Shown here piece after piece: positions 1-53,033 of a DNA stretch of 53,033 nucleotides (its first letter is position 1; the number at the start of each line of letters is the position of its first letter). The stretch spans positions 1 to 53,033 of the forward strand of contig CALWEX010000044.1 of the NCBI GenBank assembly GCA_944377425.1, given 5' to 3'. The notes beneath the pieces are model-generated. The model was given only the letters and a program-made list of their open reading frames with translations, had not been told where the DNA came from and did not search any database. The position numbers and the translations under genes were made by a program. Source of the stretch: an uncultured Clostridia bacterium. GTDB taxonomy: Bacteria; Bacillota; Clostridia; Lachnospirales; Anaerotignaceae.

Positions 1-277
1 CAGCGCCGTTTGTTTTTTCGCTTACAAGTTCACCAATCTTATTCATACCTAAAGCGTATGGATGTGTATCAGGTACAGATGTACCGGAAATCATAGCATA
101 TTCTGCATCGCCAGTAGCCGCTGTTGAGCCTGAAGCTGCTGCTGATGTTGAAGCTGAGCCTGAAGCTGCTGCTGAACCTGAGCCTGATGCTGAACCACTA
201 TCGTTAGAACTACATCCAGCAAATACACCTGCACAAAGAAGTGTAGCCATTGCAATTGCTAAAACTCTCTTTTTCAT
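1..277 (-). CDS. TRAP transporter solute-binding lipoprotein (DctP-like), 5' part
   Basis: Only the first 92 codons are in the window; the gene runs off the left edge. The N-terminus is a lipoprotein signal peptide: MKKR, a hydrophobic stretch, then the lipobox FAGC with Cys22 as the lipidated residue. A Ser/Gly/Ala-rich linker follows (about residues 23-56), typical of Gram-positive binding lipoproteins. The mature start has a THPYALGMNKIGELV-like segment, which matches the opening of DctP-family TRAP binding proteins (His-Pro, then an amphipathic helix ending in SEKTNG). Such proteins capture organic acids or similar solutes outside the membrane and hand them to a DctQM permease, which would lie off the window. 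The start ATG at 277 has AGGAGG at 285-290 with 7 nt spacing. Family assignment rests on a short segment; ligand unknown. Confidence 0.7.
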   Translation of the reverse strand, partial: MKKRVLAIAMATLLCAGVFAGCSSNDSGSASGSGSAAASGSASTSAAASGSTAATGDAEYAMISGTSVPDTHPYALGMNKIGELVSEKTNGA

Positions 278-836
278 TTAAAAACCTCCTAAAATTTTTT
301 ACCCTTATTTTTTTTGGAAGCATTAAGCAAACTGGCAGTGTGAAACCATATCGCTTTATGGCAAAAAAAAGACTGTTTAAAACTAACTTGATATGCAAAC
401 CCTCATTGCACATAAAACGTAAGAACGTTTTCATTAATCAAACAGCTTAATTTGTGTGAGCTGCTTCCGTGGCATAATATTTATAACTTATCTTGGTTTA
501 AGTTTAACATCACGCCTGTCTCACAAATTTATTCATATTTTACACTAAATAGCTTTATTTTGCAAGTTAAAACTATACAAATTTTTCCCGTAAATTTTTA
601 TATCATATATATTGTGAACTCAAAAAGCCATAAAAAAACTAATTTTTGTAGAAAAAGTTGTAAAAAAATCATTTTTATATTTTATGCAATTATAACATAA
701 AATTAACTGCTCTATAGTCCATTATCATAATTAACCTAACCGTCAATTATGAGTCTTTCTTACAATATGCCTTTTCAGCTTGTAAAATCGGTATTATCTG
801 ATAAAATATAGGTATTGCAAAGATAAGGAGAAAAAT
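278..836. other. 559-bp divergent intergenic region
   Basis: This AT-rich gap separates the minus-strand binding-protein gene from the plus-strand gene at 837. I see no convincing gene in it; the open frames are A/T-driven and lack ribosome sites. It holds a long-range dyad, AATTTGTG at 449-456 against CACAAATT at 522-529, with a smaller AACTT/AAGTT hairpin inside. This could fold in the leader RNA of the transporter gene. A weak promoter for the plus-strand gene lies at its right end. Confidence 0.5.
780..807 (+). promoter_or_regulatory. weak sigma-A-like promoter
   Basis: TTGTAA (780-785), a 16-nt spacer and TAAAAT (802-807) lie 30 nt upstream of the ATG at 837; a ribosome site AAGGAG follows. 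The match to consensus is modest and in AT-rich DNA such matches occur by chance. Confidence 0.35.
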
Positions 837-2384
837 ATGAGTATAAACCCAACCGTTTTTAATGAGAAACTAATTTTAGAAGTTTTTAATGTTTTTATTG
901 ATGAATTTAATAAACTTAAAGAGTTGTCGGAAAAAGATGAAACAGAAATGCTCAATAAAATCTGCCCGTCTTTATTTAAGAAATGGTTTTATTCGGCACT
1001 TATAGACGATACACCTCTTACACCAGCTAACATTATTAAATCACTTTCGGAAAAATATGCAGCCTTTACCATACAGGATAATAATAATCCCAAGACCCAA
1101 GGCTGGACTTTACACAGTGTAAAAGATACTTTGTCCGATAGTTTTTTTATTAATGATATAAAAACCCTGTGTGCCCACTGTTCTCCGGCTGGTGAAATAC
1201 GCTTTGAAAATCCTAACGATATGTATGATTTGTCAAATAAATTAGGTGGAATTTTTATTAAAGACGGATATTACGCCTCATATTTAGCAATAATGGCACA
1301 AAGACTGGGCTTAATACAAAAAATGCCTTCTATTAATACTGTTAAGTATCAAAAGAATGATTCGGCATACAACGATTTTTTTGCTTTAAGTCCTATTGAG
1401 GCGCATAAAACACTGCTTAAAAATGCAGTTGAAATTTTTATTGAAAAAACAGCCTTTCAAACACAGGCTCCAATTAACGTTTTTCATGCTGACGACATAA
1501 TCGAAATTATATCGTCTTCCTGTGTTACAGATTCAATATTTGCATATATTTATTCACTTATGGGCTTTGATTTTGATAAAATAGCTGAAATTGGAACTCA
1601 AAGTACATTAAGCGAAGATGATGAGGCTCTTGTCTCCTCAGTACTTTATATGGGCATATTAATAGATAAATGGCTTATAACACCTTTGGGCTGTTATATG
1701 GGTATTATAAGCCCATACTATGCATCCCCTTACAGTTTTTTTGAGGACTATGATTATTTAAGGCCAGTTCTTACTGCTGACTGTGACCTTTCGGTTGAGC
1801 TTTTTGCACCGCCTAATTATTTTGTTCTTACCGATAAAGGGGTTGATTTATTAGGTAAAAGACAGGATAATTACCTTAGTTATACTTTAAATGGCCCTTT
1901 AACCGAAGATGATATTAAAGAAGTAGTAAACGCTTACCGTATATTTTTAAATATGCTTCAATCGTCGGCAATTAAAAAATCAAAGGCCAAAAATATATAC
2001 AGCCTTAAAGTTTCATTTAAAAACAACGCCAACATGTGGAAAATACTTGAGCTTGACTGCAACAGTACATTAGAAAGCCTGAAAAACGAAATTGTAATGT
2101 ATTTCGGCTTTTCCGACTCCAAAAAATACAGTTTTGAGTATAAAAACAACGTATATGCTCCAAGCTCAGCATTTAAAACCATAAACTCGGCAGAAAGCGT
2201 TACCCTTTATTCATTAGGCATTGAAAATGGCGGCCAAATGGTATATTCTGACGGTTTTGACAAAAGTTTAGACTTAGTAATTAATTCTTCAGGCATACTG
2301 CCTGCAGATAAAAAGGCTGTATACCCAAGGCTTTACAGACAAAGCCATGATATAACCCAGCGCGAAAGAAGCGATGAGTTTTAG
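837..2384 (+). CDS. large protein with C-terminal pRiA4b ORF-3-like domain
   Basis: This is a soluble-looking protein of 515 residues with no signal peptide or clear membrane segment. Residues about 380-480 resemble the plasmid pRiA4b ORF-3-like domain: an opening YSLKVSFKN strand, a Trp (NMWKI) where the family has IWR, a helix leading to a GFSDSKKYSFEY segment, and a late LYSLGIENGGQMVYSDGFD stretch where the family usually has a YxYDFGDxW motif. The usual His/Trp of that last motif are missing, so the match is divergent. The first 370 residues I do not recognise; they are rich in Asp, Phe and Tyr with several Cys. The ATG has AAGGAG upstream. The CobD-like gene follows after 29 nt on the same strand and may be cotranscribed. 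Function unknown. Confidence 0.5.
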   Translation: MSINPTVFNEKLILEVFNVFIDEFNKLKELSEKDETEMLNKICPSLFKKWFYSALIDDTPLTPANIIKSLSEKYAAFTIQDNNNPKTQGWTLHSVKDTLSDSFFINDIKTLCAHCSPAGEIRFENPNDMYDLSNKLGGIFIKDGYYASYLAIMAQRLGLIQKMPSINTVKYQKNDSAYNDFFALSPIEAHKTLLKNAVEIFIEKTAFQTQAPINVFHADDIIEIISSSCVTDSIFAYIYSLMGFDFDKIAEIGTQSTLSEDDEALVSSVLYMGILIDKWLITPLGCYMGIISPYYASPYSFFEDYDYLRPVLTADCDLSVELFAPPNYFVLTDKGVDLLGKRQDNYLSYTLNGPLTEDDIKEVVNAYRIFLNMLQSSAIKKSKAKNIYSLKVSFKNNANMWKILELDCNSTLESLKNEIVMYFGFSDSKKYSFEYKNNVYAPSSAFKTINSAESVTLYSLGIENGGQMVYSDGFDKSLDLVINSSGILPADKKAVYPRLYRQSHDITQRERSDEF

Positions 2385-2413
2385 CATTGTATACAAAAGA
2401 GGAGGTATTATAA

Positions 2414-3508
2414 ATGGAAAAACTTGTTCATATGCACGGCGGAGACCTTGACGCCATTGAAAAAAAATATGGTATACCAAAAAAAGAAATTATTGATTTC
2501 AGCGGCAATATAAACCCTTTAGGTTTTCCTGAAAGCGTAAAAAAAGCATTGGCTGAAAACCTTGATATAATATCTGTATATCCAGATAAAAACTATACTG
2601 CTTTAAGAAAAAGTATAGCCGCTTATACAGGTGCCGATTACGAGAACATTAAAGTTGGTAACGGCTCTACAGAACTTATTTCAGTATTTATTAAATCCGT
2701 TAATGCAAAAAAATCTATAATACTTGGACCAGCTTATTCTGAGTATGAAAATGAGCTTAAAGTTTCTGGCAGTAAGTTTGAGTACTTTCCTTTAAAAGAA
2801 GAAAACAATTTTGAGGCTGATATTGACAGCCTTGTTAAGGCACTTACACCGGATATTGACCTTTTTATTATGTGTAACCCTAATAACCCTACAGGCACGG
2901 CAATAACAGTTTGTCAGCTTGAAGAAATACTTGCTCATTGCAAAAAGAATAATACTGCCGTTATGGTTGATGAAACATACATAGAGTTTAGCGACAATTT
3001 AAAAGAAATTTGTGCTATTCCTCTTACTTCAAAATATGATAACTTATTTGTTATACGTGGTACAGCTAAATTCTTTGCTGCTCCTGGCCTGCGCCTTGGT
3101 TATGGCATATCCAGCAGTAAAGCTTTCCATGAAATGCTATCTAAAAACCAGAACCCTTGGTCAGTTAATATATTAGCCGCTTTTGCTGGAGAGAGAATGT
3201 TCTCTGACAAGGAATTTAACGAAAAAACATGGAAATTAATAACAAGCGAAAGAAGAAAAGCTCTTGATGAGTTTAAAACATGGAAAAATATAAAGGCTTA
3301 TGAGTCCAGTGCAAACTTTATACTTTTAAAACTGCTTACAGACAAAACAAACGCCGCTGAGATATTTGAAAAAATGATAATGAAAAAAATGCTTATCCGC
3401 GACGCCGCAAGCTTTACATTCCTTGATGAATCATATTTAAGGTTCTGCATACTTTCGCCGGAGCATAACAAAATGCTTATTGATGAGCTTAAAAAGATTG
3501 TTGAATAA
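2414..3508 (+). CDS. CobD-like PLP-dependent aminotransferase/decarboxylase
   Basis: This is a fold-type I PLP enzyme of 364 residues, the usual length for threonine-phosphate decarboxylase (CobD) and histidinol-phosphate aminotransferase. The HGG near residue 9 and the FSGNINPLG segment are typical of CobD, which makes the aminopropanol phosphate linker of cobalamin. Visible PLP features are CNPNNPTG (154-161), DETY (186-189), the Schiff-base lysine in RGTAK (Lys219) and the phosphate-binding Arg in GLRLGY (Arg227). The ATG follows GAGGTATTATAA. No other cobalamin gene is in the window, so an aminotransferase acting on another phosphorylated amine is possible. The gene sits 29 nt after the pRiA4b-like gene and ends in a strong terminator. 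Confidence 0.75.
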   Translation: MEKLVHMHGGDLDAIEKKYGIPKKEIIDFSGNINPLGFPESVKKALAENLDIISVYPDKNYTALRKSIAAYTGADYENIKVGNGSTELISVFIKSVNAKKSIILGPAYSEYENELKVSGSKFEYFPLKEENNFEADIDSLVKALTPDIDLFIMCNPNNPTGTAITVCQLEEILAHCKKNNTAVMVDETYIEFSDNLKEICAIPLTSKYDNLFVIRGTAKFFAAPGLRLGYGISSSKAFHEMLSKNQNPWSVNILAAFAGERMFSDKEFNEKTWKLITSERRKALDEFKTWKNIKAYESSANFILLKLLTDKTNAAEIFEKMIMKKMLIRDAASFTFLDESYLRFCILSPEHNKMLIDELKKIVE

Positions 3509-3515
3509 AACTAAT

Positions 3516-3545
3516 TTTGCCGCGGTTTTTCCGCGGCAATTTTTA
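3516..3545 (+). terminator. rho-independent terminator after the CobD-like gene
   Basis: A 9-bp perfect stem TTGCCGCGG (3517-3525) / CCGCGGCAA (3531-3539) with a TTTTT loop is followed by a T run. Confidence 0.9.
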
Positions 3546-3616
3546 TATATCAGTTAACTTCTGTATATTTAAAAATAAATCCAATAAATACCTGTTAAAA
3601 ACAAGTGGTGATTTAT

Positions 3617-3811
3617 ATGAAATACAGTTTGAAAAATTTACTAATTTTATGCTTTATTTGCAGCTTTATTTCTACCTCCGTACAATTTTTTAAACATTTG
3701 GGAACTTTTGGTATTCTGGATTTTATACGAATATTTATAATAACTTTCGTTTTTGCTTCATTAATTACTATTCTGTGCTTTTTATTATGGAAATTTCTGA
3801 AAAACATTTAA
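3617..3811 (+). CDS. small membrane protein, two predicted membrane segments
   Basis: This 64-residue open frame starts at the ATG at 3617, preceded by GTGGTGAT as a partial ribosome site; the GTG at 3605 is less likely because it lies inside that site. Two hydrophobic stretches (about residues 8-25 and 39-59) are joined by a short loop containing KHLGTFG, and the protein ends in a basic tail (WKFLKNI). I recognise no family. It lies alone between a terminator and the convergent gdhA gene, with no clear promoter. Small two-pass proteins are often real in Clostridia, but the strongly A/T-rich sequence also favours chance Phe/Ile/Leu-rich frames. Confidence 0.45.
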   Translation: MKYSLKNLLILCFICSFISTSVQFFKHLGTFGILDFIRIFIITFVFASLITILCFLLWKFLKNI

Positions 3812-3850
3812 ACAGCAAATAATATACCCTCACAATCAATAATAAAACAT

Positions 3851-3881
3851 AAAAAAGACACCGTATAAACGGTGTCTTTAA
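3851..3881. terminator. bidirectional terminator, 3' of gdhA
   Basis: Stem AAAGACACCGT (3854-3864) / ACGGTGTCTTT (3869-3879) with a 4-nt loop. The A run on the left gives a U run for the minus-strand gdhA transcript. Confidence 0.85.
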
Positions 3882-3896
3882 TTTTATATTTAATAA

Positions 3897-5246
<1,350 letters not shown>

Positions 5247-5466
5247 TTATATAAATTTATATTAATCTTCTTAAATTAATTATCTGTTTCAATTTAGGTA
5301 AATTATAAGCACTTTCTTTTTAAATAACAATAGTTTTTTTGCGTTTTTCTAAAATTTCTGATATATTTTACATATTAAAATTTACCTTTGAGCTTTTGTT
5401 TGTAAAAATATAATCACACATTTACATTATCTCATGTATTCATTAGATATTAAAAGGAACATAAAA

Positions 5467-6387
5467 ATGGCTGAAAATAAAGAATTATACTACTCTTTAA
5501 ACAATTATTTAAAAACCAAGTTTGGTCAGAAAGTAATAAAACTCTCACTTGACGGCGGCTTTACTTGCCCTAACCGCGATGGAAAAATAAGCAGTACCGG
5601 CTGTATATTTTGCAGTGAAAAAGGCAGTGGGGACTTTGCGGCAAAACGCACCCAATCTATAGCAGAACAAATAAAAAGCCAAAAAGAGCTTTTAAGCAAA
5701 AAATGGCCTAAAGCTCTTTATATAGCTTATTTTCAGGCTTTTACAAATACATATGCTCCTGTTGAAATATTAGAAAAACGGTATAGAGAAGCCATAGCTC
5801 AAGAAGACGTTGTAGGCCTTGATATAGCCACTCGGCCCGACTGTATAGATGAAAAAGTTATCAATCTGCTTAAAGAAATTTCAAAAGAAACATATGTATG
5901 TGTGGAGCTTGGTCTGCAAACTTCAAACGAAAAAACAGCAGTAATTATAAACCGCGGCTACAAAAACATTGTTTTTGAAAATGCCGTTAAGCTCCTAAAT
6001 TCCGCCGGAATAGACACCGTATGCCACATAATACTTAACCTTCCCGGTGAAAGCTACACAGACATGGTTAATTCAGTAAAATATTCCTGTGCCTGCGGCA
6101 TAAAAGGCATTAAGCTTCAAATGCTGAACATTCTTAAAGGAACTCCTCTTGCGCAGATGTACTTAAAAGAACCTTTTAAGCTTTTTACACTTGATGAATA
6201 TACAGACATTATAACCAACTTAATTGAGTATATACCCAAAGATGTAGTTATACACCGCCTTACAGGTGATGGACCTAAAGATATTTTAATTGAGCCAAAA
6301 TGGATATTAAACAAAAGACTGGTGCTTAATACCATAACACGTAAAATTAGAGAAAAAAACATAGTTCAGGGCCGATTATGCACATAA
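5467..6387 (+). CDS. TIGR01212-family radical SAM protein (YtqA-like)
   Basis: This 306-residue radical SAM protein matches the YtqA/YhcC family. The N-terminal part has GGFTCPNRDGK, then GCIFCSEKGSGDFA: the cluster-binding cysteines of this family's unusual spacing. It is followed by YFQAFTNTYAP, a hallmark of the family, and a TRPDC segment. The C-terminal part GIKLQMLNILKGTPLA is also typical. It probably binds a 4Fe-4S cluster and S-adenosylmethionine; the substrate of the family is not firmly established as far as I know. I place the start at 5467 (MAENKE) because AAGGAA at 5454-5459 sits 7 nt before it; the ATG at 5434 has no ribosome site. Confidence 0.85.
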   Translation: MAENKELYYSLNNYLKTKFGQKVIKLSLDGGFTCPNRDGKISSTGCIFCSEKGSGDFAAKRTQSIAEQIKSQKELLSKKWPKALYIAYFQAFTNTYAPVEILEKRYREAIAQEDVVGLDIATRPDCIDEKVINLLKEISKETYVCVELGLQTSNEKTAVIINRGYKNIVFENAVKLLNSAGIDTVCHIILNLPGESYTDMVNSVKYSCACGIKGIKLQMLNILKGTPLAQMYLKEPFKLFTLDEYTDIITNLIEYIPKDVVIHRLTGDGPKDILIEPKWILNKRLVLNTITRKIREKNIVQGRLCT

Positions 6388-6423
6388 AACAATTCCTTTA
6401 TTAAAAATTCATCTGCTTTACAG

Positions 6424-6452
6424 TTGAGAATTGTCGAAAAATATTATATAAT
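6424..6452 (+). promoter_or_regulatory. sigma-A promoter of the DUF4364 gene
   Basis: TTGAGA (6424-6429), 17-nt spacer, TATAAT (6447-6452), close to the consensus and correctly placed 30 nt before the TTG start. Confidence 0.7.
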
Positions 6453-6482
6453 ATTTTTATATTTTTTAGGGAGGAATATATT

Positions 6483-7025
6483 TTGCTTCAGGATAACAAA
6501 CTGGCCGAAAACAAGTTAATAATACTTTACCTTTTAAGCAAAATGGGCGTGTCCCTATCCAATAATGATATATGCCAGTTTGCTATGGACAGAAATATTA
6601 TGGACTACATAAGTGTTCAGCAGTGCCTTATGGAGCTGACAGACTCGCAGTATCTTGAATCTACAACGGAAAACGGTGCTACACGCTACAATATTACAAA
6701 AGAAGGTACTACAGTTTTAGGCTTTTTCCAAAACCGCATTACTGAATGGCTTTTAAGTGCTGCCAATGAGTATATACTTAACAATAAACAGCGCATTAAA
6801 AGCGAATACGAAATATCAGCTAACTATTTCCCAGAAATTAATGGAGAATACCTTGTTAAATGTGAAGTATGCGGCCTTGACGGCAACAGAATTATGGAGC
6901 TTGATGTTGTTGTTCCTACCAAATCCCAAGCTATTCAAATATGCACTAACTGGAAAAATAATGTAAATACAATATGCAGTACTATTTTTTCTGCTATATC
7001 AGATGAAAATCATATTTTAAAATAA
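6483..7025 (+). CDS. DUF4364 family protein
   Basis: The opening (MLQDNKLAENKLIILYLL) and overall layout match DUF4364, a family found in Clostridia. The first about 85 residues look like a winged helix-turn-helix: several short helices, then a beta wing TRYNITKEG. The rest (about 90-180) is a mixed alpha/beta part with two cysteines in CEVCG. The role is unknown; a DNA-binding regulatory role is inferred from the winged-helix pattern. The start is TTG at 6483: AGGGAGG at 6468-6474 is 8 nt upstream and no ATG is suitably placed. It is monocistronic between its own promoter and a terminator. Confidence 0.8.
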   Translation: MLQDNKLAENKLIILYLLSKMGVSLSNNDICQFAMDRNIMDYISVQQCLMELTDSQYLESTTENGATRYNITKEGTTVLGFFQNRITEWLLSAANEYILNNKQRIKSEYEISANYFPEINGEYLVKCEVCGLDGNRIMELDVVVPTKSQAIQICTNWKNNVNTICSTIFSAISDENHILK

Positions 7026-7027
7026 TT

Positions 7028-7060
7028 TAAGCCGCTTATAGAAGCGGCTTTTATTTTTAT
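7028..7060 (+). terminator. rho-independent terminator
   Basis: Stem AAGCCGCTT (7029-7037) / AAGCGGCTT (7042-7050) with a 4-nt loop, then TTATTTTTAT. Confidence 0.9.
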
Positions 7061-7071
7061 TAAAAAAGTAA

Positions 7072-8304
7072 TTATTCTTCAGCATTAATAACGCTGCCAT
7101 CGGCTTTAAGCATAAGCTGAGCGGCTTTTGGCAAAGAAGCAAACTGATAAGGCGTAATAACCGAAGCATAGCTTCCGGCGTTTGTCATAACAAGCATATC
7201 GCCTATATTCATTTCTTTAAGCTCAATATCTTCCTCTATAATATCGGTAGATGTACATAAGCTTCCGCAAAGAGTTACTTTTTCTGTTTTATTGCTTTCA
7301 TTAAGAACTATATAACCAAAAGCATCTTTGCATGTATAAAATGGCTCACTTTCAGCAGGGAACTCATCAACAGCGTATTTTTCAATAATATGTGCCATTG
7401 CCGGGCGCACAAAACCGTTAAGTGTTGAAGAAAGTATAATAAATGTTTTTCCGTAGGACACTTTTTTATCCACAACTTTACATGCGTAGTATCCGCTTTT
7501 ACCCACAGCATAGCGGCCTGTTTCCACAAAAATCTGTGTATTTTTAAATTCTTCTTTAAATCTTGAGCAAAGCTCATTTAAGTTTTCGCCTAATACTTTA
7601 ACATCTACTTCTTTGTCATCTTTAGCATAAGGTATACCTATACCTGAGCCTAAGTTTATAAATTCAAGCTCAGTACCAAGTTTTTCACATACCCTTTTTG
7701 CCAAATCAAACATATTAGAATGATATTTCTTTAAAAGCTCGATATTAAGCTCTTGGCTATGAAGGTGAACATGTATTCCTGTTATTTTAATGTTTTTAAG
7801 GCTCTTTATTTTTTCGGCATTATCAAAAAGCTGATATTCCTCTATACCGAATTTAGATGGTGCACCTTTGCCACCGAAGAAACCAAAATCCGGATTAATT
7901 CTAACACCTATTTGGGCAACAATACCTTTTTCATTTGCAGCTTTGTCTATAAGCTCTATTTCGTTTAAGCTGTCAGCAGTAATTACGGCCTTTCCTAAAG
8001 CGCCTTTAATATCATTTTCCGTTTTTCCCGGTGCGGAATAGTAAATTTCTTTTTCTTTAAGACCAAGTTTTTCAGAAAGCAGAACCTCATTTAAGCTAGC
8101 GGCATCTGCTCCCAAGCCCTGAGCAAACACTGTTTTAACAACATTTATGTATGGGTTATTTTTTACAGAGTACAAAAATTTAACTCCCTTAAAGCTGTCT
8201 TTAAGCCTTTTAGTATATTCAAGTATTGTTTTTTCGTCATAAATATAAAAACTGTTGTATTTTCCAGCCTGCTCAAGCACAGCATTTTGTATTGATTTTT
8301 CCAT
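7072..8304 (-). CDS. PLP-dependent decarboxylase, diaminopimelate decarboxylase-like
   Basis: This is an alanine-racemase-fold (group IV) decarboxylase of 410 residues, like LysA. Lys48 in YSVKNNPY is the PLP lysine; HVHLHSQ (178-184) is the equivalent of the family's GxHxHxGSQ; NLGSGIGIPY (218-226) and ETGRYAVG (261-268) bind the PLP phosphate; the C-terminal CGSLCTSTD (346-354) is the partner-subunit active-site loop with Cys350; NAGSYA (375-380) carries the aromatic. True LysA usually reads CESxD in the loop, with Glu contacting diaminopimelate; here Thr351 replaces Glu, and the HSQ segment has His in place of the usual Gly-rich turn. The substrate may therefore differ. The gene stands alone between terminators. 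Confidence 0.75.
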   Translation of the reverse strand: MEKSIQNAVLEQAGKYNSFYIYDEKTILEYTKRLKDSFKGVKFLYSVKNNPYINVVKTVFAQGLGADAASLNEVLLSEKLGLKEKEIYYSAPGKTENDIKGALGKAVITADSLNEIELIDKAANEKGIVAQIGVRINPDFGFFGGKGAPSKFGIEEYQLFDNAEKIKSLKNIKITGIHVHLHSQELNIELLKKYHSNMFDLAKRVCEKLGTELEFINLGSGIGIPYAKDDKEVDVKVLGENLNELCSRFKEEFKNTQIFVETGRYAVGKSGYYACKVVDKKVSYGKTFIILSSTLNGFVRPAMAHIIEKYAVDEFPAESEPFYTCKDAFGYIVLNESNKTEKVTLCGSLCTSTDIIEEDIELKEMNIGDMLVMTNAGSYASVITPYQFASLPKAAQLMLKADGSVINAEE

Positions 8305-8345
8305 AACAACTCTCCTTATGCGGTTTATTAAAACTCAATTAACTA

Positions 8346-8376
8346 AAAAAAGCGCCGAAAAATTGGCGCCTTTTTA
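8346..8376. terminator. bidirectional terminator
   Basis: AAAAAGCGCC / GGCGCCTTTTT pair around an 8-nt loop with one bulged C. It ends the minus-strand dnaX-to-thiamine-binding run and isolates the decarboxylase gene. Confidence 0.75.
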
Positions 8377-8400
8377 AAGGCGCAACAACGCCTTAGTTTA

Positions 8401-8730
8401 TTACATGTTAAGCTCTTTATTTTTAATGTCTACTTCAAGGTATTTATCTGTTTTTTGGTTAATTGTAAGAACACCGTCTGTAGGGTTAAAGAAAATTTTA
8501 ACAAAAGTATTTACTCCAGGAGCTCCTGCCTTAACGGCTATAAGCTGGCACTGCTTAACAATTTCCATAAGCTCATCATAATCGCCTTCTATTGTTGTTT
8601 CAAAAGGTGATACAAAATATTTAAGTCCGGTGCTGTCGATATATGCTATAACCTCATCAACAATACGAATTGTTTCGTTATCATCAAGAGTAAGCGGCAG
8701 AACCTGTATAGCTACACTTGCTGGAACCAT
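8401..8730 (-). CDS. thiamine-binding-type protein (MTH1187/YkoF-like)
   Basis: This 109-residue protein has the pattern of the MTH1187/UPF0045 family (DUF77): an early IQVLPL strand, a GLKYFVSPFETTIEG segment in which TTIEG is the family signature, and a helix with the MEIVKQCQ pattern. Such ferredoxin-fold proteins form tetramers, and the related YkoF binds thiamine; the cellular role of this subgroup is unclear. I choose the ATG at 8730 because GAGGTG at 8737-8742 is 6 nt upstream; the upstream GTG lies within that site. It is the last gene of the dnaX-recR-thyA-dfrA run, 22 nt after dfrA. Confidence 0.7.
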   Translation of the reverse strand: MVPASVAIQVLPLTLDDNETIRIVDEVIAYIDSTGLKYFVSPFETTIEGDYDELMEIVKQCQLIAVKAGAPGVNTFVKIFFNPTDGVLTINQKTDKYLEVDIKNKELNM

Positions 8731-8752
8731 TTTAAACACCTCGCAAAAAAAT

Positions 8753-9247
8753 TTATTTAATTCTCTTATAAGTTACAAAACTGAACTCAGTTCCATTATA
8801 TTCTTTAATTTCGCTTTTTTCAACAATTTCCCACTGTGGCATTTTATCAAGGTTAGGTATAAATGTATCAGCTTCCTCAAAAACCTTATTTATTTTTGTT
8901 ATGTACGCCGTATCACACAAGTCAAGCATTTGAGTATAAACAGTGCCGCCGCCTATAACAAAAACTTCTTTATCTTTATATTTTTCAGCCTCTTTTACAG
9001 CCTCCTCAACACTTGAAACCTTTACTATGCCTTCGGTATTAAGTTCTTTACTTGTTGTAATTACAATATTAACTCTGTTTTTAAGCGGCTTATGTTCCGG
9101 AAATGACTCCAATGTTTTTCTGCCCATAATTACAACAGAGTCCTTTGTTTTTTCACGGAAAAACTTCATATCCTCAGGAAGCGGTGTTAAAAGGTCACCT
9201 TTAATGCCTATGCCCCAGTTTAAATCAGCGGCCACTATCATTTTCAT
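8753..9247 (-). CDS. folA: dihydrofolate reductase
   Basis: The enzyme reduces dihydrofolate to tetrahydrofolate with NADPH, regenerating the cofactor consumed by thymidylate synthase encoded just upstream. It has 164 residues. Family motifs are AADLNWGIG near the N-terminus, the VIMGRKTLESF nucleotide-binding segment, and FVIGGGTVY. The substrate-binding acid is expected in LPEDMKFF (Glu/Asp position). GAGGTG of its ribosome site overlaps the thyA stop codon, so it is translationally tied to thyA. Confidence 0.95.
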   Translation of the reverse strand: MKMIVAADLNWGIGIKGDLLTPLPEDMKFFREKTKDSVVIMGRKTLESFPEHKPLKNRVNIVITTSKELNTEGIVKVSSVEEAVKEAEKYKDKEVFVIGGGTVYTQMLDLCDTAYITKINKVFEEADTFIPNLDKMPQWEIVEKSEIKEYNGTEFSFVTYKRIK

Positions 9248-9258
9248 GTGTTTTCACC

Positions 9259-10089
9259 TCAAATAGCTATTGGTATTTTGCCTAAGCTTGGCCCATACTC
9301 ATAGCCTTCCAATTCAAAATCGTCTACTGTAAAGTCATAAAAATTCTTTACGTTTTTATTCATTATAAATTTAGGCGCTTTTTTAGGCTCACGGCTTATA
9401 AGCTCTTTTACCATATCAACATGCCTGTTATAAATGTGCATATCACTTATTACATGCACAAGCTCACCAGCTTCAAGGCCGCTTACCTGTGCAAACATAT
9501 GCACCAAAACAGCATACTGCACCACATTCCAGTTATTAGCTGTTAATGTATCCTGAGAGCGCTGGTTTAATATAGCATTAAGCTTGTTGCCTGTAACATT
9601 AAAAGTCATACTATAGGCACAAGGATAAAGGTTCATTTCGTGCAAATCCTCAAAGTTATAAATATTAGTCATTATCCTTCTGCTGAAAGGATTATTTTTA
9701 AGGTCAAAAAGCACCCTGTCTACCTGGTCAAACTCGCCTTCTTTATACTTATGCTTAATACCCAGCTGATAACCGTAGGCTTTGCCTATAGTGCCGTCAG
9801 GGCCTGTCCACTCGTCCCATATATGGCTGTGAAGGTCCGAAACACGGTTTGACTTTTTCTGCCAAATCCATAAAATTTCGTCAATGGCGGCTTTAAAGTT
9901 GGTAAACCTTAAAGTAAGTATAGGAAACTCCTGAGATAAGTCATACCTGTTTACTACACCAAACTTTTTAATTGTGTAAGCCGGTGAACCATCTTCCCAT
10001 TTAGGGCGGTTTTTTTCTTTTTCAGTTGAACAGCCATTATTAAGTATATCAGTACAGTTGGCAATAAAAATTTCGTCTGCCCTGCTCAT
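9259..10089 (-). CDS. thyA: thymidylate synthase
   Basis: The enzyme methylates dUMP to dTMP with methylene-tetrahydrofolate. At 276 residues it has the expected length. The catalytic cysteine is Cys157 in LYPCAYS (classical enzymes have PPCH), the dUMP-phosphate Arg-binding motif is QRSQD (176-180), and NNWNVVQYA and DMHIYNRH are conserved. The replacement of the usual PCH by PCA is a divergence seen in a subset of ThyA proteins. GGAGG lies 6 nt before the start. It is followed by folA, and preceded by an unusual tandem-repeat spacer after recR. Confidence 0.93.
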   Translation of the reverse strand: MSRADEIFIANCTDILNNGCSTEKEKNRPKWEDGSPAYTIKKFGVVNRYDLSQEFPILTLRFTNFKAAIDEILWIWQKKSNRVSDLHSHIWDEWTGPDGTIGKAYGYQLGIKHKYKEGEFDQVDRVLFDLKNNPFSRRIMTNIYNFEDLHEMNLYPCAYSMTFNVTGNKLNAILNQRSQDTLTANNWNVVQYAVLVHMFAQVSGLEAGELVHVISDMHIYNRHVDMVKELISREPKKAPKFIMNKNVKNFYDFTVDDFELEGYEYGPSLGKIPIAI

Positions 10090-10104
10090 TTAAGCCTCCA
10101 AATT

Positions 10105-10153
10105 TTTTCCTAACTCTTTCCTAACTCTTTTTCTAACTCTTTTCTAACTTTTT
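10105..10153. repeat. short tandem repeat, unit TTTCCTAACTC
   Basis: Four degenerate 11-12 bp units (TTTCCTAACTC twice, then TTTTTCTAACTC and TTTTCTAACTTT) fill the gap between the recR stop and the thyA ribosome site. In the thyA transcript they read as GAGTTAGGAAA units. A 10-bp version of the same unit is found at 47711-47750. Confidence 0.85.
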
Positions 10154-10158
10154 ATATT

Positions 10159-10758
10159 TTACATCTGCCTTCTGCCCTCTAAGGCTCTTGAAAGCGTTAC
10201 CTCGTCTACATATTCCAAATCCCCGCCTACAGGCACTCCGTTTGCTATACGGCTGACCTTAATACCTAAAGGCTTTATAAGCCGGCTTAAATACATAGCC
10301 GTTGCCTCACCTTCCACATTGGGGTTTGTAGCTATTATTATTTCGTTAACCGGCTCTTTTTGGATTCTGTCTAAAAGCTCTTTAATACGTATATCGTTTG
10401 GTCCTACACCAGTCATAGGCGAAATAGCACCATGAAGCACATGATAAACGCCTTTAAACTCCTTTGTTTTTTCATAAGCCGCCATATCCCTTGGGTCCTC
10501 TACAACCATTATAGTTGAATGGTCTCTCTTAGAGTTGGCACACACTGGACATATATCCTCGTCGGACAAATTACAGCAAACAGAGCAGTATTTTATATTT
10601 TTTTTAGCCTCTATTATGGCATTTGCCAAAGACTCGGCTTTTTCCTGACTCATGCCTATTATATAAAAAGCCAGCCTTTGAGCACTTTTAGGGCCTATTG
10701 ATGGAAGGGACGAAAGCTCCTCTATAAGACGGGTTATATAATTACCGTAAAAATTCAT
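10159..10758 (-). CDS. recR: recombination protein RecR
   Basis: RecR works with RecO and RecF to load RecA at gaps. The 199 residues contain the N-terminal helix-hairpin-helix ([13 protein letters not shown]), a zinc site (Cys58, Cys61/62, Cys70, Cys73) and the Toprim domain opening with MVVEDPRD. The late segment [15 protein letters not shown] is also conserved. It follows ybaB in the standard dnaX-ybaB-recR order with a 22-nt gap. Confidence 0.96.
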
Positions 10759-10780
10759 TTTTCGTCACCTGCCGGCAAAA

Positions 10781-11119
10781 TCAGAACATGCCGTTTCCTA
10801 CGCCGCCTGTAATTTTGCTCATTTCGTTATTTGCCATTTCATCTGCCTGTCTTATAGCCTCATTTACAGAAGAAAGTATAAGGTCTTCAAGCATCTCAAC
10901 ATCATCTGGGTCAACAACTTCTGGGTCTATTTTAATTGATTTAATAACTTTTTTACCTGTAATTACAATCTTAACAGCGCCGCCGCCTGATGTTGTTTCA
11001 ACTGTCTTTTCAGCAAGGGCCTCCTGTGCCTCTTCCATTTTTTTCTGCATTTTCTGTGCCTGTTTCATAAGGCTCTGCATATTCATGCCGCCCATACCGC
11101 CAAATCCGCCTTTTGCCAT
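10781..11119 (-). CDS. YbaB/EbfC family nucleoid-associated protein
   Basis: This is a 112-residue DNA-binding protein. It has a Gly/Met-rich start (AKGGFGGMGGMNMQ), a long amphipathic helix with QKMQKKMEEAQEAL, then the strands with VEATSGGG-like sequence (VETTSGGGAVK) and the closing helix. Such dimers bind DNA and are almost always encoded between dnaX and recR, as here. The start is the ATG at 11119: AGGAGG at 11129-11134 is 9 nt upstream; the longer frame begins inside that site. The gap to dnaX is 24 nt. Confidence 0.93.
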   Translation of the reverse strand: MAKGGFGGMGGMNMQSLMKQAQKMQKKMEEAQEALAEKTVETTSGGGAVKIVITGKKVIKSIKIDPEVVDPDDVEMLEDLILSSVNEAIRQADEMANNEMSKITGGVGNGMF

Positions 11120-11143
11120 TTTTATAGTCCTCCTCAAAATTAT

Positions 11144-12724
11144 TTAATCTATTATTTCTATTTCAGCGTCAGAAAACTTACCTAATACATCGGCACCAAA
11201 TCCGTCATCATCGGTATAATTATCGCCGTAAGTCATTTTCTGGTAGTTCTCATATTCGCTTTTATCAACTGTTTTTATATCAAATTCTTTTTTAAAAAGC
11301 TCTGAAAGCTTATCTGAAAGTATATTTTTTTTGCTTTCCACAATTTTTTTATAACCGTCATCACATATAATGGTAAGCCTGCCGTCATCCATATATCCAG
11401 CCATAGCTTTTGCAAAAATTGAGCGGTCTATGGAATCCATTTCCATTAAAATGTTGTCCCAGTTTTCATTTACTGATTTTATATCATCTGGTATGGCTTT
11501 AGGCATTGCTTTAGGTTTCGGTTTTTCTTTCTCCACACTTTTTTTGCTTTCTGCCGAAACAGCAAACGCGCCGCTTTTTATTTTCCGCTCCAGCTCCGAA
11601 AGACGTGCCGATATATAGTCTATGTTGTTCTTAGGCACATTAGAGCAGAGCTTTATAATTTCAACTTCCAAAAGTATTCTTTGGTTTGCGGCATATTTCA
11701 TATCAGATAAAAGCTGTGAAAAAATGCGTATAAAATATATAACCTCTTCCGGCGATGTTTTTTTAGCCTGAAGGGAAAGCTGTTTTATTTTTTCCTGAGA
11801 TAAATCTATTATGCCCTCTGCCTCATTTACCGTAAGGGCAATAAGCAGGTTTCTTAAATGCTGCATTAAAGAAGCAGTAAACTGGGCAATATCCCGGCCT
11901 TTAAACACAGTTTCATCAATTATATCCATAGCCTTTTGAGGGTTTTTGCTTATTATAGCATCTGTAATATCAAAAAATACGCCGTCATCTGTTGCGCCGC
12001 ATACCTCAAGTACCTTATCCTCTGTTATTACCTCATTATGATAAAAAGCAAGGCACTGGTCAAGTATACTTAAACTATCTCTCATAGAACCGTCTGCTAA
12101 GCGGCCTATAGTGCTTAAAGCGCTGTCCTCTGCCTGTGCGCCCTCTGCTTTAATATATTTTTTAAGTGTCTTTGTTATTTCACCTGATGAAATTCTTTTA
12201 AAATCAAACCTTTGACACCTAGAAAGTATAGTAACCGGTACCTTCTGCGGGTCTGTTGTTGCCAGTATAAATATAACAAATTCCGGCGGTTCTTCAAGTG
12301 TTTTTAAAAGAGCGTTAAATGCCCCTGATGAGAGCATATGAACCTCGTCTATAATATAAACCTTATAATTTCCCTCTGTAGGCGGATATTTTACTTCTTC
12401 ACGTATATCACGTATGTTGTCTACACTGTTGTTTGAAGCCGCATCAATCTCTATTACATTAACGCTTCTGCCTTCCTGTATTGCCGTACACATAGCACAT
12501 TTACCGCAAGGCTCGCCGTCTTTGGGGTTAAGGCAATTAATAGCCTTAGCAAATATTTTGGCTGTTGAAGTTTTGCCCGTTCCCCTTGTGCCGCAGAAAA
12601 GATAGGCATGTGAAACCATATCAGAAACTATCTCGTTTTTAAGTGTACGCACAATATGGTCTTGACCTACAACGCCGTCAAATGTGTCTGGTCTGAATTT
12701 TCTGTATAAAGCCTGATAAGCCAC
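11144..12724 (-). CDS. dnaX: DNA polymerase III subunits gamma and tau
   Basis: DnaX is the clamp-loader ATPase of the replisome. From the GTG start, Walker A is GTRGTGKTS (45-53), the zinc site is Cys64, Cys73, Cys76, Cys79, Walker B is DEVH (126-129) and the SRC motif is at 168-170. The C-terminal part beyond about residue 360 is the tau-like region with an acidic end. I choose GTG at 12724 because it yields the canonical MAYQALYRKFRP start, with GAGG 10 nt upstream; the TTG at 12766 would add 14 residues not seen in the family. No programmed frameshift site was identified. Confidence 0.93.
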   Translation of the reverse strand: MAYQALYRKFRPDTFDGVVGQDHIVRTLKNEIVSDMVSHAYLFCGTRGTGKTSTAKIFAKAINCLNPKDGEPCGKCAMCTAIQEGRSVNVIEIDAASNNSVDNIRDIREEVKYPPTEGNYKVYIIDEVHMLSSGAFNALLKTLEEPPEFVIFILATTDPQKVPVTILSRCQRFDFKRISSGEITKTLKKYIKAEGAQAEDSALSTIGRLADGSMRDSLSILDQCLAFYHNEVITEDKVLEVCGATDDGVFFDITDAIISKNPQKAMDIIDETVFKGRDIAQFTASLMQHLRNLLIALTVNEAEGIIDLSQEKIKQLSLQAKKTSPEEVIYFIRIFSQLLSDMKYAANQRILLEVEIIKLCSNVPKNNIDYISARLSELERKIKSGAFAVSAESKKSVEKEKPKPKAMPKAIPDDIKSVNENWDNILMEMDSIDRSIFAKAMAGYMDDGRLTIICDDGYKKIVESKKNILSDKLSELFKKEFDIKTVDKSEYENYQKMTYGDNYTDDDGFGADVLGKFSDAEIEIID

Positions 12725-12782
12725 AGTTCCAACGCCTCTTTTCAAATTGGTACAAATAATTTCCAATTCAATAAATATTAGT

Positions 12783-12818
12783 AAAAAAGCACACAGCTCT
12801 CCAAACTGCGTGCTTTAT
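12783..12818 (-). terminator. terminator of the SRP RNA
   Basis: Stem AAAGCACACAG (12786-12796) / CTGCGTGCTTT (12806-12816) followed on the minus strand by a T run; it lies about 30 nt after the RNA 3' end. Confidence 0.85.
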
Positions 12819-12846
12819 ATTTTAATGCATAGATTATATTTAAGGA

Positions 12847-13112
12847 ATCCATGCGCCCGGCTTCGACACCTGTTCCTAAGCGTTACCTTTTTCCTTAACT
12901 CCAGCCAAGCTACCTCGCGGCACACAGAAGTGCTTACTTAGTGCTGCTTCCTTCCGGACCTGACACGGTTCATAAGTTCCTGTTGCACAAGACTCAGCCT
13001 TCAACGCTCTTTCCAAAGGGCAGACCAGAGAAAAAAGAAGCCTGCACCGGGCGTCACCCCCACTATAGCGGATTGTGGGTACAGGGCGCCGCTACCTCCC
13101 CGGCTAGCACGG
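12847..13112 (-). ncRNA. ffs: signal recognition particle RNA, large bacterial type
   Basis: The minus strand carries the SRP RNA hallmark around 12960-12930: GTGTCAGGTCCGGAAGGAAG followed by CAGCACTAAG, the conserved domain IV hairpin with the GGAA tetraloop that binds Ffh. The 5' region contains CCGGGGAGGTAGCGGCGCCC and GTACCC, the Alu-like domain of Bacillus/Clostridium type. The ends pair (CCGTGC at the 5' end with GCATGG at the 3' end), giving about 266 nt. The exact ends are estimated from that helix. It lies between tadA and dnaX, as in many Clostridia. Confidence 0.95.
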
Positions 13113-13145
13113 AAATTTTGAATTCTGTAAAATTGTTGCCATATC

Positions 13146-13174
13146 ATTATACTATCATACAATTAAAGTGTCAA
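13146..13174 (-). promoter_or_regulatory. consensus sigma-A promoter of the SRP RNA
   Basis: On the minus strand: TTGACA (13174-13169), a 17-nt spacer and TATAAT (13151-13146). Both hexamers are perfect. Transcription would start about 30 nt before the mature RNA, so 5' processing is expected. Confidence 0.9.
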
Positions 13175-13227
13175 TGAAATAAATAATTGATTAATTGTTT
13201 TATTATGTAAGAAATTTATAATTTTTG

Positions 13228-13692
13228 TTATATAACCGTATTTTTCTTTCTGAATCGGCTGAAAAACTCCTTCATAATTGCGCGGCACTCATCCTCAAGA
13301 ACGCCGCTTTTTACAGAACACCTGTGATTAAGCTTTTCCATCTGCAAAAGATTAATCACCGAGCCGCCGCATCCGGCTTTAGGATTAGGGGCACCATAAA
13401 CCACATTGGGTATTCTTGCTTGAACAATGGCACCAGAACACATAGGGCAAGGCTCAACGGTTACATATATAGTGCAGTCCTCAATCCGCCAGTCACCTAT
13501 AACTTTTGCTGCCTCATTAATAGCTATAATCTCGGCATGCATAAGTGGGTTTTTGTCTGTATTGCGTCTGTTATAGCCTCTTGCTATAATTTCGTTATTG
13601 TGCACTATAACGGCGCCTATAGGCACTTCATCCAGTTCAAATGCCTTTCTCGCCTCTTTAAGGGCTTCACTCATAAAATAATCGTCATCCAT
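13228..13692 (-). CDS. tadA: tRNA-specific adenosine deaminase
   Basis: TadA converts the wobble A34 of tRNA-Arg(ACG) to inosine. It has 154 residues. The zinc-dependent deaminase motifs are HAE (52-54, with Glu54 as proton shuttle) and PCPMC (Cys82, Cys85). DEVPIGAVIV and the NPKAGCGGS segment are conserved in TadA rather than free-cytosine deaminases. The start lies 1 nt after the stop of the upstream lipoprotein gene with no clear ribosome site, so translation is probably coupled. Confidence 0.93.
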   Translation of the reverse strand: MDDDYFMSEALKEARKAFELDEVPIGAVIVHNNEIIARGYNRRNTDKNPLMHAEIIAINEAAKVIGDWRIEDCTIYVTVEPCPMCSGAIVQARIPNVVYGAPNPKAGCGGSVINLLQMEKLNHRCSVKSGVLEDECRAIMKEFFSRFRKKNTVI

Positions 13693-13693
13693 A

Positions 13694-15019
13694 CTACTGT
13701 TTTACATACAGTGTGCAGCTCTCGCTGTCTGCCAATATGTAATCGTCCTTTCCATCGTTATTAAAATCTCCGGCGTATATTCTTTGGCTGTATAAAATAT
13801 CGTCGTTTCTTGAAACAAGTCCGTCTTTACCAATAACATAACGTATAACGGTACCTGTATTGTCACATATATAAATTTCATCAGCGCCATCATTGTTTAA
13901 ATCAGCTGTATAAATATATCCATAGTAGCATTCGGAAGAAACATTAGTACGCCAAATACAGTCTAAACCGCTTTTGGTCTGTTTATAAATATATAAGTCC
14001 TTTTCATCAGTTATTATATACTCGTTTACCGAATCCCCGTCTATATCAACCTGTTTAAAATCAGTTGCCTGAACATTTATATAATAGCTGTGCTCTTTAA
14101 TGTACTGGCCATCTTCTAACTTATAAAACTCCGTATTTTTGTCATTTATAATAACTAAGCCATTGTTTGCTGCTGCAACAGATGAGTAACTGCCTGAAGC
14201 AAGCTCAATTTCTGTGCTTTCTTTACTGAAATTGCTGTTAAAGAACAATACTTTTTCGGAATATATTCTTTCGTTTTCTGCGCCTTCATAGCTTTCCGCT
14301 ACACTGCCAACAATAACAGCCACACTGCCGTCATTTAAAAATGTAGCACTTATAGGCTTTTTATATCCCAACTGTGAATAGCTTATTGTTCTGTATCTTC
14401 TAAGCGTTCCAGCTGAAAACCTATAAATATTAATACTGCTTTCTGTTAATTCCAGCAGATAACTGCCGCCTTCATACTTATATAAAGACTCAAAACCCTC
14501 TGAAAGTATACTAAGTTTTTTTGTGCTATAGCTGCCGCTGTAAGGCGAATCACTTTCGGTTTTTGTAATGCCTGCCGAAGGTGTAAACACATTTCGTATA
14601 TTAAGGGCAACAACTTTCTGCGGATTAACATCTGGCGAATAGTAAAGTCCTACAATATCATCTTTAATAAAATAGAAATAAACAATTCCAGCTTTTTGCG
14701 AATTAATATGATACAAATTAGCAGTATAACAAACTGCATCCCTGCCGGCATACCTTGTCATATCATAACCACTTTGAGCGCTTGCCTCAAAAATATCTGC
14801 ATTTGCCTCAGTATTTTCAGGCACTTTAGACTCATTGTAAGCAAGGCTTGTCCCATCGTAGTGCCAATAAAAGCTGTTAAGTGTTTCTTCTATTATATCA
14901 GCATAGTTTTCCTGCTGTTCTTTAGAGAGAGAAAATACATATTCCTCTTGCTCTGCTTTGCCGCAGCCGCTCAACATAATTGACACGGCGCAGGCCGCGC
15001 AAATAATTTTTTTTATCAT
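13694..15019 (-). CDS. lipoprotein with C-terminal FG-GAP/VCBS-like repeats
   Basis: The N-terminus is a lipoprotein signal (MIKKIICAACAV, lipobox LSGC with Cys19), so the protein is expected to be anchored outside the membrane. The C-terminal part has at least three Asp-rich, calcium-binding-like repeat motifs: DIDGDSVNE, DLNNDGADE and DFNNDGKDD, each followed by a hydrophobic strand, as in FG-GAP/VCBS beta-propeller blades. The middle part is beta-rich with many Tyr and Ser. The 441-residue start at ATG 15019 is preceded by GGGG 7 nt away. The gene overlaps functionally with tadA (1-nt gap), an odd pairing. Ligand and role unknown. Confidence 0.7.
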   Translation of the reverse strand: MIKKIICAACAVSIMLSGCGKAEQEEYVFSLSKEQQENYADIIEETLNSFYWHYDGTSLAYNESKVPENTEANADIFEASAQSGYDMTRYAGRDAVCYTANLYHINSQKAGIVYFYFIKDDIVGLYYSPDVNPQKVVALNIRNVFTPSAGITKTESDSPYSGSYSTKKLSILSEGFESLYKYEGGSYLLELTESSINIYRFSAGTLRRYRTISYSQLGYKKPISATFLNDGSVAVIVGSVAESYEGAENERIYSEKVLFFNSNFSKESTEIELASGSYSSVAAANNGLVIINDKNTEFYKLEDGQYIKEHSYYINVQATDFKQVDIDGDSVNEYIITDEKDLYIYKQTKSGLDCIWRTNVSSECYYGYIYTADLNNDGADEIYICDNTGTVIRYVIGKDGLVSRNDDILYSQRIYAGDFNNDGKDDYILADSESCTLYVKQ

Positions 15020-15133
15020 ACGCAAACCCCATATTTAAGCAATTTTTATTTATTTTGTATTAAGTATGTATTAACAAATTAATTATATACCACCATATAC
15101 CATTTTTCAAATCAAATTAAGTTAAAGCAACAC

Positions 15134-15187
15134 AAAAGGCTCTTGTTTTTAACACAGTTTCACCTTTTGCAAAAACAGAGCCTTTTT
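15134..15187 (-). terminator. terminator after queF
   Basis: Long stem AAAAGGCTCTTGTTTTT (15134-15150) / AAAAACAGAGCCTTTT (15171-15186), one bulge. Its base overlaps the queF stop codon. Confidence 0.7.
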
Positions 15188-15683
15188 ATCTGTTATCTAC
15201 CTTTTCTGGGTTCATGTCATGCTTAGAAAGTCTTTCCCAAGCCAAATCTTCCCATTTTGTACCTTTCATGCCGTAATTGCAGTACGGGTCTATGGATATG
15301 CCGCCTCTTGGAGTAAACTTTCCCCAAACTTCTATATATTTTGGGTCCATAAGCTTAATTAAGTCTTTCATAATTATATTAACGCAGTCCTCATGAAAAT
15401 CTCCGTGATTTCTGAAACTGAAAAGGTACAGCTTAAGTGACTTGCTCTCTACCATTTTCACATTAGGCACATAAGAAATATAAATTGTAGCAAAATCCGG
15501 CTGGCCTGTAATAGGACAAAGACTTGTAAACTCCGGACAGTTAAACTTAACAAAATAGTCGTTTTCCTGATGTTTATTTATAAATGTTTCAAGAACTTCC
15601 GGTGCGTAATCATCTTTATATACGTTGTTTTTATTGCCTAAAAGGGTAATTCCCTCTGTTTCTTCTTTGCTTCTTCCGGCCAT
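15186..15683 (-). CDS. queF: NADPH-dependent 7-cyano-7-deazaguanine reductase
   Basis: QueF reduces preQ0 to preQ1 in queuosine synthesis. The 165 residues match the short, unimodular type. The nucleophile is Cys56 in [13 protein letters not shown], with Asp63 as acid; [22 protein letters not shown] contains the substrate-binding Glu and His residues of the family. GGGAGG precedes the ATG by 8 nt. The other queuosine genes (queC, queD, queE) are not in the window, and I see no preQ1 riboswitch in the short gap upstream. Confidence 0.95.
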
Positions 15684-15746
15684 TTTAAAAACCTCCCGTT
15701 ATTTTTTCATTAGTATAATATACATCTTATTAAAAAACAAGGCTAT

Positions 15747-16271
15747 CTACATTATGCTTGCTAAAAAAGCACTTGCCAAAGCTCCGCAAAGTATTGAAAA
15801 AACACAGCACCTTAAAGTATACAGCGTGTTTTTTACATTAACAGAGTTAAAATAAACGCTCATTGTGTAAAACACAGTTTCGGTACATGCCAGCATTATG
15901 GCACCTGTGCGGCCGATGTAAGAATCAGGGCCAAAAGACGAAAAAATTTCAGTTATAAGTCCTGTTGCTGCTGATGATGAGAACATTTTAACCACCAAAA
16001 GCGGAACCAATTCCGACGGAAAGCCAAAAACAGACACAACCGGACTTATTATTTTTTCTATAACCGCTGAAAGGTCTGATTTAACAAATACAGACGAAGC
16101 ACACATTAAAGCCGTAAGTGTAGGCAATATGTTAAAAACCGTAATAAGTCCTTTTTTTGCGCCCTCAGTAAACGAATCCATTAAAGACACTTTTTTAATA
16201 AGGCCATAGGCTATTACAATCATTACAACAACAGGCATTAGGCCTGATGAAATGGAGTCTATTATATTCAT
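15747..16271 (-). CDS. spmB: spore maturation protein B
   Basis: SpmB is a membrane protein needed with SpmA for proper spore core dehydration. The 174 residues form about five hydrophobic segments and contain the nucleoside-recognition (Gate) domain pattern KMFSSSAATG and the ACTETVFYTMSVYF stretch. It overlaps the end of spmA by 4 nt (ATGA), a strong sign of one transcript. Its presence indicates an endospore-forming host. Confidence 0.9.
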   Translation of the reverse strand: MNIIDSISSGLMPVVVMIVIAYGLIKKVSLMDSFTEGAKKGLITVFNILPTLTALMCASSVFVKSDLSAVIEKIISPVVSVFGFPSELVPLLVVKMFSSSAATGLITEIFSSFGPDSYIGRTGAIMLACTETVFYTMSVYFNSVNVKNTLYTLRCCVFSILCGALASAFLASIM

Positions 16272-16849
16272 TTAAAATATCTCCTTTCGCATATTTTAAC
16301 AGCGGCTACAGCAGCAAAAGTTGATATTGAAGTAGCTACAATACTGGGAAAGACTATATCAAAAGGCGCTGCGCTTAAATATTTCTGCCGCATAATAATA
16401 ATATTTATAGGCAGCAGCTGAACTGATGATACATTAACGGCTATAAGCATACACATAGCACGGCTTGCGATATTTGTTACGTTATGTATCTTTTTCAGCT
16501 CACTCATAGCCATTAGTCCAGCCGGAGTTGCCGCCCAGCCAAGACCCATAAAATTAGCCGCCATATTAACACATATATACTTAAAAGCTGCACTTTCCGG
16601 CGGCACATCTGGGAACAAAAACCGCATTACAGGCCGTATTTTGCGTGAAAGATTATCTATAAGCCCGCTTTTCTGAGCTATATTCATAATTCCGCTCCAA
16701 AAAGACATAGTTCCCGCCATAAATATGCACAGCTCCACGGCAGATGCGGCACCGTCTGTTATGGCTCCTGCCGCCTCCTGAGGCCCATGTGTAATAAAAC
16801 ATGTTACTGTTCCGGCTATTATGGCAAAGCTCCATATAAAATCAAGCAT
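16268..16849 (-). CDS. spmA: spore maturation protein A
   Basis: The 193-residue membrane protein starts with MLDFIWSFAII and carries the Gate-domain segment FMAGTMSFWSGIMNIAQKSGL, and NFMGLGWAATPAGLMAM, both typical of SpmA. It works with SpmB in spore core dehydration. GGTGAT precedes the ATG. No sporulation-sigma promoter was convincingly identified in the upstream gap. Confidence 0.9.
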   Translation of the reverse strand: MLDFIWSFAIIAGTVTCFITHGPQEAAGAITDGAASAVELCIFMAGTMSFWSGIMNIAQKSGLIDNLSRKIRPVMRFLFPDVPPESAAFKYICVNMAANFMGLGWAATPAGLMAMSELKKIHNVTNIASRAMCMLIAVNVSSVQLLPINIIIMRQKYLSAAPFDIVFPSIVATSISTFAAVAAVKICERRYFK

Positions 16850-16923
16850 ATAATCACCACTAAGCTTTTATTGTATAAATAAAATATACTGCCCCTTGTG
16901 TCTGTCCTATTACTTTTTTGCAT

Positions 16924-16974
16924 GATGTGCAGAATTAAACGTTATTTGTGCACATCGAAAAATAGTGCTATATT
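16924..16974 (+). promoter_or_regulatory. promoter and candidate operator dyad of the MATE gene
   Basis: A perfect 8-bp inverted repeat, GATGTGCA (16924-16931) and TGCACATC (16949-16956), surrounds 17 nt. The right arm overlaps the -35 of a plausible promoter: TTGTGC (16946-16951), 17-nt spacer, TATATT (16969-16974). This arrangement is typical of a repressor or activator site controlling the exporter. The cognate regulator is unknown. Confidence 0.5.
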
Positions 16975-17017
16975 TAATTCATGGTATTAAAAAAAATTTA
17001 ATGTTTAAGGGATTTTT

Positions 17018-18409
17018 ATGGAAGACAATACAATACTTAATTATGGAAAAAGTCCAGCACATACAGTTTTTAAACTTTCATGGCCGGCCATAGCGGAGCA
17101 GTTTCTTATATGCCTTGTATCCCTTGCAGATATGGCCATGGTAGGCTCAATAGGCGCTTATGCCACAGCAGCAGTGGCTATTACAGCTTCTACAATATGG
17201 TTTATAAACGGATACAATACAGCTTTATGTGCCTCATTTATGTTTATAGTGGCGCATAACATAGGCAAAAACAGAATTAATGTAGTGCATCAAGCTGTAC
17301 GGCAGGCCATAACACTTTCAATACTTTCTGGTATAGTTATTTCTGTTGTATCTGTTGCTATATCCGGCAAACTCCCCCTTTGGCTTGGTGCTGAAGAAGA
17401 TGTTTATAAACCGGCTGCGGATTACTTTATGATAATAGGCACAAGCCTTGGCGCTGTAACGGTATCCACTGTAATTTCAGGCGTTATGCGTGCTGCCGGA
17501 AATACAAAACTTCCGCTTTTTGCCAATATTGGAGCTAATTTATTGAATGTAGCAGGAAATTATATTTTAATTTACCCAACAAGGCAAATTAACTTTTTTG
17601 GAAGCATTATTAATATGTACGGCGCAGGTTTAGGCGTTTGCGGTGCGGCTATATCTACAGCGGCAGCACATTTTGTTTTAGCTGTTTTCCTTTTAATTAT
17701 GCTCTACAAAAAGCCTACGCCGGTTAAAATAAGAATACGTGGGGACTACAGACTTACAAGGCGTATTTTTAAAGATGTATTCCGTATAGGAATACCTGTA
17801 TGTATTGAACGATGCTCTTTAAGCTTTGGGCATATTATATTAACAGCCATGATATCTGGCCTTGGCACAATAGCTCTTGCGGCGCACTATCTTACAGACC
17901 AGGCAGAAGGCATATTTTATCTTCCGTCTTACGGCCTTGCGGACTCAGCAACAGCCCTTGTAGGCCAGTCTTTAGGCGCAAAAAGAGAGGACTTGGCAGA
18001 CAAATTTGTATTTCTTGTATGCTTAATAAATATAATAGCCATAGCCATTATGTGCGTGCCTGTTTTTATATTCTCTAAAGAAGTAATAAGCCTTTTTACA
18101 AACGATATTGAGGTTATAAAACAAGGAACAGTAACTCTGCGCTTAGCAGCGGCATTTGAGGTATTTTTCAGTCTTTACATAGTAATAAGCGGTATATGCC
18201 GTGGTGCAGGAGATGTTAAAATTCCTCTTATAGCAGGTTTTGTTGGAATGTGGTTTATTCGCCTTGGAGCATGTTATTTACTTGCTTACAAATTTAATAT
18301 GGGTGTAGCCGGTATTTGGCTTGGAATAGGAATAGACACAGTATTCCGTGGACTTATATGTATATTCAGAGTTAAAAGCGGCAAATGGAAATACGCATAT
18401 AAACATTAA
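17018..18409 (+). CDS. MATE family efflux transporter
   Basis: This 463-residue integral membrane protein has about 12 hydrophobic segments in two homologous halves, the MATE layout. The early KLSWPAIAEQFLICLVSLADMAMVG and the second-half FRIGIPVCIERCSLSFG segments are the matching half starts. GALxxxAVAITAS-like and ALVGQSLGAKR patterns are typical. Such proteins export cationic drugs or metabolites in exchange for Na+ or H+; the substrate cannot be read from the sequence. It is transcribed alone between a regulated-looking promoter and a shared terminator. Confidence 0.9.
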   Translation: MEDNTILNYGKSPAHTVFKLSWPAIAEQFLICLVSLADMAMVGSIGAYATAAVAITASTIWFINGYNTALCASFMFIVAHNIGKNRINVVHQAVRQAITLSILSGIVISVVSVAISGKLPLWLGAEEDVYKPAADYFMIIGTSLGAVTVSTVISGVMRAAGNTKLPLFANIGANLLNVAGNYILIYPTRQINFFGSIINMYGAGLGVCGAAISTAAAHFVLAVFLLIMLYKKPTPVKIRIRGDYRLTRRIFKDVFRIGIPVCIERCSLSFGHIILTAMISGLGTIALAAHYLTDQAEGIFYLPSYGLADSATALVGQSLGAKREDLADKFVFLVCLINIIAIAIMCVPVFIFSKEVISLFTNDIEVIKQGTVTLRLAAAFEVFFSLYIVISGICRGAGDVKIPLIAGFVGMWFIRLGACYLLAYKFNMGVAGIWLGIGIDTVFRGLICIFRVKSGKWKYAYKH

Positions 18410-18416
18410 AAATAAA

Positions 18417-18463
18417 CAAAAAAACGGATTAAGACTTAAAACAAGTTTTAATCCGTTTTTTAT
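18417..18463. terminator. bidirectional terminator between convergent genes
   Basis: Stem AAAAAACGGATTAA / TTAATCCGTTTTTT with an inner ACTT/AAGT extension; A and T runs on both sides serve the MATE gene and the transaldolase-family gene. Confidence 0.9.
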
Positions 18464-18481
18464 TTGAACTAGTTATAAAAT

Positions 18482-19195
18482 TTATAAAATAGTAAAACCA
18501 AGGCTCTTTATATCGTTTGCAAAAGCCATTACACCATTATGTGTAAGCTCTGTTAAATCCATTTTATAGTCTTTGAATTTTGATATTACACCATCAGGAA
18601 CAGTTATAATATCACAGCCGCACTCTTGAGCTTCTATTATATTATAAAACTCACGGCAGCTTGCCCACAGAACTTTTATGTCTTTATTCTTTTGGGCATA
18701 AAGGCAAGCTTCTTTAACCATAGGCTTAGGGTCTACGCCAACATCTGCCACACGACCTGCAAAAATGGAAATTATACACTTAACACCTGGGCAAATAGCA
18801 TCTATTACTTCTTTAGCCTGTACATCTGTCATAATAACTGTTGCGTTTACCTGTATATTTTTAGCTGTAAGGCGTTTAATAAGCTCTGTTGTTTTTTCGT
18901 ATTTTGTATTCATAAATGGTATTTTAACATACACATTTTCACCTAAAGCGCTTATTGCCTCTGCCTCTTTTTCCATTGTAGGCATATCATCGGCAAAAAC
19001 CTCAAAGGACACTGGCATATCAGGTATGGCCTTAACTACTTTTTTGGCAAAAGCCATATAATCAGTAACACCGGCTTTTTTCATAAGTGACGGATTAGTT
19101 GTAAAACCTGTTACAATACCACCTTTATAGTAGTTAACCATTTTTTCTATATCTGCGCCATCGGCATAAACAGCAATTTTTATATCGTTATTCAA
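18482..19195 (-). CDS. transaldolase/fructose-6-phosphate aldolase family protein
   Basis: This 237-residue protein belongs to the small transaldolase group. The Schiff-base lysine is Lys91 in VYVKIPF; TGFTTNPSLMKKAG (29-42) and the VNATVIMT segment are family hallmarks. It may exchange dihydroxyacetone units in the pentose phosphate pathway or act as an aldolase; the distinction needs active-site comparison. The start is TTG at 19195, with GGGGTGG 6 nt upstream; the nearby ATG is out of frame. It is monocistronic. Confidence 0.85.
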   Translation of the reverse strand: MNNDIKIAVYADGADIEKMVNYYKGGIVTGFTTNPSLMKKAGVTDYMAFAKKVVKAIPDMPVSFEVFADDMPTMEKEAEAISALGENVYVKIPFMNTKYEKTTELIKRLTAKNIQVNATVIMTDVQAKEVIDAICPGVKCIISIFAGRVADVGVDPKPMVKEACLYAQKNKDIKVLWASCREFYNIIEAQECGCDIITVPDGVISKFKDYKMDLTELTHNGVMAFANDIKSLGFTIL

Positions 19196-19292
19196 GCATT
19201 ACCACCCCGTTTAATGTTTTTTGTATTGAATTTTACCACCTAAAATTAAATTTGTCATTAAATACTCTTAAAAACAATATAAAATTATTTTG

Positions 19293-19328
19293 GAAAAAAC
19301 AAACCGGCTCATAAAGAGCCGGCTTGTT
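19293..19328 (-). terminator. terminator downstream of the SNF symporter-nfo unit
   Basis: Stem AACAAACCGGCTC (19298-19310) / GAGCCGGCTTGTT (19316-19328), one mismatch, followed on the minus strand by TTTGTTTTTT. It lies about 140 nt after the nfo stop; the intervening region holds no gene I can support. Confidence 0.8.
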
Positions 19329-19464
19329 CTAAGAAAGGTAAGTTATAAGTTATGAAATTTTTTAAGGAGTAGATTTTATGTTCCTCTGAACAATTATTAT
19401 TATGCCCTTAATTTGTGTCTTTCATATAAAGAAAATGTGAACATTATGTAAATCTTATTAAATA

Positions 19465-20295
19465 TTATTCAAAAGAACGCAAAAGCTTAATTTCTTCTGC
19501 ATAGCCTTCCAGCTCATTAGGCGTTTCAAGGCACATAGGCAGCGTATTCAGCCTGCTGTTTTTAACTATATTTTTAAATGCTTCAATGCCTATATTACCT
19601 TGGCCTATTTTCTGGTGCCTGTCTTTATGGCTTCCTAAAGTATTCATACTGTCATTAACATGCAGTGCCTTCAAACGGTTAAGGCCTATAACGGAATCAA
19701 ACTCGTTTAAAACACTGTCTAAATCATTAACTATGTCATATCCGCCATCGAAAACATGGCATGTATCCATGCAGACGCCTATTTTTATATTATTATCAAC
19801 CAAATCTATTATTTTTTTCAGTTCTTCAAAATTTCTGCCAACTTCCGTGCCTTTGCCAGCCATAGTTTCCAAAAGTATAGTTGATTTATGCTCCGGCTTT
19901 ACAGAGCGGTTTATAACATCGGCTATAAGTTTTATTCCTTCATCGCTTCCCTGTCCCACATGGCTTCCAGGGTGGAAATTATAATAAGCTTTTCCTTCCA
20001 AACAATCCAGCCTGTCCATATCGTCTTTCATTGTATTAAAAGCAAACTCCCTTACAGAAGCATCTTTTGAACATGGGTTAAGTGTGTAAGGCGCATGGGC
20101 AACAATAAAGCCAAAATTATTTTCATCAAGTATTTTCAAAAATTTTGCAACATCATCCATATCAATATCCTTGGCTTTACCGCCTCTTGGATTTCTTGTA
20201 AAAAACTGCAATGTATTGGCATTTATTGAAAGTGCCTCTTTTGCCATATTTTCAAAACCTTTGGATACCGAAAGATGACAACCCAAATACAACAT
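19465..20295 (-). CDS. nfo: endonuclease IV (AP endonuclease)
   Basis: Endonuclease IV cleaves the backbone 5' to abasic sites in base excision repair using three zinc ions. The 276-residue TIM barrel shows the conserved metal ligands in LGCHLSVSKG, VAHAPYTLN, NFHPGSH, LLETMAGKG, GVCMDTCHVF, LHVNDS and HQKIGQGNIG. These are in standard order and spacing. GGAGG precedes the ATG by 6 nt and the stop of the symporter gene lies 12 nt upstream, so both are probably on one transcript. Confidence 0.95.
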   Translation of the reverse strand: MLYLGCHLSVSKGFENMAKEALSINANTLQFFTRNPRGGKAKDIDMDDVAKFLKILDENNFGFIVAHAPYTLNPCSKDASVREFAFNTMKDDMDRLDCLEGKAYYNFHPGSHVGQGSDEGIKLIADVINRSVKPEHKSTILLETMAGKGTEVGRNFEELKKIIDLVDNNIKIGVCMDTCHVFDGGYDIVNDLDSVLNEFDSVIGLNRLKALHVNDSMNTLGSHKDRHQKIGQGNIGIEAFKNIVKNSRLNTLPMCLETPNELEGYAEEIKLLRSFE

Positions 20296-20307
20296 ATTTA
20301 TCCTCCT

Positions 20308-21690
20308 TTAACTTACGGAAACGCCGAAAAACATTCCGCACACAAATATAACAAACACACATATAGGCGCAATATATCTTATTGTAAAAAGCCAATAATT
20401 TTTGAATCTAAAGCCGTTTTTAGCTCCGCTTTCTATTTCTTTTAAGGCGTTTTCCTTTTTCCAAACAAAACCAGCAAAAACACAGCTTAAAAATGCACCT
20501 ATTGGTATAGTAAATCTATCAGTAAAAAGCTCTATAAAATCTCCAAAGCTTACAAGCCTTAATCCGTCGCTTACGTCAAACCACAATGCTTTTACAGGCA
20601 GGTAAATCTGAGAGAGTGTGTATAAAGCACCAACAATAAGCATTATAGCAGAAAGAGCGGCAGTTGTCTTTTTTCTTTCAAATTTAAGCTCGTTTTCGGC
20701 AAATACAAGGACTGTTTCAAATATGGATATTTCAGATGTAACAGCGGCAAAAAACAAAAGCAGATAAAAAAGAGCTCCAAATAAAGAACCAAATGGCATA
20801 CTTTCAAAAACTCCGGCCAGAGAAATAAAAACAAAGCTGCCGCCGCTTCCTGCTGGAGTATTTGCTGCAAAAACCGCCGGAATTATAATAAAAGCCGCCG
20901 CAATAGCTACAGCCGTATCAAAAAGGCATATAAAAGCCGTATCCTTAGGTATGTTGCAGTCTTTTTTTAAATAAGCTCCGTAAGTTATCATTATTCCAAG
21001 ACCTACCGAAAGGGAATAAAAAGCCTGTCCCAAAGCCGATAAAAGACCAGAAAAACCGAATTTTGTTGTATCAAATGAAAGCATGTATTCTACTCCCTCT
21101 AAAGCTCCCGGCAGTGTAACTGACCGCACAAGAAGCACTATAAGCAATACCATAAAAAGCGGCATAACATAAAAACTGAATTTTTCTATACCACCAGAAA
21201 CGCCTTTAAGTATTACAAATATACACACGCCTAAAAATAGTGCAGGATAAAAAACAGCACTTAAAAATGGAAAACCATTTGCACCAAGCATGTTATAAAA
21301 AAATGTGTCAGGAGCTGAAAACAGTTTTGCACTTTCAAACAAATAAGCTACAAAATACCGCATTACCCAGCCGCCCAGCTGTATATAATAGCAAGACACC
21401 AAAAAGCCTGTTACAACACCAAAATATCCAGCAACAGCCCACTTTTTATTAATACTTTTATATGCGGCAACAGCATTTTTGCCTGTATATCTGCCTAAAG
21501 ATGTTTCCATTATCATAAGAGGAGCGCCTAAAAATATTACTATTAAAATATAAACAATCAAATAAATACCGCCGCCGCCTTCATATGCCCTTGCCGGAAA
21601 TTTCCATATATTGCCTAAGCCTGCCGCCGAGCCTGCTGATGCCAGTATAAAGCCTATGCTTGATGACCACTGCTGTTTTTTGTTTTCCAT
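20308..21690 (-). CDS. sodium-dependent symporter of the neurotransmitter:sodium symporter (SNF) family
   Basis: A 460-residue membrane protein with about 11-12 hydrophobic segments. The first segment, WSSSIGFILASAGSAAGLGNIWKFPARAYEGGGG, carries the unwound TM1 motif that forms the Na+ and substrate site in LeuT-type transporters. LGAPLMIMETSLGRY and the FDTAVAIAAAFIIIPAVFA region (TM7) are also typical. It probably imports amino acids with sodium; substrate unknown. It is cotranscribed with nfo and divergent from the MBL-fold gene. Confidence 0.9.
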   Translation of the reverse strand: MENKKQQWSSSIGFILASAGSAAGLGNIWKFPARAYEGGGGIYLIVYILIVIFLGAPLMIMETSLGRYTGKNAVAAYKSINKKWAVAGYFGVVTGFLVSCYYIQLGGWVMRYFVAYLFESAKLFSAPDTFFYNMLGANGFPFLSAVFYPALFLGVCIFVILKGVSGGIEKFSFYVMPLFMVLLIVLLVRSVTLPGALEGVEYMLSFDTTKFGFSGLLSALGQAFYSLSVGLGIMITYGAYLKKDCNIPKDTAFICLFDTAVAIAAAFIIIPAVFAANTPAGSGGSFVFISLAGVFESMPFGSLFGALFYLLLFFAAVTSEISIFETVLVFAENELKFERKKTTAALSAIMLIVGALYTLSQIYLPVKALWFDVSDGLRLVSFGDFIELFTDRFTIPIGAFLSCVFAGFVWKKENALKEIESGAKNGFRFKNYWLFTIRYIAPICVFVIFVCGMFFGVSVS

Positions 21691-21821
21691 ATTTAAAACC
21701 CCTTTTTATAACCTTATTACGATTTGAAACATAAACATAATCTCAATAAAAAATTATTTCTCATTGACTAAAAATGTGCTAAAATAGTTAAGATAATTTT
21801 CATTTTTGAAAGGACATGCTT

Positions 21822-22808
21822 ATGTACGAGAAAGTATATTCAAATCCGGAAATTTATAATATTTATGTTCCGCTTCCAAATAATCCACTTAAAAACCTTA
21901 ACTGCTATGTAGTTAAAACACCGGAAAAGAACCTTATTATAGATACGGGTTTTAATTTAAAAGAATGCTATGATGCTTTAAGCACAGGACTTAAGGAGCT
22001 TGATATTGATATTTCAAAAAGCGAAATGTTCCTTACTCACCTGCATTCAGACCACACAGGCCTTGCGCCTTTTATAATGAACAGCGACTCAGTTATTTAT
22101 ATGAGTAAAATTGATTATGAGCATTTAAACAACGAATCGCCGGAATATTCTTGGGATGCTCTATACCGTAAATTTATGTCTGAAGGCTTTCCTAAAGAAG
22201 CAATTCAAAATTTACATAAATCAAATCCGGCTGAAGCTTTCGCACCTGAAAAAGGCTTTAAGGCTGTTACTGTTAACGATGGCGATAAAATAACAATAGG
22301 CGATTATGAGTTTACATGTGTATTTACGCCAGGCCACACACCAGGGCATATGTGCCTTTATTTAGAAAGTGAAAAGCTTATGTTTTTAGGTGACCATGTA
22401 CTTTTTGACATAACCCCTAACATTACATTTTGGACAGGCGTAAGAGATTCACTTAAGGACTACATACAAAGCCTTAATAAAGTTAAAAACCTTGATGTGC
22501 GTACAGCTCTTCCAGCGCACCGTACAAACAGCAAAGACTTTTATGTGCGTATTGACGAAATAATACAGCACCATAACCAAAGGCTTGACGAGTGTTTTAA
22601 CATAGTTAAAAATTCTCCTGGCATGAATGCCTATGATATAGCCGGATTTATGAAATGGTCTATGCGCGGAAGAAATTGGCAGGAATTTCCTATGCATCAA
22701 AAATGGTTTGCCGTTGGTGAGTGTATAGCTCACTTAGATTACCTTAGATACACTAATAAAATTTACAGGCGGTTTGAAAACGGCATATACTGTTATTATG
22801 CCTTTTAA
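21822..22808 (+). CDS. MBL-fold metallo-hydrolase
   Basis: The 328-residue protein has the metallo-beta-lactamase fold: THLHSDH (72-78) provides the two-metal ligands His73, His75, Asp77 and His78, TPGHTPGH (169-176) the next His, GDH (190-192) the bridging Asp and PAHR the last His. The C-terminal third (about 240-328) is a helical domain with WSMRGRNW and a wing-like ending, as in multi-domain MBL proteins of Clostridia. The substrate, perhaps a thioester or lactone, is unknown. The start is the ATG at 21822: AAAGGA at 21809-21814 is 7 nt upstream, whereas the ATG at 21816 is too close. Confidence 0.85.
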   Translation: MYEKVYSNPEIYNIYVPLPNNPLKNLNCYVVKTPEKNLIIDTGFNLKECYDALSTGLKELDIDISKSEMFLTHLHSDHTGLAPFIMNSDSVIYMSKIDYEHLNNESPEYSWDALYRKFMSEGFPKEAIQNLHKSNPAEAFAPEKGFKAVTVNDGDKITIGDYEFTCVFTPGHTPGHMCLYLESEKLMFLGDHVLFDITPNITFWTGVRDSLKDYIQSLNKVKNLDVRTALPAHRTNSKDFYVRIDEIIQHHNQRLDECFNIVKNSPGMNAYDIAGFMKWSMRGRNWQEFPMHQKWFAVGECIAHLDYLRYTNKIYRRFENGIYCYYAF

Positions 22809-22830
22809 TAAATAAAATATTATAAAAACA

Positions 22831-22876
22831 AAAAAGCACGAAATTATCTGGTTTTACAAATAATTTCGTGCTTTAT
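22831..22876. terminator. bidirectional terminator
   Basis: 15-bp perfect stem AAAGCACGAAATTAT (22833-22847) / ATAATTTCGTGCTTT (22860-22874) between convergent genes. Confidence 0.9.
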
Positions 22877-22898
22877 TACTGTTTATAAATTTTTATAT

Positions 22899-24158
22899 TT
22901 AGTCTTCTTCTTCCTCAGGGCTGTAGTTTTCGTCTACTTTAACATCAGCTTCATAAATACGCCTTGAGTTTGCTTTTGTAACTGTTACTGTAAGCTGTTT
23001 ATACACAAAGCTGTCGCCTACTTTAGGGAAACGGTTCATCTCCTCAGTTATCCAGCCGCCTACTGTACTGCTTTCAAACTCGTTTTTCATATCAAACAAG
23101 TCAAAAAAGTCATCAAGGTCGGCACTTCCTAAAACACGGTACTCATTTTCACCTGTTTTAATAAAGTCCTCAACAATCTCGTCGTGCTCGTCCCAAATTT
23201 CGCCTACAAGTTCTTCCAGTATATCCTCAAGTGTAACTATGCCCACAGTACCGCCATACTCATCGGTAATTACAGCTATATGTGTTTTGTTTGTCTGTAA
23301 TTTCTGAAGAAGCTCCGAAATTTTCATGTTAGGTATTACATAAAGGGGCTTACTCATTATGTCTTTTATATTGCCTTTGAATTTGTTTGAGTTATAAAAG
23401 TCTTTCTGATTAATAACGCCTATTATGTTATCTATTGTATCTCTGTAAACAGGAAGCCTTGTAAAATTGCTTTCGCAGAAAACTCTGTCTATTTCTTCCC
23501 TGCTGTCGTTTTCGTCAACAGCCACTACATCAACCCTCGGCGTATGCACATCAGAAACCTGTATATCATTAAACTCGATAGCGTTTCTTATAAGTTCGCC
23601 TTCCTCATCGTTTATGCCGCCGTCATCCTGCGCTTCTTCAACCATTGTAAGAAGTTCTTCTTCTGTAAGGCCTCTGTTTTCATCATTTTTAAACACTTTG
23701 GAAATAAGGTTCTTCCAAGATGAGAAAACAAAGTTAATCGGCGAAAGAATAATGCAGAGCACCTTTACAAAAGGCACAACTGCCATAGCAAATTTTTCAG
23801 GAAAATCTTTAGCTATGCTTTTAGGCGTAATTTCACCGAATATAAGCACAACTATAGTCGTTACAACTGTTGAAATAGTCGCACCGTTTTTAGGAAAATA
23901 CACCAAAAACAATACGGTAGCCACAGATGAGGCTGTAATATTAACAATATTGTTTCCGATTAATATAGTTGAAATAAGCTTGTCGTACTTTTCGTTTAAT
24001 TCAAGCACAGCTACAGCTTTTTTATTGCCGTTATTGGCCATGTTTTTCATTCGTATTTTGTTAATAGATGAAAAAGCCGTTTCTGTAGCCGAGAAAAACG
24101 CAGAAAACATAATAAGAATAACAAGAAAAATAATTTGGCCTAAATTGTCTCCGTCCAT
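22899..24158 (-). CDS. CorC/HlyC family membrane protein (DUF21-CBS-CorC)
   Basis: Domain order is an N-terminal DUF21 membrane domain (about residues 5-185, three to four segments, with SAFFSATETAFSS and NIVNITASS), a CBS pair (about 200-330) and a C-terminal CorC/transporter-associated domain with VGGWITEEMNRFP. Related proteins mediate Mg2+ or other cation export and CBS domains sense ATP-Mg. The longest frame begins with TTG within the leader; I choose the ATG at 24158 (MDGDNLG). AGGGGG at 24171-24176 is 12 nt upstream, rather far. A short overlapping frame (MSKWTETI, 24166-24140) fits that ribosome site better and might influence translation. Confidence 0.85.
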   Translation of the reverse strand: MDGDNLGQIIFLVILIMFSAFFSATETAFSSINKIRMKNMANNGNKKAVAVLELNEKYDKLISTILIGNNIVNITASSVATVLFLVYFPKNGATISTVVTTIVVLIFGEITPKSIAKDFPEKFAMAVVPFVKVLCIILSPINFVFSSWKNLISKVFKNDENRGLTEEELLTMVEEAQDDGGINDEEGELIRNAIEFNDIQVSDVHTPRVDVVAVDENDSREEIDRVFCESNFTRLPVYRDTIDNIIGVINQKDFYNSNKFKGNIKDIMSKPLYVIPNMKISELLQKLQTNKTHIAVITDEYGGTVGIVTLEDILEELVGEIWDEHDEIVEDFIKTGENEYRVLGSADLDDFFDLFDMKNEFESSTVGGWITEEMNRFPKVGDSFVYKQLTVTVTKANSRRIYEADVKVDENYSPEEEED

Positions 24159-24199
24159 TTGGACATAATTCCCCCTAAACAATACTAAAATTAATTACA

Positions 24200-24289
24200 A
24201 CAACGCCAAAGCCTTTTTTGGCCTGGCAATAATGGTTTTACATTTAAAGCGGCATTGTACCGTTAAAAAATACAGTATTTCCATTATTG
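24200..24289 (-). promoter_or_regulatory. structured 5' leader of the CorC-type gene
   Basis: The predicted transcript starts near 24289, right at CAATAATGG, whose perfect 9-nt complement CCATTATTG ends at 24227. The enclosed 45 nt contain two small hairpins (AAATA/TATTT and CGG/CCG), giving a three-way-junction layout. A second hairpin follows (GCCAGGCC-AAAAAA-GGCTTTGGC). There is no terminator. It does not look like any riboswitch class I can recall, including the Mg2+ M-box or yybP-ykoY. Confidence 0.45.
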
Positions 24290-24295
24290 TTTTAC

Positions 24296-24324
24296 ATCAT
24301 AGCAAACATAAACAGATATGTCAA
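24296..24324 (-). promoter_or_regulatory. sigma-A promoter of the CorC-type gene
   Basis: On the minus strand: TTGACA (24324-24319), 17-nt spacer, TATGAT (24301-24296). The start site would be near 24289, giving a leader of about 130 nt. Confidence 0.8.
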
Positions 24325-24466
24325 CACGGCTTTTAATCCCAAAACCGCCGCTTAAACACAAAACCCTTTAAAATGCGCAGTTTTAAACCATGCTATGGTA
24401 TTTTATAATTATAATCTAATTTTACCCATAAGCTATATAAGTATTTAATAAAATACTTGTATTTAG

Positions 24467-24495
24467 TTGAAAATTTTTATATGAATTGCTATAAT
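24467..24495 (+). promoter_or_regulatory. sigma-A promoter of the tandem coaX genes
   Basis: TTGAAA (24467-24472), 17-nt spacer, perfect TATAAT (24490-24495), 46 nt before the first ATG. The 24325-24466 stretch to its left is AT-rich and shows nothing else. Confidence 0.85.
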
Positions 24496-24541
24496 AAATC
24501 GAAATTTATACTACCTGCCGGTAATAAGGAGGCACAAAACC

Positions 24542-25327
24542 ATGCTTATGGCTTTAGATGTAAGCAATACAAACATTGAAATAGGCATTCTTGACGGCTA
24601 CGACATAAAAGCCAGATTCAAAATGTCTACAAACACTACTCAGACATCAGATGAGATAGGCAACATTATTTATAAATTCTGTGCTTTTGAAAATGTTGAC
24701 ATATCAAAGCTTGAAAATATAATCATTTCTTCTGTAGTGCCAAACATAATGTACTCACTTACCCACGGCCTTAAAAAATATTTCTGCATAGAGCCTATGG
24801 TGATTAATTCCAATATAAAAACTGGCATAACTCTTGATATGGAGTATCCTTCTCAGCTTGGCAACAACCGCCTTGTAAATCTTGCGGCGGCATACCATTT
24901 TTACGGCGGCCCGGCTATAGTTATAGACTACTCCACAGCCACCACATTTGATGTGCTTGATAAAAACGGCTGTTTTATTACAGGCATTACTGCGCCAGGT
25001 ATTGATATATGCGCTTCGGCACTTTACAAAAAAACCGCTCAGCTGCCTAAAATAGAGCTTAAAAAACCTGACAGCATTTACTGCCGCAATATGGTACAGT
25101 GCATACAGGCCGGTATATACTACGGCCATGTAGGCGAAACAAGGTATATAGTAAACCGCATTAAAAAAGAGCTTGGCTACAGTGATGTTAAAATTATAGC
25201 TACCGGCGGCTTTGCCAGAAGCATAGACTGTGCTAATCACTTTTTTACATATTACGACCCGTATCTTTCATTTAAAGGCATGCGCCTTTTATACGACATG
25301 AATAAAAACGAAAGTGAGGGAAAATAA
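24542..25327 (+). CDS. type III pantothenate kinase paralog, catalytic residues replaced
   Basis: This 261-residue protein aligns without gaps to the adjacent CoaX over its first 140 residues and shares the CoaX/Baf fold. It deviates at three signature positions. The first ATP-binding loop reads DVSNTN (Gly8 replaced by Ser). The GxDR motif with the catalytic aspartate reads GNNR (107-110, Asn109 for Asp). The second phosphate loop reads DYSTATTFD (129-137, Ser131 for Gly). Other folds and motifs, such as TSDEIG, VVPNIMYSLTH and TAQLPK, are kept. It is therefore probably inactive as a kinase or has another role, for example as a partner of the active paralog, since type III enzymes build the active site across a dimer. 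AAGGAGG is 9 nt upstream. The next gene starts 1 nt after its stop. Confidence 0.88.
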   Translation: MLMALDVSNTNIEIGILDGYDIKARFKMSTNTTQTSDEIGNIIYKFCAFENVDISKLENIIISSVVPNIMYSLTHGLKKYFCIEPMVINSNIKTGITLDMEYPSQLGNNRLVNLAAAYHFYGGPAIVIDYSTATTFDVLDKNGCFITGITAPGIDICASALYKKTAQLPKIELKKPDSIYCRNMVQCIQAGIYYGHVGETRYIVNRIKKELGYSDVKIIATGGFARSIDCANHFFTYYDPYLSFKGMRLLYDMNKNESEGK

Positions 25328-25328
25328 T

Positions 25329-26099
25329 ATGCTTCTTGTAGTTGATGTAGGAAACACTAACATGGTAATAGGCCTTTATAAAGGCGATGACCTTATAAAA
25401 ACATGGCGCATGAATACCCAGACCGCCCGTACATCAGACGAAATAGGTATTATAATAAATTCATTCTTTAAAGATGATAACATAGACCTTAAAGAAATAA
25501 CCGGCGCCATTATAGCCTCTGTTGTGCCTAATATAATGTATTCCCTTACCCACAGCATTAAAAAATATATAGGTGTTGAGCCTATGGTGGTTTCTGCTGA
25601 CATGGATTTGGGTATTACAATAGTAAGGGACAACCCTAGAGAGTGCGGTGTTGACAGAATAGTAGATATAGTAGCCGCCAAAGAGCTTTACGGCACACCT
25701 GCTATAGTTATTGATTACGGCACAGCCAATACATTTGATGTTATAAACGAGAAAAACGAGTTTATAACAGGCTTTATAACAGCCGGAGTTAAAATATGCG
25801 CCGAAGAGCTTTACAACCGCTCAGCACAGCTGCCTAAAGTAGAGCTTGTTACACCTAAAAATATTATAGCCAAAGACACTGTTACAAGCCTTCAAATAGG
25901 TATTGTAGCCGGCAGAATAGGCGAAACAATAGGCATTATAGAAGCATTAAAAGAAGGCCTTAACATACCTAACGCCAAAGTTGTGGCAACTGGTGGACTT
26001 GCCAATGTAATAGACCCAAACAGAGAAATATTCGATGTTTATGACCCTGTTTTAACACTTACAGGCATTAAAATACTTTACGACAGAAACAAAAAGTAA
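25329..26099 (+). CDS. coaX: type III pantothenate kinase
   Basis: CoaX phosphorylates pantothenate, the first step of coenzyme A synthesis, using ATP and usually needing a monovalent cation. The 256 residues retain all signature motifs: DVGNTN (6-11), TSDEIG, GVDR with catalytic Asp109, and DYGTANTFD (129-137). The start is the ATG at 25329, with GAGGG 8 nt upstream inside the previous gene's last codons; the GTG at 25314 would place the start inside the ribosome site. The single-nucleotide gap to the degenerate paralog means coupled translation and probably near-equal expression. Ends in a terminator. Confidence 0.95.
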   Translation: MLLVVDVGNTNMVIGLYKGDDLIKTWRMNTQTARTSDEIGIIINSFFKDDNIDLKEITGAIIASVVPNIMYSLTHSIKKYIGVEPMVVSADMDLGITIVRDNPRECGVDRIVDIVAAKELYGTPAIVIDYGTANTFDVINEKNEFITGFITAGVKICAEELYNRSAQLPKVELVTPKNIIAKDTVTSLQIGIVAGRIGETIGIIEALKEGLNIPNAKVVATGGLANVIDPNREIFDVYDPVLTLTGIKILYDRNKK

Positions 26100-26103
26100 T
26101 TAA

Positions 26104-26150
26104 CAAGCGCATTGTGTTTTGCAAAAGCAGAATACAAGCGCTTTTTTATT
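26104..26150 (+). terminator. terminator after coaX
   Basis: AAGCGC with TTGT and inner GTTTTGC pair with GCAGAAT, ACAA and GCGCTT, then TTTTTTATTT. Confidence 0.75.
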
Positions 26151-26154
26151 TAAT

Positions 26155-26187
26155 CAAAAAAGCGGCGCCTTTTATTGACGCCGCATA
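26155..26187 (-). terminator. terminator after groEL
   Basis: Minus strand stem GCGGCG / CGCCGC (26179-26184 with 26162-26167), followed by a T run at 26161-26156. Confidence 0.8.
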
Positions 26188-26207
26188 TTTTTATTCTTTT
26201 GTTTTAA

Positions 26208-27863
<1,656 letters not shown>

Positions 27864-27900
27864 TCAAAATCAAATTAATGTGTTATTAACTAAGTTATAA

Positions 27901-28188
27901 TTAGTCTTCAACAATAGCTAAAATCTCGTTCTGTCTAACAATAATAAGTGTTTCGCCGTCAATTTTAATTTCTGTTCCGGAGTATTTTGAATAAATAATC
28001 TTGTCGCCGACTTTAACCTGCATTTTAACTTCTTTGCCGTCAACCATACCGCCAGGGCCTACAGCTATAACCTCAGCCTCCTGTGGTTTTTCTTTGCTCT
28101 GTGTAGGAAGTACTATTCCTGATTTTGTCTTTTCTTCAGCTTCCATCTGTTTAATAACTACTTTATCTCCCAATGGTATAATTTTCAT
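27901..28188 (-). CDS. groES: co-chaperonin GroES (10 kDa subunit)
   Basis: GroES is the heptameric lid of the GroEL chamber. The 95 residues show PLGDKVVIK, the mobile loop KTKSGIVLPTQSKEKPQ, GPGGM and YSKYSGTEIKIDGE, all standard. AGGAGG lies 9 nt before the ATG. It opens the operon, 55 nt downstream of the CIRCE element. Confidence 0.98.
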   Translation of the reverse strand: MKIIPLGDKVVIKQMEAEEKTKSGIVLPTQSKEKPQEAEVIAVGPGGMVDGKEVKMQVKVGDKIIYSKYSGTEIKIDGETLIIVRQNEILAIVED

Positions 28189-28242
28189 TTCGTATTACCT
28201 CCTAAAAACGATATTTATATAAAATCAGTTTATTTCACTTTA

Positions 28243-28269
28243 TTAGCACTCACTCAACCCGAGTGCTAA
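28243..28269 (-). promoter_or_regulatory. CIRCE operator (HrcA site)
   Basis: Perfect TTAGCACTC (28243-28251), 9-nt spacer, GAGTGCTAA (28261-28269). This is the binding site of the heat-shock repressor HrcA, whose gene is not in the window. Confidence 0.98.
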
Positions 28270-28277
28270 TCATTAAC

Positions 28278-28309
28278 ATTATATTATCTGCATAAGGCTT
28301 TTTATGCAA
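28278..28309 (-). promoter_or_regulatory. promoter of groES-groEL
   Basis: On the minus strand TTGCAT (28309-28304) with TAATAT (28286-28281, 17-nt spacer) or TATAAT (28283-28278, 20-nt spacer), immediately upstream of CIRCE. Between here and 28500 the sequence is A/T-rich with no gene I can support. Confidence 0.65.
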
Positions 28310-28578
28310 ATATGATTATTATAAAATAAACCAATTTAAAATAATTTAATTATATATTATTCCATTTTTTCTTTAAATTTCTTTTATTTTCTTTAAATTT
28401 ATTTGATTTACTTAAAATTATAACTTTTATAGCTTTCAAACAGTACTTAATTTAAAAATTACTCTTAAAACTTTATACTTAATAATTGCCAAATATTCCA
28501 ATATTTATTCTTAAATGATATAATAAATGCTGTATATAATCTGCCAAATAATACCGGCAATAGAAACGGAGTGATTTT

Positions 28579-29349
28579 ATGGAACTTTCATTTAAAGGTA
28601 AAACAGTTGCTATAACTGGCGCTTCGGAGGGAATAGGTTTTGCCTGCGCTGAAGTTTTTGGAAAACTTGGTGCTAATGTAGCAATATGTGCCAGAAACAT
28701 TGAAAAATTAAAAGACGCTGAAAACAAACTCAAAGCTCAATCAATTAATGTATACAGCCAGAGCTGTGACGTATCAAAATCAAAAGAGCTTCTTTCATTT
28801 GCTGATAATGTTGAAAAAGCTTTCGGCTCAATAGACGTATTTATAAGCAATGCAGGTTACATGCCTTTTTCACTTGTAAATGATATGAGCGAGGATTTGT
28901 GGGACACAGTTATAGATACTAACCTTAAATCAGTATTTATAGGCGGCAAAATAGCCTATGAAAAAATGCGCCAAAAAGGTGGAGTTCTTATAAACGCCTC
29001 ATCATTCGCCAGTGTAATTCCGTCTGTAGGCTATACAGCCTATGCCGCAGCCAAAGCCGGTGTAAGCTCTATGACACGCACAATGGCATCTGAGCTTGCG
29101 CCATATAACATACGTGTTTTAGGCTATATACCAGGCCTTATAGATACTGCACTTACAAAGGAATCACAGAAAATGAACGGCGATAAACTTCTTGAGCCTA
29201 TATCAGCCCGCCGTTTTGGTAACCCTTACGATGTAGCCAATGTAATAGCATTTATGGCTTCTGACATGGCAGGATATATGACAGGCACATGCCTAGAAAT
29301 AACAGGCGGCAAGTTTGCTACACAAAACCCAATGAAAGCTTGGAACTAA
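28579..29349 (+). CDS. SDR family NAD(P)-dependent oxidoreductase
   Basis: A classical short-chain dehydrogenase/reductase of 256 residues. TGASEGIG (13-20) is the cofactor glycine motif, NAG (91-93) and Asn115 are in place, and the catalytic Ser142, Tyr155 and Lys159 (YAAAK) are present. GLIDTAL and the ITGGKFA ending are typical of the FabG-like group. Arg39 in CARN after the second strand suggests NADP preference. The substrate cannot be told. CGGAG precedes the ATG by 7 nt. A TATAAT at about 28520 could be its -10. It is monocistronic. Confidence 0.9.
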   Translation: MELSFKGKTVAITGASEGIGFACAEVFGKLGANVAICARNIEKLKDAENKLKAQSINVYSQSCDVSKSKELLSFADNVEKAFGSIDVFISNAGYMPFSLVNDMSEDLWDTVIDTNLKSVFIGGKIAYEKMRQKGGVLINASSFASVIPSVGYTAYAAAKAGVSSMTRTMASELAPYNIRVLGYIPGLIDTALTKESQKMNGDKLLEPISARRFGNPYDVANVIAFMASDMAGYMTGTCLEITGGKFATQNPMKAWN

Positions 29350-29361
29350 ATTACATATAAT

Positions 29362-29392
29362 TTCCGCGGCTATACTGCCGCGGTTTTTTATT
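29362..29392 (+). terminator. terminator after the SDR gene
   Basis: Stem CCGCGGC (29364-29370) / GCCGCGG (29377-29383), T run after it. Confidence 0.9.
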
Positions 29393-29411
29393 TTACTATT
29401 CTTAAACCATA

Positions 29412-29440
29412 TTGAAGATAGTATTTTATTATGCTAAAAT
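29412..29440 (+). promoter_or_regulatory. sigma-A promoter of the second MATE gene
   Basis: TTGAAG (29412-29417), 17-nt spacer, TAAAAT (29435-29440), 33 nt before the start. Confidence 0.65.
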
Positions 29441-29473
29441 TCTTTTATTATCCATCTAACGGAGGAAATAAAA

Positions 29474-30847
29474 ATGAGGGCAGAAAAAACAAAATTCATA
29501 TTTTTTACAAAAGACACAAGGCTCTACCGCTCTTTTTTTCCACTGCTTATAGTTATTACACTTCAGCAGCTGGCATCCCTTACGGTTAATATGGTAGATA
29601 ATGTAATGCTAGGTTCTTATACAGAGCTTGCTCTTTCCGGCGCAACACTTGTAAACCAAATACAATACACACTTCAGCAGTTAGCCGCCGGCACTGGTGT
29701 AGGCATAGTTGTTCTTGCTTCCCAGTACTGGGGCAAAAAAGAAACAGAGCCTATAAAAAGCATAATATCCCTTGGGCTTAAAGCAAGCCTTTTAATGGGC
29801 ATAGTGTTTTTTGTTGTTTCTTTTTTTATGCCTTATCAGCTTTTAGGCCTTCTTACAAACGATAGTCTTATTGTAGAAGAAGGCGTTAAATATCTTAAAA
29901 TAATATGCTTTACATATATAATTTTTGCTGTTTCAAACTCGCTTATGTATTCCCTCCAAAGTGTAGAAACAGCATTTATAGGCACAGTTATGTCTATAAG
30001 CACAATTATAATTAATATGTGTCTAAACTACTGCCTTATATTCGGTAACTTTGGTTTTCCCGAAATGGGCATTAAAGGTGCAGCAGCAGCTACACTTATA
30101 AGCCGTGTGGCAGAGCTTTTTATAATACTTGCATACGTTCTTTTTATAGACAAAAAGCTTAAAATGACTTTAAAAGACCTGACAAAATTTGATTTTACGT
30201 ATTTAAAAGATTTTATATCAACATCATCAATGCTTGTTTTATCCGGCGGTATGTGGGGCGTTGCACAAGCGGCTCAAACAGCAATACTTGGACACATGAC
30301 AGCAGCGGCCATTGCAGCAAACAGCATAGCTGTTATTATATATCAAATATTTACCGTTGTAGGCTCAGCCTGTGCCAACGCAACATCTATAACAATAGGT
30401 AAAATCGTAGGTGAAGGCCGGTTTAATATTATAAAGCCGTACTGCAAAACATTACAGGCAATATTTGTTATAATTGGCGTTATATCCGCTGTACTAATAT
30501 TTGCCACTAAGGGATTTATAATTGATTTTTACAGCATATCAAATGAAGCCAAAGCACTTTCAGACCAGTTTTTAACAATACTGGGCATTGTATCAATAGG
30601 CAGCTGTTATCAATATCCGGCAGCATTCGGAATAGTAGCCGGCGGCGGAAACACTAAATATCCTGCAATTATTGATAACTTGTTTATGTGGCTTTTTACA
30701 ATACCATTTGCCGCTTTAAGCGCATTTGTTTTTAATTTTCCGCCTGTTGTTACGTTTTGCTTTTTAAAGATTGACCAAGTGCTTAAATGCATACCAAATG
30801 CCATTAAAGTAAACAGATACAAATGGATAAAAGTTCTTACAAGATAA
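29474..30847 (+). CDS. MATE family efflux transporter (second copy)
   Basis: A 457-residue protein with about 12 membrane segments. SFFPLLIVITLQQLASLTVNMVDNVMLG and the second-half STSSMLVLSGGMWGVAQAAQTAILGHM show the two-fold MATE repeat. It is only distantly similar to the exporter at 17018 and belongs to another branch: the first half has QQLAAGTGVGIVVLASQYWGKK, typical of the NorM/YeeO-like cluster in Clostridia. Substrate unknown. GGAGG precedes the ATG. It is transcribed alone. Confidence 0.9.
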   Translation: MRAEKTKFIFFTKDTRLYRSFFPLLIVITLQQLASLTVNMVDNVMLGSYTELALSGATLVNQIQYTLQQLAAGTGVGIVVLASQYWGKKETEPIKSIISLGLKASLLMGIVFFVVSFFMPYQLLGLLTNDSLIVEEGVKYLKIICFTYIIFAVSNSLMYSLQSVETAFIGTVMSISTIIINMCLNYCLIFGNFGFPEMGIKGAAAATLISRVAELFIILAYVLFIDKKLKMTLKDLTKFDFTYLKDFISTSSMLVLSGGMWGVAQAAQTAILGHMTAAAIAANSIAVIIYQIFTVVGSACANATSITIGKIVGEGRFNIIKPYCKTLQAIFVIIGVISAVLIFATKGFIIDFYSISNEAKALSDQFLTILGIVSIGSCYQYPAAFGIVAGGGNTKYPAIIDNLFMWLFTIPFAALSAFVFNFPPVVTFCFLKIDQVLKCIPNAIKVNRYKWIKVLTR

Positions 30848-30848
30848 A

Positions 30849-30883
30849 ATAAAAGGCATGGAATTAATGTTCCATGCCTTTTA
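30849..30883. terminator. bidirectional terminator
   Basis: 12-bp stem AAAGGCATGGAA (30851-30862) / TTCCATGCCTTT (30869-30880) between the MATE gene and the blaR1-like gene. Confidence 0.9.
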
Positions 30884-30888
30884 TGTAT

Positions 30889-32766
30889 TTATAAGCCAGA
30901 AATATACATAAGTTCTGCTAAATTTTCCGGCGATGTACCAAAACTTTTAATATCTGTTTTTAAATAATCGTCAGCCATTTCCTGAGTATAAAAACCCGTC
31001 CGTGTTCCTCCGTTTTTAAGGGGATACTCCCACTGAACCTCTCCTGCATTTTCAATAAGAGCAAGTATAAAAAGCGAGTATTTTTCCATTTGTGAGTTTA
31101 AATACTGTTCCTGATTTTCATTTACGGCATTTTCAAAAACAAGCTTAATTGAGTATGGTTCACTGCTGGTTTGAAGCTCTGTTGTAAAATGCCCTAAATC
31201 ATAGCCTATGCCCAAAGCGCCCAAAACACGGCCGTCTGCCACATTATCACCAATATATTTGTTTTTAACAGCAAAAAGCTCATTAGGTCTAAATTTTTCA
31301 ATTTCTGCCCTAAGCTCATCAGGGCTTTTATTGCTAACAACTGCTTTTAAAGCCACAGTCATATCGTTTTCTGCCAGCAAATACTGATAATTATAAAAAC
31401 TGCCCTGAATACTTTCACACGGTACAGGACGTATGCCGTTATTTATATTTTCTGCCATACTAACAACAAATAAAGCAGTATCGTCACCCTTTCCCTTGGC
31501 TGACCCGGTGTTTTCACCTAAAAATTTTGTAACGTATGAATAATAGTTGTTTGTAAAAGGTATATTTATTTCGTTATATTCTTCACCTTGCCCCAATGCT
31601 AAGTCAACAGTCTTGGTGTCATTATTAACACCTTTAAACCATAAATTAAAACTGCCTTTTCTGTTTTTAAGGCTTTGAGAAGAAATTACATATCTGCCTT
31701 TTAAAGAGCCTTTATAAAAAATTTCACCATAAAGAGCAACTGACTTTGTGCCTAAAGGCGCTGTATACTCATACTCCGCCTCAGAGCCATTGCTTTGAGT
31801 ATATACAGGCGTATATTTAACTCTCCAGCCCGAAAACGGGTCAGCACCAAGTGTTACAAAAACAATAATACATACTAAAACAGCTATAATACCTACTGCC
31901 ATTTTAGGCTTTTTAAACATAAGTACGTTTTTAATTCGGCTTTTAACTCCGCTTTCACCAAAAGATACTGGCGAAGGCACTACATGCCTTTTATTCATGG
32001 CAAAAGAAAGCAATAAAGAACTGTACTGCTTTTTGGCATCTGCTCCCAAAATATGTATCACCTTTTCGTCACAGCTCATTTCCATATCTTTTTCAAATAA
32101 ATAATAAGAAATCCATACAAATGGGTTAAAAAAATGAATACAAAGCAGTATATAGGCCAAAAGCTTTAATATATTGTCTTTTCTTTTTATATGGTATTTT
32201 TCGTGAAGTATAATAAAATACTCGTCACTTTTTTCAATACGGAAAGGAATGTATATTTTAGGCCGTATAAAGCCAAGAACAAAAGGTGAAGCTATATTGT
32301 CGCAGTAATAAATATTATTTTCTTTTTTAACGGCAAACTTAACTTTATTTAAAGTCTTAATATACATATAAACACCATAAATGGCAAAAGCCAAAACTCC
32401 GGCAATATAAACATAAACTGCAATCTGTTCCAAACTTATGGCAGAATTAACCGCATTTTGAACAGCCGCTGTGTTGGTGTTTAAAACATCTGCATTAAAA
32501 TTATTTTGTGCCACTGTACCGCCTGATGACGGAATTACTGTATTTATGTAATAAGCTCTATCCGGCAGGCTATTAAAAAGACTTACAGCTGATTCAAAAG
32601 ATACAGGACATATAAGACGAAATGCAAGCACAGCCCAAAGAACAAAAGAATAGCTTTTAGGCAGTTTTCTTATAAAAAATCTAACAGCTAATATAAAAAT
32701 TACAACAAATACCGACTTATAAGAAAGGGAGAGCACTGTGTAAAATAAATCCGTTATAACAGACAT
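30889..32766 (-). CDS. BlaR1/MecR1-type M56 family metallopeptidase sensor
   Basis: The N-terminal half (to about residue 300) has four to five membrane segments and a cytoplasmic M56 peptidase domain with HEKYH (188-192) and the EMSCDE motif (229-234) that completes the zinc site. After a further membrane segment near residue 285, about 325 residues are predicted outside; I do not see the SxxK/KTG signature of a penicillin-binding sensor, so the ligand may not be a beta-lactam. In the known family, signalling activates the peptidase and inactivates the BlaI repressor encoded upstream. The start is ATG 32766, GGAG 7 nt upstream, 4 nt after the blaI stop. Confidence 0.85.
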   Translation of the reverse strand: MSVITDLFYTVLSLSYKSVFVVIFILAVRFFIRKLPKSYSFVLWAVLAFRLICPVSFESAVSLFNSLPDRAYYINTVIPSSGGTVAQNNFNADVLNTNTAAVQNAVNSAISLEQIAVYVYIAGVLAFAIYGVYMYIKTLNKVKFAVKKENNIYYCDNIASPFVLGFIRPKIYIPFRIEKSDEYFIILHEKYHIKRKDNILKLLAYILLCIHFFNPFVWISYYLFEKDMEMSCDEKVIHILGADAKKQYSSLLLSFAMNKRHVVPSPVSFGESGVKSRIKNVLMFKKPKMAVGIIAVLVCIIVFVTLGADPFSGWRVKYTPVYTQSNGSEAEYEYTAPLGTKSVALYGEIFYKGSLKGRYVISSQSLKNRKGSFNLWFKGVNNDTKTVDLALGQGEEYNEINIPFTNNYYSYVTKFLGENTGSAKGKGDDTALFVVSMAENINNGIRPVPCESIQGSFYNYQYLLAENDMTVALKAVVSNKSPDELRAEIEKFRPNELFAVKNKYIGDNVADGRVLGALGIGYDLGHFTTELQTSSEPYSIKLVFENAVNENQEQYLNSQMEKYSLFILALIENAGEVQWEYPLKNGGTRTGFYTQEMADDYLKTDIKSFGTSPENLAELMYISGL

Positions 32767-32770
32767 AAAA

Positions 32771-33133
32771 TCACTCCTCACTGTGTTCATCTATAAGCTT
32801 TTTAATCTCCTGAGCCTCTTTTTGTGAAATTTTTCTGCCTTTAAAAAATGCCGCCATTAAATCTGGCAAAGAACCGCCGAATGTACGGTCTACAAAATAA
32901 TCAGTTTCTTCTGCCTGTACTTTTTCTTTAGGCACAATAACGCCTACAATGGCATTTTTATTTTCAATTATTCCTTTTTTAGTAAGTTTTTTTATTGCCG
33001 TATAAACAGTTGACTTTTTCCAGCCCAGTTTATCACGGCATATTTCTACAAGCTTTCCAGAGCCTATAGGCGCGTTATCCCAAACAATAAGCATAAATCT
33101 GTAATCACTGTCACACAATCTTAAATTATCCAT
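32771..33133 (-). CDS. BlaI/MecI/CopY family transcriptional repressor
   Basis: A 120-residue winged-helix repressor. Residues 1-75 are the DNA-binding domain: FMLIVWDNAPIGSGKLVEIC then GWKKSTVYTAIKKLTKKGII with the recognition helix. The C-terminal helices (GGSLPDLMAAFFKG onward) form the dimerisation region that is cleaved in the family. Two dyad operators overlap its own promoter, consistent with autoregulation. It is coupled to the downstream BlaR1-like gene. Confidence 0.92.
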   Translation of the reverse strand: MDNLRLCDSDYRFMLIVWDNAPIGSGKLVEICRDKLGWKKSTVYTAIKKLTKKGIIENKNAIVGVIVPKEKVQAEETDYFVDRTFGGSLPDLMAAFFKGRKISQKEAQEIKKLIDEHSEE

Positions 33134-33145
33134 ATTTACCTCCTT

Positions 33146-33199
33146 GGTCTATAATTATCGACCTAAATTAAGTCTATAACAACCGACCAAATTTGTCAA
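33146..33199 (-). promoter_or_regulatory. blaI promoter with two dyad operators
   Basis: The -35 is TTGACA (33199-33194) with a TAGACT or TATAGA -10 about 15-17 nt on. Two 18-bp sites lie 25 nt apart: GGTCTATAATTATCGACC (33146-33163, dyad with one mismatched pair) and AGTCTATAACAACCGACC (33171-33188). The shared outer sequence is RGTCTATAA and CGACC. The second lies in the promoter spacer, the first just downstream, as expected for a repressor. Confidence 0.75.
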
Positions 33200-33247
33200 T
33201 GTATTATTTATTAATTTTTAGAAACACTAAAATTAAGAGGTGATAAA

Positions 33248-34501
33248 ATGAGCAATCTGCGTACTTTTCAAATAAGCGAAGGTATAAATCTGCACTGCCT
33301 TAAAGATGACAAATTTACAACAAACAGTGTTACTTTTTTTATACGCACCAATCTTACAAACGAAACAGCTGCAAAAGCTGCCCTTCTTGCCAGAGTGTTA
33401 AAAAGCGGATGCAGTGAATATCCCAGTGTAAGCCTTTTTAACAGGCATCTTCAAGAGCTTTACGGCTGCACAATGGACATATTTACATTTAAAAAAGACT
33501 GCCGCCTTGTGCTGTGTCTTAATTTTGTATTTGCCAACAAAGCCGTTTTGCTGCCTAAAGTATTTTTTGTTGCAGGCAACACACTGCTTTCACCTAAAAC
33601 ATTTTTAAATAGGTTTATGGAAGCAGATTTTTCAAACGGAGTTTATGCCCAGTCAAAGGCTATACGTTCTTTAAAAGACAACAAAACACAATACGCCATA
33701 TTCAGACTTTATGAGGAAATGTGCCGTGATGCTGAATCTGATGAAGTTTCCCGTTCTTTTAGCATTTCCGCTGATGGCTCTTTAAAAGAGCTTTCACTTA
33801 TTACACCGTCAACACTGCATGCCTTTTACAATAACCTTATTACATCTGCGCCTATGGATGTTTACTGTGTAGGCCCAGCCAGCGGCGATGAGTTTAAGGC
33901 CTGCTTTGACAAAATACCATTTTTCGACATGGTACGAAAAAAATATCAGCCATGCGGCAGACTAAAAGGCACCAACACACAAACACGTATAGTAAACGAA
34001 TCCTACTCATTTACAGGCTTAAACCAAGCTGTACTTTGTATTGGATATACATTTTCAAATGGCTCCGTTTATGCATGTGAGGTTTTAAACGAGATTTTAA
34101 GCGGCCCAAGCGGACTGCTTTTTAATACAGTGCGCCAAAAAGAAGGCCTTTGCTACAGCATTTTCTCAAGTATACTGCCTAATACCGGAGTTTTATCCGT
34201 ATGCTGCCAGACAGATAGCAAAAACATAAATAAAGCTTGCCAAATTATAAGCGACTGCATTAAAAATGCTGCTTCAGCCACGCCGGAGCAGTTAAAAACA
34301 GCAAAAGACAGCCTTTGCGCCAAATACAGCCTTATTACAGACAGTCAGCAGGAAACAACAGGCTTTTTGTTTTCCTGCCGCCTAAACAGCATTATTCCTG
34401 ATACAGACGAGTATATACAAAACATAAAATCCGTAAGCCAAAGCGAAATAGATGGCATTATTTCTTCTATTAAAGAACAAGTTATATATACTCTAAACTG
34501 A
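33248..34501 (+). CDS. yfmF: M16-family peptidase-like protein YfmF, zinc motif absent
   Basis: This 417-residue protein has the two-lobed M16 (insulinase-type) fold but no HxxEH zinc motif; the corresponding helix reads LFNRHLQELYGC. It matches the non-catalytic partner of the YfmF/YfmH pair, which in the family is annotated as associated with EF-P 5-aminopentanol modification in Bacillus. The C-terminal NGSVYACEVLNEILSGPSGLLFNTVRQKEGLCYS segment is typical of the second M16 domain. GAGGTG precedes the ATG. It forms a probable operon with yfmH (15-nt gap) and lgt. Confidence 0.85.
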   Translation: MSNLRTFQISEGINLHCLKDDKFTTNSVTFFIRTNLTNETAAKAALLARVLKSGCSEYPSVSLFNRHLQELYGCTMDIFTFKKDCRLVLCLNFVFANKAVLLPKVFFVAGNTLLSPKTFLNRFMEADFSNGVYAQSKAIRSLKDNKTQYAIFRLYEEMCRDAESDEVSRSFSISADGSLKELSLITPSTLHAFYNNLITSAPMDVYCVGPASGDEFKACFDKIPFFDMVRKKYQPCGRLKGTNTQTRIVNESYSFTGLNQAVLCIGYTFSNGSVYACEVLNEILSGPSGLLFNTVRQKEGLCYSIFSSILPNTGVLSVCCQTDSKNINKACQIISDCIKNAASATPEQLKTAKDSLCAKYSLITDSQQETTGFLFSCRLNSIIPDTDEYIQNIKSVSQSEIDGIISSIKEQVIYTLN

Positions 34502-34516
34502 AAGGAGGACATTATA

Positions 34517-35767
34517 ATGGATGTAATTAAAGAAAAATGCCCTATTAGCGGCGCTTATGTATATATTTATACATTGTCAACAGGTATTAAATGTTATATA
34601 ATCCCAAAGAGCGGATTTAAAACATCTATGGCTATGGCTGTTGTTAAGTTTGGCTCAGGGGATGTAATGTTCAAACAAAACAGTGGTTTTACTGAAATTC
34701 CTTCTGGTACAGCGCATTTTATAGAACACAAATTATTCGATAAAAAAGATAAAAGTATATTTACAGAGCTTTCAAAAAACGGCGCCTCAGTAAACGCTTT
34801 TACAGATTTTGTAAAAACAGCGTATTATTTTTCGTGCTCTGACGGCTTTTACAATAATTTAAAGCTTTTAATGGACATGATTAAAGAACCGTATTTTGAT
34901 AAAAGTGGCGTAGAGAACGAAAAAAGCATAATAAAAAGCGAAATTAATATGTATAAAGACATACCGGAGCGTGCGGTTTTCTCCAATCTTACCAAATTAA
35001 TGTACCCAGACACCGCTTTAGGCTGTGAAATAGCCGGAAGTGATAAAAGTGTTGAAAAAATTACACCGGAAATACTCTACGCGTGTTATAATGCTTTTTA
35101 TACACCGGAAAATATTTCCATTATATGCTCCGGTGATATAGAGCCGGAAAAAGCCGCTCTTATTGTACAGGAAACAGATTTCACATCTCAAGGTGCTGAA
35201 AGAATAAAAGAGGAAATAGTCCCAAATAAAATAAATGACTATGTTTCAAAGCGTTTTGATGTTTCAGAGCCAATTTTTAACATAGGTTTTAACCATGAAG
35301 GCTTTGAAGTATGTCCCGAAAACACATACGCTTTAAAAATGGTATTTGATATTTTATCTGGCGAAGGCTCAAAGCTTTATGAAAGGCTTTTAAACAAACA
35401 GATTTTAACTGAGCCTCTGGGCTTCAGCCTTGTATGTGCTCCAAACAGTGTGTTTTCCGTAATAAGCGGCCGAAGCCAAAAACCAGCTTATGTTGCCAAC
35501 AGCTTTATTAAAACATCGTCTCTTTTAATAAAAACTGGTGTTGGTGATACAGCAGTTAAACGTATTAAAAAAATGTATGCCGGCAGAGTTATACGTGGAT
35601 ATAACAGCATAGAAGCTATAGTAAATGCTCAGGCAGACTTAGCAATATCCGGCTTTAGCCTTATAGATACTGAAAAAGCTATTGCTGACATTACATCGGA
35701 TAAAATAAATTCAATGGCTTTGGAAGCTTTTAAAAGGTCAAATGCTTATCTTTCGGTTATAAAATAG
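34517..35767 (+). CDS. yfmH: M16-family zinc peptidase YfmH
   Basis: The active partner of the M16 pair, 416 residues. It carries HFIEHKLFD, the inverted zinc motif HxxEH, with the distal Glu in the ENEKSIIKSEINMY segment. The pair resembles heterodimeric bacterial M16 peptidases such as those of mitochondrial processing-peptidase type, with one catalytic and one inactive subunit. The gene pair is commonly linked to lgt in Clostridia. AAAGGAGG lies 8 nt upstream of the ATG. Its stop codon sits in a 22-bp tandem duplication. Confidence 0.88.
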   Translation: MDVIKEKCPISGAYVYIYTLSTGIKCYIIPKSGFKTSMAMAVVKFGSGDVMFKQNSGFTEIPSGTAHFIEHKLFDKKDKSIFTELSKNGASVNAFTDFVKTAYYFSCSDGFYNNLKLLMDMIKEPYFDKSGVENEKSIIKSEINMYKDIPERAVFSNLTKLMYPDTALGCEIAGSDKSVEKITPEILYACYNAFYTPENISIICSGDIEPEKAALIVQETDFTSQGAERIKEEIVPNKINDYVSKRFDVSEPIFNIGFNHEGFEVCPENTYALKMVFDILSGEGSKLYERLLNKQILTEPLGFSLVCAPNSVFSVISGRSQKPAYVANSFIKTSSLLIKTGVGDTAVKRIKKMYAGRVIRGYNSIEAIVNAQADLAISGFSLIDTEKAIADITSDKINSMALEAFKRSNAYLSVIK

Positions 35768-35797
35768 CTATAAAACGGTTATAAAATAGTTATAAAA
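35754..35797 (+). repeat. 22-bp tandem duplication across the yfmH stop
   Basis: Units CGGTTATAAAATAGCTATAAAA shortened here by length rule: 35754-35775 and 35776-35797 differ at one position only (C or T at unit position 15). The TAG stop of yfmH is in the first copy. Confidence 0.9.
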
Positions 35798-35817
35798 AAA
35801 CTTCAGGGGGGATTTTA

Positions 35818-36696
35818 ATGCCTGAAATATGGTTTCCCAACTTAGGCATAAAAATAGACAAACTAAGCAGAACAGCATTTTCAATAGGCAGCTTTAATGT
35901 TTACTGGTACGGCCTTATAATAGGCCTTGCCATAATAGCAGCTGTACTGCTTGTACTGCATGAGGCTAAGCGCTCCGGCCAAAAACCGGAGGACTACATA
36001 GACTTTGCATCTTTTGCCATAATATTATCTGTTATAGGTGCAAGGCTGTATTATGTAATATTCTCATGGGATATGTACAAAGACAATCTACTTAAAATAT
36101 TTGCATTTCGCGAAGGCGGTCTTGCAATATACGGCGGTGTACTTACAGGTATATTATGCGGTATAATATTTTGCAAAAGACGTAAAATAAACTTCTTTTT
36201 AATGGCTGATACCGTCCTTCCCAGTGTACTTTTAGGCCAAGTATGCGGCAGGTGGGGCAACTTTATTAACCGCGAAGCTTTCGGCGGATATACAGATGGT
36301 CTTTTTGCCATGCGAATACTTAAAGACCAAGCAAGTTATATACCTCAAAGCGTTCTTGACAACATTATAAATGTAAACGGCACTGAGTATATACAGGTAC
36401 AGCCTACTTTCTTATATGAATCATTCCTTAATTTGTGCCTGCTTATATTTTTGCTTATACTTAGAAAGCATAAAAAATTTAACGGTCAAATAGGCACATT
36501 ATACCTTATAGGCTACGGAACTATACGCTTTATTGTTGAGTCATTTAGAACAGACCAGCTTACAATAGGCCAAAGCGGTATTGCCGTATCTCAAATAGTA
36601 TCCATTATACTTGCCCTGTGCGGCATTGTATTATATATTAAACTTTATAAAAAAAGCAAAACTGAAAACTTGAAAGGTGATAACATTGAAAATTGA
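35818..36696 (+). CDS. lgt: prolipoprotein diacylglyceryl transferase
   Basis: Lgt transfers diacylglycerol to the lipobox cysteine of prolipoproteins, such as the two lipoproteins in this window. The 292-residue membrane protein has seven or so segments and the signature GRWGNFINREAFGG (144-157); ARLYYV (75-80) and the EGGLAIYGGVL segment are also conserved. Tyr105 replaces the His of E. coli Lgt, common in Firmicutes. CAGGGGGG lies 7 nt before the ATG. The 3' end overlaps the next gene by 11 nt. Confidence 0.96.
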   Translation: MPEIWFPNLGIKIDKLSRTAFSIGSFNVYWYGLIIGLAIIAAVLLVLHEAKRSGQKPEDYIDFASFAIILSVIGARLYYVIFSWDMYKDNLLKIFAFREGGLAIYGGVLTGILCGIIFCKRRKINFFLMADTVLPSVLLGQVCGRWGNFINREAFGGYTDGLFAMRILKDQASYIPQSVLDNIINVNGTEYIQVQPTFLYESFLNLCLLIFLLILRKHKKFNGQIGTLYLIGYGTIRFIVESFRTDQLTIGQSGIAVSQIVSIILALCGIVLYIKLYKKSKTENLKGDNIEN

Positions 36697-36958
36697 CAAA
36701 GACTTTCTTTTAAAGAACTCGTGGAAAGATATTAACGGTGATGTGCTTGTATTTTCAGACAGCGGCATAAAAGACTTAGGTATTGAGATTAAAAGGCCGG
36801 GTAATTACCTGCTTTGTGTAGACTCAAGACAGTGCTGCGACGGTATGTTTGAAGAAACCGACGGCACACTTGAGGACATTACATATACTCTTAACTCCTG
36901 CGGACATACACTTCTTGCCGAGGAATTTAAAAGAAGCCTCTTTTCATCAGCTAAATAA
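36686..36958 (+). CDS. small hypothetical protein coupled to lgt
   Basis: A 90-residue soluble protein. The start is TTG at 36686, with AAAGGTG 6 nt upstream inside the last lgt codons; the GTG at 36677 lies within that site. The end of lgt overlaps by 11 nt, which implies translational coupling. Residues 13-60 look like several beta strands (GDVLVFSDSG, GIEIKRPGNYLLCVDS), then CC and CG pairs. I recognise no family. The position behind lgt and before a ribbon-helix-helix-like gene suggests a regulatory or accessory role, which is only inference. Confidence 0.7.
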   Translation: MKIDKDFLLKNSWKDINGDVLVFSDSGIKDLGIEIKRPGNYLLCVDSRQCCDGMFEETDGTLEDITYTLNSCGHTLLAEEFKRSLFSSAK

Positions 36959-36972
36959 GGAATGATATTAAA

Positions 36973-37194
36973 ATGACCACAAAACAAACAGCGGATAAAA
37001 GCAAAACTAAGTCTAAAACAGCCAGTGTTAAAAAAGTTTCTGTTTCTTTTGATAAGGATTTTTATACTGAGCTTAACTACTATGCTTTAAGCCGCGGCTA
37101 TGCAGTAGAAGATTACATAAAAAAGGCCGTTAAGGAAAAATTAGACAGCGACAGAATAAGCTCAATGATAGACACCATGACATTTAAAAAATAA
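36973..37194 (+). CDS. small ribbon-helix-helix-like protein
   Basis: A 73-residue basic protein. After a Lys/Thr/Ser-rich tail (residues 1-18), a strand (VKKVSVSFD), a helix (KDFYTELNYYALSRG) and a second helix (AVEDYIKKAVKEKL) follow, as in Arc/CopG-type DNA-binding dimers. AAGGA lies 11 nt before the ATG. It is the last gene of the yfmF-yfmH-lgt run, 14 nt after the previous stop, and precedes a terminator. No partner toxin is visible, so a free regulator is as likely as an antitoxin. Confidence 0.65.
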   Translation: MTTKQTADKSKTKSKTASVKKVSVSFDKDFYTELNYYALSRGYAVEDYIKKAVKEKLDSDRISSMIDTMTFKK

Positions 37195-37204
37195 TCAAAA
37201 TATT

Positions 37205-37247
37205 AAAAGCAGGCTTAAAACGCATAAGGCGTACAGTCTGCTTTTTT
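37205..37247 (+). terminator. terminator of the yfmF-lgt run
   Basis: Stem AAAAGCAG (37205-37212) / CTGCTTTT (37238-37245) with an inner ACGC/GCGT hairpin, then TT run. A short 11-bp duplication of TTTTTATAACC follows to 37264. Confidence 0.75.
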
Positions 37248-37305
37248 ATAACCTTTTTATAACTCTTTTTGCGTATTACAAACATATTTTAAATAAGTAT
37301 AGTAA

Positions 37306-37437
37306 TCAATATTTTTGTTTTAGTCTTTCTTTTGCATCTTTTATCGTTTCACCATCTTTTGTAATTAAAATGTGGCTTGAGAATATGTACGAAATAATAA
37401 AAAGCCAATAACGCGGCCGAATAGATATTAAATCAAA
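37306..37437 (-). pseudogene. gene remnant, C-terminal fragment only
   Basis: A 43-codon open frame without a start codon ends at TCA (37306-37308). It reads like a protein C-terminus: a hydrophobic part (RPRYWLFIISYIFSSHI) followed by LITKDGETIKDAKERLKQKY. The frame is closed upstream by TAA. I do not recognise the parent family. It could be a decayed gene or chance in AT-rich DNA; the charged C-terminal helix argues for the former. Confidence 0.3.
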
Positions 37438-37445
37438 TTAAAAAC

Positions 37446-37500
37446 ACAAAAAGCACAAATTACCTGTTTTAAATATAAAAACAAGAATTTTGTGCTTTTC
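37446..37500 (-). terminator. terminator after the cytidylate kinase-like gene
   Basis: Stem AAAAGCACAAA (37449-37459) / TTTGTGCTTTT (37489-37499) with a long loop, T-rich on the minus strand. Confidence 0.65.
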
Positions 37501-37555
37501 ATTTTAAAGTTTATGTTCAGTTAAAAAAACTACTTTATAATTAAATATGTATTAA

Positions 37556-38155
37556 TTATTTGCTTAATTCCTCTACACAGTCTTTAATAAAGTCAGCTGT
37601 TTTTTCAATACCAAACTTTCCGCTGTCTATGCAGAGGTTATAGCTTTCAGCTGCGCCCCACTTTTTGCCTGAATAGAAATTGTAATAGCTTGCTCTTTTC
37701 TTATCTATTTTATTAACGGCGTCATCAAGATTTTTAGCTTCAAGGCCGTACTCCTCAGCGGCTCTTTTTACTCTTATCTTTTTGTCGGCGTAAATAAATA
37801 CGTTAAGAACATTATCCAATTCCTCAAGTGCATAATCGGCGCAGCGGCCTATAATTACACAGCTGCCCTTTGATGCTATATCTTTAATTGTGTCAAACTG
37901 TGCCAAAAACAGCTTATTGTTAAGTGGCAGAGTATCTGCTCCATTTGCGCCCATTACAAGGGAGTAAAGAAAGCTTCCGGCTGGTTTTTCATCGTTTTCC
38001 TGGAATATTTCCTCACAGAAACCGCTTTTTTTAGCTGCTTCTGTAAGAAGCTCTTTGTCATAAAACGGTATACCAAGTTTTTCAGAAAGTAATTTTCCAA
38101 CTTGTCTTCCGCCACTTCCGTACTGCCTTCCTATTGTAATAATTATATTTTTCAT
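37556..38155 (-). CDS. cytidylate kinase-like family protein
   Basis: A 199-residue P-loop protein of the cytidylate kinase-like group (PF13189). The nucleotide motif is GRQYGSGGRQVG (9-20), with FYDKELL and the VIIGRCADYAL Walker-B-like segment, which is typical. True CMP kinases differ in their central domain; members of this group are often encoded separately and their substrate is unproven. AGGAGG lies 7 nt before the ATG. It lies 73 nt downstream of the MarR regulator gene on the same strand. Confidence 0.88.
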   Translation of the reverse strand: MKNIIITIGRQYGSGGRQVGKLLSEKLGIPFYDKELLTEAAKKSGFCEEIFQENDEKPAGSFLYSLVMGANGADTLPLNNKLFLAQFDTIKDIASKGSCVIIGRCADYALEELDNVLNVFIYADKKIRVKRAAEEYGLEAKNLDDAVNKIDKKRASYYNFYSGKKWGAAESYNLCIDSGKFGIEKTADFIKDCVEELSK

Positions 38156-38228
38156 AACAATTCCTCCTTACAAAAGAGACCGCTTATGAATACGGTCGTG
38201 CTTATATCAAACATATTAAATATGTAGT

Positions 38229-38654
38229 TTAAGCCTCAAATTTGCCTGCAGCTATTACTCTAAGAGCATTTTTAAGCTTATCTATTTCTTCCGGTGTGAA
38301 AGATTTAAGCACCTCAGCATTTACCTCATCTATTATTTTAGTAACAGGGCCTTCAAGGTCACGGCCTTTTTGTGTGGCTATTACCTGAACTTCACGTCTG
38401 TCCTCGCTATTTACTATTCTGTCAATAAGGCCATTTTTCTGTAACCTGTCTAAAAGTCCTGAAACAGTTGAAGTTTCTATACCTAATATTTCAGCAAGCT
38501 GTTTAGGTGTAGCATGGCTTCTGCCCCACAAACAGCTTAAAACGCTGTACTGTGACGGCGTAACACCTAAAGAAGAAAGCTTTACATTAAGATATTGAAA
38601 AACATTATGCTGCGCGGCAGAAAGCAAAAAATTAATACACTCTTTTAATTCCAT
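38229..38654 (-). CDS. MarR family transcriptional regulator
   Basis: A 141-residue winged-helix regulator. TPSQYSVLSCLW, then TPKQLAEILGIETSTVSGLLDRLQKNGLIDR is the helix-turn-helix and wing, followed by the wing sequence DRREVQVIATQKG. MarR proteins bind small ligands and usually control exporters or stress genes. It lies between the YihY protein and the kinase-like gene, the likely targets. GAGGA precedes the ATG by 5 nt. Confidence 0.93.
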   Translation of the reverse strand: MELKECINFLLSAAQHNVFQYLNVKLSSLGVTPSQYSVLSCLWGRSHATPKQLAEILGIETSTVSGLLDRLQKNGLIDRIVNSEDRREVQVIATQKGRDLEGPVTKIIDEVNAEVLKSFTPEEIDKLKNALRVIAAGKFEA

Positions 38655-38741
38655 AAGTATCCTCTTATTCTATGTCTATTTTATTCCCATTACATACAGT
38701 AATAAATATTATATAGAAATTTCGCCAATATGTCAAACAAG

Positions 38742-39572
38742 CTATTTCTCAAACTTTCGTTTTCTTTCCCTAAGAATACTTGAAAACTCCGCACCCATAA
38801 GCAAAATTACGGCTGTAATATAAAACCAGTAAAGCAGTATCATAACAGCACCTATAGAACCGTATAAAAGCGAGTATCTACCTATATATTTAACATACAT
38901 TGAAAAAAACATTGAAACAACAGTCCAAACTGTAACAGAAATAACACAGCCTGGCAGCATATCGCTTATTTTCATTTTTTCTCCTGGTGAAACATAATGT
39001 AGCGCCAAAACAACACATGAGCCCAAAGACCACAATATTATAAACTTGGTATATGTCCAAATCTGAGCCCACTGAACTGGCAGACCAAAAAAACGCAGTA
39101 TTATAGTAAGGGCACTCTCACCAACTGAAATAAGGAATATACCAAATATAATAAGGCCATAAACCATTAAACCAAATATAAGTACCGATGCAAAACGACG
39201 CACAGCCGTACTTTGACCTTCCCTATCGTATGCTCTGTTTATGCCATCCATTAATTTTGTAACTGACCTAACAGGAAAATAAACTGTAAAAAATGTACTG
39301 GCAAAAAGTATATTGGAGCTGCCTTCGGAATTTACAAAAACAAGGTATCTATGTGCTATTTGCACAATATCATCCGGCAATATTGTAAGCAAAAGCGTTT
39401 CTCCTGCACCGGATTGTATGCCTAAACGGCCTAAAACTATACTTAGCATTATAAGCAGAGGGAAAAAAGAAAAAACCATATAATAAGATAAAGCTGCTGC
39501 TGTTAAGCCTATCTCATCATCAAAAAACCTATTGAATAATGTTTTAAAAAAGTACAAGTCAAAATATTTCAT
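38742..39572 (-). CDS. YihY/virulence factor BrkB family membrane protein
   Basis: A 276-residue membrane protein with about six segments, matching the YihY/BrkB (formerly misnamed RNase BN) family: DDEIGLTAAALSYYMVFSFFPLLIML, then a middle PVRSVTKLMDGINRAYD and the late FYITAVILLMGAEFSSIL. The role is not established; transport of small molecules is suspected. The start is ATG 39572, GAGG 7 nt upstream; the longer frame is not preceded by a ribosome site. Confidence 0.88.
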   Translation of the reverse strand: MKYFDLYFFKTLFNRFFDDEIGLTAAALSYYMVFSFFPLLIMLSIVLGRLGIQSGAGETLLLTILPDDIVQIAHRYLVFVNSEGSSNILFASTFFTVYFPVRSVTKLMDGINRAYDREGQSTAVRRFASVLIFGLMVYGLIIFGIFLISVGESALTIILRFFGLPVQWAQIWTYTKFIILWSLGSCVVLALHYVSPGEKMKISDMLPGCVISVTVWTVVSMFFSMYVKYIGRYSLLYGSIGAVMILLYWFYITAVILLMGAEFSSILRERKRKFEK

Positions 39573-39707
39573 TGACGCACCTCTATATAAATCTATACTA
39601 ATAATATAACCCATATAGAGCCATTTATTATAATTAAAATATGATTATAAAAATATAATATCAGAAAATGGCAAAGCGATAAAGACAAAAAATTTTGCTT
39701 TATACAA

Positions 39708-39747
39708 CTTAAAAAGGCAGAAGACATCAGCCTTCTGCCTTTTAATA
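39708..39747 (-). terminator. terminator of the leu operon
   Basis: 12-bp stem AAAAGGCAGAAG (39712-39723) / CTTCTGCCTTTT (39732-39743), about 90 nt after the leuB stop. Confidence 0.75.
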
Positions 39748-39834
39748 TAACTTTCCGCAATTATTTTATTTATATATAAATCTTCCCCAGCATTCCCCGA
39801 TTTTAGCGGAAAGTATTTAACTTATGTAATTTAA

Positions 39835-40911
39835 TTAAATTTCAGCACAAACGGCATCGCCCATAGCTTTTGTGCCAATATGAGACATACCTTCTTCTGC
39901 TATATCCACTGTTCTTATGCCCTTATCAAGAACCTTTGTAACAGCATCTTCTACAGCTTTAGCCTCTTTTTCAAGACCAAAAGAATATTTAAGCATCATA
40001 GGAACAGAAAGTATTGTAGCCAAAGGATTTGCTATATCCATACCTGCAATATCAGGTGCAGAACCATGTATAGGCTCATACATTCCAAAAGAGCCTTCAC
40101 CAAGGCTGGCTGAAGGAAGCATACCTATTGAGCCTGTTATCTGACTTGCTTCGTCTGAAAGTATATCACCAAACATATTAGATGTAACAATTACATCAAA
40201 CTGTTTTGGATTTCTTACAAGCTGCATAGCTGCATTATCAACATACATATGCTCCAGCTCAACTTCCGGATAATCCTTTGCAACCTCTATAACTTTGCTT
40301 CTCCAAAGTCTTGATGTTTCAAGCACATTGGCTTTATCAACACTTGTTACCTTTTTATTACGCTTCATAGCGGCGTCAAATGCTATTCTTGCAATTCTCT
40401 CTACTTCAAAAGGACTGTAGTTTTCAATGTCATAAGCTTCCTCGCCGTATTTTCCCTCACGGTGGCCTTTTTCACCAAAATAAATACCGCCTGTAAGCTC
40501 ACGAACAACAAGTATATCAAGGCTATCGCCTATAATCTCGTGTTTAATAGGGCTGGCATTACTTAAAGCCTTGTGCATAATAGCCGGTCTTAAGTTTGCA
40601 TAAAGTGCAAGCTCTTTTCTTAAGCCCAAAAGAGCGCCTCTTTCCGGTCTAAGTTCTCCCGGAAGGTTATCCCACTTAGGTCCGCCTACTGCTCCCAAAA
40701 GAACGGAATCGCTTTTTTTGCATACCTCAATTGTTTCCTTAGGAAGTGCAACACCTACAGCGTCTATTGCGGCGCCGCCTGCCAAAACTTCTGTCATATT
40801 AAATGTATGGCCGAATTTTTCGCCAACTTTTTTAATTACTTTTTGTGCCTGCTCTACAATGTCAGGACCTATGCCGTCACCTTTAATTACGGCTATATTA
40901 TATGTACCCAT
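39835..40911 (-). CDS. leuB: 3-isopropylmalate dehydrogenase
   Basis: LeuB oxidises and decarboxylates 3-isopropylmalate with NAD+ to 2-oxoisocaproate. The 358 residues include IKGDGIGPD, the [12 protein letters not shown] and [10 protein letters not shown] segments that bind substrate, [13 protein letters not shown] and the late [12 protein letters not shown]. The start is ATG 40911 with GGAGG 7 nt upstream. It is the last gene of leuA-leuC-leuD-leuB. Confidence 0.97.
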
Positions 40912-40937
40912 TTTTAAGCCTCCAAACAAATACAGTT

Positions 40938-41432
40938 TTATTTATTTATGTTTTCTGATGTGTATTTTACAAGTCCGCCGGCAGCTATTATTTTTTGCAT
41001 AAACTCTGGGAACGGCTCTGATTTATATGTTTTTCCTGTTGTTTTATCAAAAATTTCGCCTGTTGAGAAATTAACCTCTACCTCATCGCCAGCCTGAATT
41101 TCCTCGGCAGCCTCTGTGCACTCCATAATAGGAAGGCCTATGTTAATTGAGTTTCTGTAAAATATTCTTGCAAAAGATGGTGCTATAACACAGCTTACGC
41201 CGGCGCATTTAATAGCAAGTGGTGCATGCTCTCTTGATGAGCCGCAGCCGAAGTTTTTGCCTGCTACTATAATGTCGCCTTTTTGCACTTTAGAAGCAAA
41301 GTCGGCATCTATATCTATCATACAGTATTTAGCAAGTTCATTTCCGTCGGATACATTAAGGTATCTTGCAGGAATTATAACGTCTGTATCTACATTTTCT
41401 CCATATTTAAAAACTTTTCCTTTAGCGTCCAT
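40938..41432 (-). CDS. leuD: 3-isopropylmalate dehydratase small subunit
   Basis: The 164-residue LeuD forms the isomerase with LeuC. The swivelling-domain motifs [29 protein letters not shown] and [16 protein letters not shown] are standard for the short (archaeal/clostridial) type. It lies 21 nt after leuC. Confidence 0.96.
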
Positions 41433-41453
41433 TTATTTCAGTCCTCCCGTTAA

Positions 41454-42719
41454 TCAAATATTTTCAGGGTCAGTAATGTAACCTGTTAAAGCCGAAGCGG
41501 CAGCTACCGCAGGGCTTGCCAAATAAACTTCAGAGTCTGTAGCGCCCATTCTGCCTACAAAGTTTCTGTTTGTAGTAGAAACGCATCTTTCTTTAGACGC
41601 TAAAATTCCCATATGACCGCCAAGGCAAGGTCCGCATGTTGGTGTGCTTAAAACAGCGCCAGCCTTTACTATATCCTCAGCATAGCCAAGCTTAATGCAG
41701 TCAAGATAAATCTGCTGTGTTGCAGGAATAACTATTGTTCTAACGTCTTTACAAACCTGTTTTCCTCTTAAAATATCAGCAGCTATCTTCATATCATCAA
41801 GACGACCGTTAGTACATGAGCCAATAACTACCTGGTCAATTTTAACATGGTCTTTTACAGCTTCATCTACTGTTTTTGTGTTTTCCGGAAGGTGCGGATA
41901 AGAAATTGTAGGTCTTAATGTGCTTAAGTCTATTGTTATAACCTCATCATAAACAGCGTCATCATCAGCTGTATAAACAACAGGCTCTTTTGCTCCGTGC
42001 TCTTTTGCATAAGCAACAGCTTTTTCGTCAGCAGGGAAAATACCGTTTTTAGCACCTGCCTCAATAGCCATGTTAGCCATTGTAAATCTGTCATCCATTG
42101 ACAAATAGCTTATGCCATCGCCCACAAATTCCATTGATTTATATAAAGCGCCATCAACGCCTATTTTACCTATAATATGTAAAATAATGTCTTTACCGCT
42201 TATCCATTTAGCAGGCTTACCTGTAAGTACAAACTTAATAGCAGCCGGAACTTTAAACCATGCTTTGCCTGTTGCCATACCTATTGCCATATCTGTGCTT
42301 CCAACACCTGTTGAAAAAGCACCAAGAGCACCGTATGTACATGTATGGGAGTCAGCGCCTATTATAACCTGACCGCAGGAAACAATGCCTTTTTCAGGAA
42401 GGAGCGCATGTTCAATACCCATCTGGCCTACATCAAAAAAGTTTTTAACTTCCATTTCGTTGGCAAACTGTCTTGAGCATTTGCACTGTTCAGCAGCCTT
42501 AATATCTTTGTTAGGAGTAAAATGGTCAAGAACTATAACTACCTTTTCTTTATCAAAAACGCTTTTAGCGCCTGTTTTGGCAAATTCCTTAACGGCTACA
42601 GCTGTTGTAATGTCGTTGCCCATTACAATATCAAGGTTAGCTTCTATAAGCTGTCCGGCTCTTACACTATCAAGACCGGCATGTGCCGCTAATATTTTTT
42701 GTGTCATTGTCATTCCCAT
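41454..42719 (-). CDS. leuC: 3-isopropylmalate dehydratase large subunit
   Basis: The aconitase-like subunit that carries the 4Fe-4S cluster and isomerises 2- to 3-isopropylmalate. The 421 residues place it in the HacA/LeuC2 group that pairs with a short LeuD. Cluster ligands are the Cys in GSCTNGR and Cys362 and Cys365 in TCGPC. AAGGAGG is 9 nt upstream of ATG 42719. Confidence 0.96.
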
Positions 42720-42733
42720 TTTTAAATTCCTCC

Positions 42734-44395
42734 TTATTCAGCTAAAATTTTGTTTGCTGCGCTTACAACTGCTCTTAATGATGATTCTGTAATGTTGCTG
42801 CTTATACCAGCGCCATAGAATACTCCGCCTTTATCTGTTGAAAGCTGTATATAAGAAATAGCTCTTGATTTAGTACCGTATTCCATTGAGTGCTCACTGT
42901 AATTTACAATCTCAAAGTTTGTACCTATGTACTTAACCATAGCATGGCAGAAGGCATCTATAACACCGTTTCCTACGCCGTTAATTGTTTTTTCCATGCC
43001 ATTATCAGTAATTTTAGCCTCAACAGCTACTTCCTCATCGTTGCCTGTAGCTGTTTCTTTATAGCTTATAAGTTTAACCGGCTCTGTAATATTTACATAT
43101 TCCTTGTTGAACTGGTCGAATATAACCTTAGGCTCTACGTCTTTGTGGTTTACATCGGAAAGCTTTGTAATAACAAGGCTGAAGTGCTGCTGGAATGCCT
43201 TTGGAAGGTATAAACCAAAGTTCTGCTCCAGAATAAATGCAACTCCGCCTTTTCCTGACTGGCTGTTTATACGTACAATAGGGTCGTATGTTCTTCCAAC
43301 ATCTTTAGGGTCGATATGAAGATATGGAACTTCCCATCTGTCAGGATGTTCTTTCATTCTTTCCATGCCTTTTCTTATAGCGTCCTGATGTGAACCTGAG
43401 AAAGCTGTATATACAAGAGCTCCTGCATAAGGATGTCTTGGGTGAACAGTCATTCTTGTATATTTCTCATAAGTTTCTACTGCCTCATCAATATTTGAAA
43501 AATCAAGCTCTGGGTCAATACCCTGTGTAAAAAGGTTCATGGCTACAGTCATAATGTCTGTATTTCCTGTTCTTTCGCCGTTTCCGAAAAGTGTTCCCTC
43601 TACTCTGTCAGCGCCTGCCATAATACCAAATTCTGTTTCAGCAATAGCAAGACCTCTGTCGTTATGTGCGTGAAGGCTAACTATAATGCTGTCACGGCAT
43701 TTAAGGTTTTCACAGCAGTATTCAATCTGGTCAGCGTAAACATTAGCTGTTGCCATTTCAACTGTTGAAGGAAGGTTGATTATTATTTTTTTGTCTGGTG
43801 TTGGTTTCCAAACATCAATTACTGCGTTGCATATTTCAACAGCATAAGGTGTTTCTGTACCTGTAAAGCTTTCTGGTGAATACTGGAAAACAAATTCACT
43901 TTCAGGCTGTTTATCTGCTTCTTCCTGTAAAAGCTTAGCTCCGGCTACAGCAAGAGCTGTTGTCTGCTCCATTGATGCGTTAAAAACAACATCTCTCTGT
44001 AAAGTTGATGTGGAGTTGTAAAGATGAACAATAGCCCTTCTTACACCTCTTAACGCCTGGAATGTTTTTTTGATAATATGCGGTCTGGACTGTGTAAGAA
44101 CCTGAACTGTAACATCGTCAGGTATCATATTGTTTTCTATAAGGTATCTGGCAAACTCGAACTCTGTATCGCTGGCTGCCGGGAAACCAATTTCTATCTC
44201 TTTAAAACCGGTTTTTACAAGGAATTTGAAAAACTCGATTTTTTCTTCAAGGCTCATTGGTATTTCAAGTGACTGGTTACCGTCTCTTAAGTCAACGCTG
44301 CACCAGATAGGCGCTTTTTTAATTACGTTATCCGGCCATTTTCTGTTTGGCATATTCATAGTTGGGTATGGTCTGTATTTAGTATAATTCATCAT
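42734..44395 (-). CDS. leuA: 2-isopropylmalate synthase
   Basis: LeuA condenses acetyl-CoA and 2-oxoisovalerate, the committed step of leucine synthesis. The 553-residue protein is of the LeuA2 type (N-terminal extension [17 protein letters not shown]). The aldolase-type barrel shows [10 protein letters not shown] with the metal-binding Asp and [11 protein letters not shown] with the metal His residues, and the C-terminal part is the regulatory LeuA dimer domain. AAGGAGA lies 9 nt before the ATG. It opens the operon behind a T-box. Confidence 0.97.
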
Positions 44396-44499
44396 AATTT
44401 TCAGTCTCCTTTGTTATAAATATCTATTATTTTATACTCTTACAACAAAGTTTAATTCACGGAAAATTACGTCTTATGGCCAATCAGACGGTTATATAA

Positions 44500-44796
44500 A
44501 CAAAAAAGCCTTCATCTCTGTTTGTCAGAGACGAAGGCTTAAGCTTCCGTGGTACCACTCTAATTTATTCCTAATGGAATACACTCTTTCAGATACAGGT
44601 TAAACCGATATCCTGCCGCTGTAACGGTCGGCTTCCGTTCCGTCCTATCCTCGGGGATAACCCCTACTTTCAGCGGAACACTCCAAGGCGAGTTCAGTTT
44701 ATTTGGCCTAACGCCTCGCACCGTACGGCGTCTCTCTGAAAAGCTCCCTAAACTTACTATTCCTCATCACAGTGTTGTAAAAGTAATTTATTTGTT
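44500..44796 (-). promoter_or_regulatory. T-box leader, leucine (CTC specifier)
   Basis: The minus-strand leader of leuA has the T-box AGAGTGGTACCACGG (about 44563-44546) followed by the terminator stem AAGCCTTC...GAAGGCTT (44540-44503) and a T run. The 5' part reads GATGAGGAATAGTAAG, the usual Stem I start, with a specifier loop CTGAACTCGCC. The CTC codon indicates uncharged tRNA-Leu as the signal, and UGGU in the T-box pairs with ACCA of a tRNA with discriminator A. Low leucyl-tRNA charging thus lets transcription read through into leuA. Confidence 0.95.
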
Positions 44797-44803
44797 GCTA
44801 ATG

Positions 44804-44832
44804 ATGTTAGCATACAAAATTTTCTATGTCAA
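44804..44832 (-). promoter_or_regulatory. sigma-A promoter of the leu operon
   Basis: On the minus strand: TTGACA (44832-44827), 17-nt spacer, TAACAT (44809-44804), upstream of the T-box. Confidence 0.75.
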
Positions 44833-44879
44833 TAGCAAAATTCAAAATTAATAGCAGAATTTTTTATACTATTTTATTC

Positions 44880-46199
44880 TTATTTAAGTACTGTTTCTCC
44901 TCTTCCTCCTGTACTGTCACTTCTCTGTGCCATGCTTGGAGAAGGCGCATCGTAAGTGTTTTCTTTAAAGAAATGCCTGAAAACTGGATATAAAACAGTC
45001 ATTACAACAGCTCCGCAGAAACCGTTGTTGTAAAGGTTAGCCGCAGCATAGCAGTTACCTGTTTTAAGCACCGCATAACAATGCAGAGCACCTGTTATAA
45101 TACCAGCTATAGGGCCGTAAGTTCCTGCCATTGGCGCAAGTGTTGTGCCAAGGAAAGTACCCATCTGCACACCATGAGTTGTAGGTGAAGCTGTTGGGCT
45201 TAAAACCGAGCCTATAAAACAGCCTAAAATAATAGGCAATATATTCTTTGCATGTTTGCCCTGAGCTGAAAAGCCTATAACTGTAAATATAGGGCCTATA
45301 GTTCCGCCGGCTAAATCGCCGCCTATTAAAAGCAAATATGTAGTACAAATAAAAGTATTTACACCCATATTAATTAAAACGGCACCCATGCCGTCAAGCT
45401 CGGCAAAGTTATATTTACCGTTTCCCGGGCGTTTTAAAAGATTTCTGTAATTTTTAAAAGAATGTTCCTTGTCTTTAAGGTATCCGGCAATTACAAAGCC
45501 TACTGCAATGGCATACATAAGTATTATAAAGCCCAAAGGTCTGCCTTCTGCCCAGCAGCCTTCACTTTCAAAAGGAATGTTAAAAGCCTGCTCAATAGGC
45601 ACAAAAGCTATTGCCACAAAACCAACTGTACAGCCTACGTTATAAAGGCTTAAGCCTTTTAATACAACGAATGTATGCTCTGCTACAAGCGGCACAACAA
45701 AGCCTATAGCTATACCCACAAGTATAGCTACCAGATAGTCCGGCCAGTAAGTACCCCCGTGCCACAAATAAGCTACAGCAACCATTGGGCCAAGGGAATC
45801 AGCCAAAAGTCCGCTTGTAAGGTATTTGGAGAACTTTTCTTTTTTAACCTTGCTAAGTATCCATGTACCTAAAAGTATATACCACATAGTAAATATATTT
45901 TTACCGAAAAATGCGAATCCAGCCATAAGGCCCAGTACATGAAAATACTTTCCGTTTACCGGAAACTTGTTAATCTGCATTAAAAGTGCCGAAAAGAATG
46001 TAACAAGGGCTACATTCAAAAACGCTGCCGCTGGTCCTACAAGGGCTATATAGTCTGTAATAAGCAGAGCCGGATGAAAATATATAGTTTTTAATCCAGC
46101 TGGAATAGTCCTGTAATCTCCCAGTATAATGCCAGACAAAGCTATAAGGGCTATAACAAGGTATATCCTCTTGTAGCCCCTCAGTTTAGAGTTCTCCAT
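44880..46199 (-). CDS. DUF1576 family membrane protein
   Basis: A 439-residue integral membrane protein with about ten to twelve hydrophobic segments, matching DUF1576, a two-repeat family of unknown function. Signature stretches are HGGTYWPDYL, GCTVGFVAIAF and a Gly/Pro-rich loop AGTYGPIAGIITGALHC. A transporter-like topology is plausible; no substrate motif is known. GGGGG lies 9 nt before the ATG at 46199; the ATG at 46205 is too close. It is divergent from the Ldh-family dehydrogenase and shares a compact control region. Confidence 0.85.
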   Translation of the reverse strand: MENSKLRGYKRIYLVIALIALSGIILGDYRTIPAGLKTIYFHPALLITDYIALVGPAAAFLNVALVTFFSALLMQINKFPVNGKYFHVLGLMAGFAFFGKNIFTMWYILLGTWILSKVKKEKFSKYLTSGLLADSLGPMVAVAYLWHGGTYWPDYLVAILVGIAIGFVVPLVAEHTFVVLKGLSLYNVGCTVGFVAIAFVPIEQAFNIPFESEGCWAEGRPLGFIILMYAIAVGFVIAGYLKDKEHSFKNYRNLLKRPGNGKYNFAELDGMGAVLINMGVNTFICTTYLLLIGGDLAGGTIGPIFTVIGFSAQGKHAKNILPIILGCFIGSVLSPTASPTTHGVQMGTFLGTTLAPMAGTYGPIAGIITGALHCYAVLKTGNCYAAANLYNNGFCGAVVMTVLYPVFRHFFKENTYDAPSPSMAQRSDSTGGRGETVLK

Positions 46200-46258
46200 A
46201 TTCATTTACCCCCATAAACACACACAATAAGTAATAAAAAACACAAAAAACCTTTGCA

Positions 46259-46305
46259 CACGGTATACATTGTAGTATAATTGACATAATGAGTCAATAA
46301 GTTTG
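46259..46305. promoter_or_regulatory. divergent promoter region with TTGAC-N7-GTCAA dyad
   Basis: An inverted repeat TTGAC (46281-46285) and GTCAA (46293-46297) supplies the -35 hexamers of both directions. For the minus strand TTGACT (46297-46292), 17-nt spacer, TACAAT. For the plus strand TTGACA (46281-46286) with a weaker TGTTAA about 17 nt on. A bound regulator would affect both genes. Confidence 0.55.
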
Positions 46306-46348
46306 TTAAAATTTAATTAAAGTTCTATATATTTACAGGAGGGTATTT

Positions 46349-47446
46349 ATGGGTTACGTTAGAATTCAGTATGAAACAATGAAAACATTTTCTAACGCAG
46401 TTTTTCAGAAAATGGGATTTACACCTGACGAGGCGGCTATTATAACAGACGTTTTGCTTACAAGCGATATGTACGGAATTGAGTCACACGGCGTTCAAAG
46501 AATGGTGCTTTACTATAAAACAATTAAAAACGGCCGTATACACATGGATTCAAAATGGGAAATTATTCACGAAACACCTCTCAGTGCCGTTATAGACAAC
46601 CACTTTGGTGTTGGCCAGCTGGTTGGACATTTTGCTATGAACAAAGCTATTGAAAAAGCAAAAACAAGTGGTATAGGCATTGTTACAGTAAGAAATTCAA
46701 ACCACTACGGCATAGCCGGATACTATGCTAAAATGGCCTGCAAAGAAGGCCTTATAGGCTTTTCAGTTACAAACAGCGAAGCTATAATGGTGCCTACTTA
46801 CGGCAGAATGGCTATGCTGGGTTCAAACCCAATAGCTATAGCTATGCCGGCTGAACCATACGACTTCTTCTTTGATGCTTCAACAACAGTTGTTACAAGA
46901 GGCAAAGTTGAAGTTTATAACAAAAAAGGTGAAGAACTTCCTGACGGCTGGACACTTAACTCAAAAGGCTATCCAAGCACAGACGCACCGGATATACTTA
47001 AAAACATAAACGAGAAAAACGGCGGCGGCATACTGCCTTTAGGCGGCGCAACTGAAAAATTCGGCGGTCACAAGGGCTATGGCTACGGCATGATAGCTGA
47101 AATATTCTCGTCCGTTCTTTCAATGGGTCTTACATCAAACCATACACATATAGGCTCAACAGGCGGCACATGCCACGGTTTTGCGGCTATTAACCCTAAC
47201 CTTTTTGGCGACCCTGAAGAAATTAAAAAGCATTTTTCTGCTTTCCTTCAGGAGCTTAGAGAGTCTCCAAAAGCCGAAGGACAGCCAAGAATTTACACAC
47301 ATGGCGAAAAAGAAGTTGAGGCCTATGCAAGAATGCTTAAAGAAGGCATACCTGTAAACGAAAACACAATTAAAGAAATGCGTACTATCTGCAATGAGTA
47401 TGGTATAGACATGGACAGCTATTTAGGAAAGCTGGAGTTTGAATAA
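46349..47446 (+). CDS. Ldh family oxidoreductase (malate/L-lactate dehydrogenase type 2)
   Basis: The 365-residue enzyme belongs to the MDH2/YlbC/AllD family of NAD(P)-dependent 2-hydroxyacid dehydrogenases, which have a fold unlike classical lactate dehydrogenase. DMYGIESHGVQR (with the catalytic His), RNSNHYGIAGYYA, MAMLGSNPIAIAMPA and GGHKGYGYGMIAEIFSSVL are family hallmarks. Members act on ureidoglycolate, sulfolactate, malate or keto-gulonate, so the substrate is open. GGAGGG precedes the ATG. It is divergent from the DUF1576 gene and ends in a terminator. Confidence 0.92.
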   Translation: MGYVRIQYETMKTFSNAVFQKMGFTPDEAAIITDVLLTSDMYGIESHGVQRMVLYYKTIKNGRIHMDSKWEIIHETPLSAVIDNHFGVGQLVGHFAMNKAIEKAKTSGIGIVTVRNSNHYGIAGYYAKMACKEGLIGFSVTNSEAIMVPTYGRMAMLGSNPIAIAMPAEPYDFFFDASTTVVTRGKVEVYNKKGEELPDGWTLNSKGYPSTDAPDILKNINEKNGGGILPLGGATEKFGGHKGYGYGMIAEIFSSVLSMGLTSNHTHIGSTGGTCHGFAAINPNLFGDPEEIKKHFSAFLQELRESPKAEGQPRIYTHGEKEVEAYARMLKEGIPVNENTIKEMRTICNEYGIDMDSYLGKLEFE

Positions 47447-47478
47447 TACAAAACAAAGGATAATTTTTTAACAATTAA

Positions 47479-47532
47479 AACACAGGCTTACGGGTATTAA
47501 AATACTTAAAATCCATAGGCCTGTGTATTTTA
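47479..47532 (+). terminator. terminator after the Ldh-family gene
   Basis: Stem ACACAGGC (47480-47487) / GCCTGTGT (47519-47526), then ATTTTACATTTTTT. Confidence 0.65.
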
Positions 47533-47549
47533 CATTTTTTCCATATCTA

Positions 47550-47578
47550 TTGACTTTTAAAAATTAATTAATTAAAAT
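47550..47578 (+). promoter_or_regulatory. sigma-A promoter of tRNA-Pro
   Basis: TTGACT (47550-47555), 17-nt spacer, TAAAAT (47573-47578), 11 nt before the tRNA 5' end. Confidence 0.8.
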
Positions 47579-47589
47579 ATTATTGTTGT

Positions 47590-47662
47590 CGAGGTGTGGC
47601 TCAGGTGGTAGAGCGCTGCGTTCGGGACGCAGAGGCCGCAAGTTCGAGTCTTGTCACCTCGA
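47590..47662 (+). tRNA. tRNA-Pro (anticodon CGG)
   Basis: A complete cloverleaf of 73 nt: acceptor CGAGGTG / CACCTCG, D stem GCTC/GAGC, anticodon stem CTGCG/CGCAG with loop TTCGGGA (anticodon CGG at 47623-47625), T arm with TTCGAGT, discriminator A. The CCA end is not encoded. It reads CCG. Confidence 0.97.
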
Positions 47663-47671
47663 TTATACAAA

Positions 47672-47704
47672 ATAAGCCGTTCAAAAGAACGGCTTTATTT
47701 TTTT
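47672..47704 (+). terminator. terminator of tRNA-Pro
   Basis: Stem AAGCCGTTC (47674-47682) / GAACGGCTT (47687-47695) and T run. Confidence 0.9.
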
Positions 47705-47710
47705 CTGCTT

Positions 47711-47750
47711 TTTCCTAACTTTTTCTAACTTTTCCTAACTTTTTTAACTT
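47711..47750. repeat. 10-bp tandem repeat, unit TTTCCTAACT
   Basis: TTTCCTAACT, TTTTCTAACT, TTTCCTAACT and a degenerate TTTTTAACTT follow one another exactly every 10 bp. The unit is the same as at 10105-10153. Confidence 0.9.
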
Positions 47751-47851
47751 ATTTATCCATCTTTTTTAAATTAACACAAGGCATATCAAAAACATGGTTT
47801 TCGTTTAAATATCCACGCACTATATCAAGCGCTTCACCGAAATTAGCATAT
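47749..47851 (-). pseudogene. gene remnant, C-terminal fragment
   Basis: A 34-codon frame without a start ends at TTA (47749-47751). It reads like a genuine C-terminus (NFGEALDIVRGYLNENH, then VFDMPCVNLKKMDK) and is closed by a stop just upstream. The parent family is not recognised. It lies between the tRNA and the recombinase pair and may be what remains of a gene disrupted by an insertion. Confidence 0.35.
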
Positions 47852-47931
47852 TAAACATTTTAAACATATACAGTAATATTCACCTATTTAAGTGTAATAG
47901 AATAATAAAAAGTTAATTAAAGGACGGTTTT

Positions 47932-48123
47932 ATGAGTTATAAACATGATATAAAGCGTAAAATAGTTAAATATAGTCAATACACTGATAAAAAGGGCCTC
48001 ATTCATAAAGTAATACACTCTGTAGCTGAAAAAAAAGCAGACACATTAAATGATATTAATTACATATATACCGAAATAAACTATGTACTTGAAACAAACA
48101 GCAAAGACGGCGAATTTAAGTGA
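47932..48123 (+). CDS. 63-residue protein coupled to the serine recombinase
   Basis: A basic N-terminal half (MSYKHDIKRKIVKYSQYTDKK) and an acidic second half give a small soluble protein of unknown family. AAGGA lies 7 nt before the ATG. Its stop overlaps the GTG start of the recombinase (GTGA), which strongly suggests joint expression. By context it could be a directionality or accessory factor; the sequence itself does not prove this. Confidence 0.7.
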   Translation: MSYKHDIKRKIVKYSQYTDKKGLIHKVIHSVAEKKADTLNDINYIYTEINYVLETNSKDGEFK

Positions 48124-49643
48124 TAGCCATTTATGCCCGTCAGTCTGTGGAACGGGAAAACAGTGTAAGCATTGAAACACAGATATATTACTGCAAAGCT
48201 GTACTTAAGCCTGATGAAAAACTTAAAGATATTAAAATTTACAAAGACCAAGGTGCCAGCGGCAGCAATACTGAAAGAGCCGGGTTTAAAGAAATGATAA
48301 AAGACATTAAAAACGGCTCTGTAGAAAAAGTTATTACATATAAATTAGACCGCATAAGCCGCTCACTTAATGATTTTGTAGGCATACTTCAAGTTTTTAA
48401 AGAAAACGGCGTTGAGTTTGTTTCCTCTCAGGAGGCCTTTGACACATCGTCAGTTTACGGCGATTTAATATTAAAAATGCTTATAGTATTTGCAGAATTT
48501 GAGCGCACATCAATTATAAACCGAGTAAAAGACGCCTACAGCAAAAGAAGCGAAATAGGCCTTTACATGGGCGGCAAAAGGCAGTACGGCTTTAGTTTAA
48601 AAGACGATTTTATTAATGGTATACAAACCAAAACCCTTGTGCCTAATGAAAAAGAGCTGAAACAGGTTATTTATATATTCAATTATTATTCAGACCCAAA
48701 TACTTCTTTGCGTTCTCTTTTGCACAGCCTTGAAATTAACAATATCAAGCCGCTTAACGGTTCTTTGTGGACAGCATCTAAGTTAAGCGCCATAATAAAA
48801 AATCCTGTATATGTTAAAGCAGATTTTAACGTATACAATTACTACCAAAACAAAGGTGTAAAAATAGTAAACGACATAAAAACATTTAACGGCACATATG
48901 GTGCACGGATTTACGGCAAAACAACTCACAACAAGGCTCTTAATGACTGGTCGGATATGAAGCTTGTTTTATGCCAGCACGAAGGAGTTATAAATCCTGA
49001 TATATGGCTTAAATGCCAGTTAAAGCTTGATAAAAATAGGAAACTTGGTCGTTCTGTATCCAATAAAAGCAGTTTTGTTTCAGGAAAAATCACATGTGCG
49101 CTTTGCGGCAGTTTAATGACAACTGTTAAAAGCAAAAAAAGTGATGGTTCTTTCAGGCGGTATTTTATATGCCCGCAAAAAAGCCATAAAAAGATATGCA
49201 GCGGTTGTGACTTAACAATTTACGCCGATGACTTAGAAAATTTTATTGATAAATGCATATATGAAAAATTATATCAGTTTAAAACAGAATATAAAGAAAA
49301 CAGTTATTTAACTAAATCTAATTTAGAAAACATTAAATCATATTTAAAACATATTGAAGAACAGCAAAACAAATTATCAGATATTATTTTAATGAGCCAC
49401 GTTAACAAAGAGCTTTTATCAGCTTTAAATCAAAAAGCCCTTTCACTTTCTTTGGAGAAAAACAAAATTTTAAACACTTTAAATCAGCTTAAAACCAAAA
49501 AACAGCCTGTATTAAATTTTACTCAGCTCTGTCAAAAATGGCTTGAAGCTGATTTTAATCAAAAAAAGGCTGTGTGTCAAATACTAATATATAGAATTAT
49601 TATATTTAAAGATGGTACTTGTGAAATAATTTGGAATATCTAA
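48120..49643 (+). CDS. large serine recombinase
   Basis: A 507-residue site-specific recombinase. The resolvase domain (1-140) has YARQSVE with catalytic Ser9, DQGASGSNTERAGF, and YKLDRISRS with active-site arginines (78, 81). A recombinase domain with QYGFSLKDD and the zinc ribbon follow: CALCG, then FICPQ and ICSGC (about 330-370). The C-terminal region (about 395-460) is a predicted coiled coil, as in phage integrases of this class. It seems complete, with no other phage or conjugation gene beside it. The GTG start overlaps the previous stop. Confidence 0.95.
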   Translation: MIAIYARQSVERENSVSIETQIYYCKAVLKPDEKLKDIKIYKDQGASGSNTERAGFKEMIKDIKNGSVEKVITYKLDRISRSLNDFVGILQVFKENGVEFVSSQEAFDTSSVYGDLILKMLIVFAEFERTSIINRVKDAYSKRSEIGLYMGGKRQYGFSLKDDFINGIQTKTLVPNEKELKQVIYIFNYYSDPNTSLRSLLHSLEINNIKPLNGSLWTASKLSAIIKNPVYVKADFNVYNYYQNKGVKIVNDIKTFNGTYGARIYGKTTHNKALNDWSDMKLVLCQHEGVINPDIWLKCQLKLDKNRKLGRSVSNKSSFVSGKITCALCGSLMTTVKSKKSDGSFRRYFICPQKSHKKICSGCDLTIYADDLENFIDKCIYEKLYQFKTEYKENSYLTKSNLENIKSYLKHIEEQQNKLSDIILMSHVNKELLSALNQKALSLSLEKNKILNTLNQLKTKKQPVLNFTQLCQKWLEADFNQKKAVCQILIYRIIIFKDGTCEIIWNI

Positions 49644-49685
49644 AAAACGCGTTAAGCCGCACAAAGGTTTTAACGCGTTTTTTAA
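49642..49685 (+). terminator. terminator after the recombinase
   Basis: 14-bp stem AAAAAACGCGTTAA (49642-49655) / TTAACGCGTTTTTT (49670-49683). Confidence 0.9.
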
Positions 49686-49879
49686 TAATAAAAATCACAA
49701 AAATTTGAATATTTTTATAATAATCATTTACAAAACAAACTAATTTGTCGATAAGTTAATATAGTGTTTGTCATAGGTTTTGTATTGAGCAATCAAACGC
49801 TATGGGGAATATACTTAAGGGCTATATTAAACGGCCTCAAACAAAAAATAACTATATAAGGGAAAGAGAGTGTGTAATT

Positions 49880-51946
49880 ATGAAGAGCATTCGTACAAAG
49901 ATTATTGTAAGCTTGGGAAGCCTTGTAGTTATAGTACTTTTAATATTAGGCATTACAAGCATACTTATGAGTTACAACAGTTCGATGAACCAGCTTAAAC
50001 AGTCATCGAAAATTATAGCAGAGACAGCAGCAGATCGTGTCAGCCAAGAAATAGCTTCTTATATAAATGTAGCTGAAGCTTTTGGTGCCCGCAGCGATAT
50101 TTCAGACCCAAATGTACCAGCTGCACAAAAACAGGCATTATTAGATTCATGGGCTAAAAAATACAATATGACACGTTCTAACGTGCTTGATGCAAATGGT
50201 AACAGTATTTTCGATGGAAACAACTATTCCGACAGGGAATATTATCAAAGATGTATGAATGGAGAAGCTTATATTTCTACACCTGTTAAAAGTAAAGTAA
50301 CAGGCGAGCTTACTATTATAGTAGCTGCTCCACTTTGGAAAGATGGCGAGGCTGATACTACACCAGTAGGTGTTGTATACTTTGTTCCTAAAGAAACATT
50401 CTTAAACGATATAATGTCAAGCATTAATATAAGCGAAAACGGCGGAGCTTATATGATTGACAAAGACGGAAATACCATTGCTGATATAACAATGGATACT
50501 GTTACAGTTCAAAATATAGAAAATGAAGCCACAAGCGACCCAGAACTCCAGGATTTAGCAGCACTCCATAAAAACATGCGCAATGGTCAAAGCGGAGTTG
50601 GTACATACTCTATAAATGGTACTGAAAAGATTATGGGTTATGCACCTGTTACCGGCACAGACGGCTGGAGCCTTGCTGCTTTTGCGCCTACAAGTGACTT
50701 TATGCATTCAACAATTACATCAATTATAGTTACTATATTATTAGTAATATTAGCAATTATACTTGTTCTTGTAATTTCAATTATAATAACAGGCAGAATA
50801 TCAAAACCTATTAAAGACTGTGCAAACAGACTTGTTCTTCTTTCACAAGGTGATTTGAACTCTCCTGTACCTACAGTTAATTCAAAGGATGAAACAAAAA
50901 TACTTACCAGCGCAACCCAAAACATTGTTGACGCTCTTAGAGATATAATTAATGAAGAAGACCGCTCTCTCGGAGCTATGGCATCAGGTAATTTTGATAT
51001 AGATATTAACGACAACATATATCGCGGCGATTTTAAAGTTGTTGCTGAAAGCATGCACAACATAAACACTAAATTAAGCGATACATTACATGAAATCAAT
51101 CTGTCTGCTGACCAAGTTTCATCTGGTTCAGAACAGGTAGCTTCAGGTGCACAGGCCCTTAGCCAAGGTGCTACAGAGCAGGCTTCAAGCGTTGAGGAAC
51201 TTGCCGCTACCGTTAACGAAATTACTGCTGAGATAGAAAAGAATGCCGACTCAGCTGATGAAGCTAACAAACTTGCACTTAGTGCAGGTTCAGCACTTAA
51301 TGAAACTCAGAATATGATGAAAGAGCTTGTAAGTGCTATGGATGAAATAAACAAGAGCTCCGATGAAATTGGCCGTATTATAAAGACTATAGAAGATATA
51401 GCTTTCCAGACAAATATACTTGCACTTAATGCTGCTGTTGAAGCTGCCCGTGCAGGTTCTGCTGGTAAAGGCTTTGCTGTTGTAGCCGACGAAGTACGTA
51501 ACCTTGCCGCTAAGAGTGCTGAAGCTGCTAAGAGTACATCATCATTAATAGAGCGCAGCATGAAAGCTGTTGAAAATGGAACACGTATTGTAAATGAAAC
51601 TGCAAGCTCTATAGAAGAAACAGCTTCAAGCGCACAGGGTGCTGTATCTGCAATAGGCGCTATATCTGAAGGTTCAAAACATCAGGCTGAGGCTGCTAAA
51701 CAGGTTAGCATAGGCATTGACCAGATTTCAAGCGTAATACAGACAAACTCAGCTACAGCTCAGCAGAGTGCTGCAGCCAGCGAAGAACTTTCCGGTCAGG
51801 CTGTAATGCTTAAAAACCTTGTTAGCTCATTTAAGCTTAAAAATTCTGATTCTTCTTTTAACCCAGAACCAGAAAAAAGCTCAAACCAAGACTATAGTGA
51901 TATGAGCAGTATGAACAGCATGAGCTATGGTAATGAAAAATATTGA
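49880..51946 (+). CDS. methyl-accepting chemotaxis protein
   Basis: A 688-residue transmembrane chemoreceptor. A first membrane helix (about 8-30) is followed by a double-Cache-type sensor domain outside (about 35-270) with the Cache signature [19 protein letters not shown], a second membrane helix (about 280-303), a HAMP domain ([12 protein letters not shown]...) and a methylation/signalling domain with the conserved hairpin tip [23 protein letters not shown]. It would signal to CheA/CheW, not encoded here. The start is ATG 49880: GAGAG lies 9 nt upstream and the first residues then form a membrane helix; the longer frame at 49802 lacks a site. The ligand is unknown. Confidence 0.93.
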
Positions 51947-51952
51947 TAATAA

Positions 51953-52429
51953 TTAACTATATACAACAAATAATTTTAAATACTCCCCTATTATTGGGGG
52001 AGTATTTTTTATGTTTAATAATTTACAACTAAAAACATGTATGTATAATTCGTTTAAAACTGTTTGCTTCCCTTCACCGAAACGCTGAAAATGAACTATC
52101 TCTCGTTCTCTTAAAAACCTAAGTGGTTTAAGAACATCAGGGTCGCTTGTTAAAGCAATTAAATAATCATAAGTTTGAAGGGCCTTTTTTTCTGCTGCCA
52201 TATCCTCATACAAATCTGTTATAGGGTCACCTTTTGACTGAATTCCGCCTGCCGACCATGGGTCTCCGGCTGCGTTGCAAGGATAAACACCTAAACCATG
52301 TGCAACAAAATACTGGTCAAAGCCAGAATCCATTATCTGCTGCTGTGTTGCACCTTTTAAAAGCTGACGCACTATAGTGCCCATAATTTCTGTGTGGGCT
52401 ATTTCCTCAGTGCCTACAGAAGCAACGGA
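51953..52429 (-). pseudogene. truncated manganese catalase (CotJC-like)
   Basis: The frame shows typical CotJC/Mn-catalase sequence: GTEEIAHTEIMGTIVRQL, then GVYP...DPWSAGGIQSKGDPITDLYEDMAAEKKA and FLREREIVHFQRFGE, with Glu and His metal ligands in TEEIAHTE and HFQRFGE. There is no start: the reading frame runs up to about 52429 and homology stops where plus-strand mobile-element-like codons begin, so the N-terminal half is missing. The C-terminus after FGEGKQTV is also atypical and runs through the chemoreceptor terminator. CotJC is a spore coat protein in Bacillus. I read this as a gene cut by insertion; a window-edge or assembly artefact cannot be excluded. Confidence 0.75.
51976..52012 (+). 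terminator. terminator after the chemoreceptor gene
   Basis: 11-bp stem AAATACTCCCC (51978-51988) / GGGGAGTATTT (51997-52007), T run. It lies inside the last codons of the catalase-like frame on the other strand. Confidence 0.9.
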
Positions 52430-52430
52430 A

Positions 52431-52622
52431 ATGTTCCATATCCTGAAAAACGCTGAAAATCCGCATTTTTACGGCTTTCGGTTACATACCTTCCGTACCA
52501 CAGATAAGGTTGTAAGGTATGGTATAAACAACCAGTTTGACTTTGCGGAGCACCCTGCGGTCATTCAGCGTGGAGAAAAACGCACTATCAATATATGTGT
52601 TGCTGTTCCTGATGTGGCATAA
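52431..52622 (+). CDS. 63-residue ORF at the left end of a mobile element
   Basis: The frame from ATG 52431 (MFHILKNAE) has no good ribosome site, so it is probably the 3' end of a longer or broken gene. It contains NPHFYGFRLHTFRTTDKVVRYG and ends INICVAVPDVA. I do not recognise the family. Its higher GC and codon choice differ from the neighbouring chromosome and resemble the following genes. It overlaps the point where catalase homology ends. Confidence 0.4.
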   Translation: MFHILKNAENPHFYGFRLHTFRTTDKVVRYGINNQFDFAEHPAVIQRGEKRTINICVAVPDVA

Positions 52623-52694
52623 ACGGACAAGCATTTGCACATTGGAATTTAGATGAGATTATAAATATAATGAAAGTGTAAGGAGGACAAGTCT

Positions 52695-52874
52695 ATGAGA
52701 GATAAAACCTATCACGCATATCTGGATAGCCACGAGCGACAGTTGGTAATACATAGCCTTGTAGAGCTGAAAAACAGGCTGATACAGGAAAGCAGATACA
52801 CGGACTGCGTTGACGAGCTGATTTTCAAGGTTGTCAATGCGCCTGTCAAGAAAATGAAAATTGAACATATCTAA
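52695..52874 (+). CDS. small conjugative-element-type protein
   Basis: A 59-residue protein (MRDKTYHAYLDSHERQLVI..., ending in APVKKMKIEHI). It resembles small proteins I associate with Clostridial conjugative transposons (opening TYHAYL, a helix ending RYTDxVDEL and a KK-rich end). AAGGAGG lies 8 nt upstream. It precedes a terminator and the ParA-like gene. Role unknown. Confidence 0.65.
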   Translation: MRDKTYHAYLDSHERQLVIHSLVELKNRLIQESRYTDCVDELIFKVVNAPVKKMKIEHI

Positions 52875-52886
52875 GACATATCGCAC

Positions 52887-52930
52887 ATAGCCGCTTATTC
52901 TTATTTCCCTAAGAGTAAGCGGCTTTTTTG
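52887..52930 (+). terminator. terminator before the ParA-like gene
   Basis: 15-bp stem AGCCGCTTATTCTTA (52889-52903) / TAAGAGTAAGCGGCT (52910-52924), one G-T pair, then TTTTTT. A second small hairpin AGCCGC/GCGGCT lies at 52954-52974. Confidence 0.85.
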
Positions 52931-53001
52931 CGTTCTCTCACTCTTTTTTACATAGCCGCCTTGACAAAGCGGCTAAATTTATGCGAAAGGAGGACGCACA
53001 A

Positions 53002-53033
53002 ATGTCAAATTGCAAAGTGATTGCCCTGACCAA
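53002..53033 (+). CDS. ParA-like ATPase, first codons
   Basis: Only ten codons are present (MSNCKVIALT), preceded by AAAGGAGG. They match the start of ParA/Soj-type ATPases, in which KVIALTN runs into the deviant Walker A KGGVGKT. ParA-type genes stand at the start of the transfer region of many Clostridial conjugative elements. With so few residues this is a strong but unproven guess. Confidence 0.55.
   Translation, partial: MSNCKVIALT

Follow-up and report, generated by a model that had tools for sequence, protein, structure and literature searches.

A tandem pair of CoaX paralogues in the Anaerotignaceae points to a possible pseudo-kinase partner for a type III pantothenate kinase

We describe two adjacent genes for type III pantothenate kinases (CoaX), coaX-A and coaX-B, of which the first lacks the catalytic aspartate and the second is predicted to be active. 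They lie in the genome of an uncultured Clostridia bacterium of the family Anaerotignaceae (assembly GCA_944377425.1, contig CALWEX010000044.1); the whole stretch of DNA analysed, 53,033 nucleotides long, is called the window here. Our preferred reading, to which we give a probability of about one half, is that coaX-A serves the working kinase coaX-B as a structural or allosteric partner, most likely in a prozyme-like A:B hetero-oligomer. Both copies stem from a single old duplication of a type III pantothenate kinase gene. coaX-B would be the working kinase and supply the catalytic residues, and coaX-A, at least as found in this genus, would be a pseudo-kinase that has kept the fold and the dimer segment and lost Asp109 and Thr184. 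The two chains would meet at the interface that normally joins CoaX dimers, and there coaX-A, with the Pro-Gly of the INTERFACE motif (the proline is lost in coaX-B), would complete or tune the assembly. The inactivity of coaX-A as a kinase, the A:B heteromer and the direction of any regulation are what we infer from the sequences; a role as heterodimer partner or regulatory subunit, as the sequence-only reading of this DNA had proposed, is plausible and draws indirect support from the reciprocal loss of motif residues and the tightened coupling of the two genes.

The gene pair and its surroundings

coaX-A (24542-25327, forward strand) is predicted from its PF03309 match, orthologue group and structure model to encode a non-catalytic type III pantothenate kinase paralogue of 261 residues, and coaX-B (25329-26099, forward strand), from PF03309 and its intact residues, an active enzyme of 256 residues. 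Both are full-length proteins that match the PF03309 profile (E values of 9e-59 and 1e-62, respectively), and coaX-A scores 188 bits against TIGR00671, where the cut-off is 58. A gapless alignment of the two proteins covers 255 residues at 47% identity, well beyond the 140 gapless residues that the sequence-only reading had claimed. The TAA stop of coaX-A (25325-25327) and the ATG of coaX-B (25329) agree with the 1-nt gap reported there; an alternative GTG for coaX-B at 25314 would make the genes overlap. Exactly two PF03309 genes, this pair, are present in the source genome, together with one copy of coaBC. No type I pantothenate kinase (CoaA) was detected in that genome, and a search for type II enzymes with PF03630 (Fumble) was as empty for the controls as for the query and so carries no weight. 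The NCBIfam equivalog NF009855 accepts coaX-A (256 bits, cut-off 233), so annotation pipelines would label it an active pantothenate kinase.

The AlphaFold2 model of coaX-A (mean pLDDT 88.8) resembles the CoaX structures of B. anthracis, L. pneumophila, M. tuberculosis and T. maritima most closely among solved folds, with TM scores of 0.89-0.91 to the best of them, 2h3g and 3djc. Compared with the CoaX family as a whole (PF03309, TIGR00671; for example, 2h3g of B. anthracis and 3bf3 of T. maritima), the likeness extends over the full length (TM 0.84-0.91) and includes the dimer segment, Asn9, Arg110, Asp129 and Thr132, and coaX-B has nearly all of the family motifs. The pair departs from the family in that coaX-A is without Asp109 and Thr184 and coaX-B without Pro152 and Thr134, and in that a homodimer encoded by one gene is replaced here by two chains from a gene pair. 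In the model of coaX-B (pLDDT 81.5), confidence is lowest for residues 152-173, at and just after the INTERFACE motif, an outcome that might be anticipated when a dimer segment is modelled as a single chain.

Several signals surround the pair, all on the forward strand. A promoter-like site upstream of coaX-A (24467-24495; TTGAAA-17-TATAAT, with TG before the second hexamer) matches the consensus at 11 of 12 positions and is a consensus match only. The Shine-Dalgarno sequence AAGGAGG of coaX-A (24526-24532) and a Shine-Dalgarno-like GAGGGA for coaX-B, within the 3' end of coaX-A (25316-25321), can be read directly, and a terminator-like hairpin with a T run is predicted after coaX-B (26112-26147). 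In this genus (g1), genes on the opposite strand lie on both sides of the pair. coaX-A and coaX-B look like a two-gene operon whose members are probably cotranscribed. At the pair itself, Rfam gave no hit to a riboswitch or any other RNA; elsewhere in the window it marks a large SRP RNA (12849-13112, reverse strand), a T-box leader (44524-44779, reverse strand) and a tRNA (47590-47662, forward strand).

Distribution, origin and selection

The pair is a feature of the family. coaX-A followed directly by coaX-B was found in 51 of the 58 Anaerotignaceae genomes (in four of which A is fragmented or cut by a contig end), and the remaining seven have a single CoaX at the same position. In trees, the copies fall into two orthologue groups, A and B, each of which mirrors the genera; support is good for the B clade (97) and modest for the A clade (68-73; 68 when the single copies of genera g13 and g15 are included). 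On these trees, the A and B groups go back to a single duplication close to the base of the family. Six genera (g1, which is the genus of the source genome, g9, g11, g12, g14 and g17) form what we call subclade II, supported in the A tree (100), the B tree (100) and the RpoB tree. With start codons picked by alignment, the stop of A and the start of B are mostly 11 to 26 nt apart in subclade I (-10 in g6) and -17 to +1 nt apart in subclade II. In most genera examined, the pair is preceded by a gene for biotin ligase, DUF6145 or an ECF transporter and followed by dusB. These usual flanks have been replaced in g1 and g11, and coaX-A and coaX-B are still together. The pair has an MBL-fold hydrolase gene nearby in g1 (21816-22808 in the window) and one directly before it in g11 (L054), a linkage common to the two genera in which the pair has moved.

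Outside the family, two PF03309 matches are listed for 35 genomes in a sample of 392 from the order, and only one of these (G347, of another family; L103:193-1851) has an adjacent pair of complete copies. Its first copy reads GSNM, with Asn109 and Asn6, and its second keeps GSDR; it is independent of the Anaerotignaceae pair. In a phylum sample of 299 genomes, no adjacent complete pair was seen among the two-copy genomes followed up. We also checked second copies from other families for a general tendency of a second CoaX to lose Asp109 and discarded the idea, as only the adjacent pair of G347 shows the loss. Literature searches turned up no tandem CoaX pair that spans a family and has lost motifs reciprocally.

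Other CoaX lines in these samples are unusual in their own right. Many Lachnospirales-type proteins from two-copy genomes (L089-L102, L193-L212) have Leu or Met in place of Arg110 (GPDL, GSDL, GSDM), a replacement described for Mycoplasma, and their activity or substrate may differ. Genomes of g13 and g15 without a B copy carry a third, divergent CoaX type at another site (L064, L065, L066, L061), with the motifs GxDM or GxDL and DLGTAST or DMGTSTT. Two further genomes (G484 and G447; L179, L180) encode a CoaX with Asn for the cation-site Asp129 together with GxDL, possibly another degenerate line.

Both members of the pair are maintained by selection. In the three unsaturated pairs within g1, dN/dS for A was 0.065, 0.077 and 0.065, and the corresponding values for B were 0.075, 0.051 and 0.074; purifying selection acts on A as strongly as on B. 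Both copies evolved fast relative to RpoB along the branch that leads to subclade II: the stem between subclades I and II takes up 8.7% of tree length for B and 4.4% for A, compared with 2.4% for RpoB. The proposal that coaX-A has been selected for a non-kinase role gains support from the matching dN/dS of about 0.07 in A and B and from the survival of the pair after its flanks were replaced. Two observations had been named beforehand as jointly telling against that proposal; relatives that carry the pair with Asp109 intact do exist, and relaxed selection on coaX-A is clearly absent.

Residues lost in the two copies

By HAMAP numbering we take position 184 to be the substrate-site threonine, presumably a substrate contact that may come from the neighbouring subunit (HAMAP, structure papers); that residue 184 and the INTERFACE motif make contacts across the CoaX dimer is likewise our assumption, drawn from the literature. 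In type III kinases, the PAN motif, in which Asp109 is the annotated proton acceptor, and the INTERFACE motif jointly make up the substrate site (PMC8721197). Among 57 outgroup CoaX proteins, Gly131 and Thr134 are present in all 57, Asp109 and Thr184 in 56, and Pro152 and Gly8 in 55. The residues that the sequence-only reading had named (Ser8, Asn109 and Ser131 in coaX-A, where coaX-B has Gly, Asp and Gly) are all seen in the alignment. Its list was incomplete in that it overlooked the change of Thr184 to Met (codon 25091-25093, forward strand).

These changes are not of equal weight. Asn replaces the catalytic Asp of the PAN motif in coaX-A (codon 24866-24868, forward strand), which reads GNNR where hGhDR is expected, and the proton acceptor is missing. 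Asn109 is found in all five readable A copies of g1 and in eight A copies of subclade II overall (g1, g9 and g11); within the family, loss of Asp109 is confined to the A copies of these three genera. Thr184 is missing from 15/15 A copies of subclade II, which have Ile, Met or Lys instead. Both residues are kept in every A copy of subclade I. Two separate losses of Asp109 are most likely, one in g9 and the other in g1 with g11, because g9 falls outside the other five genera of subclade II in the RpoB tree (95) and with g12, g14 and g17 in the A tree (98); the alternative is one loss and one reversal.

The Ser residues tell a different story. Of 32 A copies in subclade I, 17 have Ser8 at the PHOSPHATE1 glycine of most CoaX (codon 24563-24565, forward strand). 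Ser131, at the PHOSPHATE2 glycine (codon 24932-24934, forward strand), is a trait of the A group present in 42 of 48 paired A copies (33/33 in subclade I, 9/15 in subclade II). Both are thus common in A copies with Asp109, and in one g13 genome (G042, 95% complete) a CoaX with Ser131 is the only PF03309 match. We therefore regard them as lineage traits and reject them as marks of catalytic death, so that the earlier description of a destroyed motif does not hold for these two sites, while the losses of Asp109 and Thr184 look real. Judging from the alignments, chance is excluded as the origin of the changes in coaX-A, because they are fixed across species whose synonymous divergence reaches or exceeds saturation and because the positions are 95-100% invariant in the 57 outgroup proteins. 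The A copies of g1 differ at seven of the 34 positions that never vary in the outgroup; ligand positions make up four of these seven and five of the 27 unchanged sites, a borderline enrichment (Fisher P 0.06) that is suggestive only.

Copy B has changed elsewhere. Asp109, Gly131 and Thr184 are intact in 51/51 B copies, as are PHOSPHATE1, Arg110 of the PAN motif, and Asp129 and Thr132 of PHOSPHATE2. The INTERFACE motif GGxIxPG reads TGFITAG in coaX-B of the window, where Ala replaces Pro152 (codon 25782-25784, forward strand), as it does in all 16 B copies of subclade II; Pro152 is kept in 48/48 A copies, including the 15 of subclade II. At position 134, coaX-B has Asn (codon 25728-25730, forward strand) and coaX-A Thr; all B copies have Asn or Asp. 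Deviations from the INTERFACE motif are known in type III kinases of Mycoplasma (PMC8721197), so coaX-B may still be active. Family-wide, A and B differ by fixed residues at five positions (98, 100, 131, 134 and 150), each located inside one of the substrate, PHOSPHATE2 and INTERFACE segments or next to it. The two copies also share a change of Leu to Phe at position 46, which maps to the branch that separates subclades I and II. Within one clade, then, A lacks Thr184 (and Asp109 in three genera) and B lacks Pro152, which is the reciprocal loss of active-site or interface residues in two paralogues that characterizes the apicomplexan type of pair.

What coaX-A may do

As the A copies of g1 are without Asp109 and Thr184, a complete active site could not use the A pocket, and coaX-A would therefore act structurally, or in an allosteric or regulatory way. 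The same losses disfavour a simple composite site built with A's pocket residues in this genus. In g12, g14 and g17, whose A copies keep Asp109, it is conceivable that the A pocket is completed by Thr184 of B, and subclade I, with Asp109 and Thr184 intact in A as well as in B, could on the residue evidence have two active homodimers. In favour of the partner reading we count the lasting adjacency of the pair, the equal selection on its members, the reciprocal losses, the fixed A/B differences, the fast evolution of both genes on the stem of subclade II, the tightened spacing, the lack of a detected type I enzyme beside a single coaBC, and the independent pair of G347. Conserved adjacency within the family is not by itself proof of a complex.

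Dead-paralogue partners, heteromeric type II pantothenate kinases and non-kinase CoaX proteins are all already known. Apicomplexan PanK1 and PanK2 are two paralogues with complementary losses of active-site residues, for which a single complete site has been proposed and both chains are needed (PMC8366970); they are eukaryotic type II enzymes, whereas here the genes are adjacent and A has lost PAN-motif and position-184 residues. The trypanosomatid prozymes of AdoMetDC and deoxyhypusine synthase likewise pair a dead paralogue with a live twin, which it activates through oligomerization (PMC5201418, PMC3663545). Those enzymes and organisms are unrelated to ours, and the activation demonstrated there is inferred for coaX-A and coaX-B. 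A stronger form of the partner reading, which we advance tentatively and at less than even odds, is that subclade II relies on an obligate A:B heteromer as its kinase. Such a heteromer would be the first of its kind among bacteria and among type III enzymes, and stepwise reciprocal loss would have left A a dead allosteric chain and B an impaired catalytic one.

The leading rival, which we judge unlikely, is that coaX-A is a free-standing sensor of pantothenate or CoA whose target is another protein and which lies in an operon with coaX-B for co-regulation only. M. tuberculosis CoaX (9b78, 9cku) offers a precedent, as it has kept the fold, has Arg at Gly8 and is reported as non-functional as a kinase; it is a trimer of dimers that serves as a pantothenate-responsive regulator of Dop and alters PanB depupylation on pantothenate (PMC12288473). 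It ranks tenth among structures for coaX-A, and Arg110, kept in 48/48 A copies, together with Asn9, Asp129 and Thr132, means that ligand binding may persist. However, M. tuberculosis CoaX keeps Asp109 and Thr184 in the alignment and accompanies a type I pantothenate kinase, not an active CoaX. A Pup-Dop system is not expected in Clostridia, which we count against a sensor. A sensor role also predicts neither the conserved adjacency to B nor the reciprocal losses of Pro152 and Thr184, and the ATP site is eroded in several A copies, by loss of Thr10 and, in g9, of Asp6 too.

That erosion also bears on a second alternative, which we find distinctly improbable, namely that coaX-A is a kinase with a new substrate whose pocket was reshaped by the loss of Asp109 and Thr184 and in which another residue serves as base. 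The A copies of g1 do keep the ATP-binding residues Asp6, Asn9, Asp129 and Thr132, and purifying selection suits an enzyme. Yet the ATP site decays in the Asp109-less A copies of g9 (Asn6 and loss of Thr10) and g11 (Leu10), and no new invariant acidic residue was identified in A as a replacement base. An equally poor case can be made for continued phosphorylation of pantothenate by coaX-A, with Asn109 tolerated and the pair providing dosage or two kinetic forms. Ser8 and Ser131 are compatible with an otherwise intact kinase, and the A copies of subclade I have both key residues, but the residue missing from coaX-A is the annotated proton acceptor, nearly universal in the outgroup, and Thr184 is lost as well. 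Finally, we dismiss the idea that coaX-A is a duplicate in decay or an error of assembly, for which only the loss of catalytic residues speaks, as readable A frames are open in independent assemblies of many species and dN/dS is near 0.07 in the genus.

Coenzyme A synthesis begins with pantothenate kinase. CoA reportedly does not inhibit the type III enzymes (PMC12570885), which leaves control of the pathway in CoaX-only bacteria largely open. If the partner reading is correct, a dead CoaX selected beside a live one would be a built-in regulator of coenzyme A synthesis. If the obligate heteromer also proves right, living genera would have kept the intermediates of its formation, first with both copies intact, then with Thr184 and Pro152 lost and then with Asp109 lost; the graded stages within the family, from two intact copies to one dead one, would offer a natural series for the passage from homodimer to heteromer.
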